DNA from: Candidatus Peregrinibacteria bacterium
GTDB taxonomy: Bacteria; Patescibacteriota; Gracilibacteria; UBA1369; 2-02-FULL-48-14
Direction of reading: 5' to 3'
Assembly (NCBI GenBank): GCA_018658105.1
Contig: JABHVW010000006.1
Location: 94,244 to 158,243 of the forward strand
DNA: 64,000 bases
Within the stretch, counting starts at the first letter, position 1; every line of letters begins with the position of its first letter. The notes under the pieces were generated by a model that did no database searches, was not told where the DNA came from, and worked only from the letters and a program-made list of their open reading frames with translations. The position numbers and the translations under genes were made by a program. Shown here in pieces: positions 1 through 64,000 of the stretch.

Positions 1-59
1 AATTGGATGATGATTTGAAGCCTATTAAGTCGTATTATTTAGATTAATGTGATTTGCTG

Positions 60-88
60 TTGACGGTGAGTGTATACTCACCTATTAT
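60..88 (+). promoter_or_regulatory. umuC promoter with overlapping palindromic operator (TTGACG-17-TATTAT; GGTGAGT-GTAT-ACTCACC at 65-82)
   Basis: -35 TTGACG at 60-65, -10 TATTAT at 83-88, exact 17-nt spacer; 7-bp inverted repeat fills the spacer. Confidence 0.7.
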
Positions 89-94
89 GATTGC

Positions 95-1306
95 ATGACC
101 ACATTTGCCCATGTTGATGCCGACTGCTTTTATGTCTCTTGCGAAAGAATTCGTGATGAGATGCTGAGTGAAAGGCCAGTTGCTGTACTCGGGAATCAAG
201 GGGCGTGTGTGATTGCGGCCAGCTACGAAATGAAGGCTGTGGGAGTGAATGTTGCCATGCCAGTTTGGAAGGCTAAACGAATATGTCCGGAGGGGCTGTT
301 TATTAAGCGAGATTTCCGCTGGTATGGTTTGCTTTCACGCGCCATGCAAGATGTTTTAGACGAGTTTAGTGATCATATTGAATATTACTCTGTGGATGAA
401 AGTTTTTTAGATTTGGGTAGTGGGGTGCGAAATTTGTTGGGCCGTGCAGTTGAAATGCGTAGCCGAATGCTTAATGCGACTGGCTTGCCCGTGAGTGTTG
501 GCATTGGGCCTACTAGGACTTTGTGCAAACTTGCCTCTAAGGCGAATAAGCCTTTTGGTGCGCTTGTCATTAATGATGCCAACCGTGAAGCAATTTTGAG
601 TACTACGCCTGTTGAAAAGGTTAATGGGATTGGGCATAGGCTTTTGAAGCGCTGCCACTCTAATGGCATTTATACTGCTTTGGATTTTACTCGCAGGGCT
701 CAGTCTGAGATTAAGCGCATTTTCTTTAAACCGGGTGAAGCGATTTGGTATGAATTACAGGGGCAGCCTGTGTTCTCTATAAACCCTGAACGTGGTGATC
801 GTAAAATTGTTTCGCGTGGGGGTAGCCTGTGGGGTAACTACCGAGATAAAAAATACGTTTGGGGTTTTGTTATGCGAAACATGGAGCGCTTTATGAGTAC
901 TCTTTGGGAAGAGCAATTAGAAATTAGGCGGCTCACTTTGGTCTTGCGGCGCAGTGAAGGTGGTGCAGATACATTTACTCAGGAGTTGCCTGACTATACT
1001 AATGATCAAGCCACCATGATGGAGGCGATTCAAGTTGCTTATAGTAGAGCTTTTATGGATGGGGTGAGCTACATGCGTATGCATATAGTTGGTGAGAATA
1101 TTCGCAACTCTTCTGTGAAGCAATTGAATTTATTTAACAAAGAAGATGCAAGGAGGCATGTTATTCAGCAATTGAAGATGAAAATCAATAAACGCTTTGG
1201 GCTTTTCACATTGAGGACTGCTGCTAGTGGTCATGCGGCTGCGGTATTTAAAGATAAAGTTAGTGACTTTGAAATTGTAGATATTCCAAATAAACATTTA
1301 TTTTAA
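95..1306 (+). CDS. umuC: Y-family DNA polymerase, UmuC/DinB-like
   Basis: Protein motifs FAHVDADCFYVSCER, YSVDESFLDL, SVGIGPTRTLCKLASKANKP. Confidence 0.92.
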   Translation: MTTFAHVDADCFYVSCERIRDEMLSERPVAVLGNQGACVIAASYEMKAVGVNVAMPVWKAKRICPEGLFIKRDFRWYGLLSRAMQDVLDEFSDHIEYYSVDESFLDLGSGVRNLLGRAVEMRSRMLNATGLPVSVGIGPTRTLCKLASKANKPFGALVINDANREAILSTTPVEKVNGIGHRLLKRCHSNGIYTALDFTRRAQSEIKRIFFKPGEAIWYELQGQPVFSINPERGDRKIVSRGGSLWGNYRDKKYVWGFVMRNMERFMSTLWEEQLEIRRLTLVLRRSEGGADTFTQELPDYTNDQATMMEAIQVAYSRAFMDGVSYMRMHIVGENIRNSSVKQLNLFNKEDARRHVIQQLKMKINKRFGLFTLRTAASGHAAAVFKDKVSDFEIVDIPNKHLF

Positions 1307-1746
1307 TGCAGGCTATACGTTTTCCATGTTTTGAATTCACTGATGATGCGCTCGCTCCGCTCGCGCCACTGCGTAGTGGGAATGAAATGCGCTTTTTCTT
1401 TAAGCGTCCTGGGGCTTTGCTGCCTATACATCATCAGGGTGAAAATAGATTGGTTGCCTGGGGTAATAAAAAACTAGCTGCCCTGCCCCGCACTGGCTTT
1501 TGTAAGATTGAATCTATTGAGGCGGGCAAATGGAAGTGGCTCAACCCTGTGCCGGTGCGAATAATTGCAAGTGCTGGCTGGGCTAAGGGTACTTGGTTTC
1601 AAGTTCGTCAGGGCATCCGTGGTATGCTTGTGCATGATCAAGATGGCCACCCTCATTGTTACGTTGTCACTCAGCCTGCTACGCACTATTTCAAAATCAT
1701 GACTGGTGCTGACAGAATGCCCATGCTTTTAGATCAGATTTTGTGA
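1306..1746 (+). CDS. small protein with SRAP/HMCES-like C-terminal signature, in SOS operon
   Basis: TAATG overlap with umuC; C-terminus YVVTQPATHYFKIMTGADRMPMLL resembles the SRAP end (...RMPvIL). Confidence 0.55.
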   Translation: MQAIRFPCFEFTDDALAPLAPLRSGNEMRFFFKRPGALLPIHHQGENRLVAWGNKKLAALPRTGFCKIESIEAGKWKWLNPVPVRIIASAGWAKGTWFQVRQGIRGMLVHDQDGHPHCYVVTQPATHYFKIMTGADRMPMLLDQIL

Positions 1747-1860
1747 GCATGGCTTGATTGATGATATTGGCGATGGTGTCAGCAATCACTGACGCCTTTA
1801 GCTTGACATATTCCACCTTTGTGATGCATAAGTAGTGTCGACTCTAAACCTATCTTGACA

Positions 1861-2628
1861 ATGAATACTGACATCAAATATTTTCTTAGCCAACTAGGGC
1901 TAAGCGAAAAAGAAGTTGAGCTCTACATATGCTCACTTAAAAGTGGCATGCAAACTGCCAGCACTCTTGCGAAAAAAACTGGAATTGCTAGATCGACAGT
2001 AAATTTTATATTTACTCAGCTCATTCAGAAGGGTTTTGCGAAAAAAGAGAATCGAGAAAATACTAGTTATTTTTCTGTAATTCAACCTGAATCTTTGGAA
2101 TATATTTTATTACAAAAAAAAGCACAGGCGAATAAACAACTAAGTGAATTCCAAAATATTCTTCCTGTTTTGAGCGCACTTCAAAATGAGAATGCCTTGT
2201 TACCAAAAGTTACATATTACGAAGGTCTGGATTCTCTATGTAGAGTAATTGATAACTGTTGCACTGTGGATGAAACTGTTTACTTCATAACAAGCCATAA
2301 TAATATGCACCCTGCGATTCGGGAGTATATTGAAAATATTTATATCCCACAATCAAGGAAGCATAAAAATAAGAATAAAATGATCGTATCTGAGGGGTCA
2401 CAAATTAAAAAATATCTCGATAAGGCAAAAGGTGTATATGATGAAGTGATTTTAGTAGATCCAAAGGACAATCCATTTTCAATTATGGTTGCTATTCATG
2501 GTAACTCAGTCGACTTCATTTCTTACGATGAAAATGATATGTCTGGTGTTTCAATTCAAAACCAACTTATTGCAGATCATATGAAGACAGTGTTTGATCT
2601 ACTAAAGGCTCATTTTGATAGAGCGTAG
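1861..2628 (+). CDS. TrmB-family transcriptional regulator
   Basis: N-terminal winged HTH (LSEKEVELYICSLKSGMQTASTLAKKTGIARSTVNFIFTQLIQKG). Confidence 0.75.
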   Translation: MNTDIKYFLSQLGLSEKEVELYICSLKSGMQTASTLAKKTGIARSTVNFIFTQLIQKGFAKKENRENTSYFSVIQPESLEYILLQKKAQANKQLSEFQNILPVLSALQNENALLPKVTYYEGLDSLCRVIDNCCTVDETVYFITSHNNMHPAIREYIENIYIPQSRKHKNKNKMIVSEGSQIKKYLDKAKGVYDEVILVDPKDNPFSIMVAIHGNSVDFISYDENDMSGVSIQNQLIADHMKTVFDLLKAHFDRA

Positions 2629-4021
2629 GATATCCGTTATCTATAGTTATTGGGAATGAAAATTCCGTCATTGAGTCAGGGCTGAAATGAATGCCGATGA
2701 CTTCCCCATTTGAATCTTGGCCGGGGGAAATAAAGTCGCCCAATGAGTAGTAAATTAGAGCTTCGTTGTAAGTTTCATTTTCTGGGATTTCTTGAAGGCC
2801 ATGCCCAATGAGAATATCGACACCTGAATCTATAAATTTGTGTGCAGTTTTTTGAGGGTTTGAATTTCCGGTGAAAGTGAAATGTAAGCTGATGAAATCT
2901 TGTGCTCCAATTATTTTTGATATTTCTTGTAAGGCTGTGATTTCGTCATTGAAGCTGCAGAATGCAATGCTCATGTTGTTTTGAGTTTTGGTTTCGCAGC
3001 CTGGCTCTGGATTGAAAACCAAGAAGTCTGTGCCAGTGAGAAAGCGATCTTCTATGCCCTGTATGTCTCGTAAATATTCACTGTAGGATTCTCCCCAGTT
3101 CCAGTCGTCAATAATTTGTAAATTCTCTTCATCGGGGATTGCACCGAAATATTGTACTGTAATTGATTTTTGAGGATTAATCTTGCCGGGGCTAAAAGAG
3201 AAATATTGGTGACTGGTTGTAATATATTCTTCCACAGTTAAATATTGCGCTAGGTTTGTGTGATCGTGCCTTGCGGCGTGCATGGAGTTTCGGGCCTGCA
3301 TGAGTTTTAGCAAAAGGTAAAGTGAAGATGGCGAATCGACTTCGAGATCATAAATGTTTTCGAAATCGAAATTTTGTATAGTTGCGTGAGAGGCTAGATC
3401 GTGGAAATCTGCTGCCTCCCAGGGTATGTAATGTGAAAAATCAACACTGGCCAAAACTAGAGAGTTGGCTGGCAAATTTTCATTTAGCCATTCTGCAAAA
3501 CTATCGAGTTCATCTTGAGGCATTTCCCATTGCAGAAGTACTGGTACGATTTTTGCTTTGGGCCATGCGTTTTTGATAAATGGAGCATGCGTGAAGATTG
3601 CATGTTCTTGAACAAAGGATTCGTTTCTTTCTGTCGCTTGTTTATCTGCGAGGATTTTTGATATGAATTCCTGGTTTAGTTCGACTGGCTCCGATGTCGT
3701 ATTGAAAATGCAATTTGTACATGTTTGGATATTTTCTTTTCCGCTTTCGTAATGATTTGGGCCGACAAGAAAAATCGTAGAGTAATCATTTTGAGCGGCT
3801 AAACTTTTGTAGAATCCGGCAATTTCAAAAGCCGCCACCATGTGGTGAGGCAGAACCGCTCCCTGTGTTTCATTTGGGACATTATACTTTTTTGCATTAT
3901 TAAAAATGTTGTTCCACATTTTTGTGTCGCCAGGGTACAAATAGCTTACTTCGGTATCTGTAGGAATGCATGCTGACAGGAATAATGTCAGCATGCATAT
4001 TGAAATTAATAATTTCTTCAT
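2567..4021 (-). CDS. lipoprotein, MEMO1-like (AmmeMemoRadiSam B) N-terminal part plus CapA-like C-terminal part
   Basis: Lipobox LSAC; GAVLPHHMVAAFEIAGFYKS...FLVGPNHYESG (MEMO-like); GVDILIGHGLQEIPENETYNEALIYYSLGDFI (CapA-like). Confidence 0.65.
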   Translation of the reverse strand: MKKLLISICMLTLFLSACIPTDTEVSYLYPGDTKMWNNIFNNAKKYNVPNETQGAVLPHHMVAAFEIAGFYKSLAAQNDYSTIFLVGPNHYESGKENIQTCTNCIFNTTSEPVELNQEFISKILADKQATERNESFVQEHAIFTHAPFIKNAWPKAKIVPVLLQWEMPQDELDSFAEWLNENLPANSLVLASVDFSHYIPWEAADFHDLASHATIQNFDFENIYDLEVDSPSSLYLLLKLMQARNSMHAARHDHTNLAQYLTVEEYITTSHQYFSFSPGKINPQKSITVQYFGAIPDEENLQIIDDWNWGESYSEYLRDIQGIEDRFLTGTDFLVFNPEPGCETKTQNNMSIAFCSFNDEITALQEISKIIGAQDFISLHFTFTGNSNPQKTAHKFIDSGVDILIGHGLQEIPENETYNEALIYYSLGDFISPGQDSNGEVIGIHFSPDSMTEFSFPITIDNGYPTLYQNEPLVDQTLSSYDLQ

Positions 4022-4030
4022 TTCTAAATG

Positions 4031-5137
4031 CTAGCGATATAGTCTTCCACCCCACTCGATAACTGAGAAACCGCTTCGTACTTGTACTTCTAGTTCTTGT
4101 TCAGGTACGTACATGAATCCGTCTAACTCTTTGTAATCGAAGAATACTCGAATTATGCTATCTGGCTCAGGAATCACAGTAAGTGGAGCGTAAGTGTCGA
4201 AGACATTTTCTGGAATGAAAGTGATGAAGTAGTAAGGTGAGCCACTAAGGATTGGTAGCCAGAACTCTTTAAAGTCTGCACTCTCTTTTGCGTTCATTCC
4301 TTGTAGGGCTAGCTTTTCGTCAAAGAAATTTTCAACATCTTCATCTGCTACAACAAACCCTTCTTCAGGAGTTTCGAAATCTGCTGAGTAACCTTCCCAG
4401 AATAAATATGGGTATTCCTCACCATCAACTACAACTGTACCGTCTGGATGAGCAGTTGCATGCCAACCATCGCCGATTTCTGGATCTGAGATTGAAATTC
4501 CATCTGTAGGTTCAACATTAACGAAAACATCTGTTACTTCTTCAGGGTACAAGTAAATAACGGGTTTACCCATTTCTGCACCTGATTGGATGTAATAAGT
4601 TGTTAGATTTGCTGTGCTGATACTTCCATCGTTGTGGTAAGCCTTAAAAGTATAATCGTTACTACCGTAAGCTAAATTATTCCACTCGACACTTGCTCTG
4701 TATGTGAAGCTTTCATCTCCGAGCTCGAAACCCGTTAATGTGTAAACATCATTATATTTGAGAGTTCCAGGGATTTCTATATCACCGGAGCCAGCTACAA
4801 CTGTTCCACCCACTGCTGTTACAACAATTTTTGTAGTGTTTGGAGAAACATTCGCAGTGAAAACTACTGGCGCCTCACGAAATGTTGAGTCGTTTGCTGG
4901 GCCAGTCATTGTAAGATAATTTGCCCCAGTGTAATCGACTGTTTCTACTTCCTCTTCTTCGTCTTCAACTTCATCCTCAACACCTAGAGCTTCTTTGAGC
5001 TCCTTTACCTCTTCTTTGAGTTCTTTATATTCCTCAATTTCTTTTTTTGTATAATTTTCTCTTTGGCTTGAATTGTTGCAACCTGCAAAACTTGCGATTA
5101 AAGCTAAGCTTAGAAGGCTGATAAGAATTTTTTTCAT
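4031..5137 (-). CDS. lipoprotein, beta-rich, with KPVIYLYPEEVTDVFVNV motif
   Basis: Signal peptide/lipobox FAGCNN, acidic coiled-coil segment, then Ig-like beta region. Confidence 0.6.
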   Translation of the reverse strand: MKKILISLLSLALIASFAGCNNSSQRENYTKKEIEEYKELKEEVKELKEALGVEDEVEDEEEEVETVDYTGANYLTMTGPANDSTFREAPVVFTANVSPNTTKIVVTAVGGTVVAGSGDIEIPGTLKYNDVYTLTGFELGDESFTYRASVEWNNLAYGSNDYTFKAYHNDGSISTANLTTYYIQSGAEMGKPVIYLYPEEVTDVFVNVEPTDGISISDPEIGDGWHATAHPDGTVVVDGEEYPYLFWEGYSADFETPEEGFVVADEDVENFFDEKLALQGMNAKESADFKEFWLPILSGSPYYFITFIPENVFDTYAPLTVIPEPDSIIRVFFDYKELDGFMYVPEQELEVQVRSGFSVIEWGGRLYR

Positions 5138-5184
5138 GAGTATTTATTAAAAAAATATTACATACAAAATAACACTTTATACTA

Positions 5185-5820
5185 TTACTCAGCAACTTTC
5201 TTGAGAGTATCATCACAACCTGGATATTCTTTTGGATCAAAAAGTGCTGTATTTTCTGCCATAATAGCCTTTATTCTACCAATGGCATTTTCTGCCTCTC
5301 TCACAAGAGGATCTCGAGGGGAAAGTGGATAATGATGCATATCCCCATGATCGTTATATGCAGCGCGGTAAATAGTACTATCATTAGTAGGTGTTCCTAT
5401 TTCTAAGAAAGATATATGGCTATTCTTGACCGAAGTACCTGCAGCAGTAAGGCTGGTAGAACCTTCATCCATTCTGTCGGTCCAAGTGCAAGACCTTCCA
5501 TCGTGCGCAGTTACTGATAAATAGCCTCTCGTGCACATAGTTGACTCAGAATTGTCAACAATTTCTTGGCATTCCCTAACTGCATCAGTTCTAAAACGCT
5601 CAATATATGCCGGCAAATCACCAGTATCAAATATATTATTCAAGTGCTGATTTATACCGATTGCGTCTCCAGCTATCATTGCTAATATTATAGCTGCTGC
5701 CGTCTTAGCGGAATTTTGAATTCTAGTGATGGCAGGAGCACTGCCATTTGTATCAAGCGCTGTTGAGCGTCTAGGATTTGCAGCTTCAAGGGGGCTGGTA
5801 CTTTCGGTATTTTTAGTCAT
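5185..5820 (-). CDS. hypothetical protein
   Basis: 211-aa ORF, low-complexity N-terminus, one hydrophobic segment. Confidence 0.55.
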   Translation of the reverse strand: MTKNTESTSPLEAANPRRSTALDTNGSAPAITRIQNSAKTAAAIILAMIAGDAIGINQHLNNIFDTGDLPAYIERFRTDAVRECQEIVDNSESTMCTRGYLSVTAHDGRSCTWTDRMDEGSTSLTAAGTSVKNSHISFLEIGTPTNDSTIYRAAYNDHGDMHHYPLSPRDPLVREAENAIGRIKAIMAENTALFDPKEYPGCDDTLKKVAE

Positions 5821-5862
5821 ATTTTGATTTCTTAAATCAAGAGTTCTGAACTATAACCTGTT

Positions 5863-6570
5863 ATGGGCATGCAGTCAAGTTGGCTTGAAGTCTTCATCAT
5901 AGTAAGATTGGAGGCGCACATCCTTCACTCTTTAAAATACATAGCTATGGACGGATATAACACTTGTAAGCAACATGTAATTGTAGGCAGCTCGGCTTTG
6001 ACATTGGTGGTAATTTTCGGGCTTCTGCTCGAAACGCCTTGGCCAGCTTCATTTGCTAGGGTTTCATTTCTCCTTCTCTTTTTAACATTATTCATCGGAC
6101 CATTCATGAGGATGAAAAAGCCTGGTCGCGCCTCTTCCCCTTTGGCGACTCCGTGGACATGGCGTGGTGAACTGGGCATTTGGTTTGCCTTAACAGGTTT
6201 AATGCACTTTGTGCTGCTCGTTCTGGATAGACCCTTTTCAAGCTTCATTGAAATTGGTGGCGGAGGCTATGGTCTGGCAAATTTACTTGGACTGATTGCT
6301 TTGTTCTGGGCTCTGATCCTAGCTGCTACCTCATGTAGCAAGGCAATTAAGTATTTAGGCATGGAATCGTGGAAATGGATTCAAAGCCTCAGTTATGTGA
6401 TTTTCTACCTTGTCACTGGGCACTACGTGTACTTTCAATTCTTCTCCACTTATGGAGATAATCCAGGGCCAGATTGGTTTGGCTACACTGCTGTGATCAT
6501 GGCGATTAGTATCGTGCTGATGCAGCTTAGTGCTTTTGTCCTTGCTGTTGTGAAGTATAGGAGGGGGTAG
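5863..6570 (+). CDS. multi-TM protein, ferric reductase-like transmembrane domain (MsrQ/FRD-like)
   Basis: Hydrophobic segments with spaced His (GLMHFVLL, VTGHYVYFQF); start uncertain (ATG at 5947 possible). Confidence 0.6.
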   Translation: MGMQSSWLEVFIIVRLEAHILHSLKYIAMDGYNTCKQHVIVGSSALTLVVIFGLLLETPWPASFARVSFLLLFLTLFIGPFMRMKKPGRASSPLATPWTWRGELGIWFALTGLMHFVLLVLDRPFSSFIEIGGGGYGLANLLGLIALFWALILAATSCSKAIKYLGMESWKWIQSLSYVIFYLVTGHYVYFQFFSTYGDNPGPDWFGYTAVIMAISIVLMQLSAFVLAVVKYRRG

Positions 6571-7435
6571 CTTTATATCTACCTAATTCAAAGGCTGCCT
6601 CACCGGTCTTTGCATTGGGCGTGGGAAAGACTAGCACTAGATCATGATCGAAATATATGGATTTGCCATGATCTAATCCAATTATTTCATCAGACTTTAT
6701 AAAGTCAAAATTGGAATATTGATTGCTAAAACAAAACTGATCAGATTTAACAAGGTATTTATCAAACACCTCAATTTTTTTCTGATTCTTATTCGGTTTA
6801 TTGCCTTTGCCTTGTGGATATTGCAAAAATCTATCAATTTGTTTAGTGACAAGGGGTTTCAAATGGATGTCCTGATGGCAGCCAGCTTCAAGTGTTGCAC
6901 CAATACCGCCCAATCTATCGACATAATTATCAAAGGCATATTCCCTTTCTGGCGTTTGAAAGTTAGGCGACATAAATACCACAAAAGGGATATCCAAATG
7001 ATTGCAAAGATCCAAATGTTGCTTGCTGAATTTCGTGTAGAGAAAAGGCTTTGCCGGTGAGGAGGTGGAATGTAGATCTATAAAATAATCCACCCCCTCG
7101 TAGTATGGTAGAAGCTCTTTCACACGTTTTTGTTCGTGAGATAATTTTGATGCATCCATCCCTTCAATATGCTCAATAGATTTTTTTGTAAGCAGGCGAT
7201 TCATATCTTCATCTATATATCGCCCCCCTTGTTCATACGCCTTTCTGTTGGCAAAAATAAGGTCAAGCCTACCTGTAATATCGCAAGGCATTAAAGAAGT
7301 CATAAGTTCACTCAGTATGGTGAAGCCAAGTGTCTCATCTCCATGAGTAATGGCTTGAAGCATTCGATGATAGCCATGCTTCTCACCTTGTAATGAAAAT
7401 ACGTCAGGACCAATTTGTGTGAAAGCAGTATTCAT
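6527..7435 (-). CDS. succinylglutamate desuccinylase/aspartoacylase family (M14-like) zinc hydrolase
   Basis: ITHGDETLGF, FANRKAYEQGGRYIDEDMNRL, YFIDLHSTSSP motifs. Confidence 0.8.
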   Translation of the reverse strand: MNTAFTQIGPDVFSLQGEKHGYHRMLQAITHGDETLGFTILSELMTSLMPCDITGRLDLIFANRKAYEQGGRYIDEDMNRLLTKKSIEHIEGMDASKLSHEQKRVKELLPYYEGVDYFIDLHSTSSPAKPFLYTKFSKQHLDLCNHLDIPFVVFMSPNFQTPEREYAFDNYVDRLGGIGATLEAGCHQDIHLKPLVTKQIDRFLQYPQGKGNKPNKNQKKIEVFDKYLVKSDQFCFSNQYSNFDFIKSDEIIGLDHGKSIYFDHDLVLVFPTPNAKTGEAAFELGRYKATPSYTSQQQGQKH

Positions 7436-8649
7436 ACTTTTAGATTAAGCTTTTTACAGGCTTGTGCAAATATGTTATTTGCATGAGCAACATCTCCATT
7501 CGGAACAACAGCAGTCAAATCGATTCCGCCCCACTGAATTATTCCTGGATTAGTTATTAGAACAAAGCCAGAACTTGATGGTTCAAGTAGTGAGCCAAGT
7601 GTTTTTTGAACTTCGGAAAAGCTCATGCCAAGTTTAGTGCCATTCATGTGTTTATGCATGAATGCAAACGGTGCTCCAGATAGGAATGGTAGCTTCGAAA
7701 CTGCGCTCCAAATATAATAGACTGCACCTTTCCTCACATTTAAATCACTCCAAAATAACTGTCCATCTGGAGATTCTATTACATCACAACACATCTGGCC
7801 TAAACCGCCAAGTGCTGCAAGTTCTGAGGTTAAGATGTTTGTATTTGTCTCTAAAGATTTTTCAGATCCGTTTAAAGGTACATAGGGGTAGCTTACACCT
7901 TTGTAAGAAGTATTCTCGGCAATTTGGTTGAAAAAACCTATTGGCACAACTAGTCCAGAATCTGTAATTTCCCAATGTGTAGAAACTTCTTGATCAATCT
8001 CGATCAATGGCTCCACATAAAACTCTCCATCAGGGAGTGAATCTAAATCTTGTGGGGCATGTAGCCTTTTCATTGCTCCATGTGCAATCCCTCCAGTCCC
8101 ATATACACCTTTAGCTAAAAATCCGGGAAGTGTTGGAATATGCGAAAGCCCACCTAAAGCTGCTTCTAAATCACCCCATGTAGTGTCTGATGTTAATTCT
8201 ACAAAAGGCAAACCAGGAATTCCTATTTTTTTACATAGCTTTTTGAAATTCAGTTTATGCCCATAGATTTCACCAAATTCTGCATTAAAATATGGGCTTA
8301 CACCTAAAATATCTACAAGCTGCTTTTCTGGAGGGAATACGGTAAATACCTCTAGGCTTACTTGGGATGGATCTTTAATTAGTTCAGCAATTGCAGATTG
8401 TACAGATTGCTTTGCTGCGATTAGATCAGATAAACATTTGCCAGGTTCGTAAGGACCTGCATTTATCAAGTGAGGAAGGGTGAATCCAAGGCCCTCCCAA
8501 TAAGCAAGATATTCAGGGTCGAATGGATTCGTAGTCACTACAAGATCACCTTCACCTGCATTGCAAAGGCCTGCCCTTTGATCGTATGCTTGCTCAGATG
8601 GATCTTCTAGAAACATGGGGTTACTTTGACTATCAATAATTAATTTCAT
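7432..8649 (-). CDS. ATP-grasp-type ligase (pre-ATP-grasp-like)
   Basis: AKGVYGTGGIAHG loop, EFYVEPLIEIDQEVSTHW, QLFWSDLNVRKG; ATGA overlap with downstream hydrolase. Confidence 0.65.
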   Translation of the reverse strand: MKLIIDSQSNPMFLEDPSEQAYDQRAGLCNAGEGDLVVTTNPFDPEYLAYWEGLGFTLPHLINAGPYEPGKCLSDLIAAKQSVQSAIAELIKDPSQVSLEVFTVFPPEKQLVDILGVSPYFNAEFGEIYGHKLNFKKLCKKIGIPGLPFVELTSDTTWGDLEAALGGLSHIPTLPGFLAKGVYGTGGIAHGAMKRLHAPQDLDSLPDGEFYVEPLIEIDQEVSTHWEITDSGLVVPIGFFNQIAENTSYKGVSYPYVPLNGSEKSLETNTNILTSELAALGGLGQMCCDVIESPDGQLFWSDLNVRKGAVYYIWSAVSKLPFLSGAPFAFMHKHMNGTKLGMSFSEVQKTLGSLLEPSSSGFVLITNPGIIQWGGIDLTAVVPNGDVAHANNIFAQACKKLNLKV

Positions 8650-8665
8650 TGTATTTGTGTTAAAT

Positions 8666-8690
8666 AAAAAAACCGCCTTCAGAGACGGTA
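8666..8690 (-). terminator. intrinsic terminator/attenuator 5' of the ATP-grasp gene
   Basis: RNA ACCGUCU-CUGA-AGGCGGU followed by U7; G-U wobble only in the minus-strand RNA. Confidence 0.8.
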
Positions 8691-8715
8691 TAAAAGTTTT
8701 GAATCGAATATATAT

Positions 8716-8790
8716 TTACGCACAAAGGCGCCGCCTCTTAAATGTTAAGCGGCTGCGGCGAACTAGGAAATTATTGATTAAGATTTTCAT
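8716..8790 (-). CDS. Arg-rich leader peptide MKILINNFLVRRSRLTFKRRRLCA
   Basis: 24-codon ORF directly after a consensus promoter; six Arg codons; sits in attenuator architecture. Confidence 0.65.
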   Translation of the reverse strand: MKILINNFLVRRSRLTFKRRRLCA

Positions 8791-8797
8791 ATCTCAT

Positions 8798-8826
8798 ATC
8801 ATACGCCTGTCTTAAGGGTATGTCAA
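8798..8826 (-). promoter_or_regulatory. promoter TTGACA-17-TATGAT for leader peptide/ATP-grasp operon
   Basis: -35 rc at 8821-8826, -10 rc at 8798-8803, 17-nt spacer. Confidence 0.8.
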
Positions 8827-8873
8827 ATTTGGCTGCCTCTGATTGAGAGAAGCCTCCCCTAACCTGGGGCTTA

Positions 8874-8901
8874 TTGACAGCCAGCACGAAAGTGCTACAG
8901 T
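8874..8901 (+). promoter_or_regulatory. promoter TTGACA-16-TACAGT with AGCAC-GAAA-GTGCT inverted repeat in spacer
   Basis: TTGACA 8874-8879, TACAGT 8896-8901, palindrome 8883-8896. Confidence 0.55.
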
Positions 8902-8910
8902 TGCATTAGT

Positions 8911-10743
8911 ATGCCTAGAGATAAATTTGGTGAAAACTTACTATTTGGAAATCCATACCCCGGGGGTTCAGATTCGGGTTACGCGCTAAAACAACTACGT
9001 GATCAATCTGCAACTTTGAAGCGTATTGCAGATCAAGGCGCTCGAACTGGCGGTACGACTGGTACTGAATTAAGTGTAAATGCTGATTCAATAGCTAGAG
9101 AATTAGCTCCTGGCATAGAAGCAATGCAAAGGCAGGGAGATGTTATGAATAGAGGGCTTTCAGGTGTTGAAGGTGCAGTTCAAGGCGTTTCACGCGATCT
9201 TAGAGATGGTTTGTCTGGGGTTGCCGGTGGCTTAACTCACCTTGGCCATGGCGTTGAAAGACTTGGCACTCAAATGGCCCTAAGCCAGAGTGCTATTAAA
9301 GCAAGTATTGAATCATCAATTATATCTCAGGCACAGCTACTTGGTGCGCAGCGGATTACAAATGATCGTTTATTCCAAATGATGCAAGTTGCAATTGCTG
9401 CTACCTATGAACTTGCTGGAATCCGTGAAGGTGTTGAAGGTGTTAGAGGTGATTTGAGTGGATTGAGGGGTGATTTTTCTAGTGGTATTGCGAGAGTGCG
9501 TGCAGATCTTGGTGTGCAGGCAGAGCTGTCTAGAGAAGGAAATCGTACCTTAGGTGAGATAAGTGGTAGTTTGGGAGGAATGGGAGAGACTTTAGATGAT
9601 ATCTTATTTACTGGTCAAATGAATGGATCTGTTCTTTTAGACATTCGTAATGATATGAGGTTGGCAGCAAAGCTCAAGGTGCTAGAGAGGGCACCTGATT
9701 ATCATTCAGTCGTATCGATAGCACAAAGCATGCTTGATGCTGGTGAAATTGATAGGAATAATATGCACCTACTATCTGCACACATAACTGGGCCTGATAA
9801 AAGTGAAATGTTAGATGCTTTACAGAGGGAGCCAAGTATTGTTCAGCGAGTAACTCAACCTCAGCAGAGAGCATTGGATTCTCTAAATGCAAATTTACAA
9901 CGCCTAAGAAGGCAATTATCAGATACAAGAAGGGTTCTTGGTAGTACTATAAGTGATGCTATTGGTGCAAAGTCAAGAATAACTAGAGCTCAAGCTGAAG
10001 TAGATAGGAAATTAACCTGGGGGGAAATATTGTCAAAGCCACCTGGCGTAAGTGCTATGGGCTTTTCAGAATTTTCTTCGTTACAATTTTATTTCCCACG
10101 AAAAGATGGGCCAAAAAACTACCACACATATCATGGATGGGTTGTGAGAATGCGCCAAATGAGAGCCTTGAAACGTGCAAAAGAATCCTTGAAAAAGCAT
10201 GAGCGTTCTAAGAGAGATTATGAATCAGGAATAGCTCAAATTGAATGGGAAATTGCATCATGTGAAAGGCAGATTTCTGCTGCGACTCGTGAGCTTAATC
10301 AACAAATTCAAGATTTTCAAGGAACTCCCGCTAGATATGCAAGGCGACCTGTAAGCAAAGCAAGGCAGGTGCCATCTAGGACTCCTCCCAAAAAAGAACA
10401 GCCTGTTGCCAGATCAGCACCACCTATTGAACCAGAGCCTAAAGCTGATAGCCTCGTATGGACTGTGGCTGATTACAACAGTGTTGCAAGTCTAGCTGTG
10501 GAGATTCCAATTTCTATGCAGACACCTGTTAATGAGCCTGAACAAGTTGCAAGTGTTAATCCGCCGCCGCCAAGTAGACGTCGTTCCCGTAGATCACGGC
10601 CACCTGTGCCAGTACCTGAAAAAGTCATAAGAGCTGATGGCCATGAAAGTGCCGAGGCTGCTGATTTTTGGCAGTCTGTAAGAGAACATTCTGCAAAGAA
10701 TCAGCCTCGAGGCTTGGGGAGAGGAAATAAATCTGATGACTAA
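8911..10743 (+). CDS. large coiled-coil protein with Gly-punctuated repeats and Pro/Arg-rich C-terminus
   Basis: 610-aa ORF; GLSGVEGAVQGVSRDLRDGLSGVAGGLTHLGHGVERLG periodicity. Confidence 0.7.
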   Translation: MPRDKFGENLLFGNPYPGGSDSGYALKQLRDQSATLKRIADQGARTGGTTGTELSVNADSIARELAPGIEAMQRQGDVMNRGLSGVEGAVQGVSRDLRDGLSGVAGGLTHLGHGVERLGTQMALSQSAIKASIESSIISQAQLLGAQRITNDRLFQMMQVAIAATYELAGIREGVEGVRGDLSGLRGDFSSGIARVRADLGVQAELSREGNRTLGEISGSLGGMGETLDDILFTGQMNGSVLLDIRNDMRLAAKLKVLERAPDYHSVVSIAQSMLDAGEIDRNNMHLLSAHITGPDKSEMLDALQREPSIVQRVTQPQQRALDSLNANLQRLRRQLSDTRRVLGSTISDAIGAKSRITRAQAEVDRKLTWGEILSKPPGVSAMGFSEFSSLQFYFPRKDGPKNYHTYHGWVVRMRQMRALKRAKESLKKHERSKRDYESGIAQIEWEIASCERQISAATRELNQQIQDFQGTPARYARRPVSKARQVPSRTPPKKEQPVARSAPPIEPEPKADSLVWTVADYNSVASLAVEIPISMQTPVNEPEQVASVNPPPPSRRRSRRSRPPVPVPEKVIRADGHESAEAADFWQSVREHSAKNQPRGLGRGNKSDD

Positions 10744-10925
10744 TTGGTTGGTTAAGAATATCCCCACTTCGTGGGGATGCAGCTGTGTCGTCGTTCGGTC
10801 ATGGGTGAATGTGCTTTACACACTCCCCCGCGACTCTCACTCCTAACAGCCTTCGAACCTGACGGTTCGTATTTGCTGCGCAAACTACCAAATCAAAATA
10901 CCACCCTACGGGCGGAATTCTAATT

Positions 10926-11001
10926 TGGTACCCTGGGTAGGAATCGAACCTACGGCCAATAGCTTAGAAGGCTACTGCTCTATCCACTGAGCTACCAGGG
11001 C
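10926..11001 (-). tRNA. tRNA-Arg (TCT), CCA encoded
   Basis: GCCCTGG...CCAGGGT acceptor; anticodon loop CTTCTAA; T-arm GTAGGTTCGATTCCTAC. Confidence 0.95.
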
Positions 11002-11011
11002 ACGGTTCGTA

Positions 11012-11815
11012 TTAAAGCATTAACGCGACATAAAGGGAAGAGGCGGCAGCAGATACTGCATCGAAGTAGTCGGTGTTGTAATATAAGAAGATCTCGATTC
11101 CAAAGGCGATTGAGTTGTTTAGCATGTGGAATGCGACTGCAGTCCAGACTGATTTTGTGTGTTGGTAGACGAAATTTAGAAGTATACCCAAGAAGAAAAG
11201 TGGAATGAAACTGTTTAGTTGGAAATGGATAAGTGCGAATAAAAGTGCAGTTAAAATGCTCGCTAGCCAGGTGGACCAGGTTTTGCGGAATACTCTATAG
11301 ATGAATCCGCGGAAGAAAAGTTCTTCAAAAAATGGTGCTACGAAAACTATAAAAAATACTGCGATTATTAAGCCAATGTTGTCGCCGCCGAATAATGGCA
11401 GGTATGGATCTTGGGCTTCGTAACCTGGCAGTTCCACTTTTTGGGCGTTCATTATTGCTGCGAAAATTAGTGAGAAAACGAAATAGCAAATGTAGGTTAA
11501 TGCCACTGTGATTGCTAGTTTCGAGATTTTTACTTTTTGAAAGCCGAACTGCTTTAAATTTGCTCCGTATTTATCGATTACAAAAATCCATAATGGGAAA
11601 AACATAATTATGAATTGGAATCCGTATTGAATTAAAAATTGTATGCTCGGATGCAAGCCATCTACAAAGGTGACCACACTTGGAATGTAGTCGAAAACGC
11701 CGATAAAAATTGAATAAAGAATGATTGCAAATGCAAAAACCTTATTGAAATCACTGAAAACAAAGGGAGTTTCTTGCTCTATGACTGGCGGATTTGTTTG
11801 TGGCGTTGCTTCCAT
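11012..11815 (-). CDS. CPBP family intramembrane metalloprotease
   Basis: [19 protein letters not shown] plus ALIHFQ, multi-TM. Confidence 0.85.
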
Positions 11816-11856
11816 ATCTCTCGCATTTTAGGCTAAGTTTTGCTAAATTGAAAGCC

Positions 11857-12891
11857 ATGATCGAAAAGAATCCACGTTTACAAACTACTAAGGTTCAGGT
11901 TCAAGAGGCAAAGAAAACTGCCGCGGATGAGCCTATTATTGAGAATGTTTTAAGGCCCAAAAGTCTTAAGGAATATATTGGGCAAAGTGGAATAAAGCGC
12001 AATCTGCAGGTATTTCTGCCGGCTGCTCGTAAAAGAAATGAGGCGATGGAACATGTTTTGCTGCATGGCCCTCCTGGTCTTGGTAAGACTACGCTTGCAT
12101 TTATTTTGGCGAGTGAAATGAATGTTTCGATCCGTACAACAAGTGGCCCGGCAATCGAAAGGCCTGGTGATTTGGCTGCCCTGCTGACTAATCTGCAAGA
12201 AAATGATGTTTTGTTTATAGATGAAATCCACAGGTTAAGGCCTGCTGTTGAGGAAATTCTATATAGCGCTATGGAAGATTATTGTTTGGATCTGGTTGTG
12301 GGCAAAGGGCCATCTGCTAGGAGCATGAGAATTTCACTGCCTAGATTTACTTTGATTGGCGCGACTACGAAGCTATCTTCCCTTTCGTCACCTCTTCGTG
12401 ACCGTTTTGGGAATGTCTTGAAACTTGAATTTTATACTGAAGAAAACATTAAAGAAATTATTTTGCGAAGTGCGAGTATTTTGAAAATTAAAATTAATCC
12501 GGATGCTGCTATGAGTTTGGCGAAATGTTCAAGGCGAACTCCAAGAATTGCAAATCGGCTTTTAAGACGAGCACGTGACTATGCAAATGTGCATGATCAG
12601 GAAACAATTAATTCTGAGATGGTGCTTGCGACTCTTGATCTGTTAGAGATTGATGAGCTTGGCCTGAATGCGACTGATAGAAAACTTTTGAGCCTGATTG
12701 CGGAGAAATTTAAGGGCGGCCCTGTTGGCATTTCTACCCTTGCTGCGGCGAGTCACGAAGAAGAAGCCACAATCGAAGAAATTTATGAGCCTTTTTTGAT
12801 GCAACTTGGCTTCTTAGAACGTAGCCCGAGAGGTAGACTTCTTACTGACAAGGTGTATAATCATTTGGCTCTTGACAAAACACACTTATGA
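11857..12891 (+). CDS. ruvB: Holliday junction DNA helicase RuvB
   Basis: [24 protein letters not shown], wHTH C-terminus; start refined to ATG at 11857. Confidence 0.95.
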
Positions 12892-14129
12892 AAGCAAAAA
12901 ACATATTAATTCTGGCCCTTACTGCGGCAAGTTTACTACTTGTAGGCTGTACCGGTGCAGAGAACCGAGAACCTAGCTCTAGAAACTACGAAACCATAGT
13001 TGGTGAGTTCAAATCTCTAGCAGGAATTCGTGTTGATAAAAGTATTACTCACCTGTTCGAAGACGAAGATGGCAATATTTATTATGCCTTTTCAGAGAAA
13101 TATGATCTTGGACGAGAAGACAAGCAAAGCACTCGTGTTGAGGTTTATGGAGTCGTTTTAGCCTATGAAGACCTTGATAAAGATGTTTTTGAGGTGAGAA
13201 GAATCAGTGATATTCCAGAGGAAGAAATTGAAGAAATTGCTGTTGGCAATGAATCTTTCAAGAGTACGAGTATGGGCTTTTCATTTCAATATCCTGCTGA
13301 ATGGTCTCTGAGTAAATTTGTGGATTCAGTACGAATTGATGCGCCAAAAGTTGAGAATGAAGATGAAGATAATGAAGAAGGTGTTGAATTGGAGCTCGAC
13401 TATATGACTGCTGGAAAATTAGATCATTATGTAGAGTTATCAAATATCCTGACGCGTGACGCAGACATCCATGAATATGCGACTGCAAACTACCCCGATG
13501 CAACTCTTAGAGGGGAAGCATTTTTGGGTACTGACTCTCAATTTGCAATGCATTACGAAACGGCAAATGGAGATCTTCTCTATTTTATGCCAAGAAGTGA
13601 TGGTCAATTATTTGAGTTAAGCTTCTTTCATCCATCAGATGATGAAACAATGCTGGGTTATCATAAGAATGACTTTGCTAGATTACTGTCTAGCTTTAGA
13701 TTTATCCCATTTGAAACTGAGCTTGAAGTGTCGGATGAAGAAACTGAAGAAGTTGAAGACCCTGAAGTGGAGCCAGAACCAGAGCCAGCTGCCCCTATAT
13801 CTGATGTAGAGCAAGTTTCTGAAGATACCTATCACGAGTTTGAAAGCAGTCCGTTCAATTTTAAAATTTCATACCCGGCTTCTTGGTATTATAGCGGAGG
13901 TGCTGGTGGATATGACTTTAATCCAGATCCAATTGAAGATGAAGTAGATGCATTGCTTAGACTCGATTTGAATGCAAATAGCACTGAAGGTCGCTCAACT
14001 ATTGGCTCAACTGTCACTATTACAATTGAGCTCGATGGCCGCTACTACAGCATAAGTGGCCCTGCCGAATATGAAGAGGTGATCCAAGTTATGATTGACT
14101 CCATTACAGCCACCGAAGATGAAGAGTAA
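12888..14129 (+). CDS. lipoprotein, hypothetical
   Basis: Lipobox LLVGC; ATGA overlap with ruvB; two PsbP-like segments ([20 protein letters not shown]). Confidence 0.65.
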
Positions 14130-14223
14130 TATAAGACTACTTTCCTGTTTTTGCGCAAAGCCTAATAGGTGAAAAACAGGTTGAAATTTGATATTATTAG
14201 ATGAACCTTTTAACACACGATTT

Positions 14224-16881
14224 ATGCCACAAGATCAATTTAATAAGTTTACTAAGGAAGCTAAGCAAGCTTTGATAGTCGCCCAAGAAGTCGCAAAGAA
14301 GACTGGGACTAGCTATGTAGGTACTGAACACCTATTAATCGGGATTCTTTCTCAAAAGAATTCTTTAGGCTCAAGTATATTGCAAAACTTCGGGGTAACT
14401 CTTGAAAATGTAAATCTTGTATTAAAAACTGTTGGCCGTACTCAAACGGCGCAAAGAAATGGTAAGTCACCTGGTGGCCTATCTGGATTTGCTAAGAAAG
14501 TTATTGAAGATGCAATTAAAAGTGCATCTGAGTTTTCGCATATGTTTGTGGGAACTGAACATCTTCTTTTCGCATTAGTTGCTCAAGATAATACTGCAGC
14601 GACTGTGATTTTAGAGAATATGAAAATTTCCCCTGAAGATGTTAGAAATGAGATCGTGCAGACATTCGATAGAATGTCACAAGGTGGAGCTGCAACTAGC
14701 ACTACTGGTGGAGCAGCGCCTGATGCTTCTGGGATGCCGTCTAATATGAATCCTTTGGAGTTCTTTTTAAATGGCCTGCAGGGAGTTCTTGCTGGCAATC
14801 CTGAGAATGGTAATAAAGAAAATACTTTTGATTCTAAAAAGAAAGATGGGAAGTCAAATACCCCTGCCCTGGACTACTTTACAACTGACATGCTCAAAGA
14901 GGTTCAAGAAGGTAAAATGGATCCTGTGATTGGCCGTGATAAAGAAATTGAACGTGCAATTGCAATCCTTCTAAGAAAAACCAAGAATAATCCAGTTTTA
15001 ATTGGAGATCCTGGTGTTGGTAAAACTGCCGTTGTGGAAGGCTTGGCTCAGAGAATCGTGAATGAAGATGTTCCTGATGCTATTTTAGATAAAAAGATCT
15101 TGAGCCTTTCAATGGCTTCTGTGGTTGCTGGAACGAAATATCGTGGTGAGTTTGAGGAAAGAATTAAACAGATTATTGAAGAGGCTTCTAGTCAGTCGAA
15201 TGTGGTGCTTTTCATTGATGAGCTGCACACTGTAATTGGCGCTGGAAGTGCTGAAGGAAGTCTAGATGCTGCGAATATTTTGAAACCTGCCCTTTCTAGA
15301 GGAAAGGTTCAACTTATTGGAGCTACGACAACTGCTGAATATAGAAAACATGTTGAGCAAGATGCTGCTCTTGAACGTCGTTTCCAATCTATAATGGTGG
15401 ACGAACCGAGCGAAGAAGATACTATTACGATCTTAAAAGGCCTAAGAGAAGCTTTTGAAAATCATCACAATTTGATTATTAATGATGATGCAATTGAGTC
15501 TGCTGTGAAATATTCAAAACGTTATGTAAATGACAGATTTTTGCCTGACAAAGCTATCGATCTAATTGATGAAGCTGCGGCATTAAAAGGTATGAAAGTT
15601 AAACCAGATAATGACAAAGTTAAAAAGTTTCAAAGGAAATTAAAGAAGATTGTTAAACAGAAAGAAACTGCTGTTACAGATCAAAATTATGAACTTGCGG
15701 CTGATTTAAGGCAACAAGAACTGCAAATTTCTGATCAAGTTGAAGAAGAAAAGAGTATTAAAATTCCTCGCGAAATGAGAGGAAGTATTTCTAGCGAAGA
15801 TGTTGCGAAGGTGATCTCACGTATGACTGGGGTTCCTGTTACAAAATTGGTAAAAGAAGATATTGATAAGCTGAAGGATCTTGAGAAAACTATGACTAAA
15901 CATGTGATTGGTCAGGAAGAAGCTATTAAAAAAGTTTCTACTGCGATTCGCCGTTCTAGAGTTGGAATTTCAAGTGAAAAAAGGCCTATTGCTTCGTTTA
16001 TTTTCCTAGGGCCAACTGGTGTAGGTAAAACTGAACTTGTGAAAACAATTGCTCGTGAAGTTTATAGCGATGAAGATGCTTTGATCAAAATTGATATGAG
16101 TGAGTTTATGGAAAGACATAATACTTCTCGACTAACTGGTACGACTGCTGGTTATGTTGGTTATGAAGAAGGTGGTCAGCTAACCGAAAAAGTTAGAAGA
16201 AAGCCTTACTCTGTGATTCTTTTCGATGAGATTGAAAAGGCACATCCAGATGTATTTAATTTGCTTCTGCAAATTCTTGAAGATGGTGTATTAACTGATG
16301 GTAAAGGGCGCAAAATTGATTTTACGAATACTATTATTATAATGACTTCTAATATTGGGGCTCGCCTACTAACTGAAAGTGCAGCATCGATTGGATTCCA
16401 ACTTTCATCTGATGAGATGGATACAGCGCTGGAGAATTTCGACCACAAAAAGGAAGAAGTTACAAAAGAGCTGAAAAAGTCTTTCAAACCTGAATTTTTA
16501 AATCGTGTAGATAATGTGATGGTTTTTCAACCTTTATCACATCAATCAATCAAGAAAATTGTTGCGATTCATGTTAGAAATCTTGATGAACGCCTTGATG
16601 ACAAAGAAATTACTCTTGATTTAACTACTGAGGCTTTAGATTTGCTTGCAACTTTAAGCACAGATCCTGAATATGGTGCTAGACCTGTTCGCCGAAAAGT
16701 TGAGGAGCTCATTGAAGATCCACTGGCTCATGGCTTACTTGAAGGTGATTTTGCTGAAGGTGATACCATTCAAATTGTGAAGAAAGGTGATCAAATTGTG
16801 CTGAAGAAAAAGGCACCTCAAGCAAAAAGGAAAACTGGTATAAAAAAGACTGCTGCAAAGAAGACGAAAAAAACTAAATAA
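14224..16881 (+). CDS. clpC: ATP-dependent Clp protease ATP-binding subunit ClpC
   Basis: Two Clp_N repeats, two Walker A sites ([16 protein letters not shown]), UVR-like motif; start refined. Confidence 0.95.
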
Positions 16882-17002
16882 GTCTCTTTACAGATTTGGC
16901 TTTCTTAAGTAGAATCTTCGGGCTGTTACTCTCAGTTCAAAGACACAGATGCACTGAGCGATATAGCAATTTAATACTAATTGTATCTGTGCACACTTAC
17001 TT

Positions 17003-18151
17003 ATGACTACAACTACAGTTGTAGATATGGACCAACTCCTTAAAGATTCACCAGATCTTATTTTACCGAAACCTGGTGAGCTTATTGATGGGAAAGTTCT
17101 ATCTATTGGAAAAGCTGCGATCATTATTGATCTTGGCGGGATTTTGACCGGTATTGTCGCTGGTCGAGAGATTAAAGATGCAATGAACACTGCAAATGAA
17201 TTAAATCCTGGTGATGATGTTACAACTTGTGTTCTTGAGACAGAAAATGAAGATGGGCTTGTTGTTCTTTCTTTGAGACGTGCTAGTCAAGAAAAAACTT
17301 GGGATAGATTCCTTAAAGCTTACGAAAATGACACTTCTATTGAAGTTGTGCCAAAAGAAGCTAACAAAGGTGGACTTCTACTCGACTTGGATGGGATTAA
17401 AGGATTTATTCCTGTTTCACAGCTTGCTCCACTAAATTACCCTCGTGTAAATGGTGCTGACACAGCTAAAATTCTTTCTCGTCTGCAACTTTTGATTGGA
17501 AAGAAGTTCAATGTGAAAATTTTGAATATTGATAAAGAAAATGGAAAGCTGATTCTTTCTGAAAAAGCTTCATATGCTGAAGAAAGATATAAATCTCTTT
17601 CTCTACTTAAGATTGGTGATACTGTTGATGCTGAGATTAGTGGAATTGTTAAATTTGGTATTTTTGCTGCCTTTAAAGGTCTTGAAGGACTTGTTCATAT
17701 TTCTGAAATTGCTTGGGGACACGTTGGAAATGCTCGTGACTTTGGTAAGAGAGGAGATAGCATCAAGGTTAAAATTATTGGAATTGACGGTGATAAGATT
17801 TCACTATCAATGAAGCAATTAACAGATGATCCTTGGAAAGATATTCAAAAGAAATATAAGATTAGCAAAACTGTTAAAACAAAGATTATTCGTTTGGCAC
17901 AGTTTGGAGCTTTCGTAGAGCTTGAAGGAGACATTAACGGTCTTATTCACAACTCAGAGATTCCAGGCGCACCAAATGACCCTGCTGATGTACTAGCGGT
18001 TGGTGAAGAGGTTAAAGCTCGTGTTATTGAAATCAATGAGAATGAGAAGCGAATTGGTCTTACTTTGATGCCAGAAGGCGAATCTCCATCTGAAAATGCT
18101 GCTATTGCAAAAGCTGCAGCAAAAGCAGATGAAGCAGCAAAAGCTGAATAA
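17003..18151 (+). CDS. rpsA: 30S ribosomal protein S1
   Basis: Four S1 domains (GKVLSIGKAAIIIDLGG..., EISGIVKFGIFAAFKGLEGLVHISEI). Confidence 0.92.
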   Translation: MTTTTVVDMDQLLKDSPDLILPKPGELIDGKVLSIGKAAIIIDLGGILTGIVAGREIKDAMNTANELNPGDDVTTCVLETENEDGLVVLSLRRASQEKTWDRFLKAYENDTSIEVVPKEANKGGLLLDLDGIKGFIPVSQLAPLNYPRVNGADTAKILSRLQLLIGKKFNVKILNIDKENGKLILSEKASYAEERYKSLSLLKIGDTVDAEISGIVKFGIFAAFKGLEGLVHISEIAWGHVGNARDFGKRGDSIKVKIIGIDGDKISLSMKQLTDDPWKDIQKKYKISKTVKTKIIRLAQFGAFVELEGDINGLIHNSEIPGAPNDPADVLAVGEEVKARVIEINENEKRIGLTLMPEGESPSENAAIAKAAAKADEAAKAE

Positions 18152-18169
18152 GACTAGCTGTAATATAAT

Positions 18170-18198
18170 AAAAGACCTCGCGTATGCGAGGTCTTTTT
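18170..18198. terminator. bidirectional intrinsic terminator
   Basis: AAAAGACCTCGC-GTAT-GCGAGGTCTTTTT. Confidence 0.9.
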
Positions 18199-18318
18199 GT
18201 TAATCTTTTTTCAATAGTGCTTGAGACTGAATTGCCGGAAAGGGGCAAATCCACGTATGGCAATGTAAGAAATTTCACTTCCCGACAATTCGGTTCCAAA
18301 CATCTATTTTTCAAAGAT
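18170..18318 (-). ncRNA. candidate structured small RNA
   Basis: Consensus promoter, 13-bp closing stem with compensating G-U pairs, CCA-UACG-UGG hairpin, ends at terminator. Confidence 0.6.
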
Positions 18319-18324
18319 CATATA

Positions 18325-18353
18325 ATTATAATACAAAACCCTTAACTTGTCAA
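18325..18353 (-). promoter_or_regulatory. perfect consensus promoter TTGACA-17-TATAAT
   Basis: rc TGTCAA 18348-18353; rc ATTATA 18325-18330; 17-nt spacer. Confidence 0.85.
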
Positions 18354-18354
18354 G

Positions 18355-19458
18355 ATGCAAAATGCCTTTTTTTCGCTTAGCTTAGCCATTGTAGTTTTTA
18401 TAGCCCTCGCCTTTTACATCAACAAGAAATTTGCTGAATTGCAAAAACCTCAAAATGATGATGCTCAAAAGCTAATGCTCGATTTGATTACGGGTTTGAG
18501 GCGTGATGTGCAAGATGGTCAAGGAGCAAGCCGAAAAGAGATGGACAGCAAGCTTTTAGGTATACAAAAAATGCTTTCAGAGCAGCAGAATGCAAGTACT
18601 CAAATGATGCAGAAGCAGTTTAAACAGAGTTCTGAGGTGATCAAAGAGGTTACAAAAAACCTGACACATTTGAAAGAAACTAACAAAAGGGTTGTTGATT
18701 TTGCTGGGCAAATGCAAAGCTTAGAAAATATATTGAAAAACCCTAAGCAACGTGGGATTTTGGGTGAATATGCGCTTGAAGCTCTACTTTCTAACCATTT
18801 ACATGGGAATTATGAAATGCAATATAAGATGGCGAACGGTGAAATAGTTGATGCAGCGATATTCTTCAACAATTTGATTATTCCGATTGATTCTAAGTTC
18901 TCTCTGGAGAAATATAATACGATGATGGAAGAAAATGATAAAATCCGTCGTGCACAAATTGAAAAAGAATTTAAGGCAGATGTTAAGAAGAGAATCGATG
19001 AAACGTCGAAATATATTCGCCCATCTGAGGGCACTACTGAATTTGCATTTATGTTTATTCCGGCGGAAGGCGTTTATTACAACCTGACAATTTATAGCGT
19101 TGGTGGAGCTAACGTAAATACTCGTAATTTGATTGAATATGCTTTTGAAAAACGTGTTGTTATAGTCTCCCCTAGCAGCTTTTTTGCTTATTTACAGACT
19201 GTTTTACAAGGAATGAAGGCTTTGAAAATGGGTGATAATTTGACTCAAACTTTGAAAGGTATTGAGGTTTTGGGTAAACATGTGAATGCTTATGAGGAAT
19301 ATATGAAAAAACTGGGTAAACATTTGGGCACGACAGTGAGCACTTACAACCATGCATCGCGTGAATTCAAGAAAATTGACAAAGATGTTTACAAGCTGAC
19401 AGAGGGTGCAACTGGCGGGAATATTGAGGTTGAAGTTTTGGAGAAGCCTGTGGAGTAG
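18355..19458 (+). CDS. rmuC: DNA recombination protein RmuC
   Basis: LENILKNPKQRGILGEYALEALL, PIDSKFSLEKY, SPSSFFAYLQTVLQG. Confidence 0.92.
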   Translation: MQNAFFSLSLAIVVFIALAFYINKKFAELQKPQNDDAQKLMLDLITGLRRDVQDGQGASRKEMDSKLLGIQKMLSEQQNASTQMMQKQFKQSSEVIKEVTKNLTHLKETNKRVVDFAGQMQSLENILKNPKQRGILGEYALEALLSNHLHGNYEMQYKMANGEIVDAAIFFNNLIIPIDSKFSLEKYNTMMEENDKIRRAQIEKEFKADVKKRIDETSKYIRPSEGTTEFAFMFIPAEGVYYNLTIYSVGGANVNTRNLIEYAFEKRVVIVSPSSFFAYLQTVLQGMKALKMGDNLTQTLKGIEVLGKHVNAYEEYMKKLGKHLGTTVSTYNHASREFKKIDKDVYKLTEGATGGNIEVEVLEKPVE

Positions 19459-19523
19459 ACTTTACTTCTAATCTGTTTTCCCCTAGGATGTGGTGGCTTT
19501 TTTAAGCTTAAAATAGATCATCA

Positions 19524-21587
19524 ATGGCAATTGCACTCGAAGAGTTGGCGTCCAAACTTGGTTTCACCGAAAGTGAGATGCGTAAACACGTACTCGAGCT
19601 TGGTTTTGATGCTGATGATAGTATTGAAGATGACGTTGCAGAGCTGATTTTAGACGAATTTGCAGGTAAAACAGACAAAAGTGCTGCAGATGTTTATGGA
19701 GATCTTGTTCATGAAGAACTTGAGCGAGAAATTGTTCGTACTCAAAGAAAGAAAATGGCTGGTAAAACTACTACGAAAAAGGCTTACAAGCCTGAAGTTA
19801 ATTTAGTTGTTAAAAAAGGTGATTCAGTTGAGATTCCTGAGCAAATTTCAGTTAAGGAATTAGCAGAAAAAACTGGTTCAAGTGCTGCGGTTTTAATTGG
19901 AGGTCTTATGAAAAATGGGATTTTAGCAAATATCAATCAAATAATTGATTTTGATACTGCTGCAATTATTACTGATGGCCTTGGATTTACTATTAAAAAG
20001 AAACGTGTTGAAGCTAGTGCTGAGGATTTATTCCATGGAAACTTAGAAAAATTATTGGCAGAAGATGATCCTTCTGACTTAGTAGATAGAGCACCTGTTG
20101 TTTGTGTAATGGGTCACGTTGATCATGGTAAAACTAGTCTTTTGGATGTGATCCGTGAGGCAAATGTAGTAGATGATGAATCTGGTGGAATTACTCAGCA
20201 TATTGGGTCATATCAGGTGGAAAGGAAGGGTAGAAAAATTACTTTCTTAGATACTCCTGGTCATGAGGCCTTTACTGCTATGAGGGCACGTGGTGCGCGT
20301 GCGACTGATGTTGCGATTTTGGTTGTAGCTGCAGATGATGGAGTTATGCCACAAACGAAAGAGGCGATTAATCATGCTAAAGAAGCTGGTGTGCCGATTG
20401 TGGTTGCGATCAATAAAATGGATAAACCTGGAGCTAATCCAGATAGAGTGAAAGCTGAACTGGCTGAGCATGGCGTTCAATCTGAAGATTGGGGTGGCGA
20501 TGCAATTATGGTTCCTGTATCTGCTCTGAAAAAAGAAGGTATTGATGAACTACTTGAGAGTGTGCTTCTTGTGGCTGATGTCCTTGAGCTGAAGGCTAAT
20601 CCAAATAGGCCTGCAGTTGGAACGGTTGTGGAATCTCATTTGGATACTAATTTAGGGCCTGTTGCTACAATTCTTGTGAATACGGGTACGCTTAAGGTTA
20701 TGGATAGCTTTATTATTGGTAAAGCTTTTGGTCGTTTGAAGTTAATGCAAGATCATAAAGGGACTAGGTTAAGAAAGTTGCTTCCTTCTGATACGGCTCA
20801 AATTGTTGGTTTGAGCGAGGTTGTCGAAAGTGGGCAAATTTTACAGGTTGTGAAAGATGAAAGAACGGCGAGACAGCAAGCGACTCAAGTTGGAGGATTG
20901 ATCCAAGAGGAGCTGATTAAGGCTGGAATGGGTATGCAAGAAATTTTGCAGAGAATTAAAGAAGGATCTTTGAAGCTTTTGAAGATTGTACTTAAAGCTG
21001 ATACTCAAGGTTCACTTGAGGCGATTAAGCAATCTTTGGCTAAGGTGAAATCTGATGATGTTGCGATTAAAGTTATTCATAGTGGCGTTGGTTCGATTTC
21101 TGAATCAGACGTAATGATGGCTGCGGCAAGCCCAGGAACCTTGGTGCTTGGTTTTCATACTAAGGCTAATGTGCACGTAAGGAAGCTTGCTGAAAAAACT
21201 GGTATTGAAGTGGTGACTTATGAAGTGATTTACAAATTAGTTGAAGATTTGACTAAGATTTTGAGCGGTATGCTTGAAGATGAGATTTTGGATATTGAGC
21301 TAGGAAAATACAATGTGATGCAAATATTCTGGACTGGTAAAGGCGAGTTTGTTGTTGGAGGTAAAATCACTGAAGGTGTAATGCAAAAGGGCGCGAAATT
21401 ACGCGTAATGAGAGATGACGAAGAGGTTGGAGTTGGTGAAGTTGCAGGTTTGAAACTTGTAAATGAAGATATTGATGAACTTGAGAAAGGGCAAGAATGT
21501 GGGGTTAGATATAAAGGAAAAGTTAAGCTACAGGAAGGTGATATTCTTGAGGCTTGGAAGCAAGAAAAACGTATGAAAACTTTGTAA
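19524..21587 (+). CDS. infB: translation initiation factor IF-2
   Basis: VMGHVDHGKTSLLD, DTPGHEAFTAMRARGA, NKMDKP. Confidence 0.97.
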   Translation: MAIALEELASKLGFTESEMRKHVLELGFDADDSIEDDVAELILDEFAGKTDKSAADVYGDLVHEELEREIVRTQRKKMAGKTTTKKAYKPEVNLVVKKGDSVEIPEQISVKELAEKTGSSAAVLIGGLMKNGILANINQIIDFDTAAIITDGLGFTIKKKRVEASAEDLFHGNLEKLLAEDDPSDLVDRAPVVCVMGHVDHGKTSLLDVIREANVVDDESGGITQHIGSYQVERKGRKITFLDTPGHEAFTAMRARGARATDVAILVVAADDGVMPQTKEAINHAKEAGVPIVVAINKMDKPGANPDRVKAELAEHGVQSEDWGGDAIMVPVSALKKEGIDELLESVLLVADVLELKANPNRPAVGTVVESHLDTNLGPVATILVNTGTLKVMDSFIIGKAFGRLKLMQDHKGTRLRKLLPSDTAQIVGLSEVVESGQILQVVKDERTARQQATQVGGLIQEELIKAGMGMQEILQRIKEGSLKLLKIVLKADTQGSLEAIKQSLAKVKSDDVAIKVIHSGVGSISESDVMMAAASPGTLVLGFHTKANVHVRKLAEKTGIEVVTYEVIYKLVEDLTKILSGMLEDEILDIELGKYNVMQIFWTGKGEFVVGGKITEGVMQKGAKLRVMRDDEEVGVGEVAGLKLVNEDIDELEKGQECGVRYKGKVKLQEGDILEAWKQEKRMKTL

Positions 21588-21588
21588 T

Positions 21589-22623
21589 ATGAAAGTATTA
21601 ATCACAGGTGGTGCCGGTTTCATTGGAGCGAATTATGTTTATACACATCTTGAGGCTAAGCCACAGGATGAAATTTTTGTAATTGATGCCCTCACCTATT
21701 CTGGTGACAGATCAAGGCTTAAAGAGGCTGAAGAAAATGGCGTGCAATTTATTGAGGGAAGAATTGAAGATAAAGATCTAGTTTTTTCATTATTTGAAAA
21801 GTATAAATTTGATATTGTTGTTAATTTTGCGGCTGAAACTCATGTTGATCGCAGTATAAAAGATGCGACTCCTTTTGTTTTAAGCAATGTGCAAGGCACT
21901 CAGGTTTTGCTGGATGCTTGTAAAAAATATGGAATCACTAGATATCATCAGATTTCAACAGATGAAGTTTATGGCGATACGCCTTTTGATTCAGAAATTT
22001 TGTTCAGTGAAGAGGATCAATTAAGCCCGAACAACCCCTACTCTGCGACGAAGGCCGCTTCTGATTTGCTTTGCCTTTCCTACTATAAAACATTTGGAAT
22101 TCCAGTAACAATTAGTAGATGCAGCAATAATTATGGCCCATTTCAGAGCACTGAGAATTTCATACCTTTGTTTATTACCAAGGCTAATAATGACGAAAAA
22201 ATGCCTCTTTATGGACGCGGCGAAAATGTGAGAGATTGGCTTTATGTAAGGGATCATGGCGATGCAATTTTGGCGATTTTGGATCGTGGAAGCGTCGGTG
22301 AAATCTATAATATTGGAGGGAATAACGAATGGCAGAACATTGATGTGACGAAATTGATCCTGAAAGATTTGAATAAAGATTTTGATTTAATTGAATTTGT
22401 GGAAGATAGGCCTGGTCATGACCGCAGATATGGAGTAAATTCCAGTAAAATCCAAAAAGAACTAGGCTGGAAGCCTAAAACATCCTTTGAAGAAGGGATG
22501 CAAGAAACTATTAATTGGTATACACTCAACTCATATGAAAGGAATTATTCTTGCTGGAGGGATGGGCTCACGCCTAGCACCTCTAACAAAAGTCACCAAC
22601 AAACATCTTCTTCCGATTTATAA
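21589..22623 (+). CDS. rmlB: dTDP-glucose 4,6-dehydratase
   Basis: GGAGFIGANYV, YSATKAASD, NNYGPFQ; C-terminus overlaps rmlA by 89 nt. Confidence 0.92.
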   Translation: MKVLITGGAGFIGANYVYTHLEAKPQDEIFVIDALTYSGDRSRLKEAEENGVQFIEGRIEDKDLVFSLFEKYKFDIVVNFAAETHVDRSIKDATPFVLSNVQGTQVLLDACKKYGITRYHQISTDEVYGDTPFDSEILFSEEDQLSPNNPYSATKAASDLLCLSYYKTFGIPVTISRCSNNYGPFQSTENFIPLFITKANNDEKMPLYGRGENVRDWLYVRDHGDAILAILDRGSVGEIYNIGGNNEWQNIDVTKLILKDLNKDFDLIEFVEDRPGHDRRYGVNSSKIQKELGWKPKTSFEEGMQETINWYTLNSYERNYSCWRDGLTPSTSNKSHQQTSSSDL

Positions 22624-23329
22624 TCGGCCGATGATTTATTACCCTATTATGAAGCTCATTGAGCTTGGGGTCGATCATATTCTTTTAGTCTCTGGAAAGG
22701 GCCATGCAGGTCATTTTTTAGAGCTTTTGGGCGGTGGAAGTGAATTTGGAGTTAACTTTAGTTATGAAGTTCAGGAAGAGGCTGGTGGAATTGCTCAGGC
22801 TTTGGCTTTGGCCGAAGACTTTGTTCGTGATGAAAAATTTGTTGTAATGTTAGGTGATAATATTTATGAAGACAATTTATTGCCTGCAGTAAAGGAATTT
22901 ATACAAAGTGACAATAAAGCGCATGTATTTCTGAAAGAGGTTGAAAATCCAAGCAGTTATGGAGTTGCCCGTTTTGAAGATGATAATATTGTGGAAATTA
23001 TTGAAAAACCAGTTAATCCACCGAGTAATTATGCTGTGACTGGATGTTACCTATTTACTCCGGATGTGTTTGATGTGATTCGTACGCTTAAACCTTCTGA
23101 TAGAGGTGAACTGGAGATATCACATGTTAATGATAAATATGTGAAAGATTCTGCTATGGGATGCACGAAATTAAGTGGTTATTGGGGTGATTGCGGTGAA
23201 TCGATTGATAAGAATATGGAGGTTTCTACTTATGTTCAAAAGCATGCACATGTTTGGAATTCTGAGCAGGAAAAAGGAACTCTTAATGAAGTTCAAGAGC
23301 AGCCGATAGAAAGTCGTGATTTTGCATAA
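22535..23329 (+). CDS. rmlA: glucose-1-phosphate thymidylyltransferase
   Basis: MKGIILAGGMGSRLAPLTKVTNKHLLPIYNRPMIYYP; start refined. Confidence 0.93.
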   Translation: MKGIILAGGMGSRLAPLTKVTNKHLLPIYNRPMIYYPIMKLIELGVDHILLVSGKGHAGHFLELLGGGSEFGVNFSYEVQEEAGGIAQALALAEDFVRDEKFVVMLGDNIYEDNLLPAVKEFIQSDNKAHVFLKEVENPSSYGVARFEDDNIVEIIEKPVNPPSNYAVTGCYLFTPDVFDVIRTLKPSDRGELEISHVNDKYVKDSAMGCTKLSGYWGDCGESIDKNMEVSTYVQKHAHVWNSEQEKGTLNEVQEQPIESRDFA

Positions 23330-24350
23330 GAGGATGCTCTAGATTGAAACGGATTGCAGATGCTTTTTTTGTTTTTTCTAAAGATTTTCTGAGTTTTTGA
23401 GAGCTGAGTTTTTTAGGATTCAAAACCTGAATATCGGCTTTGGTTTCTAAATTTTTAAAAAAGCCTTCTACTTTGCTACTGTATGAAAGAGTTAACAGTG
23501 GTATTCCGGCGCATAAAGCGAAAATATTTGCGTGTAAGCGCATGCAAACTGCCATTTCTGACTGGCTGAAGTCTTGGTATGCGGCAAGAGCTGAAGCTTC
23601 GGTTAATACCGTCCAGCCTTCTTTTGCGAAAGCATCTAATTCGCGTTGATTATTTAGATCCATTGCTAGTAAAACGGGTTTGAGCCGTTTCTTTTTTGCG
23701 AATCTTTTTACTTCCTTAAGAATTGGCCCCCATTTTTCTGCAGTAAAGCCTCCCCATTCTCTGAGTGAAACTGTGATCTGTTTTTTCCGCTTTAGCGCTT
23801 TTTGCTCTTTTAGCCATGAAAATGCTGGATCAGTTCCGATTGTAATATTTTTAATGCCCAATTTTTCTAAGAATTTTGCTGAGAATTCATCTCGTACGTG
23901 AATTGCATCTGCATTTCTGAAAGTTTTCTTTGCAAGAAAGCGGCTTATTGGTGATTTTAAAGGCCCAACACTTTGGCCATAACAGATGTAGGGTGTGTTC
24001 ATTTTTTTGCATGCTCTGGCTTGGGCTGCCCATATTAGTGGTGCTTTAAGTGACTCTGAGTCTACAAAAAGCCCGCCGCCGCCTAAAATAACTAAATCGG
24101 CAGCCTTAATTGCTTTATATGCCTTTTTTTTCTTTGAAGATAGAAAACTACGAATTCCTGCTGGTGCAAATGGTACTTTTTTCAGGTCTGTGTAAATTTC
24201 TGGGCTTGTGTCTGCCCCACCATGCATAATGCTGATTTTGCCTTTGTATTCAATTTGTTTTAGGTCGGTCAAAATTCCAGCAAGAATCGAGTCATCGCCA
24301 AGATTACCCGCTCCATAGTTCCCGATAATAAGGATTTTTTTTACTGCCAT
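23283..24350 (-). CDS. csaB: polysaccharide pyruvyl transferase (CsaB-like)
   Basis: GNYGAGNLGDDSIL, GGGGLFVDSES, RLHANIFALCAGIP. Confidence 0.85.
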   Translation of the reverse strand: MAVKKILIIGNYGAGNLGDDSILAGILTDLKQIEYKGKISIMHGGADTSPEIYTDLKKVPFAPAGIRSFLSSKKKKAYKAIKAADLVILGGGGLFVDSESLKAPLIWAAQARACKKMNTPYICYGQSVGPLKSPISRFLAKKTFRNADAIHVRDEFSAKFLEKLGIKNITIGTDPAFSWLKEQKALKRKKQITVSLREWGGFTAEKWGPILKEVKRFAKKKRLKPVLLAMDLNNQRELDAFAKEGWTVLTEASALAAYQDFSQSEMAVCMRLHANIFALCAGIPLLTLSYSSKVEGFFKNLETKADIQVLNPKKLSSQKLRKSLEKTKKASAIRFNLEHPLMQNHDFLSAALELH

Positions 24351-24360
24351 CCCTATTATT

Positions 24361-24957
24361 TTACTGATTTATATGAACTTTAACAGGTGAATATGAAAGT
24401 CGGTGAATCTTTGAGGGGCCCTGCAATTTAAGGGCTTGTTGATGCCTTTTTGTGCCGTAGCCTTTGTGTGACTCGAAAGCATATCCTGGATATTTATTAG
24501 AATTTTCTTTCATTAATCGGTCGCGTGCAACTTTTGCCAAAACTGACGCGGCTGCAATACAACGATATTTTTGATCACCTTTGATTACTGAATCGTATGT
24601 GAATGGGAAAATAAATTTATCCCTTCCGTCCACCAAAAGATGTTCTGGTTTTTGCTTTAATTGTTCCAATGCTCGAATAAATGCAATTTCTGTTGCCTTT
24701 ATTAAGCCAAGAGAATCAACTTCGGCTGCAGATGCAAAACCTATTCCGTAATCTGCAATTTTAATGATTTTCTCAAACAACTCTTCCCTTTTTTTCTCTG
24801 AAAGTAATTTTGAATCAGTTAGGCCAGATAATTTGCAGGCTTTTGGCAAAATGACTGCTCCCGCTGAAACTGGGCCAGCCCAAGAACCCCTGCCCGCTTC
24901 ATCTAGGCCTGCGATAATTAGATTTGATGAAAAAGTCTGTGGTCGATTCATGACCAA
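24361..24957 (-). CDS. rnhB: ribonuclease HII
   Basis: GLDEAGRGSWAGPV, LTDSKLLSEKKRE, HKGYGTKRH. Confidence 0.95.
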   Translation of the reverse strand: MVMNRPQTFSSNLIIAGLDEAGRGSWAGPVSAGAVILPKACKLSGLTDSKLLSEKKREELFEKIIKIADYGIGFASAAEVDSLGLIKATEIAFIRALEQLKQKPEHLLVDGRDKFIFPFTYDSVIKGDQKYRCIAAASVLAKVARDRLMKENSNKYPGYAFESHKGYGTKRHQQALKLQGPSKIHRLSYSPVKVHINQ

Positions 24958-24969
24958 ATTGTAACATGA

Positions 24970-25554
24970 TTATTCAGCCTTTTCCTCTTCTTTTGGCTCT
25001 TCTGCAGGAGCTTCTTCTTTTGTTTCTTCTTTAGCTTCTGGTGCTTCTTCTGAAGTAGCCTCAGGAGCAGCTGGTTCAGCTGGTGCTTCAGTAACTTCTG
25101 GAGTTTCTGGTTCTGTAGGTGTTTCAACAACTTCTGCTTCAGCAGCGGCTGGCTCTTCTGTTACTTCAGGAGTAGGCAAGCTACCCATCATTTTAATTTC
25201 GCCAACAGGAACATCACGTAATCTAGCTGATTTACCAGTTCGTTCACGCATAAAGTATAGTTTTGAACGTCTTACTTTACCTGCCTTTACTACCTCGATC
25301 TTTTCAAGACTAGGCGCAAAAAGTGGGAATGTCTTTTCAACTCCGATACCGTCAACAATACGTCTAACTGTAAAAGTTCTGTTTACCCCTGTGCCTGAGC
25401 TCAGTTTGATAAGCAGTCCTTCAAAGATTTGAGTACGCTCTTTTGCCCCTTCAGTAATGCGTTGGTGTACACGAACTGTGTAACCAGGCTTTAAAACTGG
25501 GACTTGCCTCTGGATAGAGGAACTTGCTACGTGATCTAGAATTGCTTGGGACAT
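24970..25554 (-). CDS. rplS: 50S ribosomal protein L19 with acidic low-complexity C-terminal extension
   Basis: VRVHQRITEGAKERTQIFEGLLI, FPLFAPSLEKIEVVKAGKVRRSKLYFMRERTGKSARL. Confidence 0.92.
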   Translation of the reverse strand: MSQAILDHVASSSIQRQVPVLKPGYTVRVHQRITEGAKERTQIFEGLLIKLSSGTGVNRTFTVRRIVDGIGVEKTFPLFAPSLEKIEVVKAGKVRRSKLYFMRERTGKSARLRDVPVGEIKMMGSLPTPEVTEEPAAAEAEVVETPTEPETPEVTEAPAEPAAPEATSEEAPEAKEETKEEAPAEEPKEEEKAE

Positions 25555-25569
25555 TTTTCTTTATTTAAG

Positions 25570-25605
25570 CGCAGACACTATAGGGATGAGTACCTGTTTT
25601 TGCAA
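25570..25605 (-). promoter_or_regulatory. rplS promoter TTGCAA-17-TATAGT
   Basis: Minus-strand TTGCAAAAACAGGTACTCATCCCTATAGT upstream of rplS. Confidence 0.65.
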
Positions 25606-25620
25606 GGGGTTTTTCTGATA

Positions 25621-26181
25621 TTACTGAAGGATCTTTTGCAACTTGTTGATTCCAATAATATTATCGTGGTCTTGAACTAGATCCAAAATGAATTGATCTC
25701 TGCATTTAACCCTGTAAACGAAATCTTCAGTAGATAAAATACTGAACTTAATTGGTGTTTTTGTCTCTAGTTTATCAAGGAATGCTTCGAGCTTTTCTTT
25801 GTCTACATCGCCTACTACTAATAGATCTACTGGGCTTTCTTTTTGTAAAAATGCACCGGAAACAATCAAAAAGTCGATCTTACCCATTTTTGAAATGTTC
25901 TTGATAAGATTTTCACTAGAATTAGTCGCTTTTACAATGATATTTCTAAGATCTCTGAACAGATAATAATTCTTATTTACTGAGTAGTACTTTTTGCGTG
26001 CCTTTGCTCGGCTCTTTAAAATTCCTATCTTTTTCAGGTTATCAAGCTCTCGCCTAACAGAGTTTATTTGCTCATCGAGTATGCGAGTTAGCTCGCGTAC
26101 AAAATACTCCTCATCTGGATTTAACAGAAATAGAGTTAAGAGCTTTACTCTGGCGTTAGACGTGAACAATTGCTTCAGCAT
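25621..26181 (-). CDS. winged-HTH protein with nucleotidyltransferase-like C-terminus
   Basis: ARVKLLTLFLLNPDEEYFVRELTRILDEQINSVRRELDNLKKIGIL; FLIVSGAF..DLLVVGDVD. Confidence 0.6.
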   Translation of the reverse strand: MLKQLFTSNARVKLLTLFLLNPDEEYFVRELTRILDEQINSVRRELDNLKKIGILKSRAKARKKYYSVNKNYYLFRDLRNIIVKATNSSENLIKNISKMGKIDFLIVSGAFLQKESPVDLLVVGDVDKEKLEAFLDKLETKTPIKFSILSTEDFVYRVKCRDQFILDLVQDHDNIIGINKLQKILQ

Positions 26182-26299
26182 GTATAATTTATTTATCCAA
26201 CTTTGCCAAATTTATCGCTCTTTTGAATAAAATGCAAGAAAAAAGCCTAGCAAGATGCTATTAATGGCTTAATTCTCGGCAATTTTATGAGTAATTATT

Positions 26300-27580
26300 T
26301 TACTCAGTGTGGCCAGCTACAATCTTTCGTAGCTTCAATTGATTGTTCAATACCATTCTTTCTTGAGTACCTTCTGCGTAACGCATTTTAACTGCTTCTG
26401 CAAAGTGAGGTGGGTACATACCCATCATTACCATAAGTTCAGCCTCTACTTCTTTCTCTGTAACTTCAGCATTTTCATCTTCGTAAAGTTTTTCTAGACC
26501 AAGACGAATGATCACTTGTGATTTTGCGTTATCTTTTAGCTCATCACGTAGTTTTTTGCCTTCTTTTTCAAGAGTAGCTTCGTATTCCTCAAGAGTTTGT
26601 TTGCGTTTTTCGAGGTCAGATTTGATGCGTTCAACCATCATGTCGATTTCTCGCTCAACCAAAGCTTCAGGAACATCAGCTTTTACGTAAGCCTCCATTT
26701 CCTTAAGGAATTCAGACTCAAGCCTTGCCTCTTCTTGTCTTTCTTTTTGCTTACTTAGCTCTTCTTCGATTTCCGCAAGAAGCTCTTTCATTGTTTGGCG
26801 ATTCCCACCTGTTATCTCTTTAGCGAACTCATCATCCATCTTTCTTTCTTCTGACTCCTCAATACCGTTAACTTTTACATGGAAACGTACTTTCTTCCCT
26901 TTGAATTCATCTGCTTGATAATCTTTTGGGAAAGTAATTTCGAAATCTTTTTCTTCATCTTTCTTCATCCCAACAACTTCGTCTTCAAAACCAGGAATAA
27001 GTGAGCCCTCCCCTAGAATTACAGGGTGATTTTTGCTGTCTGTGCCATCAAGAGGCTTGTCATCCATGTCGAAACCAGCGAAATCCAGCTCAACACGGTT
27101 GCCCATTTTTGCAGCACCTTTGGAATCTTTCCAAACTATTGTTCGTTTTTTAAGATTTCCAAGCACTTCGTCGATTTCTTTTTGCTCAACTTTTACCTTT
27201 TTTCTTTTTACCTTTAATTTGCTGATGTCTTTCTTCCATTCAACAGCTGGCACAACCGGAATGATCGCCTCATATTTGAGTGGATTTTGATTTTTTATGT
27301 CAATTTTCGGGTAAGCGACAGGTCGAAGCTTTTTCTCCATTACGGCATTTTCGTATGATTCTGTGATCGCGAGATCTAGAATATGATTCAAAAATGCTTG
27401 CTCGCCTACATGCTTTTCTAAAACATCTGCAGGGATTTTGCCAGAACGGAAACCAGCGATTTTTACCTTGTCTTGGAGCATTTCCACGACTTTGGCTCGG
27501 TAAGTTCCCATTTCTGCCTCAGTTAGTTCGACAGCCATTTTCACCTCTGAGTTTTTCAGTTCTTCGATTTGAATATTCAT
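26300..27580 (-). CDS. tig: trigger factor
   Basis: GFRSGKIPADVLEK, FKGKKVRFHVKVNGI. Confidence 0.93.
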   Translation of the reverse strand: MNIQIEELKNSEVKMAVELTEAEMGTYRAKVVEMLQDKVKIAGFRSGKIPADVLEKHVGEQAFLNHILDLAITESYENAVMEKKLRPVAYPKIDIKNQNPLKYEAIIPVVPAVEWKKDISKLKVKRKKVKVEQKEIDEVLGNLKKRTIVWKDSKGAAKMGNRVELDFAGFDMDDKPLDGTDSKNHPVILGEGSLIPGFEDEVVGMKKDEEKDFEITFPKDYQADEFKGKKVRFHVKVNGIEESEERKMDDEFAKEITGGNRQTMKELLAEIEEELSKQKERQEEARLESEFLKEMEAYVKADVPEALVEREIDMMVERIKSDLEKRKQTLEEYEATLEKEGKKLRDELKDNAKSQVIIRLGLEKLYEDENAEVTEKEVEAELMVMMGMYPPHFAEAVKMRYAEGTQERMVLNNQLKLRKIVAGHTE

Positions 27581-27680
27581 ATAGTTTGGTTAATTTGCGC
27601 CCAGCATACTTTAAGGTTAAGGCTATTGCAATTCTTTCGGTTTTTTGCTATAATATTAAGATAATTAATTCGTATGGCAC

Positions 27681-30600
27681 ATGGGAGTTAGAAAGAAAAA
27701 CAAAAATATTAGGCCTAAACGCCAGATAGAACAAGCAAAAAGACCTTCAGAAGTGATTGTTGAGGATTATGTTCATGCTAGGCGCATGGCAGACCACTTT
27801 GCCTCTTCTAAAGGTGCTGATCGTAAAGGGGTTGATGAACGAAATGCCTGGAAAGAGAAAATGGAGATACTCCAAAGAGAGTATAAAGGCCCTAAGAAAG
27901 ATCTGATTAAAGCTGCAGACGAATGGGAACGTATTCATGAATATGTACCTGTTCCTTCTGATGCAAATCTTTATAAAGAAGAAACTGCTGGAATTATGGA
28001 AACTGCGGATGCTCTTAATGAGCTTTCGGAGGATGTTGAGAATAAAAATACTCTTGCAACAAGGCTTCGTGCGCTTGTTAATGCGAATTTAAGCCCGGCT
28101 ACTATGCTTGGGTCTGGTCCGCAACAAATTCAAGCAGTGCGTTTGGCGCTGCCAAGAGAGCTTTCTGACAGGTTGATTCCTGCCCTTGAAAAAGGAAAAG
28201 GATCGTCTTATGACAAAGCTATGAAGCAGGTTGAGGAACAATATGAAAAGCTTAAACCTTATTGGGAGAAGCTAAATGAGTTTGTTTCAGAAAATAATGA
28301 GGCGCAAAAAGACCAAATTGTTTCTGTAACTGGTCATATTTTTGAAAGAACTAGTAAATCTTTTAATGAAAAACCTTGGCAAACTGCTGGTGCGATTGCT
28401 GGTTTACTTGGTTTGGCTGCGATTGCATATAATGCTGCATCGCCTAAACTGAGAAAATGGTTTATTGCCGGTGGTCTTGCGATTGGTGGTGGAATTGCTT
28501 TGAATGACTTTGTTTGGCCTACTTTTATAGATAAAGAAGGTAAAACTGCTCTTCAAAGACTTAGAGGTAAACAGGTAAATGAGGGTACAGTTAATGGCCC
28601 ATTTGGTGATGCTGTTGAACATTTCCTTGCTGGAGATGAAGATATGGTTAAAGCAGCTGAGTCTGTACAAAAACTAAATGGTGTTCCTGCTTATAAAATG
28701 ATTGCGGCTTACAAAACCTTACGTGGTAAAAGCCCAGATAAGATGCTTTTAGATCCTAGAAAACTGGGTCTACCATCTGATATTGCTGGTGATATGGACC
28801 AAGATGGCCTTGCGAAAGGTCTGATAGTTTGGTTTGCAGAGGTTGCCCGTAAAGCTGGTGCATGTACTGGTGGCGATCTAAATGTATGTGCTGAAAAAGG
28901 TGTCTCTATAATTGAAGAGAACGAACTTGGAAGCACTGAGTTTGAATACTTAAACCTTAAGTATATTCAAATCCCTACAAATGAAAATGCTGCTAAAGAT
29001 CAAGAAAGAGCTGCAAATGCTCTTACTGAAGCGCAAAAAGAATCAGAAAAAGAATTACGAATACTATTTAATAAAAATGGACTTACAGGCAAATCAATCG
29101 ATGCGATGCCTGGAGCTAATAAAAATATTATTCTGATTCAGGGTTACCCTTATGAAGTTGAAAAAGTTACGAACCCTCGTGGCGACACAAAAAATAAATA
29201 CTACTTTAATACTATGGATGGCTCTGGCCGTCAGAATACGGTTGATGATGGTGCCGAAGGAACTGTAGCGGTATCATTAGGAGTGATTGCTGCACATGCT
29301 GAGAAGTCTTTTGAAAGAGATAGATCAAATGCAATGAATGGTGTGTCTGGTGCAGTTGACTTTAAATATGATCACCGAAGTCGAGAATGGGCACTTTCTG
29401 GTGCTGGTCTTGGTCTTGGGCAACTTCGTCATATTACTGGTCAGCCAGAACAGGCTGAAATTACTGCATATTACGATAAAGATGCACGACTTGTAATTGA
29501 TGGAAGTGCAGATGCATATGATACTGTGCAAAAAGGTCTAGAAGAAGAAGTGAAATATAGGGCTTATGAAAGCCTTTCAAGCGATCTTGATTACTTAGTT
29601 GGTAATCTTGAGTTTGAAGTAGATAAAGTTGATACTAGTGACTCAGCTAAAGCAATTATCCATGTTGATTACTACGGTAAGAAAGGGCTAATTACTTATG
29701 AGATGGGTAAAGTTACTGATATTCACATGCCATTCCATATTGAAATGGAAGCTGCATGGCAAGCTACTGGGCTTGATACTGCTGATGAAGTATTCACACA
29801 AGGACCTGTTAAACATCACATTGAAAGCCTTAAAGAAGACTTACTTCAAAAATTTGAGGCAGATGCTGGTTATTTTGAAACTGGATGGACAACTATATGG
29901 GAAAATACACCATGGGTTGGAACTGACACATGGTCTGACAGAGCTGATGCTGTAATTGAAACTATGGTTTACGATCACAGAACAGAGCTTTCTGACCAAT
30001 TGAGAGGTGATATTGGAGCTATGCATTTACCAGAAAACTGGATAGATGTTAAAGAGCAATCTGTTAAAGAAGCTCGTGATAAATTCATGGCTCTGAACAT
30101 TACTGAAATGCTAGAAGGAAGGGCTCCTGTAAATGAGACTCCTGAATCTGCAAAAGATAGGCACGTAGCCGATTTTGAAACATGGTTTAATGACGAAATG
30201 TCACTTCAATCTGTGTTTACAGATGTAGCTGAATGGGCAAGTTCATGGACTGGTTACGGCGAAGTTTGGCAACGTGAGTTTGATGAGAATGTAATGGCTC
30301 GTCTTTCTGCACTTAGGTCTACTGGCCGTGCTGTAACAAAGGAAGAATTTAAACAAGATATTGATGAGTTCAAGGTTTTCATTAAAGAAGAAAAAGATGT
30401 TGTATGGGCTGCAGCTATTGAGAGAGATCTAGGCAGTGGTAAAGCGGTTTCAACTACCGGTACGCTGACAGGTCTAAATCATGTAGAAGCAAAAATTAAA
30501 ACTGCTTTCAATACACACTTTAGTTCAGGAGTAAGAGGTTCTCGTGATGCAAATGCATATAGAACTGACCTAGAAACATCAATGAAATTTGGTACTTACC

Positions 30601-31709
30601 CTGAAATTATCACAGAAGTTGATGCAGATAAGGCTGAGGTATTAGATGGATTTAATGACTGGTTTAATGACACGGTTGCTCTTAACTACAGGTACTCACC
30701 CGATATGTTAAGTAGACTGCCTGTTATTGGCGCTGGAAACTGGGCTGTGCAATTTAGAAATAGCGTAGTCGATCGTGCAAATGCCGAAGTAACGGCTTCA
30801 GCTAATGCTATAGATTTAAAAAGAGCTCTAGATAATATGAAACCTTTCCTAGTAGTTGAAAAAACTGCTGTATGGCAAGAGTTGATCAATAATAAATATA
30901 CAACTGGGCCTACTTTGGGCAAAGGTGCTAGTGGACCAAAAAGAAATGGTCTTACTGAAGTTGCAGAAATGATTACAACTGAATATGCGAAAGTTGCTAG
31001 TGGAGTTACTGCTCCAGTATATGAAGCGAACTTAAAGGCTGCTGTTGCGGCACTTCCTCCTAAAGATCCTGCTGCTAAAAGCGACTGGATCCCTGATATT
31101 ATTGAATGGTCTGAAGAAGAGACACAACTTGCTAAACGTGCTGAAATTCTTGATGAATTTGATCAATGGTTTGCAAGTAAATTTGTAAAAACAGGCTGGG
31201 AGTATGATGTGTGGCAAAATGCACTTCGTGTGTATGGAGCGCTACCTGCGCTGTCTAGTCCGCTTATTGCAAAAGTGGCAAGTTACTCTCCTGGTAGCTT
31301 ACCAACTGTTCCTCCAAAAGACGGATTTGAAGCAAGTCCAGCAAATCCAAATATTGATACTCCAAGACTAAGAGCTGTTAGAATCGCATGTATGCAATCA
31401 AGAGCTTCTGCTGCGATAAGCCTTGCGGATTCATTGGCGCCTGCAGGAACTAAGGCGGGAACAACAAAAGTGGGTAATGATCTATTAAGAGAAACTATGG
31501 ATGATTTAAAACTATTCTTAGATGCTGAACAACCTTTCTGGATAAATGCGACTACAGATACTAGTAGTGATGCACCTGCTATTGTGGCTAAATCTATGAA
31601 GGTAACAACAGTATTTGAGACCGACTTTGGAGTAACAACTGGACCTAAAGGTAAAGCTAGTCGAGTAAACCCTTCAGTATACTCAACAAGGGCTAATGCT
31701 CAGTACTAA
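27681..31709 (+). CDS. 1342-aa hypothetical protein, TM segment, C-terminal ~160-aa repeats
   Basis: Single long ORF; GAIAGLLGLAAIAYNAA/AGGLAIGGGIAL hydrophobic region; repeated FxxWF...W modules. Confidence 0.8.
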   Translation: MGVRKKNKNIRPKRQIEQAKRPSEVIVEDYVHARRMADHFASSKGADRKGVDERNAWKEKMEILQREYKGPKKDLIKAADEWERIHEYVPVPSDANLYKEETAGIMETADALNELSEDVENKNTLATRLRALVNANLSPATMLGSGPQQIQAVRLALPRELSDRLIPALEKGKGSSYDKAMKQVEEQYEKLKPYWEKLNEFVSENNEAQKDQIVSVTGHIFERTSKSFNEKPWQTAGAIAGLLGLAAIAYNAASPKLRKWFIAGGLAIGGGIALNDFVWPTFIDKEGKTALQRLRGKQVNEGTVNGPFGDAVEHFLAGDEDMVKAAESVQKLNGVPAYKMIAAYKTLRGKSPDKMLLDPRKLGLPSDIAGDMDQDGLAKGLIVWFAEVARKAGACTGGDLNVCAEKGVSIIEENELGSTEFEYLNLKYIQIPTNENAAKDQERAANALTEAQKESEKELRILFNKNGLTGKSIDAMPGANKNIILIQGYPYEVEKVTNPRGDTKNKYYFNTMDGSGRQNTVDDGAEGTVAVSLGVIAAHAEKSFERDRSNAMNGVSGAVDFKYDHRSREWALSGAGLGLGQLRHITGQPEQAEITAYYDKDARLVIDGSADAYDTVQKGLEEEVKYRAYESLSSDLDYLVGNLEFEVDKVDTSDSAKAIIHVDYYGKKGLITYEMGKVTDIHMPFHIEMEAAWQATGLDTADEVFTQGPVKHHIESLKEDLLQKFEADAGYFETGWTTIWENTPWVGTDTWSDRADAVIETMVYDHRTELSDQLRGDIGAMHLPENWIDVKEQSVKEARDKFMALNITEMLEGRAPVNETPESAKDRHVADFETWFNDEMSLQSVFTDVAEWASSWTGYGEVWQREFDENVMARLSALRSTGRAVTKEEFKQDIDEFKVFIKEEKDVVWAAAIERDLGSGKAVSTTGTLTGLNHVEAKIKTAFNTHFSSGVRGSRDANAYRTDLETSMKFGTYPEIITEVDADKAEVLDGFNDWFNDTVALNYRYSPDMLSRLPVIGAGNWAVQFRNSVVDRANAEVTASANAIDLKRALDNMKPFLVVEKTAVWQELINNKYTTGPTLGKGASGPKRNGLTEVAEMITTEYAKVASGVTAPVYEANLKAAVAALPPKDPAAKSDWIPDIIEWSEEETQLAKRAEILDEFDQWFASKFVKTGWEYDVWQNALRVYGALPALSSPLIAKVASYSPGSLPTVPPKDGFEASPANPNIDTPRLRAVRIACMQSRASAAISLADSLAPAGTKAGTTKVGNDLLRETMDDLKLFLDAEQPFWINATTDTSSDAPAIVAKSMKVTTVFETDFGVTTGPKGKASRVNPSVYSTRANAQY

Positions 31710-31731
31710 AGAAATGGCATGAGTTAATGGC

Positions 31732-31760
31732 TTGACAGAGCGGTTTTTTGTGTGTACTAT
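31732..31760 (+). promoter_or_regulatory. promoter TTGACA-17-TACTAT
   Basis: TTGACA 31732-31737, TACTAT 31755-31760. Confidence 0.75.
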
Positions 31761-31766
31761 TATCCT

Positions 31767-31877
31767 CCTACGTCCGCGTAGGTCAGCTTGGAGGGAATAT
31801 TTGGCTTCGGCGAGGTTTCTCCCCACTAAGCACCCCTAACCCCAACGGCCACTTTTAACTGGCCACAGGGGTTTTTT
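31767..31877 (+). ncRNA. candidate small RNA, ~110 nt, own promoter and terminator
   Basis: CCTACG-TCCG-CGTAGG hairpin near 5' end; 3' CCCCaacGGCCA...TGGCCacaGGGG then T6; no ORF in interval. Confidence 0.6.
31840..31877 (+). terminator. intrinsic terminator
   Basis: Nested CCCC/GGGG and GGCCA/TGGCC stem followed by TTTTTT. Confidence 0.8.
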
Positions 31878-32049
31878 AATTGCTTGCTCAGTCGAAACTG
31901 GTGACCCAGAAGCGCTACGCTTTCTACCCAGGCTTCCTTCGAAAGCAATTAAAAAACAGATATCGGATCGCTTCGCTTCCTGCTCCGACTGCGTTAATAA
32001 GTGTATAAACAAAAAGCGGGCACTGTGATGCTCCGCTTTAAGTTAGAAT

Positions 32050-32484
32050 TTATTCAGTGAGTTCATCGTCTTTGATTCCTTCAAGCTCTGGTTCTGTTTC
32101 TTCTGCTGATTGGAAGAGTACGCTCTTTTCTTCACCAGGAAGTGAACAATTTGTTTCATCTGCAAGAGTTTCCATAGTTTGAGTTCCTGTTATACGGCTT
32201 CCATCAGCAAATTCCCATGTTGGGTAACTGCTAATTTCTTCGTTTAGACAAAGCTGCACTTCTGCGTCTTTACCGCCTTCTGCACACTCAATGTATGGTA
32301 GAAGATCTTTCGAGTCGCCGAACATATCTAGTTGATTTTCACAGTTATGACACCAAAATGCGCCGTAAAAACTTGCTTCAGAATCTGCGATACATGCAGC
32401 AAGTTCGTCATAAGTTGTGTCGCGTTCACCGCAAGCAGTAAAGGCAAAAATGCTAATTATAAGGAGGGCAAGAGTCTTTTTCAT
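32050..32484 (-). CDS. thioredoxin-like lipoprotein (VKOR-associated type)
   Basis: Lipobox FTACG; FYGAFWCHNCENQLDMFGDSKDLLPYIEC; SYPTWEFADG. Confidence 0.75.
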   Translation of the reverse strand: MKKTLALLIISIFAFTACGERDTTYDELAACIADSEASFYGAFWCHNCENQLDMFGDSKDLLPYIECAEGGKDAEVQLCLNEEISSYPTWEFADGSRITGTQTMETLADETNCSLPGEEKSVLFQSAEETEPELEGIKDDELTE

Positions 32485-32588
32485 AGTGTTTTGTTAGTGA
32501 ATCTGGGGCATTCTAACATTTTAGATTGCTCTTTGTCACCAAAAATCATAAAATTGGCGGGCAGTGTTTTAATGCTGCTACATTTGCG

Positions 32589-32665
32589 GTGGATATAGCT
32601 CAGTTGGTTAGAGCATCAGGTTGTGGTCCTGAGGGCCGTGGGTTCGAGTCCCATTATCCACCCCA
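32589..32665 (+). tRNA. tRNA-His (GTG)
   Basis: GTGGATA/TATCCAC acceptor, loop TTGTGGT, CCA encoded, G at -1 (32588). Confidence 0.96.
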
Positions 32666-32751
32666 TTCCTTTTTTCACATGTATGATTGTAATTAGCGCT
32701 CCAGGCCGCTAAGGCCAAGTCTTTACTCACCACAATTATACACTTGAAAGC

Positions 32752-33357
32752 TTACGCTGCCATTTGAGTATCGTCTTTTTCTTCAGGCTTTTCAGCAACT
32801 GGAGCAATAGGAGATGGCACAGCTGTAACATTTGGCACAGCCGGTTCTGGAGTTTTAACTAATTCTAATTCAGTTGCTGCTGGAGCTTCAGTGGCTTCAG
32901 GAACAGGTTTATTGAATTCTGTCATAACTGCTTCTGGAGTTTCTCCTGCTTCCTTATTTGTAAGGAATTCAGCTTCTACTTGCGTTAAATCGTCTGAAGG
33001 TGGAGTTGCTGCTTCAACTGGAGCAGGCTCTGGCGCGGGTACAGGAGTACTTGCTTCAATAGATGCGCTAGGCAATTCTTTTGGAAGTTCTGTTTGAGCA
33101 GAAACCGCTTCCACTTCATCTTTATCTTTTTTAAACCAGTCCATAAAACGTCCGAGAAATCCTTTTTGGGCTGTTTCTACCTTATCTGCAGCCTCTGCAA
33201 CTTCTGCATGAACTTGCTCTTCTGTTTTCGCAAAGAACTCTTTTTCTGCAGGACTTTCTGCAAGTTCTTCTGTAGCAGTTTGTTCGACTTCGACTTCTAC
33301 TTCTACTTCAGGAGTAGCTTCTGGAACTTTTATATCTAATTTGTTTTCTAAAACCAT
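32752..33357 (-). CDS. acidic Glu/Ala/Pro-rich hypothetical protein
   Basis: 201-aa ORF; low complexity except GFLGRFMDWFKKDKD. Confidence 0.6.
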   Translation of the reverse strand: MVLENKLDIKVPEATPEVEVEVEVEQTATEELAESPAEKEFFAKTEEQVHAEVAEAADKVETAQKGFLGRFMDWFKKDKDEVEAVSAQTELPKELPSASIEASTPVPAPEPAPVEAATPPSDDLTQVEAEFLTNKEAGETPEAVMTEFNKPVPEATEAPAATELELVKTPEPAVPNVTAVPSPIAPVAEKPEEKDDTQMAA

Positions 33358-33439
33358 AATATGTGTTTTTATTTCATATCATTATACCATTTTTTACCTC
33401 TTTTTTCAAGGTGCTAAGCCCATAAATCCAGCTGGTAGC

Positions 33440-34108
33440 CTATGTCACCTTTCCTTGAAGGTCGTCTCCGTATTTGCGCCAATTTATACAAGCATCTGGG
33501 TTCTTTTTGAACTCAGCTTTAGCCTTTTGGATTACCTCCATGGCCTGACCTGCATGTTCAACACATACGACTGAATCTAAATCTTCTGAACTAAGGTAGC
33601 CATATTTAAGTGGCTCATCTATAACCCAGTTAATAAGTTCTCGCCACATCTTCCCTACCAAAATTATAGGCATTTTGCAGATGTGATTCACTTGAATTAG
33701 CTGCCAAGTATAGAAAAATTCCAAACAAGTTCCAATTCCACCAGGCATAACAACAACTACGTTTGAAAGCATCATGAATTCGTCGAGACGAGTTGAGAAG
33801 CGTTCGTGAGTTGTAATTAAATCTAGAGTTTCATTTGGAACTTGCTCGAATGGCAATGCAATGTTCAAGCCAATATTATCAGAGGTTCCATTCTCATCCC
33901 CGTCTGAATGGCCACTACTTGCGGCTTGCATAATTCCTGGGCCACCACCTGTAATTAGATCGATATTGTCACCTGCTAAATCGTGTGCAAGTCGATATGC
34001 TTCTTTATATACTGGGTCGTCTTCTTTAATTCTTGCAGAACCAAAAATGGCAACGCGAAAGTCATTTTTCTTCAGCTCTTTCTTTAAATTAAAAGGTTGT
34101 GGAGACAT
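33440..34108 (-). CDS. LOG/TIGR00730-family Rossmann protein
   Basis: FGSARIKEDDPVY, GGGPGIMQAASSG, MPGGIGTCLEFF. Confidence 0.88.
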   Translation of the reverse strand: MSPQPFNLKKELKKNDFRVAIFGSARIKEDDPVYKEAYRLAHDLAGDNIDLITGGGPGIMQAASSGHSDGDENGTSDNIGLNIALPFEQVPNETLDLITTHERFSTRLDEFMMLSNVVVVMPGGIGTCLEFFYTWQLIQVNHICKMPIILVGKMWRELINWVIDEPLKYGYLSSEDLDSVVCVEHAGQAMEVIQKAKAEFKKNPDACINWRKYGDDLQGKVT

Positions 34109-34189
34109 TAAATTGTAGTTTAGGTATCAATATATTATAGCAAAGATTTGCCCAAAATGCTATCCTCGTTTCGACATTAACCCACGCAT

Positions 34190-34834
34190 ATGAAATTCTT
34201 TTTAGACACTGCAAACCTCGATGAGATCAAAGAAATTGCTTCTTGGGGCGTTTTGGATGGAGTGACAACTAATCCAACTTTAATTTCGAAAGAAGGGAAA
34301 GTCAAAGTTGAGGATAGGCTGAAAGAGATCGCTAATATTGTGGCGGGGCCGATTAGTATGGAGGTGATTAGTTTGGATGTAGATGGAATGCTTAAGGAGG
34401 GGCGAAAATATGCTGAGTGGGCTGAGAATATTGTGATTAAATTACCTTTAACTCCGGATGGCCTGAAGGCTGTTGAGATTTTCAAGGGAGAAGGTATAGA
34501 TACTAACGTGACGCTTTGTTTCTCTGCGAATCAGGCGATTTTAGCTGCAAAAGCTGGTGCAACTTATGTTAGCCCTTTTATTGGAAGACTTGACGATCAA
34601 GGTACAGATGGCATGAATTTGATTTCTGAGATAACACAAATCTTTCAAAATTATCATTTTGGAACACAGGTATTGGTTGCGAGTATTAGGCACCCGAGGC
34701 ATGTAACAGACGCTGCTTTGCTAGGTGCTGATGTTTGTACAATACCTAAGGCTGTTTTTGAGAAGCTGGTAAAGCATCCAATGACAGACCAAGGTATAGA
34801 AAAATTTCTTAACGATTGGAAAAAACGAAAATGA
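34190..34834 (+). CDS. tal: transaldolase (short, TalC/Fsa-like)
   Basis: [51 protein letters not shown]. Confidence 0.93.
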
Positions 34835-36063
34835 AATTATATTTAGATCCCATTGTCGGTTTAGGTTTAGACGGAGTTTCTGCTGAAGACATCAGAGGCG
34901 AGCAACATAAGTTAGCAGATTTCTTAGATAGTTTTGAAACTAGGGGTCAGGGCTTTCCTCGCTTGCCAAAGGCCAAAGCGGCTTTGCTTGAGGTGAAGCA
35001 TCTTGCTGAAAAGATGAAAGGTAAGTTTGAAAATATAGTGGTATTGGGTATAGGTGGCAGCTCGCTGGGTATTACCTGCGTACGAGATGCATTGCTTGGG
35101 CCGTATTATAATTTTCATGCCAGCCCTCGCCTATTTGTATTAGATAATTTGGACTTAGTTGAAGAGGTTGAAAAAGTTATAGATCTGGATAAGAGTTTGT
35201 TTATTGTAATTTCGAAATCTGGGCGTACGCCTGAAACAATGGGTCAATATTTTTACTTTCGAGATAAAGTTTCTAAAGAAAATTTCGTATTTATTACTGA
35301 TCCTGAAGGTGGTGAGCTACGAGCAATTGGTGAGAAAAATGAGATTCCAATGTTAGATATTCCACAAAATGTAGGTGGTCGTTTTTCAGTTTTGACTGCT
35401 GTTGGGCTCTTTCCTGCGGCTTTGCTTGGAATTGATGTTGAAGCTCTTTTAGATGGTGCTGGCGAGATGGCTAGCTCTTTTTATCAGACTGATTTTGATT
35501 TAAACCTGCCTTTTCAACTGGCAGCTGCTCAATATTTGTTGGAATGGAAGCATGGAATAAGCATGACAGTAATGATGCCTTACTCGACACGTTTGTGGAC
35601 TTTGGCTGATTGGTACAGACAACTTTTGGCTGAGAGTATAGGTAAAGATGGCAAGGGAATCACTCCGATTCGTGCGCTTGGAGTAACTGATCAACATTCG
35701 CAATTACAGCTTTATAATGAGGGGCCAACAGATAAACTCTTCACTTTGATTGAGGTTGAAAATGAGAAGTCTTCGAGGATACCTAAGGTTGAAAATGAAG
35801 CGATGTCTTACCTGTCAGGTGTGAGTTTTCATGAGCTAATGAATGTTGAAAAAAAGGCGACTGAACAAGCTTTGGCTCAATATAAAAAGCCAGTTGCAAA
35901 TATAGTCATCCCTGAGGTGAATGCACGTGAACTTGGTAAGTTATTTATGTTTTTTGAAGCGAGCATTGCCTTTTTGGGCGAATTCTATAACATTGACGCG
36001 TTTAACCAGCCTGGTGTAGAGCTTAGTAAAAATCTCACTAAAGAATTTCTAACAAAATCATAG
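34831..36063 (+). CDS. pgi: glucose-6-phosphate isomerase
   Basis: [35 protein letters not shown]; start refined. Confidence 0.92.
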
Positions 36064-36065
36064 CG

Positions 36066-37967
36066 ATGCATTTACCAGAACTAGGGTCACCGTTGAAAGA
36101 GGAACATATTAAATTTCTTGAAGCTTTTGCTAAGTCTTGCAGACAGAGCATAGTTAGAATGGTTACCAATGCTCAATCTGGGCATCCTGGTGGGTCGCTT
36201 TCATCTTTAGATTACTTAGCGATGATATACGCCATGCGTATTTGTTTGACGAATGAGAGAGTGATTGTGTCTCATGGGCATATTTCACCTGCTGTTTACT
36301 CAGTTTTGGCTGAGCTAAATGTTATTCCAAAAGAGGATGTGATTCAAAACTTTAGAAAACCTGTGGATCTTTATGAAGGCCACGTGAATAGAAAAATTCA
36401 AGGTGTGCATTTTGGAACTGGCCCACTTGCAGTTGGAGGCAGTGTTGCTTCTGGTTGTGCACTTGCAGATAAGCTTTCTGATAATTCTGAGCTTACATTT
36501 TTACTAATGGGGGATGGTGAAAATCAAGAAGGGCAAGCATATGAAATGATGAATTTTGCAAATAAATATAAACTTTCGAATCTAGTTTTATTCATTGATT
36601 ACAATGAAGTTCAACTAACAGACTCACTTGAAGAAATTATGCCTCTTAATATTGCTGGGCACTACAAAGCTTCTGGCTGGGATGTTATTGAGCTAGATGG
36701 TCATGATTTTCAAGCTATGTGGGCGGCGATTGCTGAATCACAAAAAAGCGAGAACCCTACCCTATTGCTAGGTAAAACTGTGATGGGCAAAGGTGTTTCA
36801 TTTATGGAAGAAACTGGTAAAGCTAAGCAATCTGACTGGCATGGTAAAGCGCCAAAGCCAGATGTTGCTGATGCGGCACTTGTAGATATTGAACTGAGTG
36901 AAGATGAGATGCAGACTTTGTTGACTGGTCTAGTTGATTTACCGAAAAATATTAAAACAAATGAAGACGCAGATATGGATCTAAACAAGGTTGTTCAAGC
37001 TGGTGAACCAGTACTTTATGACCTAGATACTTTCACAGATTGTAGAAGTGCATATGGTGATGCTTTGCTAGATTTAGCTAATAACAACCCTCATGTGGTT
37101 GCGCTGACTGCTGATGTGGCTGGAAGTGTGAAAACGACAGGTGTGAAAAATAATATTCCTGAGCGTCACATTGAATGTGGAATTGCTGAACAACATATGG
37201 TGAGTGTAAGTGGAGGCCTTTCTATTCAAGGATATGTGCCTTTCTGTAGTACTTTTGGTGCTTTCATGAGTAGCCGTGCAAAAGACCAAGCTCGAGTAAA
37301 TGATCTTAATGAATGTAATGTAAAAATGGTTGCAACTCACTGTGGACTTTCTGTTGGTGAAGACGGACCAACTCATCAAGCAATTGATGATATTAGTTCT
37401 TTTAGTGGGTTTTTTCACACTAGAGTTTTGGAACCGGCTGACCCAAATCAATGTGATCGAATGATTCGTTTTGTGGCTCAAGAGTACGGAAATTTCTATG
37501 TAAGAATGGGCCGCTCAAAACTGCCGATCATTTCAAAAACTGATGGTTCTGCACCTTATTACGACAAGGATTATGCTTTTGAAGCTGGCAAGGCTGATGT
37601 GTTACGTGAAGGTAGCCGTGGTACGATTATTGCTGCTGGGCCTATGGTGATTCGTGCGATTGAAGCTGCTGAGAAACTCGGTGGAGATATTGAAGTGATT
37701 GCAGTAAGTAGTTTTATTCCTTTTGATGCTGCGACTATTGTTGAAAGTGTTAAGAAGACTGGCCGATTAGTGACCGTGCATGACCATAATGTGGATACGG
37801 GCCTTGCTCATTACGTGAGAAGAGCCATGGAAGAAGCTGGGCTAAGTGTTCCTGCTAAGCATCTTGGAGTTGATCATTACCAATTATCAGGTACAGCAGA
37901 TGAGCTTTATAAGCTTGCTGGCCTTGCTGTTGAAGATATTTCAGAAAGTTTACATTCACTTTTATGA
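36066..37967 (+). CDS. tkt: transketolase
   Basis: NAQSGHPGGSLSSLDYL, GDGENQEGQAYEMMNFA, GIAEQHMVSVSGGL. Confidence 0.94.
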   Translation: MHLPELGSPLKEEHIKFLEAFAKSCRQSIVRMVTNAQSGHPGGSLSSLDYLAMIYAMRICLTNERVIVSHGHISPAVYSVLAELNVIPKEDVIQNFRKPVDLYEGHVNRKIQGVHFGTGPLAVGGSVASGCALADKLSDNSELTFLLMGDGENQEGQAYEMMNFANKYKLSNLVLFIDYNEVQLTDSLEEIMPLNIAGHYKASGWDVIELDGHDFQAMWAAIAESQKSENPTLLLGKTVMGKGVSFMEETGKAKQSDWHGKAPKPDVADAALVDIELSEDEMQTLLTGLVDLPKNIKTNEDADMDLNKVVQAGEPVLYDLDTFTDCRSAYGDALLDLANNNPHVVALTADVAGSVKTTGVKNNIPERHIECGIAEQHMVSVSGGLSIQGYVPFCSTFGAFMSSRAKDQARVNDLNECNVKMVATHCGLSVGEDGPTHQAIDDISSFSGFFHTRVLEPADPNQCDRMIRFVAQEYGNFYVRMGRSKLPIISKTDGSAPYYDKDYAFEAGKADVLREGSRGTIIAAGPMVIRAIEAAEKLGGDIEVIAVSSFIPFDAATIVESVKKTGRLVTVHDHNVDTGLAHYVRRAMEEAGLSVPAKHLGVDHYQLSGTADELYKLAGLAVEDISESLHSLL

Positions 37968-38731
37968 ATTTAGAGGCATTACCGTATCTAGGAGGAATCG
38001 TCTCCTTCTTTTCGATGATACTTTCTGCTTTTTCAGGTGGAGGTGGCTCTTTGATTTTGCTGATGAGTTTATTGGGGTTCACAGAGAGCAGCTACCTAGC
38101 AGCCTTAACCTTAAGTAAGATTGCAGCTGCTGTAGTGACTGGTACTGCTTCATTTTTGCATATAAAAAAAGACAAATATAAACTTGATAAAAAAGTACTT
38201 GGAGTTATGTTTTTTGGCTCCCTCTTTGGAATTAGTATTGCTACATATCTTGTTCAATATCAGCTTGATGAGAGTTTTGTAATCTCATTATTGCCCTTCA
38301 TAATGTTTTCTATTGGTCTTTACCTGATTTGGAATAAGAAAAAGGGGCTTGGAATTGAGAAGCCGAAGCCTGTTACGAAAAGATTACTTGGTGAAATTTT
38401 TGCCTTCTTTTTCCTGACGAATATTATAAATGGTCTTTCGGGTGGATTTGGAATTATTTTTGGATCGTTTATGGTTATTCATATGCGTATTTCATTTATT
38501 CACGCTATTGCATATGGAATGGTGTCTGGGTTTTTGGTGCATTTAATGCAGTCAATTTATTTAACTACAGTTGTAGATCTTAATTACACCTTGGCGATTT
38601 TTATTATTATTGGGGCTTTCTTAGGAGGTTATGTGGGCACAAAATTACAAAGCCTAAAGGGCAACCTCTGGGTAAAGAATGTTGCCCTTTTAGTAATGTT
38701 CGGAATTGGAATCCGAATGTTGATTTTTTAG
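37964..38731 (+). CDS. TauE/SafE-family membrane permease
   Basis: Multi-TM, ATGA overlap with tkt, FSGGGGSLILLMSLLGF, GAFLGGYVGTKL. Confidence 0.75.
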   Translation: MNLEALPYLGGIVSFFSMILSAFSGGGGSLILLMSLLGFTESSYLAALTLSKIAAAVVTGTASFLHIKKDKYKLDKKVLGVMFFGSLFGISIATYLVQYQLDESFVISLLPFIMFSIGLYLIWNKKKGLGIEKPKPVTKRLLGEIFAFFFLTNIINGLSGGFGIIFGSFMVIHMRISFIHAIAYGMVSGFLVHLMQSIYLTTVVDLNYTLAIFIIIGAFLGGYVGTKLQSLKGNLWVKNVALLVMFGIGIRMLIF

Positions 38732-38732
38732 A

Positions 38733-39125
38733 TTATTCCCAGAATTTGCTGTCTGCGCCCCAAACGTCTGTAGCGCCGTTTAAGATAAATGCTGTAAGTG
38801 ATCCACTATCTTCGACGTAGATTTTAACTTTACCACTACTTGCATTCCATTCACTTCGAGACCAATCAATTGTGTAGCCTTTATTCATAAAGTCGAATGC
38901 TGCCGGACAATCTGCTTCTGTTGTCTTTGTAGCTAAACGCATGTGGTTCATGAATGTTTCACAGTCTTTTCTTTCTGCTGCATCCTGCATAGTACTCCAT
39001 GCTTCAATTGCTCCTTTTAATTCAGGAAACTCGCTTGCTGCTTCTTTATCTGCACCGCTAAGTCCTGATGAACATGCGCTAAGAAGCAATGTAAAAATTG
39101 CAGTTGTTGCTAAAAGTAGTTTCAT
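38733..39125 (-). CDS. small lipoprotein
   Basis: Signal peptide with LLSACSSG. Confidence 0.6.
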   Translation of the reverse strand: MKLLLATTAIFTLLLSACSSGLSGADKEAASEFPELKGAIEAWSTMQDAAERKDCETFMNHMRLATKTTEADCPAAFDFMNKGYTIDWSRSEWNASSGKVKIYVEDSGSLTAFILNGATDVWGADSKFWE

Positions 39126-39163
39126 AATATTTTGGTTAAATCAGCTGGATTCTAACAAAAGTC

Positions 39164-39856
39164 TTATGTATAGGCTAGTACTTTTGTAGGTACGTCCTCC
39201 ATGACTTCTCTTAATGCTGTAAGTTTTGGCTGGACTTGTTCACCTTTTAAAGCTGCCAAAACTGGAAGTTTTTTCTCACCTTTTAAAAGAAGCATTGCAG
39301 AGCCAGCGCTTTTTAAAGCGATCAAACAAATGCTAAGACGATCTGGCGTTTTGTATCCTTCGGCGTGTGCAACACTCGCGTATTTTGTACATTCTAAAGC
39401 TTCGTCTCCTTCAAAAAGAGATGCGATGTGGCCGTCTGCGCCCGCACCAAGGATCAATAAATCAAAGATTGGAAATCGGTCATGGCTTAAAGCAATTAAC
39501 TTGCGTGACATCTCTTTTGCAGATGACTCTGGCGGCAAAGATGTATCGAAAGAAATAATGTTTTCTGGTGGGATTGATATTTTTTTGAGCAAAGACTCTC
39601 TGATCATTCGTAAGTTACTTTCTTTGCTGTCACTTGGTACTTGTCTTTCGTCTAGGGTTATTAGTGTGATTTTTCCCCATGGTAATTTCTCATCTGCTAA
39701 CTTTGCGTAAAGGGCTTCTGGCGTGCTTCCTCCTGCAAGACCTATTCTGCATGTTTCAAATTTCCTAATAGATTCTTTAATCAAAAGTAAAGTGTCGTCA
39801 AATGCAGTTTGTAAAAATTCTGCCTCATCGTTGAATGTAAAAATACTTGGGTTCAT
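39164..39856 (-). CDS. pgl: 6-phosphogluconolactonase
   Basis: GLAGGSTPEALYAKL, LITLDERQVP, LGAGADGHIASLF. Confidence 0.92.
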   Translation of the reverse strand: MNPSIFTFNDEAEFLQTAFDDTLLLIKESIRKFETCRIGLAGGSTPEALYAKLADEKLPWGKITLITLDERQVPSDSKESNLRMIRESLLKKISIPPENIISFDTSLPPESSAKEMSRKLIALSHDRFPIFDLLILGAGADGHIASLFEGDEALECTKYASVAHAEGYKTPDRLSICLIALKSAGSAMLLLKGEKKLPVLAALKGEQVQPKLTALREVMEDVPTKVLAYT

Positions 39857-41292
39857 TAGCTTGGGTTATACCATTCGAAACCATCTTTTTTGAGAAGCTC
39901 ATCTGCTTCTTTTGGCCCCAAAGTATTGGCTGGATATAAAATAGGTTCACAATGTTCTCTGTGCATTCTGTCGCAAATTTTTTGCAATGGATCGATGACT
40001 TTCCATGCTGCAAATATTTCTTCGAAATTCAAGAATAAACCTTGCTTGCCAGCAACAACGTCTAGGAACAATCTACCATGTTCAGACAGACAGTCGCCGC
40101 TACAGTAAATTGGTCTACCTGTAGTGAGAGAGTGGAAATCAAAAGTTTTTCCACCTAACTTTGTTAAAAGCTGGAATTCAATTTTTTCATTTGGCTGCAG
40201 TTGAATTATTAATTTATTTGTTGGCAACTGCCCATGATCTTTTTGTGGTTTTTCAGGTTTAAATTCGATTACTACTGCTGTCCATTTTTCTTTTAGCGCT
40301 TTACCACTTCTAATATAAACCGGCACTCCTTTCCAGTTTGGGTGGCTTAAACAAAGCTTCATTGCAGCGAATGTTTCTGTTTGCGAGTCGTTTGGAATTT
40401 CTTTTTCTTTTCTATAACTTTTGTACTGCCCCCTTACAACGGTCTTGCTTGAAACCTTAAGTGAATTTAATATTCGTGCTTTTTCATGATGAATAGCCTC
40501 TGAACTTTTTTCTTTTGGAGCGGTCATTGTGAGGTAAGCCAAAATCTGCAAGAGATGAGATTGAACCATATCTCTCATAATGCCCACATGGTCGAAATAA
40601 TTTGCACGACCTTCGATGTCTTTACTTTCGAGAGCACTGATCTGGATATTACTTACATACTGCTTTGTCATAAGACTGGTCAGTAATGAGTTTGCATAAC
40701 GAAGTGAAAGCAAATTGCTTACTGCTTCTTTACCTAAATAATGATCTAAAAGATAAATCTGTTCAGACTGAAATGTTTTATTTATTTTCTTTTTAAGAAC
40801 TTTTGCAGATGCTAGGTCGTAGCCAAATGGCTTTTCGATTACGAGGCGAAGTTTTGATTTTTTCGTGTTGAAATTAACCTTACCCAGGTTTGTGAATATG
40901 TCATTGAATGCTGAAGGTGGAACAGAAAAATATGCAATTCTTACACGATCTTTCTTTTTTTCGATTGTTTGCAAATATTTTTTGAACTTCTTGTAATCTT
41001 TTTCTTCGTTATATTGGCCGCTAAAATAGTGCACATGTTTAAGTGTTTTCTTCAGTGCAGCTTCGTCTATATATTCTTCTGCTTCTCTAACTGACTGTTC
41101 AAAAAAATCTTGGAATTCTTTGTCGCTCATTTCTGTTCTTGCATAACCAACGATCTTAAAATCGCTAGGCATTCGTTTTTCTTTAACTAGTTCGTAAATT
41201 GCTGGGAAAAGTTTTAGTTTAGCTAGAGAGCCTGAAGCTCCGTATATAAATAATGTGAAATTTCCATCTGCTTTTTGAATTTTCATTACCAT
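39856..41292 (-). CDS. zwf: glucose-6-phosphate 1-dehydrogenase
   Basis: IYGASGSLAKLKLFPAIYEL, VIEKPFGYDL, YLLDHYLGKEAVSNLLSLRYAN. Confidence 0.94.
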   Translation of the reverse strand: MVMKIQKADGNFTLFIYGASGSLAKLKLFPAIYELVKEKRMPSDFKIVGYARTEMSDKEFQDFFEQSVREAEEYIDEAALKKTLKHVHYFSGQYNEEKDYKKFKKYLQTIEKKKDRVRIAYFSVPPSAFNDIFTNLGKVNFNTKKSKLRLVIEKPFGYDLASAKVLKKKINKTFQSEQIYLLDHYLGKEAVSNLLSLRYANSLLTSLMTKQYVSNIQISALESKDIEGRANYFDHVGIMRDMVQSHLLQILAYLTMTAPKEKSSEAIHHEKARILNSLKVSSKTVVRGQYKSYRKEKEIPNDSQTETFAAMKLCLSHPNWKGVPVYIRSGKALKEKWTAVVIEFKPEKPQKDHGQLPTNKLIIQLQPNEKIEFQLLTKLGGKTFDFHSLTTGRPIYCSGDCLSEHGRLFLDVVAGKQGLFLNFEEIFAAWKVIDPLQKICDRMHREHCEPILYPANTLGPKEADELLKKDGFEWYNPS

Positions 41293-42674
41293 TCAGAGTG
41301 AAAGCTGCCTTCTTGATCGATGCGCTCATATGTATGAGAGCCGAAACGATCACGCAGTCCTTGAATAAAATTGGCCGAAGAGCGGCCGCGTCGACTTGCC
41401 TCAAAGTGGCTAAGTCCACCCGAGATTGAGAGCATTGGGATAGAATGTTTTACTGCAGTATTTACAATTAATTTCCAACTTTTTTGACATTCAACTAATG
41501 CTGTATGTGCAAATTCTGTGAAATATAGGTTTTGTACTTTTTGACTGAATGCAAGATTCATATCTTTTAAAATTGCACTTCTGATTATGCAACCACCCTG
41601 CCAAATTCTTGTGATTTCTGAAAAATTTAAGCCGTAATGCATTTCTTTATCTGCAGCACGAAGTATTGCGAAGCCTTGTTCAAAATTGGCTAAACGAGTG
41701 GCAAATAGTGCCTTTTCAAGATGTTCCGTAAATTCTGAGAGAGTCATTTCTGGGCTTTGTTCTAGTCTAGGGTAAAGTCCGTCGAGTTTTTTTCTTTCTT
41801 CTAGACTGTTTGAAAAACCACGCATAAATACTGCACCGGCAATTGTTGGGCTTGGAACGCCGAGCCTTAATGCTTCTTGCGTAGTCCAAACGCCTGTGCC
41901 TTTGTTTTTTGCTTTATCTAAAATTAGATCTAGCAGCTCTTTTCCATCTTCTTTTTTGCGGAGAACATCTACTGATATATCTGTTAGGTATGAAGCCATT
42001 CTGCCTTCGGACCATTTTTCGAAAATATCTGCAATTTCATTGTGACTGAGTTTGTATAACTCCTTTAACATTTGGTATGCCTCTGCCAGCATTTGCATTT
42101 CTGCATATTCGATTCCGTTGTGAACCATTTTTACGTAATGGCCTGCCCCGCCTTTACCCATGTGAGAAACGCAGGCTTTACCACTAAAATCTTCAGCTGC
42201 GATTTTGGTTAGTACTTCTTCAAATTCTTCCCAGGCTTCTACAGGGCCGCCCGGCATAATGCTTGGGCCTTTTAAAGCGCCTTCTTCACCGCCTGAGATT
42301 CCAACGCCTAAGAGGTGAATACCCTTTTCTTCTAATTGTTTTTGGTAAATTTCTGTAACCTTATATATTGCATTCCCACCATCCATAATGGCGTCATCTT
42401 TATCTAAGATGGGAGCTAATTTTTTAATTAAATCTGCGGTTGGATCACCGGCAGGGACCATGAGAATGATTCTTCTTGGCCTTTCAATACTTTCTACAAA
42501 ATCTTCGAAACTTTGTGGAGCATAAAAATTTTCATCTGGAAATTCATCTACAAACTCATTAATTTTCTCTGTTGTACGATTCCAAAGGCTAAGGGAAAAC
42601 CCTCTTGAAGCAATGTTTCTTGCGAGAGATTTACCCATGGTGCCTAAGCCAATTAATCCTAAATTAGATGTCAT
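41286..42674 (-). CDS. gnd: 6-phosphogluconate dehydrogenase (decarboxylating)
   Basis: GLIGLGTMGKSLARNIASRGF, GISGGEEGALKGPSIMPGG, GAGHYVKMVHNGIEYAEMQ. Confidence 0.95.
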   Translation of the reverse strand: MTSNLGLIGLGTMGKSLARNIASRGFSLSLWNRTTEKINEFVDEFPDENFYAPQSFEDFVESIERPRRIILMVPAGDPTADLIKKLAPILDKDDAIMDGGNAIYKVTEIYQKQLEEKGIHLLGVGISGGEEGALKGPSIMPGGPVEAWEEFEEVLTKIAAEDFSGKACVSHMGKGGAGHYVKMVHNGIEYAEMQMLAEAYQMLKELYKLSHNEIADIFEKWSEGRMASYLTDISVDVLRKKEDGKELLDLILDKAKNKGTGVWTTQEALRLGVPSPTIAGAVFMRGFSNSLEERKKLDGLYPRLEQSPEMTLSEFTEHLEKALFATRLANFEQGFAILRAADKEMHYGLNFSEITRIWQGGCIIRSAILKDMNLAFSQKVQNLYFTEFAHTALVECQKSWKLIVNTAVKHSIPMLSISGGLSHFEASRRGRSSANFIQGLRDRFGSHTYERIDQEGSFHSEW

Positions 42675-42745
42675 GTAAGATTTGTTTAATATATTTAATT
42701 TAACGAAACACTATATCTTTGTATAGCTAGAGAGTGTCACTGAAA

Positions 42746-43438
42746 TTACAATGTGCCCTCGAGTGGGGTTTCAATAATTTCGGCGTCAGTCATTTGGTTG
42801 GCTTTGTCTCGCAGTTTTATTAGTACTGACTGAATACTCAAAAGTGCGAATTGCCTTGTGTGTTGATCTGTAAATTCTAGGCCGTGGCGTTGAAAATATT
42901 CTTCGAGAGCGTAGTCGATTAGATCTAAGACTATAGATTTAAGTTTGTGTTCTGGAGTTAGAACTGTTTCTAAAGTTCTGCCAGGCATCATTAAGCCTGC
43001 TTTTAATATTGATTCACCCCAAGAGTTTAAATCTGTACGTATATTTGGCGGTAACTTCACTACCTCTGGTAATTTTGAATCAACAGAGAAGTCAATAAGT
43101 TGATCTTGTGGCATTGCGATTTCTTTGAAGCTTTCTTTTAACTCTGCTTCGAGTTCTGCGTTTGCAATAGTTAGTACTGCTAAAATAAATGCTCCTGGAA
43201 CATTTTCTTGTAATAATTTTACAACCAAAAATACTAGATCAGATTTACTCGTATCTTGAATAAATTTGACTAGTATTTTGGCAAGTTTGTCTTCTTTCTT
43301 TTTCTGTTGCTGTTGGTGCCCAGTCATCGCTTTTATCGCTTTGGCATTTTTACGTGCTTGTTCACGATATTTTTCAGACGACTCTGTACTACCTTGAGAA
43401 TCTGCATCCTCAAGACCAAAAAAAGATTCTAAAGACAT
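42746..43438 (-). CDS. hypothetical protein
   Basis: 230-aa ORF, helical, no recognised motif. Confidence 0.6.
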   Translation of the reverse strand: MSLESFFGLEDADSQGSTESSEKYREQARKNAKAIKAMTGHQQQQKKKEDKLAKILVKFIQDTSKSDLVFLVVKLLQENVPGAFILAVLTIANAELEAELKESFKEIAMPQDQLIDFSVDSKLPEVVKLPPNIRTDLNSWGESILKAGLMMPGRTLETVLTPEHKLKSIVLDLIDYALEEYFQRHGLEFTDQHTRQFALLSIQSVLIKLRDKANQMTDAEIIETPLEGTL

Positions 43439-43441
43439 AAT

Positions 43442-43708
43442 TTATTTTTTACCGAATTTATCAACGAAGAAATTGTAGAGCCATACAAGAAGGTATGTCC
43501 CAATGAAACCGTCTAAGAAGCCCCATAAAAGGCCCCAGAAAGCGCCTGATACAGTAATATCAAAGAATGGGTATACTTCTGTGATCAATTCTAAAAATGA
43601 ACCGGCGAAACCGTATTTTGCAGTTACAATGGTCCAAATAAATAGGGCAAGGCCCCATAGAACACCGACTGCTAAACCGGCTGAAAGTGCGTGGAGTTTG
43701 AATTTCAT
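43442..43708 (-). CDS. small two-TM protein (holin-like annotation family)
   Basis: GAFWGLLWGFLDGFIGTYLLVWLYNFF. Confidence 0.6.
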   Translation of the reverse strand: MKFKLHALSAGLAVGVLWGLALFIWTIVTAKYGFAGSFLELITEVYPFFDITVSGAFWGLLWGFLDGFIGTYLLVWLYNFFVDKFGKK

Positions 43709-43776
43709 CCTAATAGGATTAAAAAATAAATAGCTACCGAGATGATAGCTATTTTCTAGTGTTAATTCAAGTTTGC

Positions 43777-44055
43777 TTAAGCACCCATTACATGAACGAG
43801 TGTATCGAGTCTTACTCTTCCATCAAATTTCTTTTGATTCTTTTTTGTAAATTTAACAACACCGTCTTGGAGAGCAAAAATTGTGTAATCTTTACCCATT
43901 CCAACCCCCGCACCTGGATGCCATTTTGTTCCCTTTTGGCGAACAATAATTGCACCTGAACGAACAGCTTCACCACCGAAGCATTTTATGCCACGACGTT
44001 TCGCATTCGAGTCTCTTCCGTTCTTACTTGAGCCACCGGCTTTCTTATGTGCCAT
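43777..44055 (-). CDS. rpmA: 50S ribosomal protein L27
   Basis: [29 protein letters not shown]...[21 protein letters not shown]. Confidence 0.96.
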
Positions 44056-44079
44056 ATAATTTGTTAATTACTGGAGGAT

Positions 44080-44115
44080 TTTAGGGTAAAGGCTTGCTTT
44101 TGGCAAGGGGAATTT
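44080..44115 (-). promoter_or_regulatory. rpmA promoter TTGCCA-17-TAAAAT
   Basis: Minus-strand TTGCCAAAAGCAAGCCTTTACCCTAAAAT upstream of rpmA. Confidence 0.6.
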
Positions 44116-44257
44116 AATCGATATGGATGTATGTAAATTGTCAGCTGTTGCCGCCACATTTTCTAATCTGCTGTTACCTGTTTAGCAAGGATGGGTTTTT
44201 ATTCCATATCTGTTTTACAGGTAGACTTCCCTCTTAATATTCTAAAATTTTTAAATT

Positions 44258-44629
44258 ATGGATGGTAGACGCATACATAAAGCACTTGGCAATACTAGAG
44301 ATCCAGATGCACTAGAAACAATTGTTAGAGATCAAATGTTGGAACTCGAAAGGCTTAACCCTCTTGAGCAAGGTGGAGCAAGCCCTGCTTTATCAAAAGC
44401 TTTGAGGGAGCGTAAGGCAATAGCTAGAGCTGCGTTACGACGTATGGGCTCAAAGGGGAATGGAGCGACACTTAGCAAAGTGTTTGAAAGATCAATTGGA
44501 GCAGTTGCTTATTCTGATGATGCGACGGTTGGGATACAAGCTTTAAATTTTGATAGAGATTATGATGCCTTAGAGAAGCGCAAAGCACCTACCCTTTCAC
44601 CTGATGCACAAGCTTATATGGCAGCTTGA
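44258..44629 (+). CDS. hypothetical protein
   Basis: 123-aa ORF. Confidence 0.5.
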   Translation: MDGRRIHKALGNTRDPDALETIVRDQMLELERLNPLEQGGASPALSKALRERKAIARAALRRMGSKGNGATLSKVFERSIGAVAYSDDATVGIQALNFDRDYDALEKRKAPTLSPDAQAYMAA

Positions 44630-45023
44630 ATATTATTCAAGTAAACTTGATTACTCTCAACATGGAGATTTTGCTAGCGCATGTAATGCAGTTTCTGAGC
44701 ATGTGTATAAAGTTAGAGGTGTAAAAAGAGATCGATTGCAAAAGTTTGGAGATGCAAACTCTCCAGATGTTGTAAATTATACTCCAAAACAGGGTACTTA
44801 TACTGCCATAGATAGCAAAAGGGTCAGTGCAGGGAGAGAGGGAGATATTATTGGAGAATTTCATGGTAGTCATGGCACCAAATTGTTCAATCTCGAACTA
44901 CTTTCTAATGGTCAAATATATGTAGATGCGGTTGATCAGAGCGCCTGGGGTGCATTGGTAGATGAATCTAGACATAGTGATGTTGATGGAGCATTAAGAA
45001 ATATTGATATGCATTTGGAGTAG
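44604..45023 (+). CDS. hypothetical protein (start uncertain; overlaps upstream ORF)
   Basis: 139-aa ORF in shifted frame; followed by terminator. Confidence 0.5.
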   Translation: MHKLIWQLEYYSSKLDYSQHGDFASACNAVSEHVYKVRGVKRDRLQKFGDANSPDVVNYTPKQGTYTAIDSKRVSAGREGDIIGEFHGSHGTKLFNLELLSNGQIYVDAVDQSAWGALVDESRHSDVDGALRNIDMHLE

Positions 45024-45033
45024 ATATGCTTTT

Positions 45034-45060
45034 TAGCCTCTTCTCTAAAGGGGCTATTTA
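45034..45060 (+). terminator. intrinsic terminator-like hairpin
   Basis: TAGCCTCTT-CTCTA-AAGGGGCTA followed by TTTA. Confidence 0.55.
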
Positions 45061-45075
45061 TGGTATAATTGTTAG

Positions 45076-46563
45076 ATGACATCGAAGCTAAAAACAGGTT
45101 TGAAGGGGCTAATGGCCACAATTTTCGGAGCAATATTGCTCGGAGGTCTATTTCTGCCTACTTTCACTCCCCTTTCTGTTGCAGAAGAGGCTGAAGCTGA
45201 CCGTGAAACTATTACTGAGGCTGTGCAACAAAGTAGCATGCTTGTTCAGATGAAACAGAAGCTAGCTCAAACTCAATATAGATATTATTTGCTAGAAACT
45301 AATCTAGAAAGAGCTTTGGGTGATCTTGTGAGTTTACAAGATATGATTGAACATTTAAAAATTGAAGTTGATAAACTCGAGCTAAGTATTACAGATACTG
45401 ACAAGAAAATCTTATCTGTTAAGAGGCAAAAAGAAGTTAAAAAAATGGATCTTGAAGGTTTAGAAGAAGAAGCGTTTATGCTTGAACTTCAACTCGAAGA
45501 TCAGAAAGTTTTGATTGGCGAGCTGATGATGATCTTATATGTGAAACGAGATATCTATTATGATGAAGATGGTGTGAACACTGTAAAAGTTTTGGCTAGC
45601 CCAGATACGGTTTCTGAGACTTTGCAGGGTATTAAATACTTAGATCTGATTGAGGAGTTGAATGAAGATGAAACTCAAAAAATGATTGGGCTAACTGAAG
45701 ATCTTGCTGGCAAATGGGCAACGATTAGACGAAAGCAAGATGAGCTGAATAATTTAGACATTAAGCTTGCGACTGAGTTGAATAATCAGCAGGAAGAGCG
45801 AGATATTCAAGTTGCACTTTTAGATGAAACTGTTATTGAGCAATCTGTATTAGAAGTAATGTTGGCTAGCAGTGATGATCGAAAAGAAGATTTACTGCGC
45901 GAGATTGATGCGCTTGATAGGAATGTTTCACTTATGCAGCAGAAATTCTCTGGCACTGAGGTGCTACTTTCGAGTGAACAACAAGATTTAATTTCAAGGA
46001 TTGAAGAAGATATGAAGGAACAATTTCGAAGTGAAGAAGTTGCTAATTTCTTAGATATGAAATGGCCGGTTAATCCGAAAGATGGCTTGACTGCCTTCTT
46101 TATTGATGGCGGTTACCAGAAAGCCTTTGGGGTTCAACATTATGCTTTGGACATTCGATCTAAACATGGAAGCAATATTTATTCACCTGCCGATGGTGTG
46201 GTTTACGATATTATTTACGATAAAGATTCTACTCGATATGCATATGTAATGATTGCGCATCGCAAGGGTGTGATGAGTTTAGTTGGGCATGTATCTGGTG
46301 TGACGGTTGAGGTTGGATATTTTGTAAGTGAAGGAGACATAATTGCGCTTAGTGGCGCGACTCCTGGCTCAATTGGAGCTGGTGTTCGTACTACAGGGCC
46401 ACATCTACACTTTGAGGTATGGCAAGATGGAGCGCGTGTTGACCCCTTAAAGTACTTACCTCTTGATGAAGTACCGGTTGAACATTTGCCAGAAGAATAT
46501 TTGGCAGAGATTCAAAAAGACTTGGAATCTGAGATTAAGAGACTTCAGGGTGAATTGAATTAA
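45076..46563 (+). CDS. M23 peptidase with coiled-coil (EnvC-like murein hydrolase activator)
   Basis: Coiled coil plus HYALDIRSKHGSNIYSPADGVVYD...GPHLHFEVWQDGARVDP. Confidence 0.88.
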   Translation: MTSKLKTGLKGLMATIFGAILLGGLFLPTFTPLSVAEEAEADRETITEAVQQSSMLVQMKQKLAQTQYRYYLLETNLERALGDLVSLQDMIEHLKIEVDKLELSITDTDKKILSVKRQKEVKKMDLEGLEEEAFMLELQLEDQKVLIGELMMILYVKRDIYYDEDGVNTVKVLASPDTVSETLQGIKYLDLIEELNEDETQKMIGLTEDLAGKWATIRRKQDELNNLDIKLATELNNQQEERDIQVALLDETVIEQSVLEVMLASSDDRKEDLLREIDALDRNVSLMQQKFSGTEVLLSSEQQDLISRIEEDMKEQFRSEEVANFLDMKWPVNPKDGLTAFFIDGGYQKAFGVQHYALDIRSKHGSNIYSPADGVVYDIIYDKDSTRYAYVMIAHRKGVMSLVGHVSGVTVEVGYFVSEGDIIALSGATPGSIGAGVRTTGPHLHFEVWQDGARVDPLKYLPLDEVPVEHLPEEYLAEIQKDLESEIKRLQGELN

Positions 46564-46618
46564 TTGACTTTGCCCACAGCTTTTATTAGATTAAGATCGC
46601 GCTTTTTGCGTAACAAGT

Positions 46619-46693
46619 TGGGGCGTGGCCAAGTGGTAAGGCAGTAGATTTTGGTTCTACCATTCGGGGGTTCGAATCCCTCCGCCCCAGCCA
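46619..46693 (+). tRNA. tRNA-Gln (TTG)
   Basis: TGGGGCG/CGCCCCA acceptor, loop TTTTGGT, CCA encoded. Confidence 0.95.
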
Positions 46694-46868
46694 TTAGATG
46701 AACTAATGACACCTGATTCCCGACTCCCTAGGAGAAGGAGCAGGTGTATGTTTGGGTGTAAGTGCTTCTGGTGGATATTGTGAAACACCCAAAAGGTTCA
46801 CATCCCGTGAACCTAGGAGGAGCGAGCGGTATTGGCAGGGATTAAATAAATAATGCTAGAATTTCGAT

Positions 46869-47762
46869 ATGAATGAAATTGACACATATGAACTCACCGA
46901 ATTCAACTTAAAAGATACGATCATTTTAAATGAGAAGTTTGGACTAATTAAAATTGTAAGAAGTGATGACGACAGGTTAATTTTAGTGTGTGATGGCAGT
47001 TATGACCTCATCCCTCAAGAAGGCCCCTCCAAGAGGCCAATTTCAAATATAGAGTCGGCGTTGGGCTTCACTTTAGATATTGGGATTCGCAAAGAAAAGA
47101 AACTTACTAGTGGTAGTGGCTACTATTTCGGAATGAAATTCATAGATAATTTTCAATCAAAAAAATGTGTAGGCCAATCAGACTATGATAGTGATCTTTT
47201 GGACAAGATCGTCACTACAATTGACTTGAAGTTTCATTCCACCTACCCACCAACTCAAAGAAGAGCTCTCCGTCTCAATCACCTATTGGAAACATATAAT
47301 CATGCTAGACTTCTGTATCCACATTTTTATAGTGATAGTTACTTGAAGCTAATCAGTATTTTAGACTCTTTGAATTCCAGTACTGGTGCAAGTAATTTTG
47401 GGTTTTGGTTATGTGAAGTCTCTGGGGCTTTCAATAAAGAAGTCTTCAAAAAGATTCATGATATGGGTGCTTTAAGAAGTCGAATTGATCTAGCAGAATC
47501 CATAACTTCAAGAATCCCAAGGGGAAGAACCAAACAAAAGTTAGCCACCCTTAGCCGTTATAAGCGTTTTGCATATGTGTGCTTTTATGCTGCCTACCAG
47601 TATCGAAGTAAATTTGTACACCAGGGTTTTCCTATACCAAGGACTGTTATAGATCGCTCTAGTGAAGAAGATAATGGCCTCGCATATCTTAACCCCACTG
47701 TCGCCCAATCACACATGCAGATCTTTCGCCCAAGTGGATTTCAGTCGGGTCATCGCAAATAA
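46869..47762 (+). CDS. Apea-like HEPN domain protein, probably 3'-truncated
   Basis: RFAYVCFYAAYQYRSKFVHQGFP (R-x4-H HEPN signature). Confidence 0.6.
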   Translation: MNEIDTYELTEFNLKDTIILNEKFGLIKIVRSDDDRLILVCDGSYDLIPQEGPSKRPISNIESALGFTLDIGIRKEKKLTSGSGYYFGMKFIDNFQSKKCVGQSDYDSDLLDKIVTTIDLKFHSTYPPTQRRALRLNHLLETYNHARLLYPHFYSDSYLKLISILDSLNSSTGASNFGFWLCEVSGAFNKEVFKKIHDMGALRSRIDLAESITSRIPRGRTKQKLATLSRYKRFAYVCFYAAYQYRSKFVHQGFPIPRTVIDRSSEEDNGLAYLNPTVAQSHMQIFRPSGFQSGHRK

Positions 47763-48693
47763 TAAGATCAGGCCTGTGCGAACCATGACGAGTTCCCCTA
47801 ATGCTTTGATCGATTGAAACGGCTGTAATTCGTGCACCTAACTCTGGAATCTCAAGGGTGTATGAGCTCCAATCATTCTCAATTTCATTGAAAGGACCGA
47901 GGTCAGCTTTTAGCAGCTGATTATTCTCCAATTCTTGTTTAATGTTCTTTAAATGACGTTTAGCTTGGCCCTGTGTGAGCCCAACAATGATCACATATTT
48001 ACACTGTGGTTTTCCTAAAATTGACCACAACGGGAATGACATGTTCATAATGGTCGATTTGCCTGAGCCACGGAAAGCAACGATCACAATACTCTTAACG
48101 CTCATGTCTTCCGTCAAACTAAACATTTCCTTTTGGAAATCTGCAGTTTTACAGTCGATGTAATGACTAAAGTAAGTATGAAAGAATAAGAAGTGACTAC
48201 CGTAAGTTAATTCACGCCGAGTTTTTTGATCTTGAATGAGATCATTTAGATTTTTTGGAAGTTCCATTTTTCTTGGGTTTGTAAGTAATTTTTTATTGAG
48301 AGAAAGACCTGCGTGTTTGAGTGCTTTCTGTATTAGTATTTTCTGCTCATCTGTTAGCTCTCCTTTTGTACGAAGTTCACCAGACAGCTCTACCTTAGTT
48401 CTGTAATCTCTATGATGGTTTTTGAGCCAAAAAATGATTGAGGTCATGTTGCCCTCTTGAATGGCGCGAATAAGCTGTGATTCAGCCATATCATTGATGA
48501 AATGTTTACCAATTAGTAGTGCGTCATCAGCTTGTTGTTTGAATGCTTCATCTTCATTCCTCCAACGATAATATGAGGCTCGTCCGATGCTGATTTTCTT
48601 ACAAGCAACCTCAACTACTGGTGTTTTCTTTAGTTGATTAACAATCAATTGTTTGTTTTCCTCCTTACGAATAGTGATAGTGTCTTTCTTCAT
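47689..48693 (-). pseudogene. phage terminase: TerS-like HTH fused to TerL ATPase, truncated after Walker B
   Basis: IVAFRGSGKSTIMN and RPDLIICDDP present, then ORF ends; no nuclease domain. Confidence 0.75.
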
Positions 48694-49970
48694 ACTGTTT
48701 GGGTTATCAATTGTGCTTTCTGACCAGTTAGCTTTTCGTAACGTGTGATGATGAGAGAACAAAAAACAGGATCTATCTCTGTCATGTAACAAGCACGTTT
48801 AAGCTGCTCGCAAGCAATCATGGTGCTTCCACTACCACCAAATAGATCTAGAACCACGTCACCCACCTGGGTGCAGCGTTTTATAGCCTTTTCATGCAGA
48901 GTTGGTGGCTTTTGAGTTGGATGTTCGTACTGATTCGCTGGCAAGCGCCTTACTAACCAAATGTTGAATAAATCTTGAATGTCCTCATGCAGCTGATTCC
49001 CTGTACCTACTTCTTTGTTGAGAACTTCATTCAAATTCAAATATTTCTTTGAAAGCACTGGCTTGCCACGTACTCCATACACACAAGGTTCATAAACTTT
49101 ATTGAATGCTATCTCTGGCGTAACCATTTGGTTGTTCTTGATCCATAGGCATACACGCTTATTCTCAATACCTAACTCTCTATATAAGTCTTGTAATAAT
49201 CCTATGTACCTTTCATCACACCAATAAAACACATGTGTATCCTTGGATGTGACTGTTAATGCATTTTTAAGTGTTTCCTTTAGAAACTGCCTGTAATTTG
49301 AATCAGATTTATTATCTTGAACCTTTGACCCACCGTACTTACCTTTAGTTCCAATCCCTTTGTTGTAATTGAGGTTAATATTGAATGGAGGATCCGAGTA
49401 GATCATTGGGATTGCTGATTCACCTACCAACCTTTTAACATCTTCAATCTTTGTGGCGTCTCCACAGAGCAAACGGTGTTTTCCTAATTGATAAAGCTCA
49501 CCCTCTTTAACAAAAGGCTCTTTGATTTTTTGAAGCTCTTCTTCGACATTAAAGTCATCATCCTCAGCACCAAGGGCATCACTCCAAATATCTTCAATTT
49601 CTTGAGAATCAAACCCGACCCCCTTAAGAATATCGACCTCAAAATCTCTTAAAAGTTCGAAATCCCACTCGCCTTGGTTTTTGTTGAGACGAAGGTTGAG
49701 CTCTTTTTCTTTGGCCTCATCTGGAATGTCTAGATACAAGACGGGAACCTCTTTGAAGCCAAGGTCTTTAGCAACTTTTAGTCGGAAATGACCACCTATG
49801 ACTATATTTTTTCGATTATCTGATCCATTCACCAGTATTGGATCAACCAGACCGAACTGCTTGATGCTTTCGGTCAGGTCTTTAATTGCACATTTGCTCC
49901 AATATCTTGGATTATGTTGTGCTGGCTCTAGTTCCCATATTGGAACATATGTTATGTCTATATTTTGCAT
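48690..49970 (-). CDS. ParB-like N-terminal domain plus DNA methyltransferase (phage type)
   Basis: NPRYWSKCAIKDLTESIKQFGLVDPILVN; MIYSDPPFN; VVLDLFGGSGSTMIACEQL; start refined. Confidence 0.88.
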   Translation of the reverse strand: MQNIDITYVPIWELEPAQHNPRYWSKCAIKDLTESIKQFGLVDPILVNGSDNRKNIVIGGHFRLKVAKDLGFKEVPVLYLDIPDEAKEKELNLRLNKNQGEWDFELLRDFEVDILKGVGFDSQEIEDIWSDALGAEDDDFNVEEELQKIKEPFVKEGELYQLGKHRLLCGDATKIEDVKRLVGESAIPMIYSDPPFNINLNYNKGIGTKGKYGGSKVQDNKSDSNYRQFLKETLKNALTVTSKDTHVFYWCDERYIGLLQDLYRELGIENKRVCLWIKNNQMVTPEIAFNKVYEPCVYGVRGKPVLSKKYLNLNEVLNKEVGTGNQLHEDIQDLFNIWLVRRLPANQYEHPTQKPPTLHEKAIKRCTQVGDVVLDLFGGSGSTMIACEQLKRACYMTEIDPVFCSLIITRYEKLTGQKAQLITQTV

Positions 49971-50060
49971 GATTTTAGGATTAGGAAATAAACATGCTAA
50001 AAGCACATTCATTGTTCATTAAATCCTTCAATCAATGATTCGGTGACATTCTGGTGACAT

Positions 50061-51281
50061 TTACTTTTTAGCTTTTTGTTTCCTTCTCTTAGGTTTTCGA
50101 TTTCTTTTCTTTAGCTTCTCACTACACTCTGGTGAACATGCTTGTTTGTTTTTTTGCCGACCGTCTGTTCTGAAAAATATATTACCACATATTTCACAGT
50201 GATACATATTGTCCGAGAACCCATATATCTTTTCTATAGAAATCCAATCTTTTATACCCGAGATCTTGTATAACTCCTCAACTACCTTAATCCTCTCTAA
50301 TGCATCAACTAAAAATGCAGTCTTCTTGTTCTTTCTAAGATGTTTCATCCTAAACTCATTGAGCTTATAAGTTTTCATATCTTCATGGTTTTCAAACCCA
50401 GCATGCAAAAAGAAATCCCTAACTTCTTCAATACACTTTTGGTCGTACTTGTTTATAAATTTTTCAGCTTTTTTCTGATATTTAGTTGCAACTAAATTTT
50501 CTTTTGCTGCATTGAACTCAGCTTTCAACTCTTTATCGCTTAAACTTTCCTCATCCTTTAAGTTTTTATTGAATTTCAAATGAAGTTCTTTGTAAAAATC
50601 TGTAAGAAAGTCATAAATTGCATAGTAAAGATCAAAATATACATATCGTTGCTCAAGCCCCTTAGATAGGGCTATTTCATCAAAACTCTCAACCCACCTC
50701 TTTGCTTTTTTCTTTACGTCCTCCATCAATTTGTCTGATGGAGGGTAGTTAAATTCGATCTTGTACGGTCTCCACTTTAATATCCAATGTAATATATAAA
50801 TTTGATCTTTTGAGTAAAGCAACTGTCTGTATTTTTCAAAATTCTTACGTTCAATTGCGAATTCTTTATTTGGATACTTATAAACTGCCCATGGGATGAA
50901 TTTTTCATCATCTACTGGATAGTCTATTAATTCTTTTTTGATATAGTAATCAATCATATATCCACCATCAATTCCAGTTCCAAGTGATGATGACCCTACA
51001 GCGTAATATATATGATCATCCACTAGCGTGACACCATCCTTTTTCTGCATTTGCTCAAGATCATGTACATCTACAAATCCATGCTTGCCTGGAGTTTTCT
51101 TTGAAGTAACCTTTCTTGCTTCCGCAACACCTGGATTCAGCCTAGCAATTGGCACTAAAATACCCTTTTGATGAAAAAACTCTAACAGTCTTTCATTAAT
51201 TTTTATTCCAAAATCTTTGCAATGACTTATGAAGAAGCTTTTGTAGGTAATTCGATTACTTCTGAATGGGAAATTTTTCAT
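50061..51281 (-). CDS. hypothetical protein with C-terminal zinc-finger-like motif
   Basis: CEICGNIFFRTDGRQKNKQACSPECSEKLKKRNRKPKRRKQK. Confidence 0.6.
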   Translation of the reverse strand: MKNFPFRSNRITYKSFFISHCKDFGIKINERLLEFFHQKGILVPIARLNPGVAEARKVTSKKTPGKHGFVDVHDLEQMQKKDGVTLVDDHIYYAVGSSSLGTGIDGGYMIDYYIKKELIDYPVDDEKFIPWAVYKYPNKEFAIERKNFEKYRQLLYSKDQIYILHWILKWRPYKIEFNYPPSDKLMEDVKKKAKRWVESFDEIALSKGLEQRYVYFDLYYAIYDFLTDFYKELHLKFNKNLKDEESLSDKELKAEFNAAKENLVATKYQKKAEKFINKYDQKCIEEVRDFFLHAGFENHEDMKTYKLNEFRMKHLRKNKKTAFLVDALERIKVVEELYKISGIKDWISIEKIYGFSDNMYHCEICGNIFFRTDGRQKNKQACSPECSEKLKKRNRKPKRRKQKAKK

Positions 51282-51379
51282 GTAGAATGTTTCGTATACC
51301 TTTTATTCTCTGAGATTATACATACAAATGGACAAGTATCTCAAAGATCAAAAGTAGAAAAACTCACCATGCACTTTGT

Positions 51380-51408
51380 TTGACTAGGAGGCAATTACAG
51401 GGTATAAA
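51380..51408 (+). promoter_or_regulatory. purF promoter TTGACT-17-TATAAA
   Basis: TTGACT 51380-51385, TATAAA 51403-51408. Confidence 0.7.
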
Positions 51409-51429
51409 TACCTCTTTTTACTATTGAAA

Positions 51430-52950
51430 ATGAAAGAATTCTGTGGAGTCATTGCTGCAACTAAACTTGATGGTCATGATGATATTTCTGATGAAATAAT
51501 CCGTGGATTATCCAAATTACAACACAGAGGACAACTTAGTGCTGGGATTACTACATTCTCCCCAAAAAGGGACCCCCGACTTATCACTATGAAGGGAATG
51601 GGATTGGTTAGACATGTTTTCGGCGAAGGAATACCTAGTCAACACAGTGGGAAAGCTGGAATTGGACATGTTCGTTATGCAACATCAGGTGGCGATGAAC
51701 TAAGAGAGGCACAACCATTTCAATTCAATGCTGGAATTGAAGCTGCGCTGGCATTTAATGGCAATATTGCTAATTTTAGAGAACTTGTGCGTCGATATGC
51801 TCATGAAGGTGTGAATATCGATCCATATATCGACACTGCAGTGATTCAACAAGTTGTCTCTGACCATCTAACTGAAGGAGACTTCATTGACTCCCCTCAT
51901 GCACTTGCTCGAACTTTAGATGGTGCTTACTCACTCGTAATGATCAATGGATCAGGGGAGATTCTCGCCTATAGAGATCATCATGGCTTCAAGCCACTTT
52001 GCTTTACTGTAACCGATGAGATGCTTTTGGTAGCATCTGAATCTGTTGCTCTGAATACATATGGTTCAAGCATCCAAACGCTACCACCAGGATGTTCATT
52101 ATGGTACTCACCAAATGAAGGAGTTGTACGTATAAATAGAGTTCTATACCCCAAACCTTCTCGATGTTTTTTTGAGTTTGTATATTTCGCAAATGAAGAA
52201 TCCATTATTGATGATCATTCCGTAGGAGAATCTCGTGTAAATATGGGGGAATATCTGGCGACTATTGAAACAGTGACTATAGATTCTGACTGTGTGGCTA
52301 TCTCGGTACCTTCATCAGCAAATCGTGCATGTGAAGGTTTTGCAAAAGCACTTGGCATTGAAACAAAACAAGGTTTAAAGAAGAGAAAGAATGCAAGGAG
52401 GACATTCATTGAATCAAAGGATCGTTATGAAAAAGTTAGAAAAAAATTTGAGATCGATCCGTCTGCCTTTGAAGGTAAAAAAGTATTCCTCATAGACGAC
52501 AGTCTTGTTCGATCAACTACTGTGCGGGTATTGATTGAAGAAATTAAACGAGTTTCAAATCCAAAAGAAATTCACCTTAGGATTGCATGTCCTCCAATTT
52601 CAGCCCCATGCTTCTATGGAATCAACATTCCGAACGACTCTGAATTGTTTGCAAAAAACTTCTCTGATCCTTCTGAAGATGACCTGCCTGAAGAGGTACT
52701 TGGACACATGGCAAGAGAACTTGGTATTAGTTCAATCAAGTTTTTACCAAGCAAAGCTGTTTTACAAACTGTAGGAGGTGAAACTCGCGACCTGTGTCTT
52801 GCCTGTGTTTCTGGAGTATACCCCACCCCAGCTGGAGTAGAGCGCTATGAAGAAAGTCAAATCAATCCTGAGAGCTCAGATATTGAATTTAGCACCCCAT
52901 CAGCACCAGAGAAATCGTGCGACTTAGAAAGTGCCGTTGGAATTGCATAG
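51430..52950 (+). CDS. purF: amidophosphoribosyltransferase (PurF-like)
   Basis: EFCGVIAATKLDG, LQHRGQLSAGI, GIGHVRYAT, VFLIDDSLVRSTT, CLACVSGVYPTP. Confidence 0.92.
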   Translation: MKEFCGVIAATKLDGHDDISDEIIRGLSKLQHRGQLSAGITTFSPKRDPRLITMKGMGLVRHVFGEGIPSQHSGKAGIGHVRYATSGGDELREAQPFQFNAGIEAALAFNGNIANFRELVRRYAHEGVNIDPYIDTAVIQQVVSDHLTEGDFIDSPHALARTLDGAYSLVMINGSGEILAYRDHHGFKPLCFTVTDEMLLVASESVALNTYGSSIQTLPPGCSLWYSPNEGVVRINRVLYPKPSRCFFEFVYFANEESIIDDHSVGESRVNMGEYLATIETVTIDSDCVAISVPSSANRACEGFAKALGIETKQGLKKRKNARRTFIESKDRYEKVRKKFEIDPSAFEGKKVFLIDDSLVRSTTVRVLIEEIKRVSNPKEIHLRIACPPISAPCFYGINIPNDSELFAKNFSDPSEDDLPEEVLGHMARELGISSIKFLPSKAVLQTVGGETRDLCLACVSGVYPTPAGVERYEESQINPESSDIEFSTPSAPEKSCDLESAVGIA

Positions 52951-53486
52951 CATTTGATGCCTGCCTTTTTAGCCGCAACCACTCCTCTTTCTGTATCTTC
53001 TATAGCTATACAGTCATCAGAATCACATCCTGAGATTTCTATTGCTCTTAAATAAGGTTCAGGATGGGGTTTTTCATTTTTCACGTCCTCATTCACAACA
53101 AAAAACTCAAAATAATCTGCAATTCCTGTCTTTTTCAAGATGATTTCGAAGTGCATTCGTCGAGATGTCGTAACAACAGACATTCTTGCCCTTCCCTTTA
53201 AAGACTCCAAAGTCTCGAGGACACCAGGTATCAATTGTACTTCATCTCTAAGCAGCTCAGAGTAGTAGTCATTCCTTTTATTTCGGAAATGGCTGATTTC
53301 TTCATGAGAATACCCTTTGCCCTCCAGCAAGCTCCATGAGCTGTAATTCCTTTTAAGAGAATATTCAATAAACCACTCTCTAGTCATCTCTACTCCCAAT
53401 TCAAGCAATATTTTTCGCGTAGCCTTAAAATATAGGCTTTCTGTATCAACTAAGGTCCCATCATTGTCGAAAAAAATCATTTTCAT
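52857..53486 (-). CDS. HAD-superfamily phosphatase (beta-phosphoglucomutase-like)
   Basis: FFDNDGTLVDTESLY, NEKPHPEPYLRA, IAIEDTERGVVAAKKAG. Confidence 0.88.
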   Translation of the reverse strand: MKMIFFDNDGTLVDTESLYFKATRKILLELGVEMTREWFIEYSLKRNYSSWSLLEGKGYSHEEISHFRNKRNDYYSELLRDEVQLIPGVLETLESLKGRARMSVVTTSRRMHFEIILKKTGIADYFEFFVVNEDVKNEKPHPEPYLRAIEISGCDSDDCIAIEDTERGVVAAKKAGIKCYAIPTALSKSHDFSGADGVLNSISELSGLI

Positions 53487-53509
53487 ATACTAAAATATTA
53501 CCACCTGAA

Positions 53510-54766
53510 TTAGAACAAACCAATGTCGGTTCTCCCATGTAACTGTTTCATCAGCTCTCCATTCACCAAAGACAATCTTGACCGACAATCCTCAAATGAC
53601 GTTCCCGTACTAGCCAATGCAATAGTACGAGAACTACCAGTTCTATATGTTGATTCATCTAGCTTGAGGGCATTCCCCCAGCAGAGTTGAATGCCGTGGC
53701 TTTCAAAAAGCCCACTGCTGTCATTAAATACAAACGATTCTGGCAGAGTAACTGATGGATATGCCCTAGGGGTAAAACATTGAACTACTGCATGTCTTTC
53801 ATCAAAGAGCCACGTTGCCCTTTCTCCGTTTAATATTCCCATTGTTGTCTCTGAAATGCTTGACCTAAGTGACAAAAGCAATGCAATACTTTCAGGATCT
53901 CCAGGATGAATGTCAACTTCATTAACCAGCAATCTCTCTCCAGACTTGAAAAACTGAAATGAAAAGAAGCCGTTGGTTGGTCCAAAGCTGGTTATAGCTT
54001 TGCTTAATACACCCCGAATGATCGTTTCTGCTTTTTTATAATCCCCCTCCTTATGAAATGGCAGGCACACACCAGATGGAGAAACTGCCCCCATACCACC
54101 AGTTTTCAGCCCTACATCACCATCATCACGAAAAGGATAATCCATTATGGGTTTAGATAGGAGCATTCCCTCGCTACCAAAAAGCACGTGAACAGAAAAC
54201 TCATCACCTTCTATATATTCTTCTAACACCAATCCTTTGTCTGCATGTTTTTCAAATAAAGCTTTGATTTTATCTTCCATACCTTCAGCTCCATCTTTAA
54301 AAATTACAATATCTTTACTTGGAGGCTGTGCCTTCAAAACGAAACCATTAGGAAAATTCCCTACAACATCTATAAAAATCTCAAACGTTTTACAATGTGT
54401 GGAATTTGGTACTAACTCAGGATCAATTTCAGCAATGAAAGATTTAAATTGCCCCTTATCCCTCTCCAGGAATAACCACCCCATGCTGGGTGCTAAAATC
54501 TTAACCCCTTCTAAATCTAAACTTCCAACTCCATTAAATATTAACTCCTCATCACTAGGGAGTAGAATATCCGGGTTAAATCTTTCACAAAGTTCAGTTA
54601 TTTCTCTTAATCCATACCTGGTGACACGTATTGAATGATCGCAAATTTTGGAGAGATGATCATTGGTCTTTTTTGCTGCAGAAACTACTTTATGACCTTC
54701 CTCTCGAATTCTTTCTGCAAATGCATATTCTCTTGCTCCATGCCCTACCAATAGAAATGTGCTCAT
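53510..54766 (-). CDS. divergent PurD paralog (ATP-grasp)
   Basis: LVGHGAREYAFAERI, VLEEYIEGDEFSVHVLF, GGMGAVSPSG, VDIHPGDPES; altered KAQPPSKDIVIF loop. Confidence 0.82.
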   Translation of the reverse strand: MSTFLLVGHGAREYAFAERIREEGHKVVSAAKKTNDHLSKICDHSIRVTRYGLREITELCERFNPDILLPSDEELIFNGVGSLDLEGVKILAPSMGWLFLERDKGQFKSFIAEIDPELVPNSTHCKTFEIFIDVVGNFPNGFVLKAQPPSKDIVIFKDGAEGMEDKIKALFEKHADKGLVLEEYIEGDEFSVHVLFGSEGMLLSKPIMDYPFRDDGDVGLKTGGMGAVSPSGVCLPFHKEGDYKKAETIIRGVLSKAITSFGPTNGFFSFQFFKSGERLLVNEVDIHPGDPESIALLLSLRSSISETTMGILNGERATWLFDERHAVVQCFTPRAYPSVTLPESFVFNDSSGLFESHGIQLCWGNALKLDESTYRTGSSRTIALASTGTSFEDCRSRLSLVNGELMKQLHGRTDIGLF

Positions 54767-56097
54767 CTTCCAATTAGTGAGGAAATATGTCTGATATTTT
54801 GTTCACTAGCAATATCAGTACGATGTTGCAAAGGTCCACTGACATGACTTGCAATAGCTTCAATGATCTTTTCACGTGCATCAACTGGAGTTTGACCATG
54901 AGCCAGAAGCGCCATCACACGTGAATTTCCAACAGTCCGATAATGGTCACCTTTAGTTCGTTCACATGCTGAAAAGTGAATTTGTACTCCAGCAGATTCA
55001 ATTGCGTTTCTATTGATGGAAAAGTTGTGGCCAGGACTGCCCCCAAGAGCATATTCAGGAGTCACCAAGTAGTTTAGAGATGTTGCCGTATCACGGAAGG
55101 TAATGTCACCTTCTTGTAAAGTACCTGAAGCAAGTTTACCCATGACATCCACCCAATCTTGTTCTACAAGAGACATAATATTCATACATTCTGGGTCACC
55201 AAACCTTGCGTTGAACTCAATAACTCTTACTTCACCTCTAGGAGTGATGAAGAATCCACCATTAAGAACACCCGAAAAGCGTAATCCCTTCTCATGCAAG
55301 TGAGTCACCACTGATCGTGAAATGGAACAAATTTTTTCGTACTCTTCTGGGGTCATGAATGGGAGTGCTCTTTCACGCATGGTATAAGCTCCCATTCCAC
55401 CCGTTCCAGGCCCTTTATCTCCTTCAAATCTGTAAGGGTAATCATAGCTCGCAGGGGGGAATGCAACCGTACGCCCATCCGTAATTGCTTGTAACGTGAA
55501 TTCTACTCCCTCAATTTTCTCTTCAATAATTACTGCTGGATCTGACCCACCTTCTTGAATCAATGACAATGCAAAGTTTTTTGCATTGTCATTGTCACGC
55601 AGGTGAGGGCCAACAACTTTCACACCTTTGCCACCAGTGAGACCTCTAGGTTTAACTGCAACGGGTGCATCTCCAAATTCTCTAAACACTTCAAGCACTT
55701 CTTCACGACTCCGTGCAATTCGATGAACTGGGTTGGCTTCAGGTGCTGCTTCTTGAATCAACTCACGAGAAAAGGCTTTATCCCACTCAATTCTTGCCCC
55801 CTCCCTATCGGGACCAACTGTTGCAATGCCCTTCTTAAGTAAGGCATCAACAACACCAGCCTCAAGTGGAGAATCTGCACTAACCATCACAAGATCAATT
55901 CCATTTTCTTCAGCAAAATCGGTAACCAAATTGGGGTCTGTGACTTTGCCAATTTTGATGAGTCCACCTGTTTTCTCAACCACATCTGCAATTGAAGGAT
56001 TCATATGCCCCATAACTGCACTTACTTTGCTTGATTCAGACATTCTTTCTGCAAGTGCACTTTCACGCCCACCATTCCCTACGATTAATGTTTTCAT
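54763..56097 (-). CDS. purD: phosphoribosylamine-glycine ligase (PurD)
   Basis: VGNGGRESALAERM, VKPRGLTGGKGVKV, EEKIEGVEFTLQAI, GGMGAYTM, NARFGDPE. Confidence 0.9.
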   Translation of the reverse strand: MKTLIVGNGGRESALAERMSESSKVSAVMGHMNPSIADVVEKTGGLIKIGKVTDPNLVTDFAEENGIDLVMVSADSPLEAGVVDALLKKGIATVGPDREGARIEWDKAFSRELIQEAAPEANPVHRIARSREEVLEVFREFGDAPVAVKPRGLTGGKGVKVVGPHLRDNDNAKNFALSLIQEGGSDPAVIIEEKIEGVEFTLQAITDGRTVAFPPASYDYPYRFEGDKGPGTGGMGAYTMRERALPFMTPEEYEKICSISRSVVTHLHEKGLRFSGVLNGGFFITPRGEVRVIEFNARFGDPECMNIMSLVEQDWVDVMGKLASGTLQEGDITFRDTATSLNYLVTPEYALGGSPGHNFSINRNAIESAGVQIHFSACERTKGDHYRTVGNSRVMALLAHGQTPVDAREKIIEAIASHVSGPLQHRTDIASEQNIRHISSLIGR

Positions 56098-56113
56098 ATT
56101 TTTTGGTTAGAAT

Positions 56114-57163
56114 TTATATAAGTGCCCTTATCTTTGTCCCATATTTACTTTTACACTCATTCCAGAAATCTATATAGGCTGTCGTTGCTTGTTCAATTGA
56201 AAGTCCATTGTGCTCTGCTATGTATCTAATGAGGTTCATTATATCACCAAGCACCCTTTGAGATATTCTCTTATTTGGCTTAGGAACATCTAAAGGTCCT
56301 GACCTATCAAAATCTAAAACTCTTGATCCAACGACTTCTTTCCCAATCAGTGGTACATCAATAGGTCCAATATTTCTTCCATATAGTTTTGCTCTTGCTT
56401 CTCCATATGGGACAGGTAAGTCATATGTACCATCTATCACTCTTACCGGAGCTGACGCCTTCTTAAAACCTATTTGTGCTAGGTCATCTGATGGAATATG
56501 AAGGCATGCCTGTCGTACCCAATTGAAAGCGCCCTCCTTTTGCCCCCCATAACTAACATTTACTGGAGCGGCATTTCCACATAACAGGTCATCTGCTAGC
56601 TCACCCGCCCATAGTGCATGCATAACACCGTATTGTCGTATTGATGAAGGGTTGTGGTCATCATGCAAAAATTGACCTGCAATCTCTACATACTTTGCAC
56701 ATAGAAAAGGGGCATGCTGATGAGCCATCTGCCAAAGCTTATGAATTCTTTCCTCAGAAGGAAGGTGAGTGTTTCTATCAACCTCTACAGTTAGACCGAA
56801 AAACTTTGCCACACCATCTTCTAAAATAGCAAGCTTCACATCCGTCATACCCATCACTTTACTTGCTTGACTGTGATAGTTCCACTTTGCACCTCCTGCA
56901 GCTGTCGATGCAAATCTCATTCTATCTAAACCAAGTGCATGTGACAGCTCTACTGCAGGTGTAACGTAAGCAAGGAGCCTTGAGTTTGGCATATAGGGCG
57001 TTCCACCAATTAAGACGGCACAAGCATCTATACGACCTTTAATGGTCTCTAAAAACTCAACAACTTCCTCAAAATCAACTTCTTCTAAATCAAAATCTAC
57101 TCCTGTAGATAGGTCTACGTCGTTCTCTTGAGCCCCAAGTTGAACACCAGTCGCTTCTGTCAT
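56114..57163 (-). CDS. unknown protein heading the PurD operon
   Basis: 349-aa ORF; no family recognised with confidence. Confidence 0.7.
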   Translation of the reverse strand: MTEATGVQLGAQENDVDLSTGVDFDLEEVDFEEVVEFLETIKGRIDACAVLIGGTPYMPNSRLLAYVTPAVELSHALGLDRMRFASTAAGGAKWNYHSQASKVMGMTDVKLAILEDGVAKFFGLTVEVDRNTHLPSEERIHKLWQMAHQHAPFLCAKYVEIAGQFLHDDHNPSSIRQYGVMHALWAGELADDLLCGNAAPVNVSYGGQKEGAFNWVRQACLHIPSDDLAQIGFKKASAPVRVIDGTYDLPVPYGEARAKLYGRNIGPIDVPLIGKEVVGSRVLDFDRSGPLDVPKPNKRISQRVLGDIMNLIRYIAEHNGLSIEQATTAYIDFWNECKSKYGTKIRALI

Positions 57164-57184
57164 ATAAAGATAAAAAAGGTCGTA

Positions 57185-57213
57185 AACCTACAGCTTTATT
57201 GCCAAGTCGTCAA
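57185..57213 (-). promoter_or_regulatory. promoter TTGACG-17-TAGGTT for the PurD operon
   Basis: rc CGTCAA 57208-57213; rc AACCTA 57185-57190. Confidence 0.55.
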
Positions 57214-57324
57214 TAATATTGTAACAAACTCTGCGCTTCCCTTTATAGGGTCTCATTTGTCTCACTTAGCCTGAAAGCCCAGAAGTTGTGTCTCATGTCA
57301 GAAACACATAGAATGAGCAAGTCT

Positions 57325-57355
57325 AAGGGTACTAGTCCCGACTGGCCAGCCAAAT
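57325..57355 (+). repeat. direct repeat copy 1 (tRNA 3'-end-like)
   Basis: AAGGGTACTAGTCCCGACTGGCCAGCCAAAT. Confidence 0.9.
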
Positions 57356-57391
57356 GAAACGTTAGTTAAAAACTGTTATCGACCGAATACT

Positions 57392-57907
57392 ATGGAGCAA
57401 GCTGGCTATATCGTTTTAGGATCATTTCTAGCACTGATCACATCGTTTATTTCTGAGAATTATAGATCTTGGTCAAATAAAAAAAATCAACGAGGCGACT
57501 TAAAGATTTCATTGAGACTAGAATTTAAAGTCATTATAGAGTTAATTGATAAAATTGTAGAAAAATTTGGGACAAGTCAATTTTTTGATATTAGATTTTT
57601 GAAACAGCTAAAATCTGCTATTGACCGCTTAGAAAAACTGCGTGACCACGTAATTTTTATTAATAATGAAAAAGATAAGGAGAAAATTCTTGCGACAATT
57701 AATGCAGTAGCAATTTACCAGTCAGATGCCCTTTCTCTGGAAGGTCAAGCCTTCAAGCGCACAAGTGATGGTGAGGCGCAGGGTGAAGCGGTTACATGGA
57801 ATCATGAGAATTATCGTAGCCAAAGACAACTACTTGCAACCAGAAGTGTTGACCTAAAAAGACGTATTGAGGAAGTAATTCATTTTACTGAAGGCAAAGG
57901 GTACTAA
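57392..57907 (+). CDS. cassette protein, N-terminal TM, hypothetical
   Basis: 171-aa ORF between direct repeats; stop codon lies in copy 2. Confidence 0.65.
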   Translation: MEQAGYIVLGSFLALITSFISENYRSWSNKKNQRGDLKISLRLEFKVIIELIDKIVEKFGTSQFFDIRFLKQLKSAIDRLEKLRDHVIFINNEKDKEKILATINAVAIYQSDALSLEGQAFKRTSDGEAQGEAVTWNHENYRSQRQLLATRSVDLKRRIEEVIHFTEGKGY

Positions 57908-57927
57908 TCCCGACTGGCCAGCCAAAT
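57897..57927 (+). repeat. direct repeat copy 2 (tRNA 3'-end-like)
   Basis: AAGGGTACTAATCCCGACTGGCCAGCCAAAT; 30/31 identical to copy 1. Confidence 0.9.
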
Positions 57928-58011
57928 TTGACTCAAAGTCCACCTCAAGAGTATAATATGTATACATTCGAGGATTTCTCGCGACCCCCTGCCTTAGTAG
58001 GGGGAATATTT

Positions 58012-58404
58012 TTATCTATAGATTTTTAAAAAACCCTTTTTTAAATTTGTATAATCTATTTCATCTAATCTCCCTAACTTAGAATATAGTCTTCGATAAT
58101 CAATAGATCTACCTTGATGGAGACAAGCATTCATCCCTCTACCTTTTTGCTTAAAAAATACATACCAAGAGCCACTCTTAATCTTGCTTGTAGTAGGAAT
58201 TACAAAATAAAACCCATGGGACAACTTTTTATAGATAACTACTGGACGTGAAAATTTATCGCTCTTGCCATTAATTTCAGATCCAATATTCTCACCAAGG
58301 CTAGCCCACCAAATGTCACCTTCATTTACATAAGGAGGCTTGCAGAATTTTAAGTTCAACTTCTCCTTAAGTCCAATCCACTCTAAAAATCTTTTAATAT
58401 ACAT
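58012..58404 (-). CDS. PemK/MazF-like protein
   Basis: VNEGDIWWASLGENIGSEINGKSDKFSRPVVIYKKL...FVIPTTSKIKSGSW; start refined. Confidence 0.78.
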   Translation of the reverse strand: MYIKRFLEWIGLKEKLNLKFCKPPYVNEGDIWWASLGENIGSEINGKSDKFSRPVVIYKKLSHGFYFVIPTTSKIKSGSWYVFFKQKGRGMNACLHQGRSIDYRRLYSKLGRLDEIDYTNLKKGFLKIYR

Positions 58405-58462
58405 AAAAGAATTATAAGCAAAATCATAGCTCTTGTCCTGAATTAAACCTGAATTTTCTCTG

Positions 58463-58491
58463 CTAATAAAAAATCGAACCCCTCGGCATGA
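58463..58491 (-). terminator. terminator-like hairpin upstream of mazF-like gene
   Basis: Minus strand AACCCCTC-ATGCC-GAGGGGTT followed by CGATTTTTT. Confidence 0.65.
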
Positions 58492-58633
58492 GGGGTTCTC
58501 GGAGGCCGAAGCCACTAGTGCATGAATTGTATATTGAGCAGCGGTCGTAATCAAGATCATTATGAGCTCTAACAGGTTAGTGAGGCTTGTTTAGTGGTGC
58601 AAAAAATGGTATAGTTATTGATAATAAAAAAAA

Positions 58634-58996
58634 ATGTCTCGTTCTGCAGGTTTACACTACATAAATAGGAAGCTACGTGCGCGAGCAAAAGGGCATTGCG
58701 TTGAAACGTGTATGGAGAAGTGCGAAAAGATGCATTTGATGACTCTCTCTCGTTTTGATCATATGATGATAGTGATTGCTATCTTGTATCCATTTTCAAT
58801 GATCCCGCAGATCATAAAGATTTATGAAATGGGTGATGCGAGCAGCATCTCTTCATTAACTTATGGAATGAAATTTTTCTTTGTTATTCCATGGTTTTTT
58901 TACGGAGTTTTTCATAAAAGTAAGCCGATCATTTATGCGAATATTTTGTGGTTTTTGGCTTATACCGTGATTCTTTGGCAGACTTTCATTTATTAA
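58634..58996 (+). CDS. PQ-loop / SemiSWEET-like transporter
   Basis: YPFSMIPQIIKIYEMGDASSISSLTYGMKFFFVIPWFFYGV. Confidence 0.75.
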   Translation: MSRSAGLHYINRKLRARAKGHCVETCMEKCEKMHLMTLSRFDHMMIVIAILYPFSMIPQIIKIYEMGDASSISSLTYGMKFFFVIPWFFYGVFHKSKPIIYANILWFLAYTVILWQTFIY

Positions 58997-59062
58997 GTTG
59001 TTGCTCGTGTTAGAAAGATCTAGAATGTGCGGGCTTAATAGTCGTTAAAATATATAATTTCT

Positions 59063-59848
59063 ATGGAAATCGATCCGGAAAAGTTGAAGTTGATGGAGAA
59101 GTATTTGGGAGATTTTCGTGAGGATCTTGCTATTAGTTTGGCTCAGCAAGTGGAGAGCAGTAATTTGAAAACTGAATATTTGCATGTGATTTCGCATCAG
59201 TTTAGAACTCCTTTGAGTGGTATGCGTGCGACACTTGAGCTTTTTTTGGGGCAAGGCGAAGAGCTGAACTTATCTGATGATCTGCGTGAGGGTTTGAATC
59301 TGATGCATAAAGAGTGCATAAGATTGATTCAGGTTTTAAATGATGTAGTGCTGGCTCAAGAGATTGAGAAGTCTACCCTTGTGGTGAGGCGGGAGTCGAC
59401 TGACATCCCTTCCCTTTTTGCTGACGTTTCAAATGATTTGAAAATGCAGCTTGCAGAGAAAAAGATCAAACTGATTGTGAATTTCGAACCTCAAACAATT
59501 ACTATGGATGTTGATAAGTATAAGCTGACTCATGTTCTTTCTCATCTGATGAGAAATGCGGTGTTTTATTCTAATGAAGGAGGTGAAGTGCGAGTAAATA
59601 TTAAGAGTGAGGGTGAGCGTTTGTCTTTTGAGATTTCTGATGATGGGATTGGGATTTCAGAAAGTGAGCAGGGTCATATTTTTGAGAGATTCTTTAGAGG
59701 TAGTGAAGCAAGTAAGTTTGCGACAGATTGTTCTGGCCTGGGTTTATTTATTGCAAAGAACTTTGTTGAGCAACTTGGAGGGTCAATTCAATGTGAATCT
59801 GAATTAGGTAAAGGGTCTAGCTTTTCATTTGCACTTGACGAAATTTAA
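59063..59848 (+). CDS. sensor histidine kinase (no TM segment)
   Basis: HisKA VISHQFRTPLSGMRATLE; HATPase SHLMRNAVFYS, DDGIGIS, GLGLFIAKNFVEQLGG. Confidence 0.9.
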   Translation: MEIDPEKLKLMEKYLGDFREDLAISLAQQVESSNLKTEYLHVISHQFRTPLSGMRATLELFLGQGEELNLSDDLREGLNLMHKECIRLIQVLNDVVLAQEIEKSTLVVRRESTDIPSLFADVSNDLKMQLAEKKIKLIVNFEPQTITMDVDKYKLTHVLSHLMRNAVFYSNEGGEVRVNIKSEGERLSFEISDDGIGISESEQGHIFERFFRGSEASKFATDCSGLGLFIAKNFVEQLGGSIQCESELGKGSSFSFALDEI

Positions 59849-59951
59849 TTTTTGTTGTAGTTTTTGCCAAACGTAGCGGACCACAAGTACTTCCAAGGGG
59901 ATAAGTTAGGGAGTAAGTGCTCAGGCGCGAACTCACTAATTTTTTTTCAAC

Positions 59952-61694
59952 ATGACAAACATTACATTCGATTCATTGGGCCTAAGCCCAGAAGTGCTTC
60001 ATGCGCTTACAGACCTTGGCTTTGAAACGCCTACACCAATTCAGGCTGAGTCTATTCCTGAGCTTTTAGCAGGGGAAAGAGACTTACTTGGTTTTGCGCA
60101 AACTGGTACAGGTAAAACTGCCGCCTTTAGTTTGCCAATTGTTCAACAAGTAGATACAGGCGATCGATCTGTACAAGCTTTGATCCTTTGCCCAACTCGT
60201 GAACTTTGTATGCAAATTACAAGGGACATTGAGAGTTTTACAAAGTATCTACCAAAAACAAAAACTGTTGCCGTTTATGGTGGTAGTAGTATGTATGACC
60301 AGATTCGAAAGATTGATGGTGGTGCACAAATTGTGGTTGGAACTCCTGGCCGTGTAAAAGATATGATTAAGCGTGGGAAGCTGAAACTTCAAAATGTTAA
60401 ATGGCTTGTTTTAGACGAGGCGGATGACATGCTTGATAAAGGTTTTAAAGAGGATTTGGATGAAATTTTAGATGGAACTCCAGAAAATAAACAAACACTC
60501 CTCTTTTCTGCAACTATGTCTTCATGGATTCAAAAAGTTGCTCAAAAACGAATGCACAATCCAAAAGAAATTAAAGTTGCTGCGCAAAATCAAGGCGCAG
60601 ATACTGTTGAACATCAATTTGTAACAGTTCATGCGCGTGATCGTTATGCAGCGTTAAGACGTTTGCTTGATGTGAACCCGGATGTTTATGGAATTGTATT
60701 TTGTAGAACTCGTCGGGACACTAAAGATGTTGCTGCGAAACTGATTTCTCATGACTATTCTGCAGAAGCCATTCATGGTGATATTGCTCAAAATGAGCGT
60801 AGTGCTGCAATGGATAGATTCAGAAAAAAACATATTCAAATCTTGGTGGCTACAGATGTAGCTGCTCGTGGAATTGATGTAAATGATCTTACACATGTGA
60901 TTAATTATGAACTTCCAGATAGCGCAGAAACTTATGTTCACCGAAGTGGTAGAACTGGTCGTGCTGGAAAAGATGGAATTTCTATTACGATTATCAACAT
61001 GAGAGAACGTGGAAAGTTGAAGAGAATTGAGAATATGATGAAGAAAAAATTTGCTGAAGTAGATGTGCCAACAGGTAAAGCTATTTGTGAGGCTCAGTTA
61101 ATGAGCTTGGTGCATGGTGTGAAAACTACAGAAGTTGATATGGAAAAACTGGCTCCTTATTTGCCAGCTATCTACAATGAGCTTACTGGGCTTACTTATG
61201 AAGAGCTGATTCAGCACTTTGTATCTGTTGAGTTCAATCGTTTCTTGAAGCATTACTCAAATATTGCTGATATTTCCACTCAAAAAGGTCATTATAATGA
61301 CCGTGGTGGCAGAGGTGATAGAGGACGTGGTCGTGGTCGCGATAGAGATCGTGGTGGTCGTGGTCGTGATAGAGATCGTGGAGGACGTGGACGTGATAGA
61401 GATCGTGGAGAACGCGGAGGCCGTGATAGAGATCGTGGTGGTAGAGGACGTGATCGTGGGAATGTTGAACTAACAAATTATTCTATCAACTTTGGTAGAA
61501 ATGATGGATTCAACCCTAAGGCACTGTTTGATATGATCAACAAAAATCAAAGCCTTAAAGGAATTGAGATTGGAGATATTAATGTTCAAACTGGTAACAC
61601 TAACTTTGAAGCGGATTCTCGCTTTCACGGCAAGGTATTGAAATTTCTTGGAAATGAGAAGTTCAAAGGTAAACCAGTAAGAATTGATGTATAA
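59952..61694 (+). CDS. DEAD-box RNA helicase with Arg/Asp/Gly repeats and DbpA-type RNA-binding C-terminus
   Basis: AQTGTGKTAAF, VLDEADDML, HRSGRTGRAG; GRGRDRDRGG repeats; KGIEIGDINVQTGNTNFEAD. Confidence 0.94.
   Translation: MTNITFDSLGLSPEVLHALTDLGFETPTPIQAESIPELLAGERDLLGFAQTGTGKTAAFSLPIVQQVDTGDRSVQALILCPTRELCMQITRDIESFTKYLPKTKTVAVYGGSSMYDQIRKIDGGAQIVVGTPGRVKDMIKRGKLKLQNVKWLVLDEADDMLDKGFKEDLDEILDGTPENKQTLLFSATMSSWIQKVAQKRMHNPKEIKVAAQNQGADTVEHQFVTVHARDRYAALRRLLDVNPDVYGIVFCRTRRDTKDVAAKLISHDYSAEAIHGDIAQNERSAAMDRFRKKHIQILVATDVAARGIDVNDLTHVINYELPDSAETYVHRSGRTGRAGKDGISITIINMRERGKLKRIENMMKKKFAEVDVPTGKAICEAQLMSLVHGVKTTEVDMEKLAPYLPAIYNELTGLTYEELIQHFVSVEFNRFLKHYSNIADISTQKGHYNDRGGRGDRGRGRGRDRDRGGRGRDRDRGGRGRDRDRGERGGRDRDRGGRGRDRGNVELTNYSINFGRNDGFNPKALFDMINKNQSLKGIEIGDINVQTGNTNFEADSRFHGKVLKFLGNEKFKGKPVRIDV
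61304..61460 (+). repeat. in-frame tandem repeat in helicase (GRDRDRGGRGRDRDRG)
   Basis: Repeated GGTCGTGATAGAGATCGTGGAGGACGTGG-type units. Confidence 0.85.
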
Positions 61695-61765
61695 GAGGCA
61701 ATGTATTTTGCATCATGGCGAATTTCTTGTAGAATAAGATTACTTTACAATTAATCCCTCACGCC

Positions 61766-62146
61766 ATGAGTGATACTACAATGTTTTTGAGCCAGCTAAT
61801 TGGCCCTACCCTTTTGATTCTTGCCCTCGGAATGATGGCAAATCATGAACGATATGAAAAGCTATATAAAGAAATGGATAAGCATGGGCTTACTGTTTTT
61901 ATGATTGGTGTAGCAACAACTGTTCTTGGTTTAGCTATGGTTTTGAAGCATAACCTTTGGGGTTCTGCACAAGAAGTAATTATTTCGTTCATAGGATGGG
62001 CCGCACTTGTGAAAGGTGTTGCACTATTCGCTATGCCTAAGCAAATGACTAGTTTTGCAAAAGACATGTCATCTTACCTTCAATATGGCCTATTAGTTTG
62101 GCTAGTTGTTGGTGGTTACCTCACTTGGCTTGGTTATTTTGCATAA
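61766..62146 (+). CDS. four-TM membrane protein
   Basis: 126-aa hydrophobic ORF. Confidence 0.65.
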   Translation: MSDTTMFLSQLIGPTLLILALGMMANHERYEKLYKEMDKHGLTVFMIGVATTVLGLAMVLKHNLWGSAQEVIISFIGWAALVKGVALFAMPKQMTSFAKDMSSYLQYGLLVWLVVGGYLTWLGYFA

Positions 62147-62162
62147 ATGAGCAATTTAAATG

Positions 62163-62188
62163 CGCCTCGTTTTGACGGGGCGTTTTTT
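62163..62188 (+). terminator. intrinsic terminator
   Basis: CGCCTCG-TTTTGA-CGGGGCG then TTTTTT. Confidence 0.85.
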
Positions 62189-62222
62189 ATTATGCTATTC
62201 TGCTGCCACTTAATTTAATATT

Positions 62223-62651
62223 ATGAAATACCTCCTTGCCACACTTACTATTTCTGCGCTTTTAATGAGCGCTTGTACTTCTACTAACCCTGAAGAAATG
62301 CCAGACGAAAACACTGCAGCTCAAGCTGTTACAGAACTTGTTATTGATGACCTTAAAGTTGGAGACGGCGATGAAGCTGTTTCTGGAAAGACTGTTGAGG
62401 TTCACTACGTTGGAACTTTACTTGATGGATCTCAGTTTGATAGCTCACGTGATCGTGGCCAAACTTTTGAATTCCCTCTTGGTGCTGGATACGTAATTAA
62501 AGGTTGGGACGAAGGTGTTGCCGGCATGAAAGTTGGCGGACTTCGCAAACTAACTATTCCTGCTGATATGGCTTACGGTGATAGAGCTACAGGTTCTATT
62601 CCTGCAAATTCAACTTTGGTATTTGAGGTTGAGTTGTTTAGTGTAAAATAG
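62223..62651 (+). CDS. FKBP-type peptidyl-prolyl isomerase lipoprotein
   Basis: Lipobox LMSACTS; VEVHYVGTLLDGSQFDSSRDRGQTFEFPLGAGYVIKGWDEGVAGMKVGG. Confidence 0.93.
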   Translation: MKYLLATLTISALLMSACTSTNPEEMPDENTAAQAVTELVIDDLKVGDGDEAVSGKTVEVHYVGTLLDGSQFDSSRDRGQTFEFPLGAGYVIKGWDEGVAGMKVGGLRKLTIPADMAYGDRATGSIPANSTLVFEVELFSVK

Positions 62652-62655
62652 TCTT

Positions 62656-63582
62656 GTGAAAGAGACAATTGCAACATTTTTTGATGAGATAGCTGATATG
62701 CTCGAGATCCTGGGCGAAAATGTCTTCAGGGTTCGGGCTTATAGGCGTGGCGCTGAAGTTGTAAGGACAGCTGAGGGTGATTTAACTGAGAAGCTACCTG
62801 GTATCGGTAAAGATCTGGCGGCAAAAATTGAAGAAATAATTGAAACTGGTGAATGTGAAATGCATTCTCGCCTTGTTGGTCAGCTGTCACCGGGGATTTT
62901 GGATATGTTAAGAGTTCGTGGGCTTGGCCCAAAAAAAGTTAAGCTTTTTTATGATTTCCTTGGCATCAAAACGATTGAGGCACTACGAAGCGCCGCTGAA
63001 AGCGGTGCGCTCGCTGCCCTACCAGGCATGGGTGAAAAGAGTGAGGCTGGGATTTTAGAGGCTTTAAAGCAAAAGACTCATATGAAAAAACGTATTCCAC
63101 ATGATCTGGCGAAAAATGAGGCCGATGAATATGTGAAATATATGAAGAAGTGTAAAGCTGTTGATAAAGTCGAATATGCTGGGAGTTTAAGGAGAGGTCG
63201 TGAAACCGTAGGTGATATTGATATTTTGGCTACTGGGAGTGATGCTGATGCTATGAGTGAGCACTTCCGCTCTTATAAAAAGATTAAACAGATTTTGGCT
63301 GCTGGGCCCACTAAATCTAGTGTAGTAATTGATACTGAAAATGCTCAAGTAGATTTTAGAGTTGTTGATGCTGAAAGCTTTGGGGCTGCCCTCTTTTACT
63401 TTACTGGGCCGAAGCATTTTAATATTTATACTCGTACTATTGCCTTGAAAAAAGGCCTAAAAGTAAATGAGTACGGCTTGTACCGAGGTGAGGAAAAAAT
63501 TGCAGGTGAAACAGAACAATCTATGTTCGAAGGCTTAGATTTAGAATATATTGTGCCGAAAGAAAGAGAGGATTATAAATAA
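62656..63582 (+). CDS. PolX-family DNA polymerase/nucleotidyltransferase, no PHP domain
   Basis: HhH motifs (LPGIGKDLAAKIEEI, GLGPKKVKLFYD), GSLRRGRETVGDIDIL; GTG start. Confidence 0.85.
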   Translation: MKETIATFFDEIADMLEILGENVFRVRAYRRGAEVVRTAEGDLTEKLPGIGKDLAAKIEEIIETGECEMHSRLVGQLSPGILDMLRVRGLGPKKVKLFYDFLGIKTIEALRSAAESGALAALPGMGEKSEAGILEALKQKTHMKKRIPHDLAKNEADEYVKYMKKCKAVDKVEYAGSLRRGRETVGDIDILATGSDADAMSEHFRSYKKIKQILAAGPTKSSVVIDTENAQVDFRVVDAESFGAALFYFTGPKHFNIYTRTIALKKGLKVNEYGLYRGEEKIAGETEQSMFEGLDLEYIVPKEREDYK

Positions 63583-63592
63583 ATATTTTAAT

Positions 63593-64000
63593 ATGCAACA
63601 TTTCATTTTAAAAGGCATTGAGCTCAGGGCGAAAAATCAGGTGGAAATTCGTGATAAAGAGATAGTTCATCAAATGATTAAAGTTTTACGTTTTCGTGCT
63701 GGTGATAAATGTGTGATTTTGGATGGTCTTGGTGAGAAAGCTGATGGTGAGATTTTGGAATTGCACAAGAAAGGTGCTGTGATTGCCTTGAGTGAACATT
63801 CAGTTTGTGTGGCTCCTAAAAGACGGGTTCGTTTGTGTGTTGCACTCTCAAAAAAGCCTGCGACCTTTGAGCTAATTGTGCAAAAGGCTGTAGAGCTTGG
63901 TGTTACAGATATTATTCCCATTGTTTCTGAGCGGTGTCAGGCTTCAGAAATTAGAAAGCCAGAACGTTTAGATGCGATTTTGCGTGAGGCATGTGAGCAA
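63593..64000 (+). CDS. rsmE: 16S rRNA m3U1498 methyltransferase RsmE, partial (runs off window)
   Basis: HQMIKVLRFRAGDKCVILDG; ALSKKPATFELIVQKAVELGVTDIIPIVSERCQ. Confidence 0.88.
   Translation, partial: MQHFILKGIELRAKNQVEIRDKEIVHQMIKVLRFRAGDKCVILDGLGEKADGEILELHKKGAVIALSEHSVCVAPKRRVRLCVALSKKPATFELIVQKAVELGVTDIIPIVSERCQASEIRKPERLDAILREACEQ

Follow-up and report, generated by a model that had tools for sequence, protein, structure and literature searches.

A probable arginine-codon transcription attenuator with a leaderless leader peptide ahead of an ATP-grasp–AspA-like operon in Patescibacteria, with counterparts at argG and argF

The window (the whole stretch of DNA analysed, 64,000 nucleotides in length) carries on its minus strand an ATP-grasp amide/peptide-ligase-like gene of 405 aa (7432..8649, ATG at 8649) followed by an AstE/AspA-like deacylase gene of 302 aa (6527..7435), the two sharing 4 nt where the ATP-grasp gene ends and the deacylase gene begins. 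An AlphaFold model of the ATP-grasp protein (pLDDT 85) came closest to BesA and other ATP-grasp peptide ligases; the chemistry of both operon enzymes is inferred. Pattern searches of genome and viral collections returned no close orthologues of the ATP-grasp gene, and no relatives of it were found in phage and plasmid records. A wide search with an ATP-grasp profile of 12 diverse rows strayed into the ATP-grasp superfamily at large, with matches in 107 genomes, and only its stronger matches were kept. The gene for argininosuccinate synthase (argG) was not found in the window's genome or in the searched members of its family, and because this genome is without argG, the operon probably serves to acquire or recycle arginine or one of its precursors, the need for arginine being itself an inference. 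Elsewhere in the window (2567-4021, minus strand), a single ORF matches both a Memo-like (AmmeMemoSam_B) domain and the capsule-synthesis domain PGA_cap.

Ahead of the ATP-grasp gene, also on the minus strand, a first-pass annotation made from the sequence alone had placed a promoter, a leader ORF with Arg codons and an intrinsic terminator, and each of these was found where it had been put. The -35 hexamer TTGACA (8821..8826) and the -10 hexamer TATGAT (8798..8803) are separated by 17 nt and were recognized both by sequence and by a promoter model trained on this genome. The -10 hexamer ends 7 nt 5' of the leader ATG, and the predicted transcript start, an inferred site at about 8791-8792, would make the mRNA leaderless; no Shine-Dalgarno sequence precedes the leader ATG. 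The short ORF downstream of the promoter, MKILINNFLVRRSRLTFKRRRLCA, comprises 24 codons and a TAA (8716..8790, ATG at 8790), and its translation is inferred. The control codons CGC CGC AGC CGC (R11 R12 S13 R14, 8749..8760) lie within segment 1 (delimited as CGCCGCAGCCGC, 8749..8760, or as GCCGCAGCCGCTTAA, 8745..8759). Segment 2 (TTAAGAGGCGGC, 8730..8741), the pairing part of which can be written as AGAGGCGG, is able to bind either segment 1 or segment 3 (CCGTCTCT, 8681..8688), the latter doubling as antiterminator partner and as the terminator's 5' arm. Three more Arg codons in a row, AGG CGG CGC (R19-R21, 8728..8736), fall within segment 2. The terminator itself, formed by segments 3 and 4, spans 8666..8689 and consists of ACCGTCT-CTGA-AGGCGGT (8689-8672) with seven T (8672-8666), has a predicted energy of -8.6 kcal/mol, and is separated from the ATP-grasp ATG by 22 nt.

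The genome of origin (1.12 Mb in 15 contigs, 97% complete) belongs to a class that mixes genomes using the ordinary code with genomes reading TGA as Gly, from which we infer a place on the Gracilibacteria side of Patescibacteria. The promoter model, obtained by expectation maximization (EM) on 131 operon-first genes of this genome, converged to TTG-[AC]-C-17-TATAAT, with the -10 box mostly 6-9 or 21-26 nt 5' of the ATG; judging from these distances, leaderless mRNAs appear to be common here. Under this model the leader promoter is among the best 3% of the 131 and beats every shuffle, while no promoter was found by it in the 70 nt 5' of the ATP-grasp gene, where the score falls below the shuffle median. 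With no promoter in those 70 nt, the ATP-grasp and AspA-like genes need transcription that passes the 8689-8672 terminator. Shine-Dalgarno sites precede only 1 of the 53 window genes, despite an intact CCTCC in the 3' region of the 16S rRNA. Operon-internal genes show a preference for an A-rich TAA(C) about 10-12 nt 5' of the ATG. A tRNA-Arg at L077:12131-12207 has the anticodon GCG where bacteria usually have ACG, and it would read the CGC/CGT control codons.

Terminators as strong as that of the leader are rare in this genome: 16.4 kb of intergenic DNA held 5, where chance would give 0.1. Strong terminators here mostly come after stop codons, typically 10-40 nt past them. Apart from one rRNA-adjacent site, the leader terminator is the only one, in the 415 kb of stretches used as background, that has a protein gene next and no same-strand gene upstream. 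Its distance of 27 nt from the leader stop codon fits the typical spacing, as would be expected if the element were an independent small gene or sRNA with its own promoter and terminator, the ATP-grasp gene being transcribed separately. We regard this as very unlikely, since no promoter for the ATP-grasp gene lies behind the terminator, and since it accounts neither for the 2:3 pairing, which exceeds that of shuffles, nor for the specific recurrence of Arg-tandem leaders before argG, argF and ATP-grasp genes with peptides that are unconserved beyond the Arg run (both described below).

The first-pass annotation had also proposed that the 1:2, 2:3 and 3:4 helices of the leader exclude one another, and that the 2:3 helix has 8 pairs including one G-U. 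The latter count was exact, and the former proposal was borne out by folding and by 20,000 dinucleotide-shuffled versions of the leader. Of these, 3.5e-4 matched its 2:3 pairing (p about 4e-4), and 5e-5 matched 1:2 and 2:3 jointly. The Arg cluster was reached in 1.3% of the shuffles and is by itself weaker evidence than the pairings. The stalling codons had been placed in segment 1; this holds for RRSR, but RRR sits in segment 2, where its codons are partly a by-product of pairing with segment 1, and a ribosome stalled at R19-R21 would mask segment 2. The leader has only a modest single-strand z-score (-1.7), but where folds are mutually exclusive this measure is of no use as a test.

Folding with segment 1 masked had been suggested as a check. 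At equilibrium the terminator is still favoured (0.88), but the E. coli trp leader, used as the control for folding and given the same treatment, also favours its terminator (0.99). That the 2:3 helix is not the equilibrium winner thus counts against an attenuator, yet neither is it the winner in trp. Because masking segment 1 does not displace the terminator, the switch has to operate kinetically. When folding was instead performed by ribosome position, 2:3 dominated before segment 4 is made if the A site was at codons 10-14 (P about 0.96), and a ribosome past these codons, or at the stop, eliminated segment 2 pairing.

A similar layout was found at two ATP-grasp homologues from distant families (28-30% and 16-19% identity), each of which has a leader with tandem Arg codons, stems that compete, and a terminator ending 24-26 nt short of the gene. 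The loss of the leader peptide or of the alternative stems at orthologous loci had been named beforehand as something that would refute the reading, and both of these homologues, in genomes G367 and G591, retain leader, stems and terminator, with sequences unrelated to the window leader and an equal layout. In G367, the leader MKIEIIVTKIFRREVSIKKPVFVSIYKDKYRR (FRR) precedes the ATP-grasp gene, with a perfect 2:3 helix of 8 bp and a 13-bp terminator 24 nt 5' of the ATG. In G591, which reads TGA as Gly, TTGACA-16-TATAAT is followed by the leader MFGTNISVIRRRRLFTN with RRRR (AGA x4) and by a terminator 26 nt 5' of the ATP-grasp gene, and the AspA-like second gene is kept. Weighing against the reading, no more than 3 of the roughly 15 clear ATP-grasp relatives have the leader; it is absent in G155, G017 and G623 and, in G641, upstream of the ATP-grasp gene. 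For AspA-like homologues taken alone, preceding terminators were missing or attributable to the upstream gene.

The G623 genome, another that reads TGA as Gly, contains at L152:345-6000 an operon of M20 deacylase, ATP-grasp, AspA-like, argG and argH genes, and this links the ATP-grasp–AspA pair to arginine without recourse to a leader. This operon is a candidate for an unusual arginine route that uses an amino-acid ligase and two deacylases. The arginine tie of the ATP-grasp–AspA operon rests solely on this neighbourhood and on leader homology. A further ligase-deacylase pair was seen in G641 (L154:2738-4936, minus strand), where the ATP-grasp homologue is accompanied by an N-formylglutamate amidohydrolase (FGase) that replaces AspA.

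A scan of 615 gene starts yielded 18 terminators lying close 5' of a gene with no upstream gene, and a tandem-Arg leader was present in five of the 18: at the three ATP-grasp genes already described, at the G029 ornithine carbamoyltransferase gene (argF) and at the G641 argG gene (leader MKRQENIFGFRRRPLALS). The G029 argF leader is MNTQISQIIVNRRRSTDTSRKLR (RRR), and an AstE/AspA-like deacylase gene lies directly 3' of argF (L144:3139-5048), an arrangement that suggests an arginine pathway through acylated intermediates.

We then surveyed argG genes from 164 genomes of the class, examined where the sequence allowed (n=41); this survey was begun after one argG case (L159) had already been noticed. 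An RR leader together with a terminator was present at 22 of the 41 argG genes versus 20 of 363 controls, and five of those 20 positive controls were themselves ATP-grasp or argF genes. For leaders alone, RR was found at 22/41 argG genes versus 36/358 controls (p=2.6e-10), a chance RR ORF thus lying upstream of roughly 10% of control genes, and RRR at 13/41 versus 4/358 (p=3.7e-11). The lowest p among the other 19 amino acids was about 0.04, leaving Arg as the sole strong enrichment. These p-values are optimistic, given that the genomes are related. Positives came from 8 of 15 families, a count that excludes the match at L158 (RR at codon 30), which is probably spurious. With recurrence at ATP-grasp homologues, at argF and at about half of the argG genes, the attenuator reading that had been offered for the window leader alone gains support.

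The Arg run of these leaders begins between codons 7 and 15 (median 11) and draws on all six Arg codons, with peptides that are otherwise not conserved; the use of all six codons indicates that the amino acid itself is what is kept. Every clear case has an intrinsic terminator, T tract included, separating the leader from the gene. The 2:3 pairing beat shuffles at p<0.05 in 10 of 19 scorable loci (combined 3e-12). Our automatic terminator finder gave no clean stem at several loci and the wrong stem at L159 and at the G635 argF, and the 2:3 values of these are uninformative; where the arms were set by hand (the three ATP-grasp loci and the G029 argF), 2:3 exceeded shuffles in 4 of 4 (p 0.0004-0.019). 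Covariation could not be assessed, the leaders being too diverged for alignment across families. Two genes of unknown family near argG, at L178 (minus strand, 2111-2576) and L171 (minus strand, 2186-2534), also have a leader (MNYIFPAFAARRAARTIGA and MNTSTFVPAPRRPLN, respectively) and a terminator, and are possible further members of the group.

These features bear on two other explanations. T-boxes control arginine genes in other bacteria (cited in PMC1262725), and the leader could accordingly be imagined as a ligand- or tRNA-binding RNA (a riboswitch or T-box) or a protein-controlled antiterminator in which the Arg codons are incidental. An Rfam search of the window leader and eight leader loci returned only tRNAs, however, with no match to the T-box model or to any other family at the leaders, and no RNA domain is conserved, only the coding of an Arg run by all six codons; we find this explanation highly improbable. 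The RSR of the window leader also corresponds to the +X+ macrolide arrest motif, and stalling leaders of this kind are known from resistance genes (discussion of uORFC-6-1 in PMC8632094). That the leader senses an antibiotic is nonetheless scarcely credible, as the genes controlled encode arginine enzymes and amino-acid ligases, none of them a resistance gene, and most relatives have plain RR, RRR or RRRR runs.

The window leader is recognisably homologous, as judged by sequence, to argG leaders of the same order. It has the 20-nt core TAGTTCGCCGCAGCCGCTTA (8746..8765, minus strand) in identical form in common with the argG leaders of two genomes, G018 and G029 (L164, L166), and aligns with them around it. 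The simplest story, although an inference, is that of one ancestral arginine attenuator retained before a different arginine gene. The device is best read as a member of a class-wide arginine attenuator regulon comprising argG, argF and ATP-grasp–AspA. We consider it likely that this is an undescribed arginine regulon of Patescibacteria, in which leaderless leaders without Shine-Dalgarno sequences and with Arg codons control argG, argF and an arginine-obtaining ATP-grasp–AspA operon, so that tiny cells with few regulators sense arginine by attenuation, and that the device was kept in the window's lineage despite the loss of argG. The leaderless leader, the membership in an arginine regulon and the arginine tie of the operon family were all missed by the first-pass annotation.

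From sequence elements, statistics and recurrence, without expression data, we conclude that the window element is very probably an Arg-codon, trp-type, ribosome-mediated transcription attenuator that senses charged arginyl-tRNA through a leaderless leader peptide and belongs to the arginine attenuator regulon; the start of transcription, leader translation, stalling and readthrough are inferred. RNA polymerase would initiate at about 8791, with a ribosome trailing on the leader ORF. When Arg-tRNA is ample, the ribosome would reach the stop and cover segment 2, so that the 3:4 terminator forms and transcription terminates near 8666. Under a shortage of Arg-tRNA, the ribosome would stall at codons 11-14 and cover segment 1, allowing 2:3 to pair before segment 4 is made, upon which the terminator would fail and the ATP-grasp and AspA-like genes would be transcribed. 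Without translation of the leader, 1:2 would form and transcription would halt. Leaderless leader peptides are unusual among known attenuators, which counts against this proposal. Leader translation might instead govern ATP-grasp initiation or mRNA stability and not termination, as known Arg-codon leaders elsewhere act in this way or by Rho (PMC6386406, PMC13009471). To this we give little credence, since the T-tract terminator is present at every clear case with its 5' arm as the target of the alternative pairing, and a genome without Shine-Dalgarno use has no such site to hide.

If the attenuator is real and used across the class, it would be, as far as we have found, the first amino-acid attenuator described in the candidate phyla radiation, and it would show that attenuation works from leaderless mRNAs and imply coupled transcription and translation in these cells. 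It would also open a way to the function of an unknown ligase-deacylase operon, which should matter for arginine, and a prediction for many uncultured genomes, namely that an Arg-tandem leader has an arginine gene behind it.

The best-known cases of classical leader-peptide attenuation concern Trp, His, Leu, Thr, Phe and Ile/Val, and for arginine, control otherwise falls to ArgR or T-boxes (PMC1262725 for the latter). In the literature searched, which left out most subscription papers, the Arg-codon leaders that we found (speF and rbfL) have other modes of action, and an Arg attenuator turned up neither for argG nor in Patescibacteria nor, as the first-pass annotation had supposed, for an operon of the present kind. 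The orf34 leader of Salmonella speF is a short ORF with tandem Arg codons 12-13 at which ribosome pausing senses arginine and the RNA refolds (PMC6386406). The window leader would share these traits, whereas orf34 acts through Rho, release of a ribosome-binding site and RNase G on an ornithine decarboxylase gene, without an intrinsic terminator switch (PMC6386406). In Staphylococcus aureus rbfL, Arg codons of a leader ORF likewise sense arginine restriction, but the control is translational, the paused ribosome blocking the rbf RBS (PMC13009471). Arginine T-boxes also place arginine genes under RNA-level control by uncharged tRNA, but there the tRNA is bound directly by the RNA with no leader peptide (cited in PMC1262725). 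The Pseudomonas aeruginosa carAB leader would resemble ours in combining a leader peptide with attenuation at an arginine/pyrimidine operon; the attenuation is attributed there to pyrimidines, and both gene and phylum are different (discussed in PMC4997734). The closest likeness in design is to the trp, his, leu, thr and phe attenuators of enterobacteria, in which the leader ORF carries, within segment 1, tandem codons for the amino acid that regulates the operon, the helices 1:2, 2:3 and 3:4 are alternatives, an intrinsic terminator precedes the structural genes and the switch is kinetic. Unlike these, the putative attenuator described here would respond to arginine, has a leaderless leader and a very short 1:2 helix, occurs in Patescibacteria in a genome without Shine-Dalgarno use, and belongs to a group whose targets are argG, argF and an uncharacterised ligase-deacylase operon.
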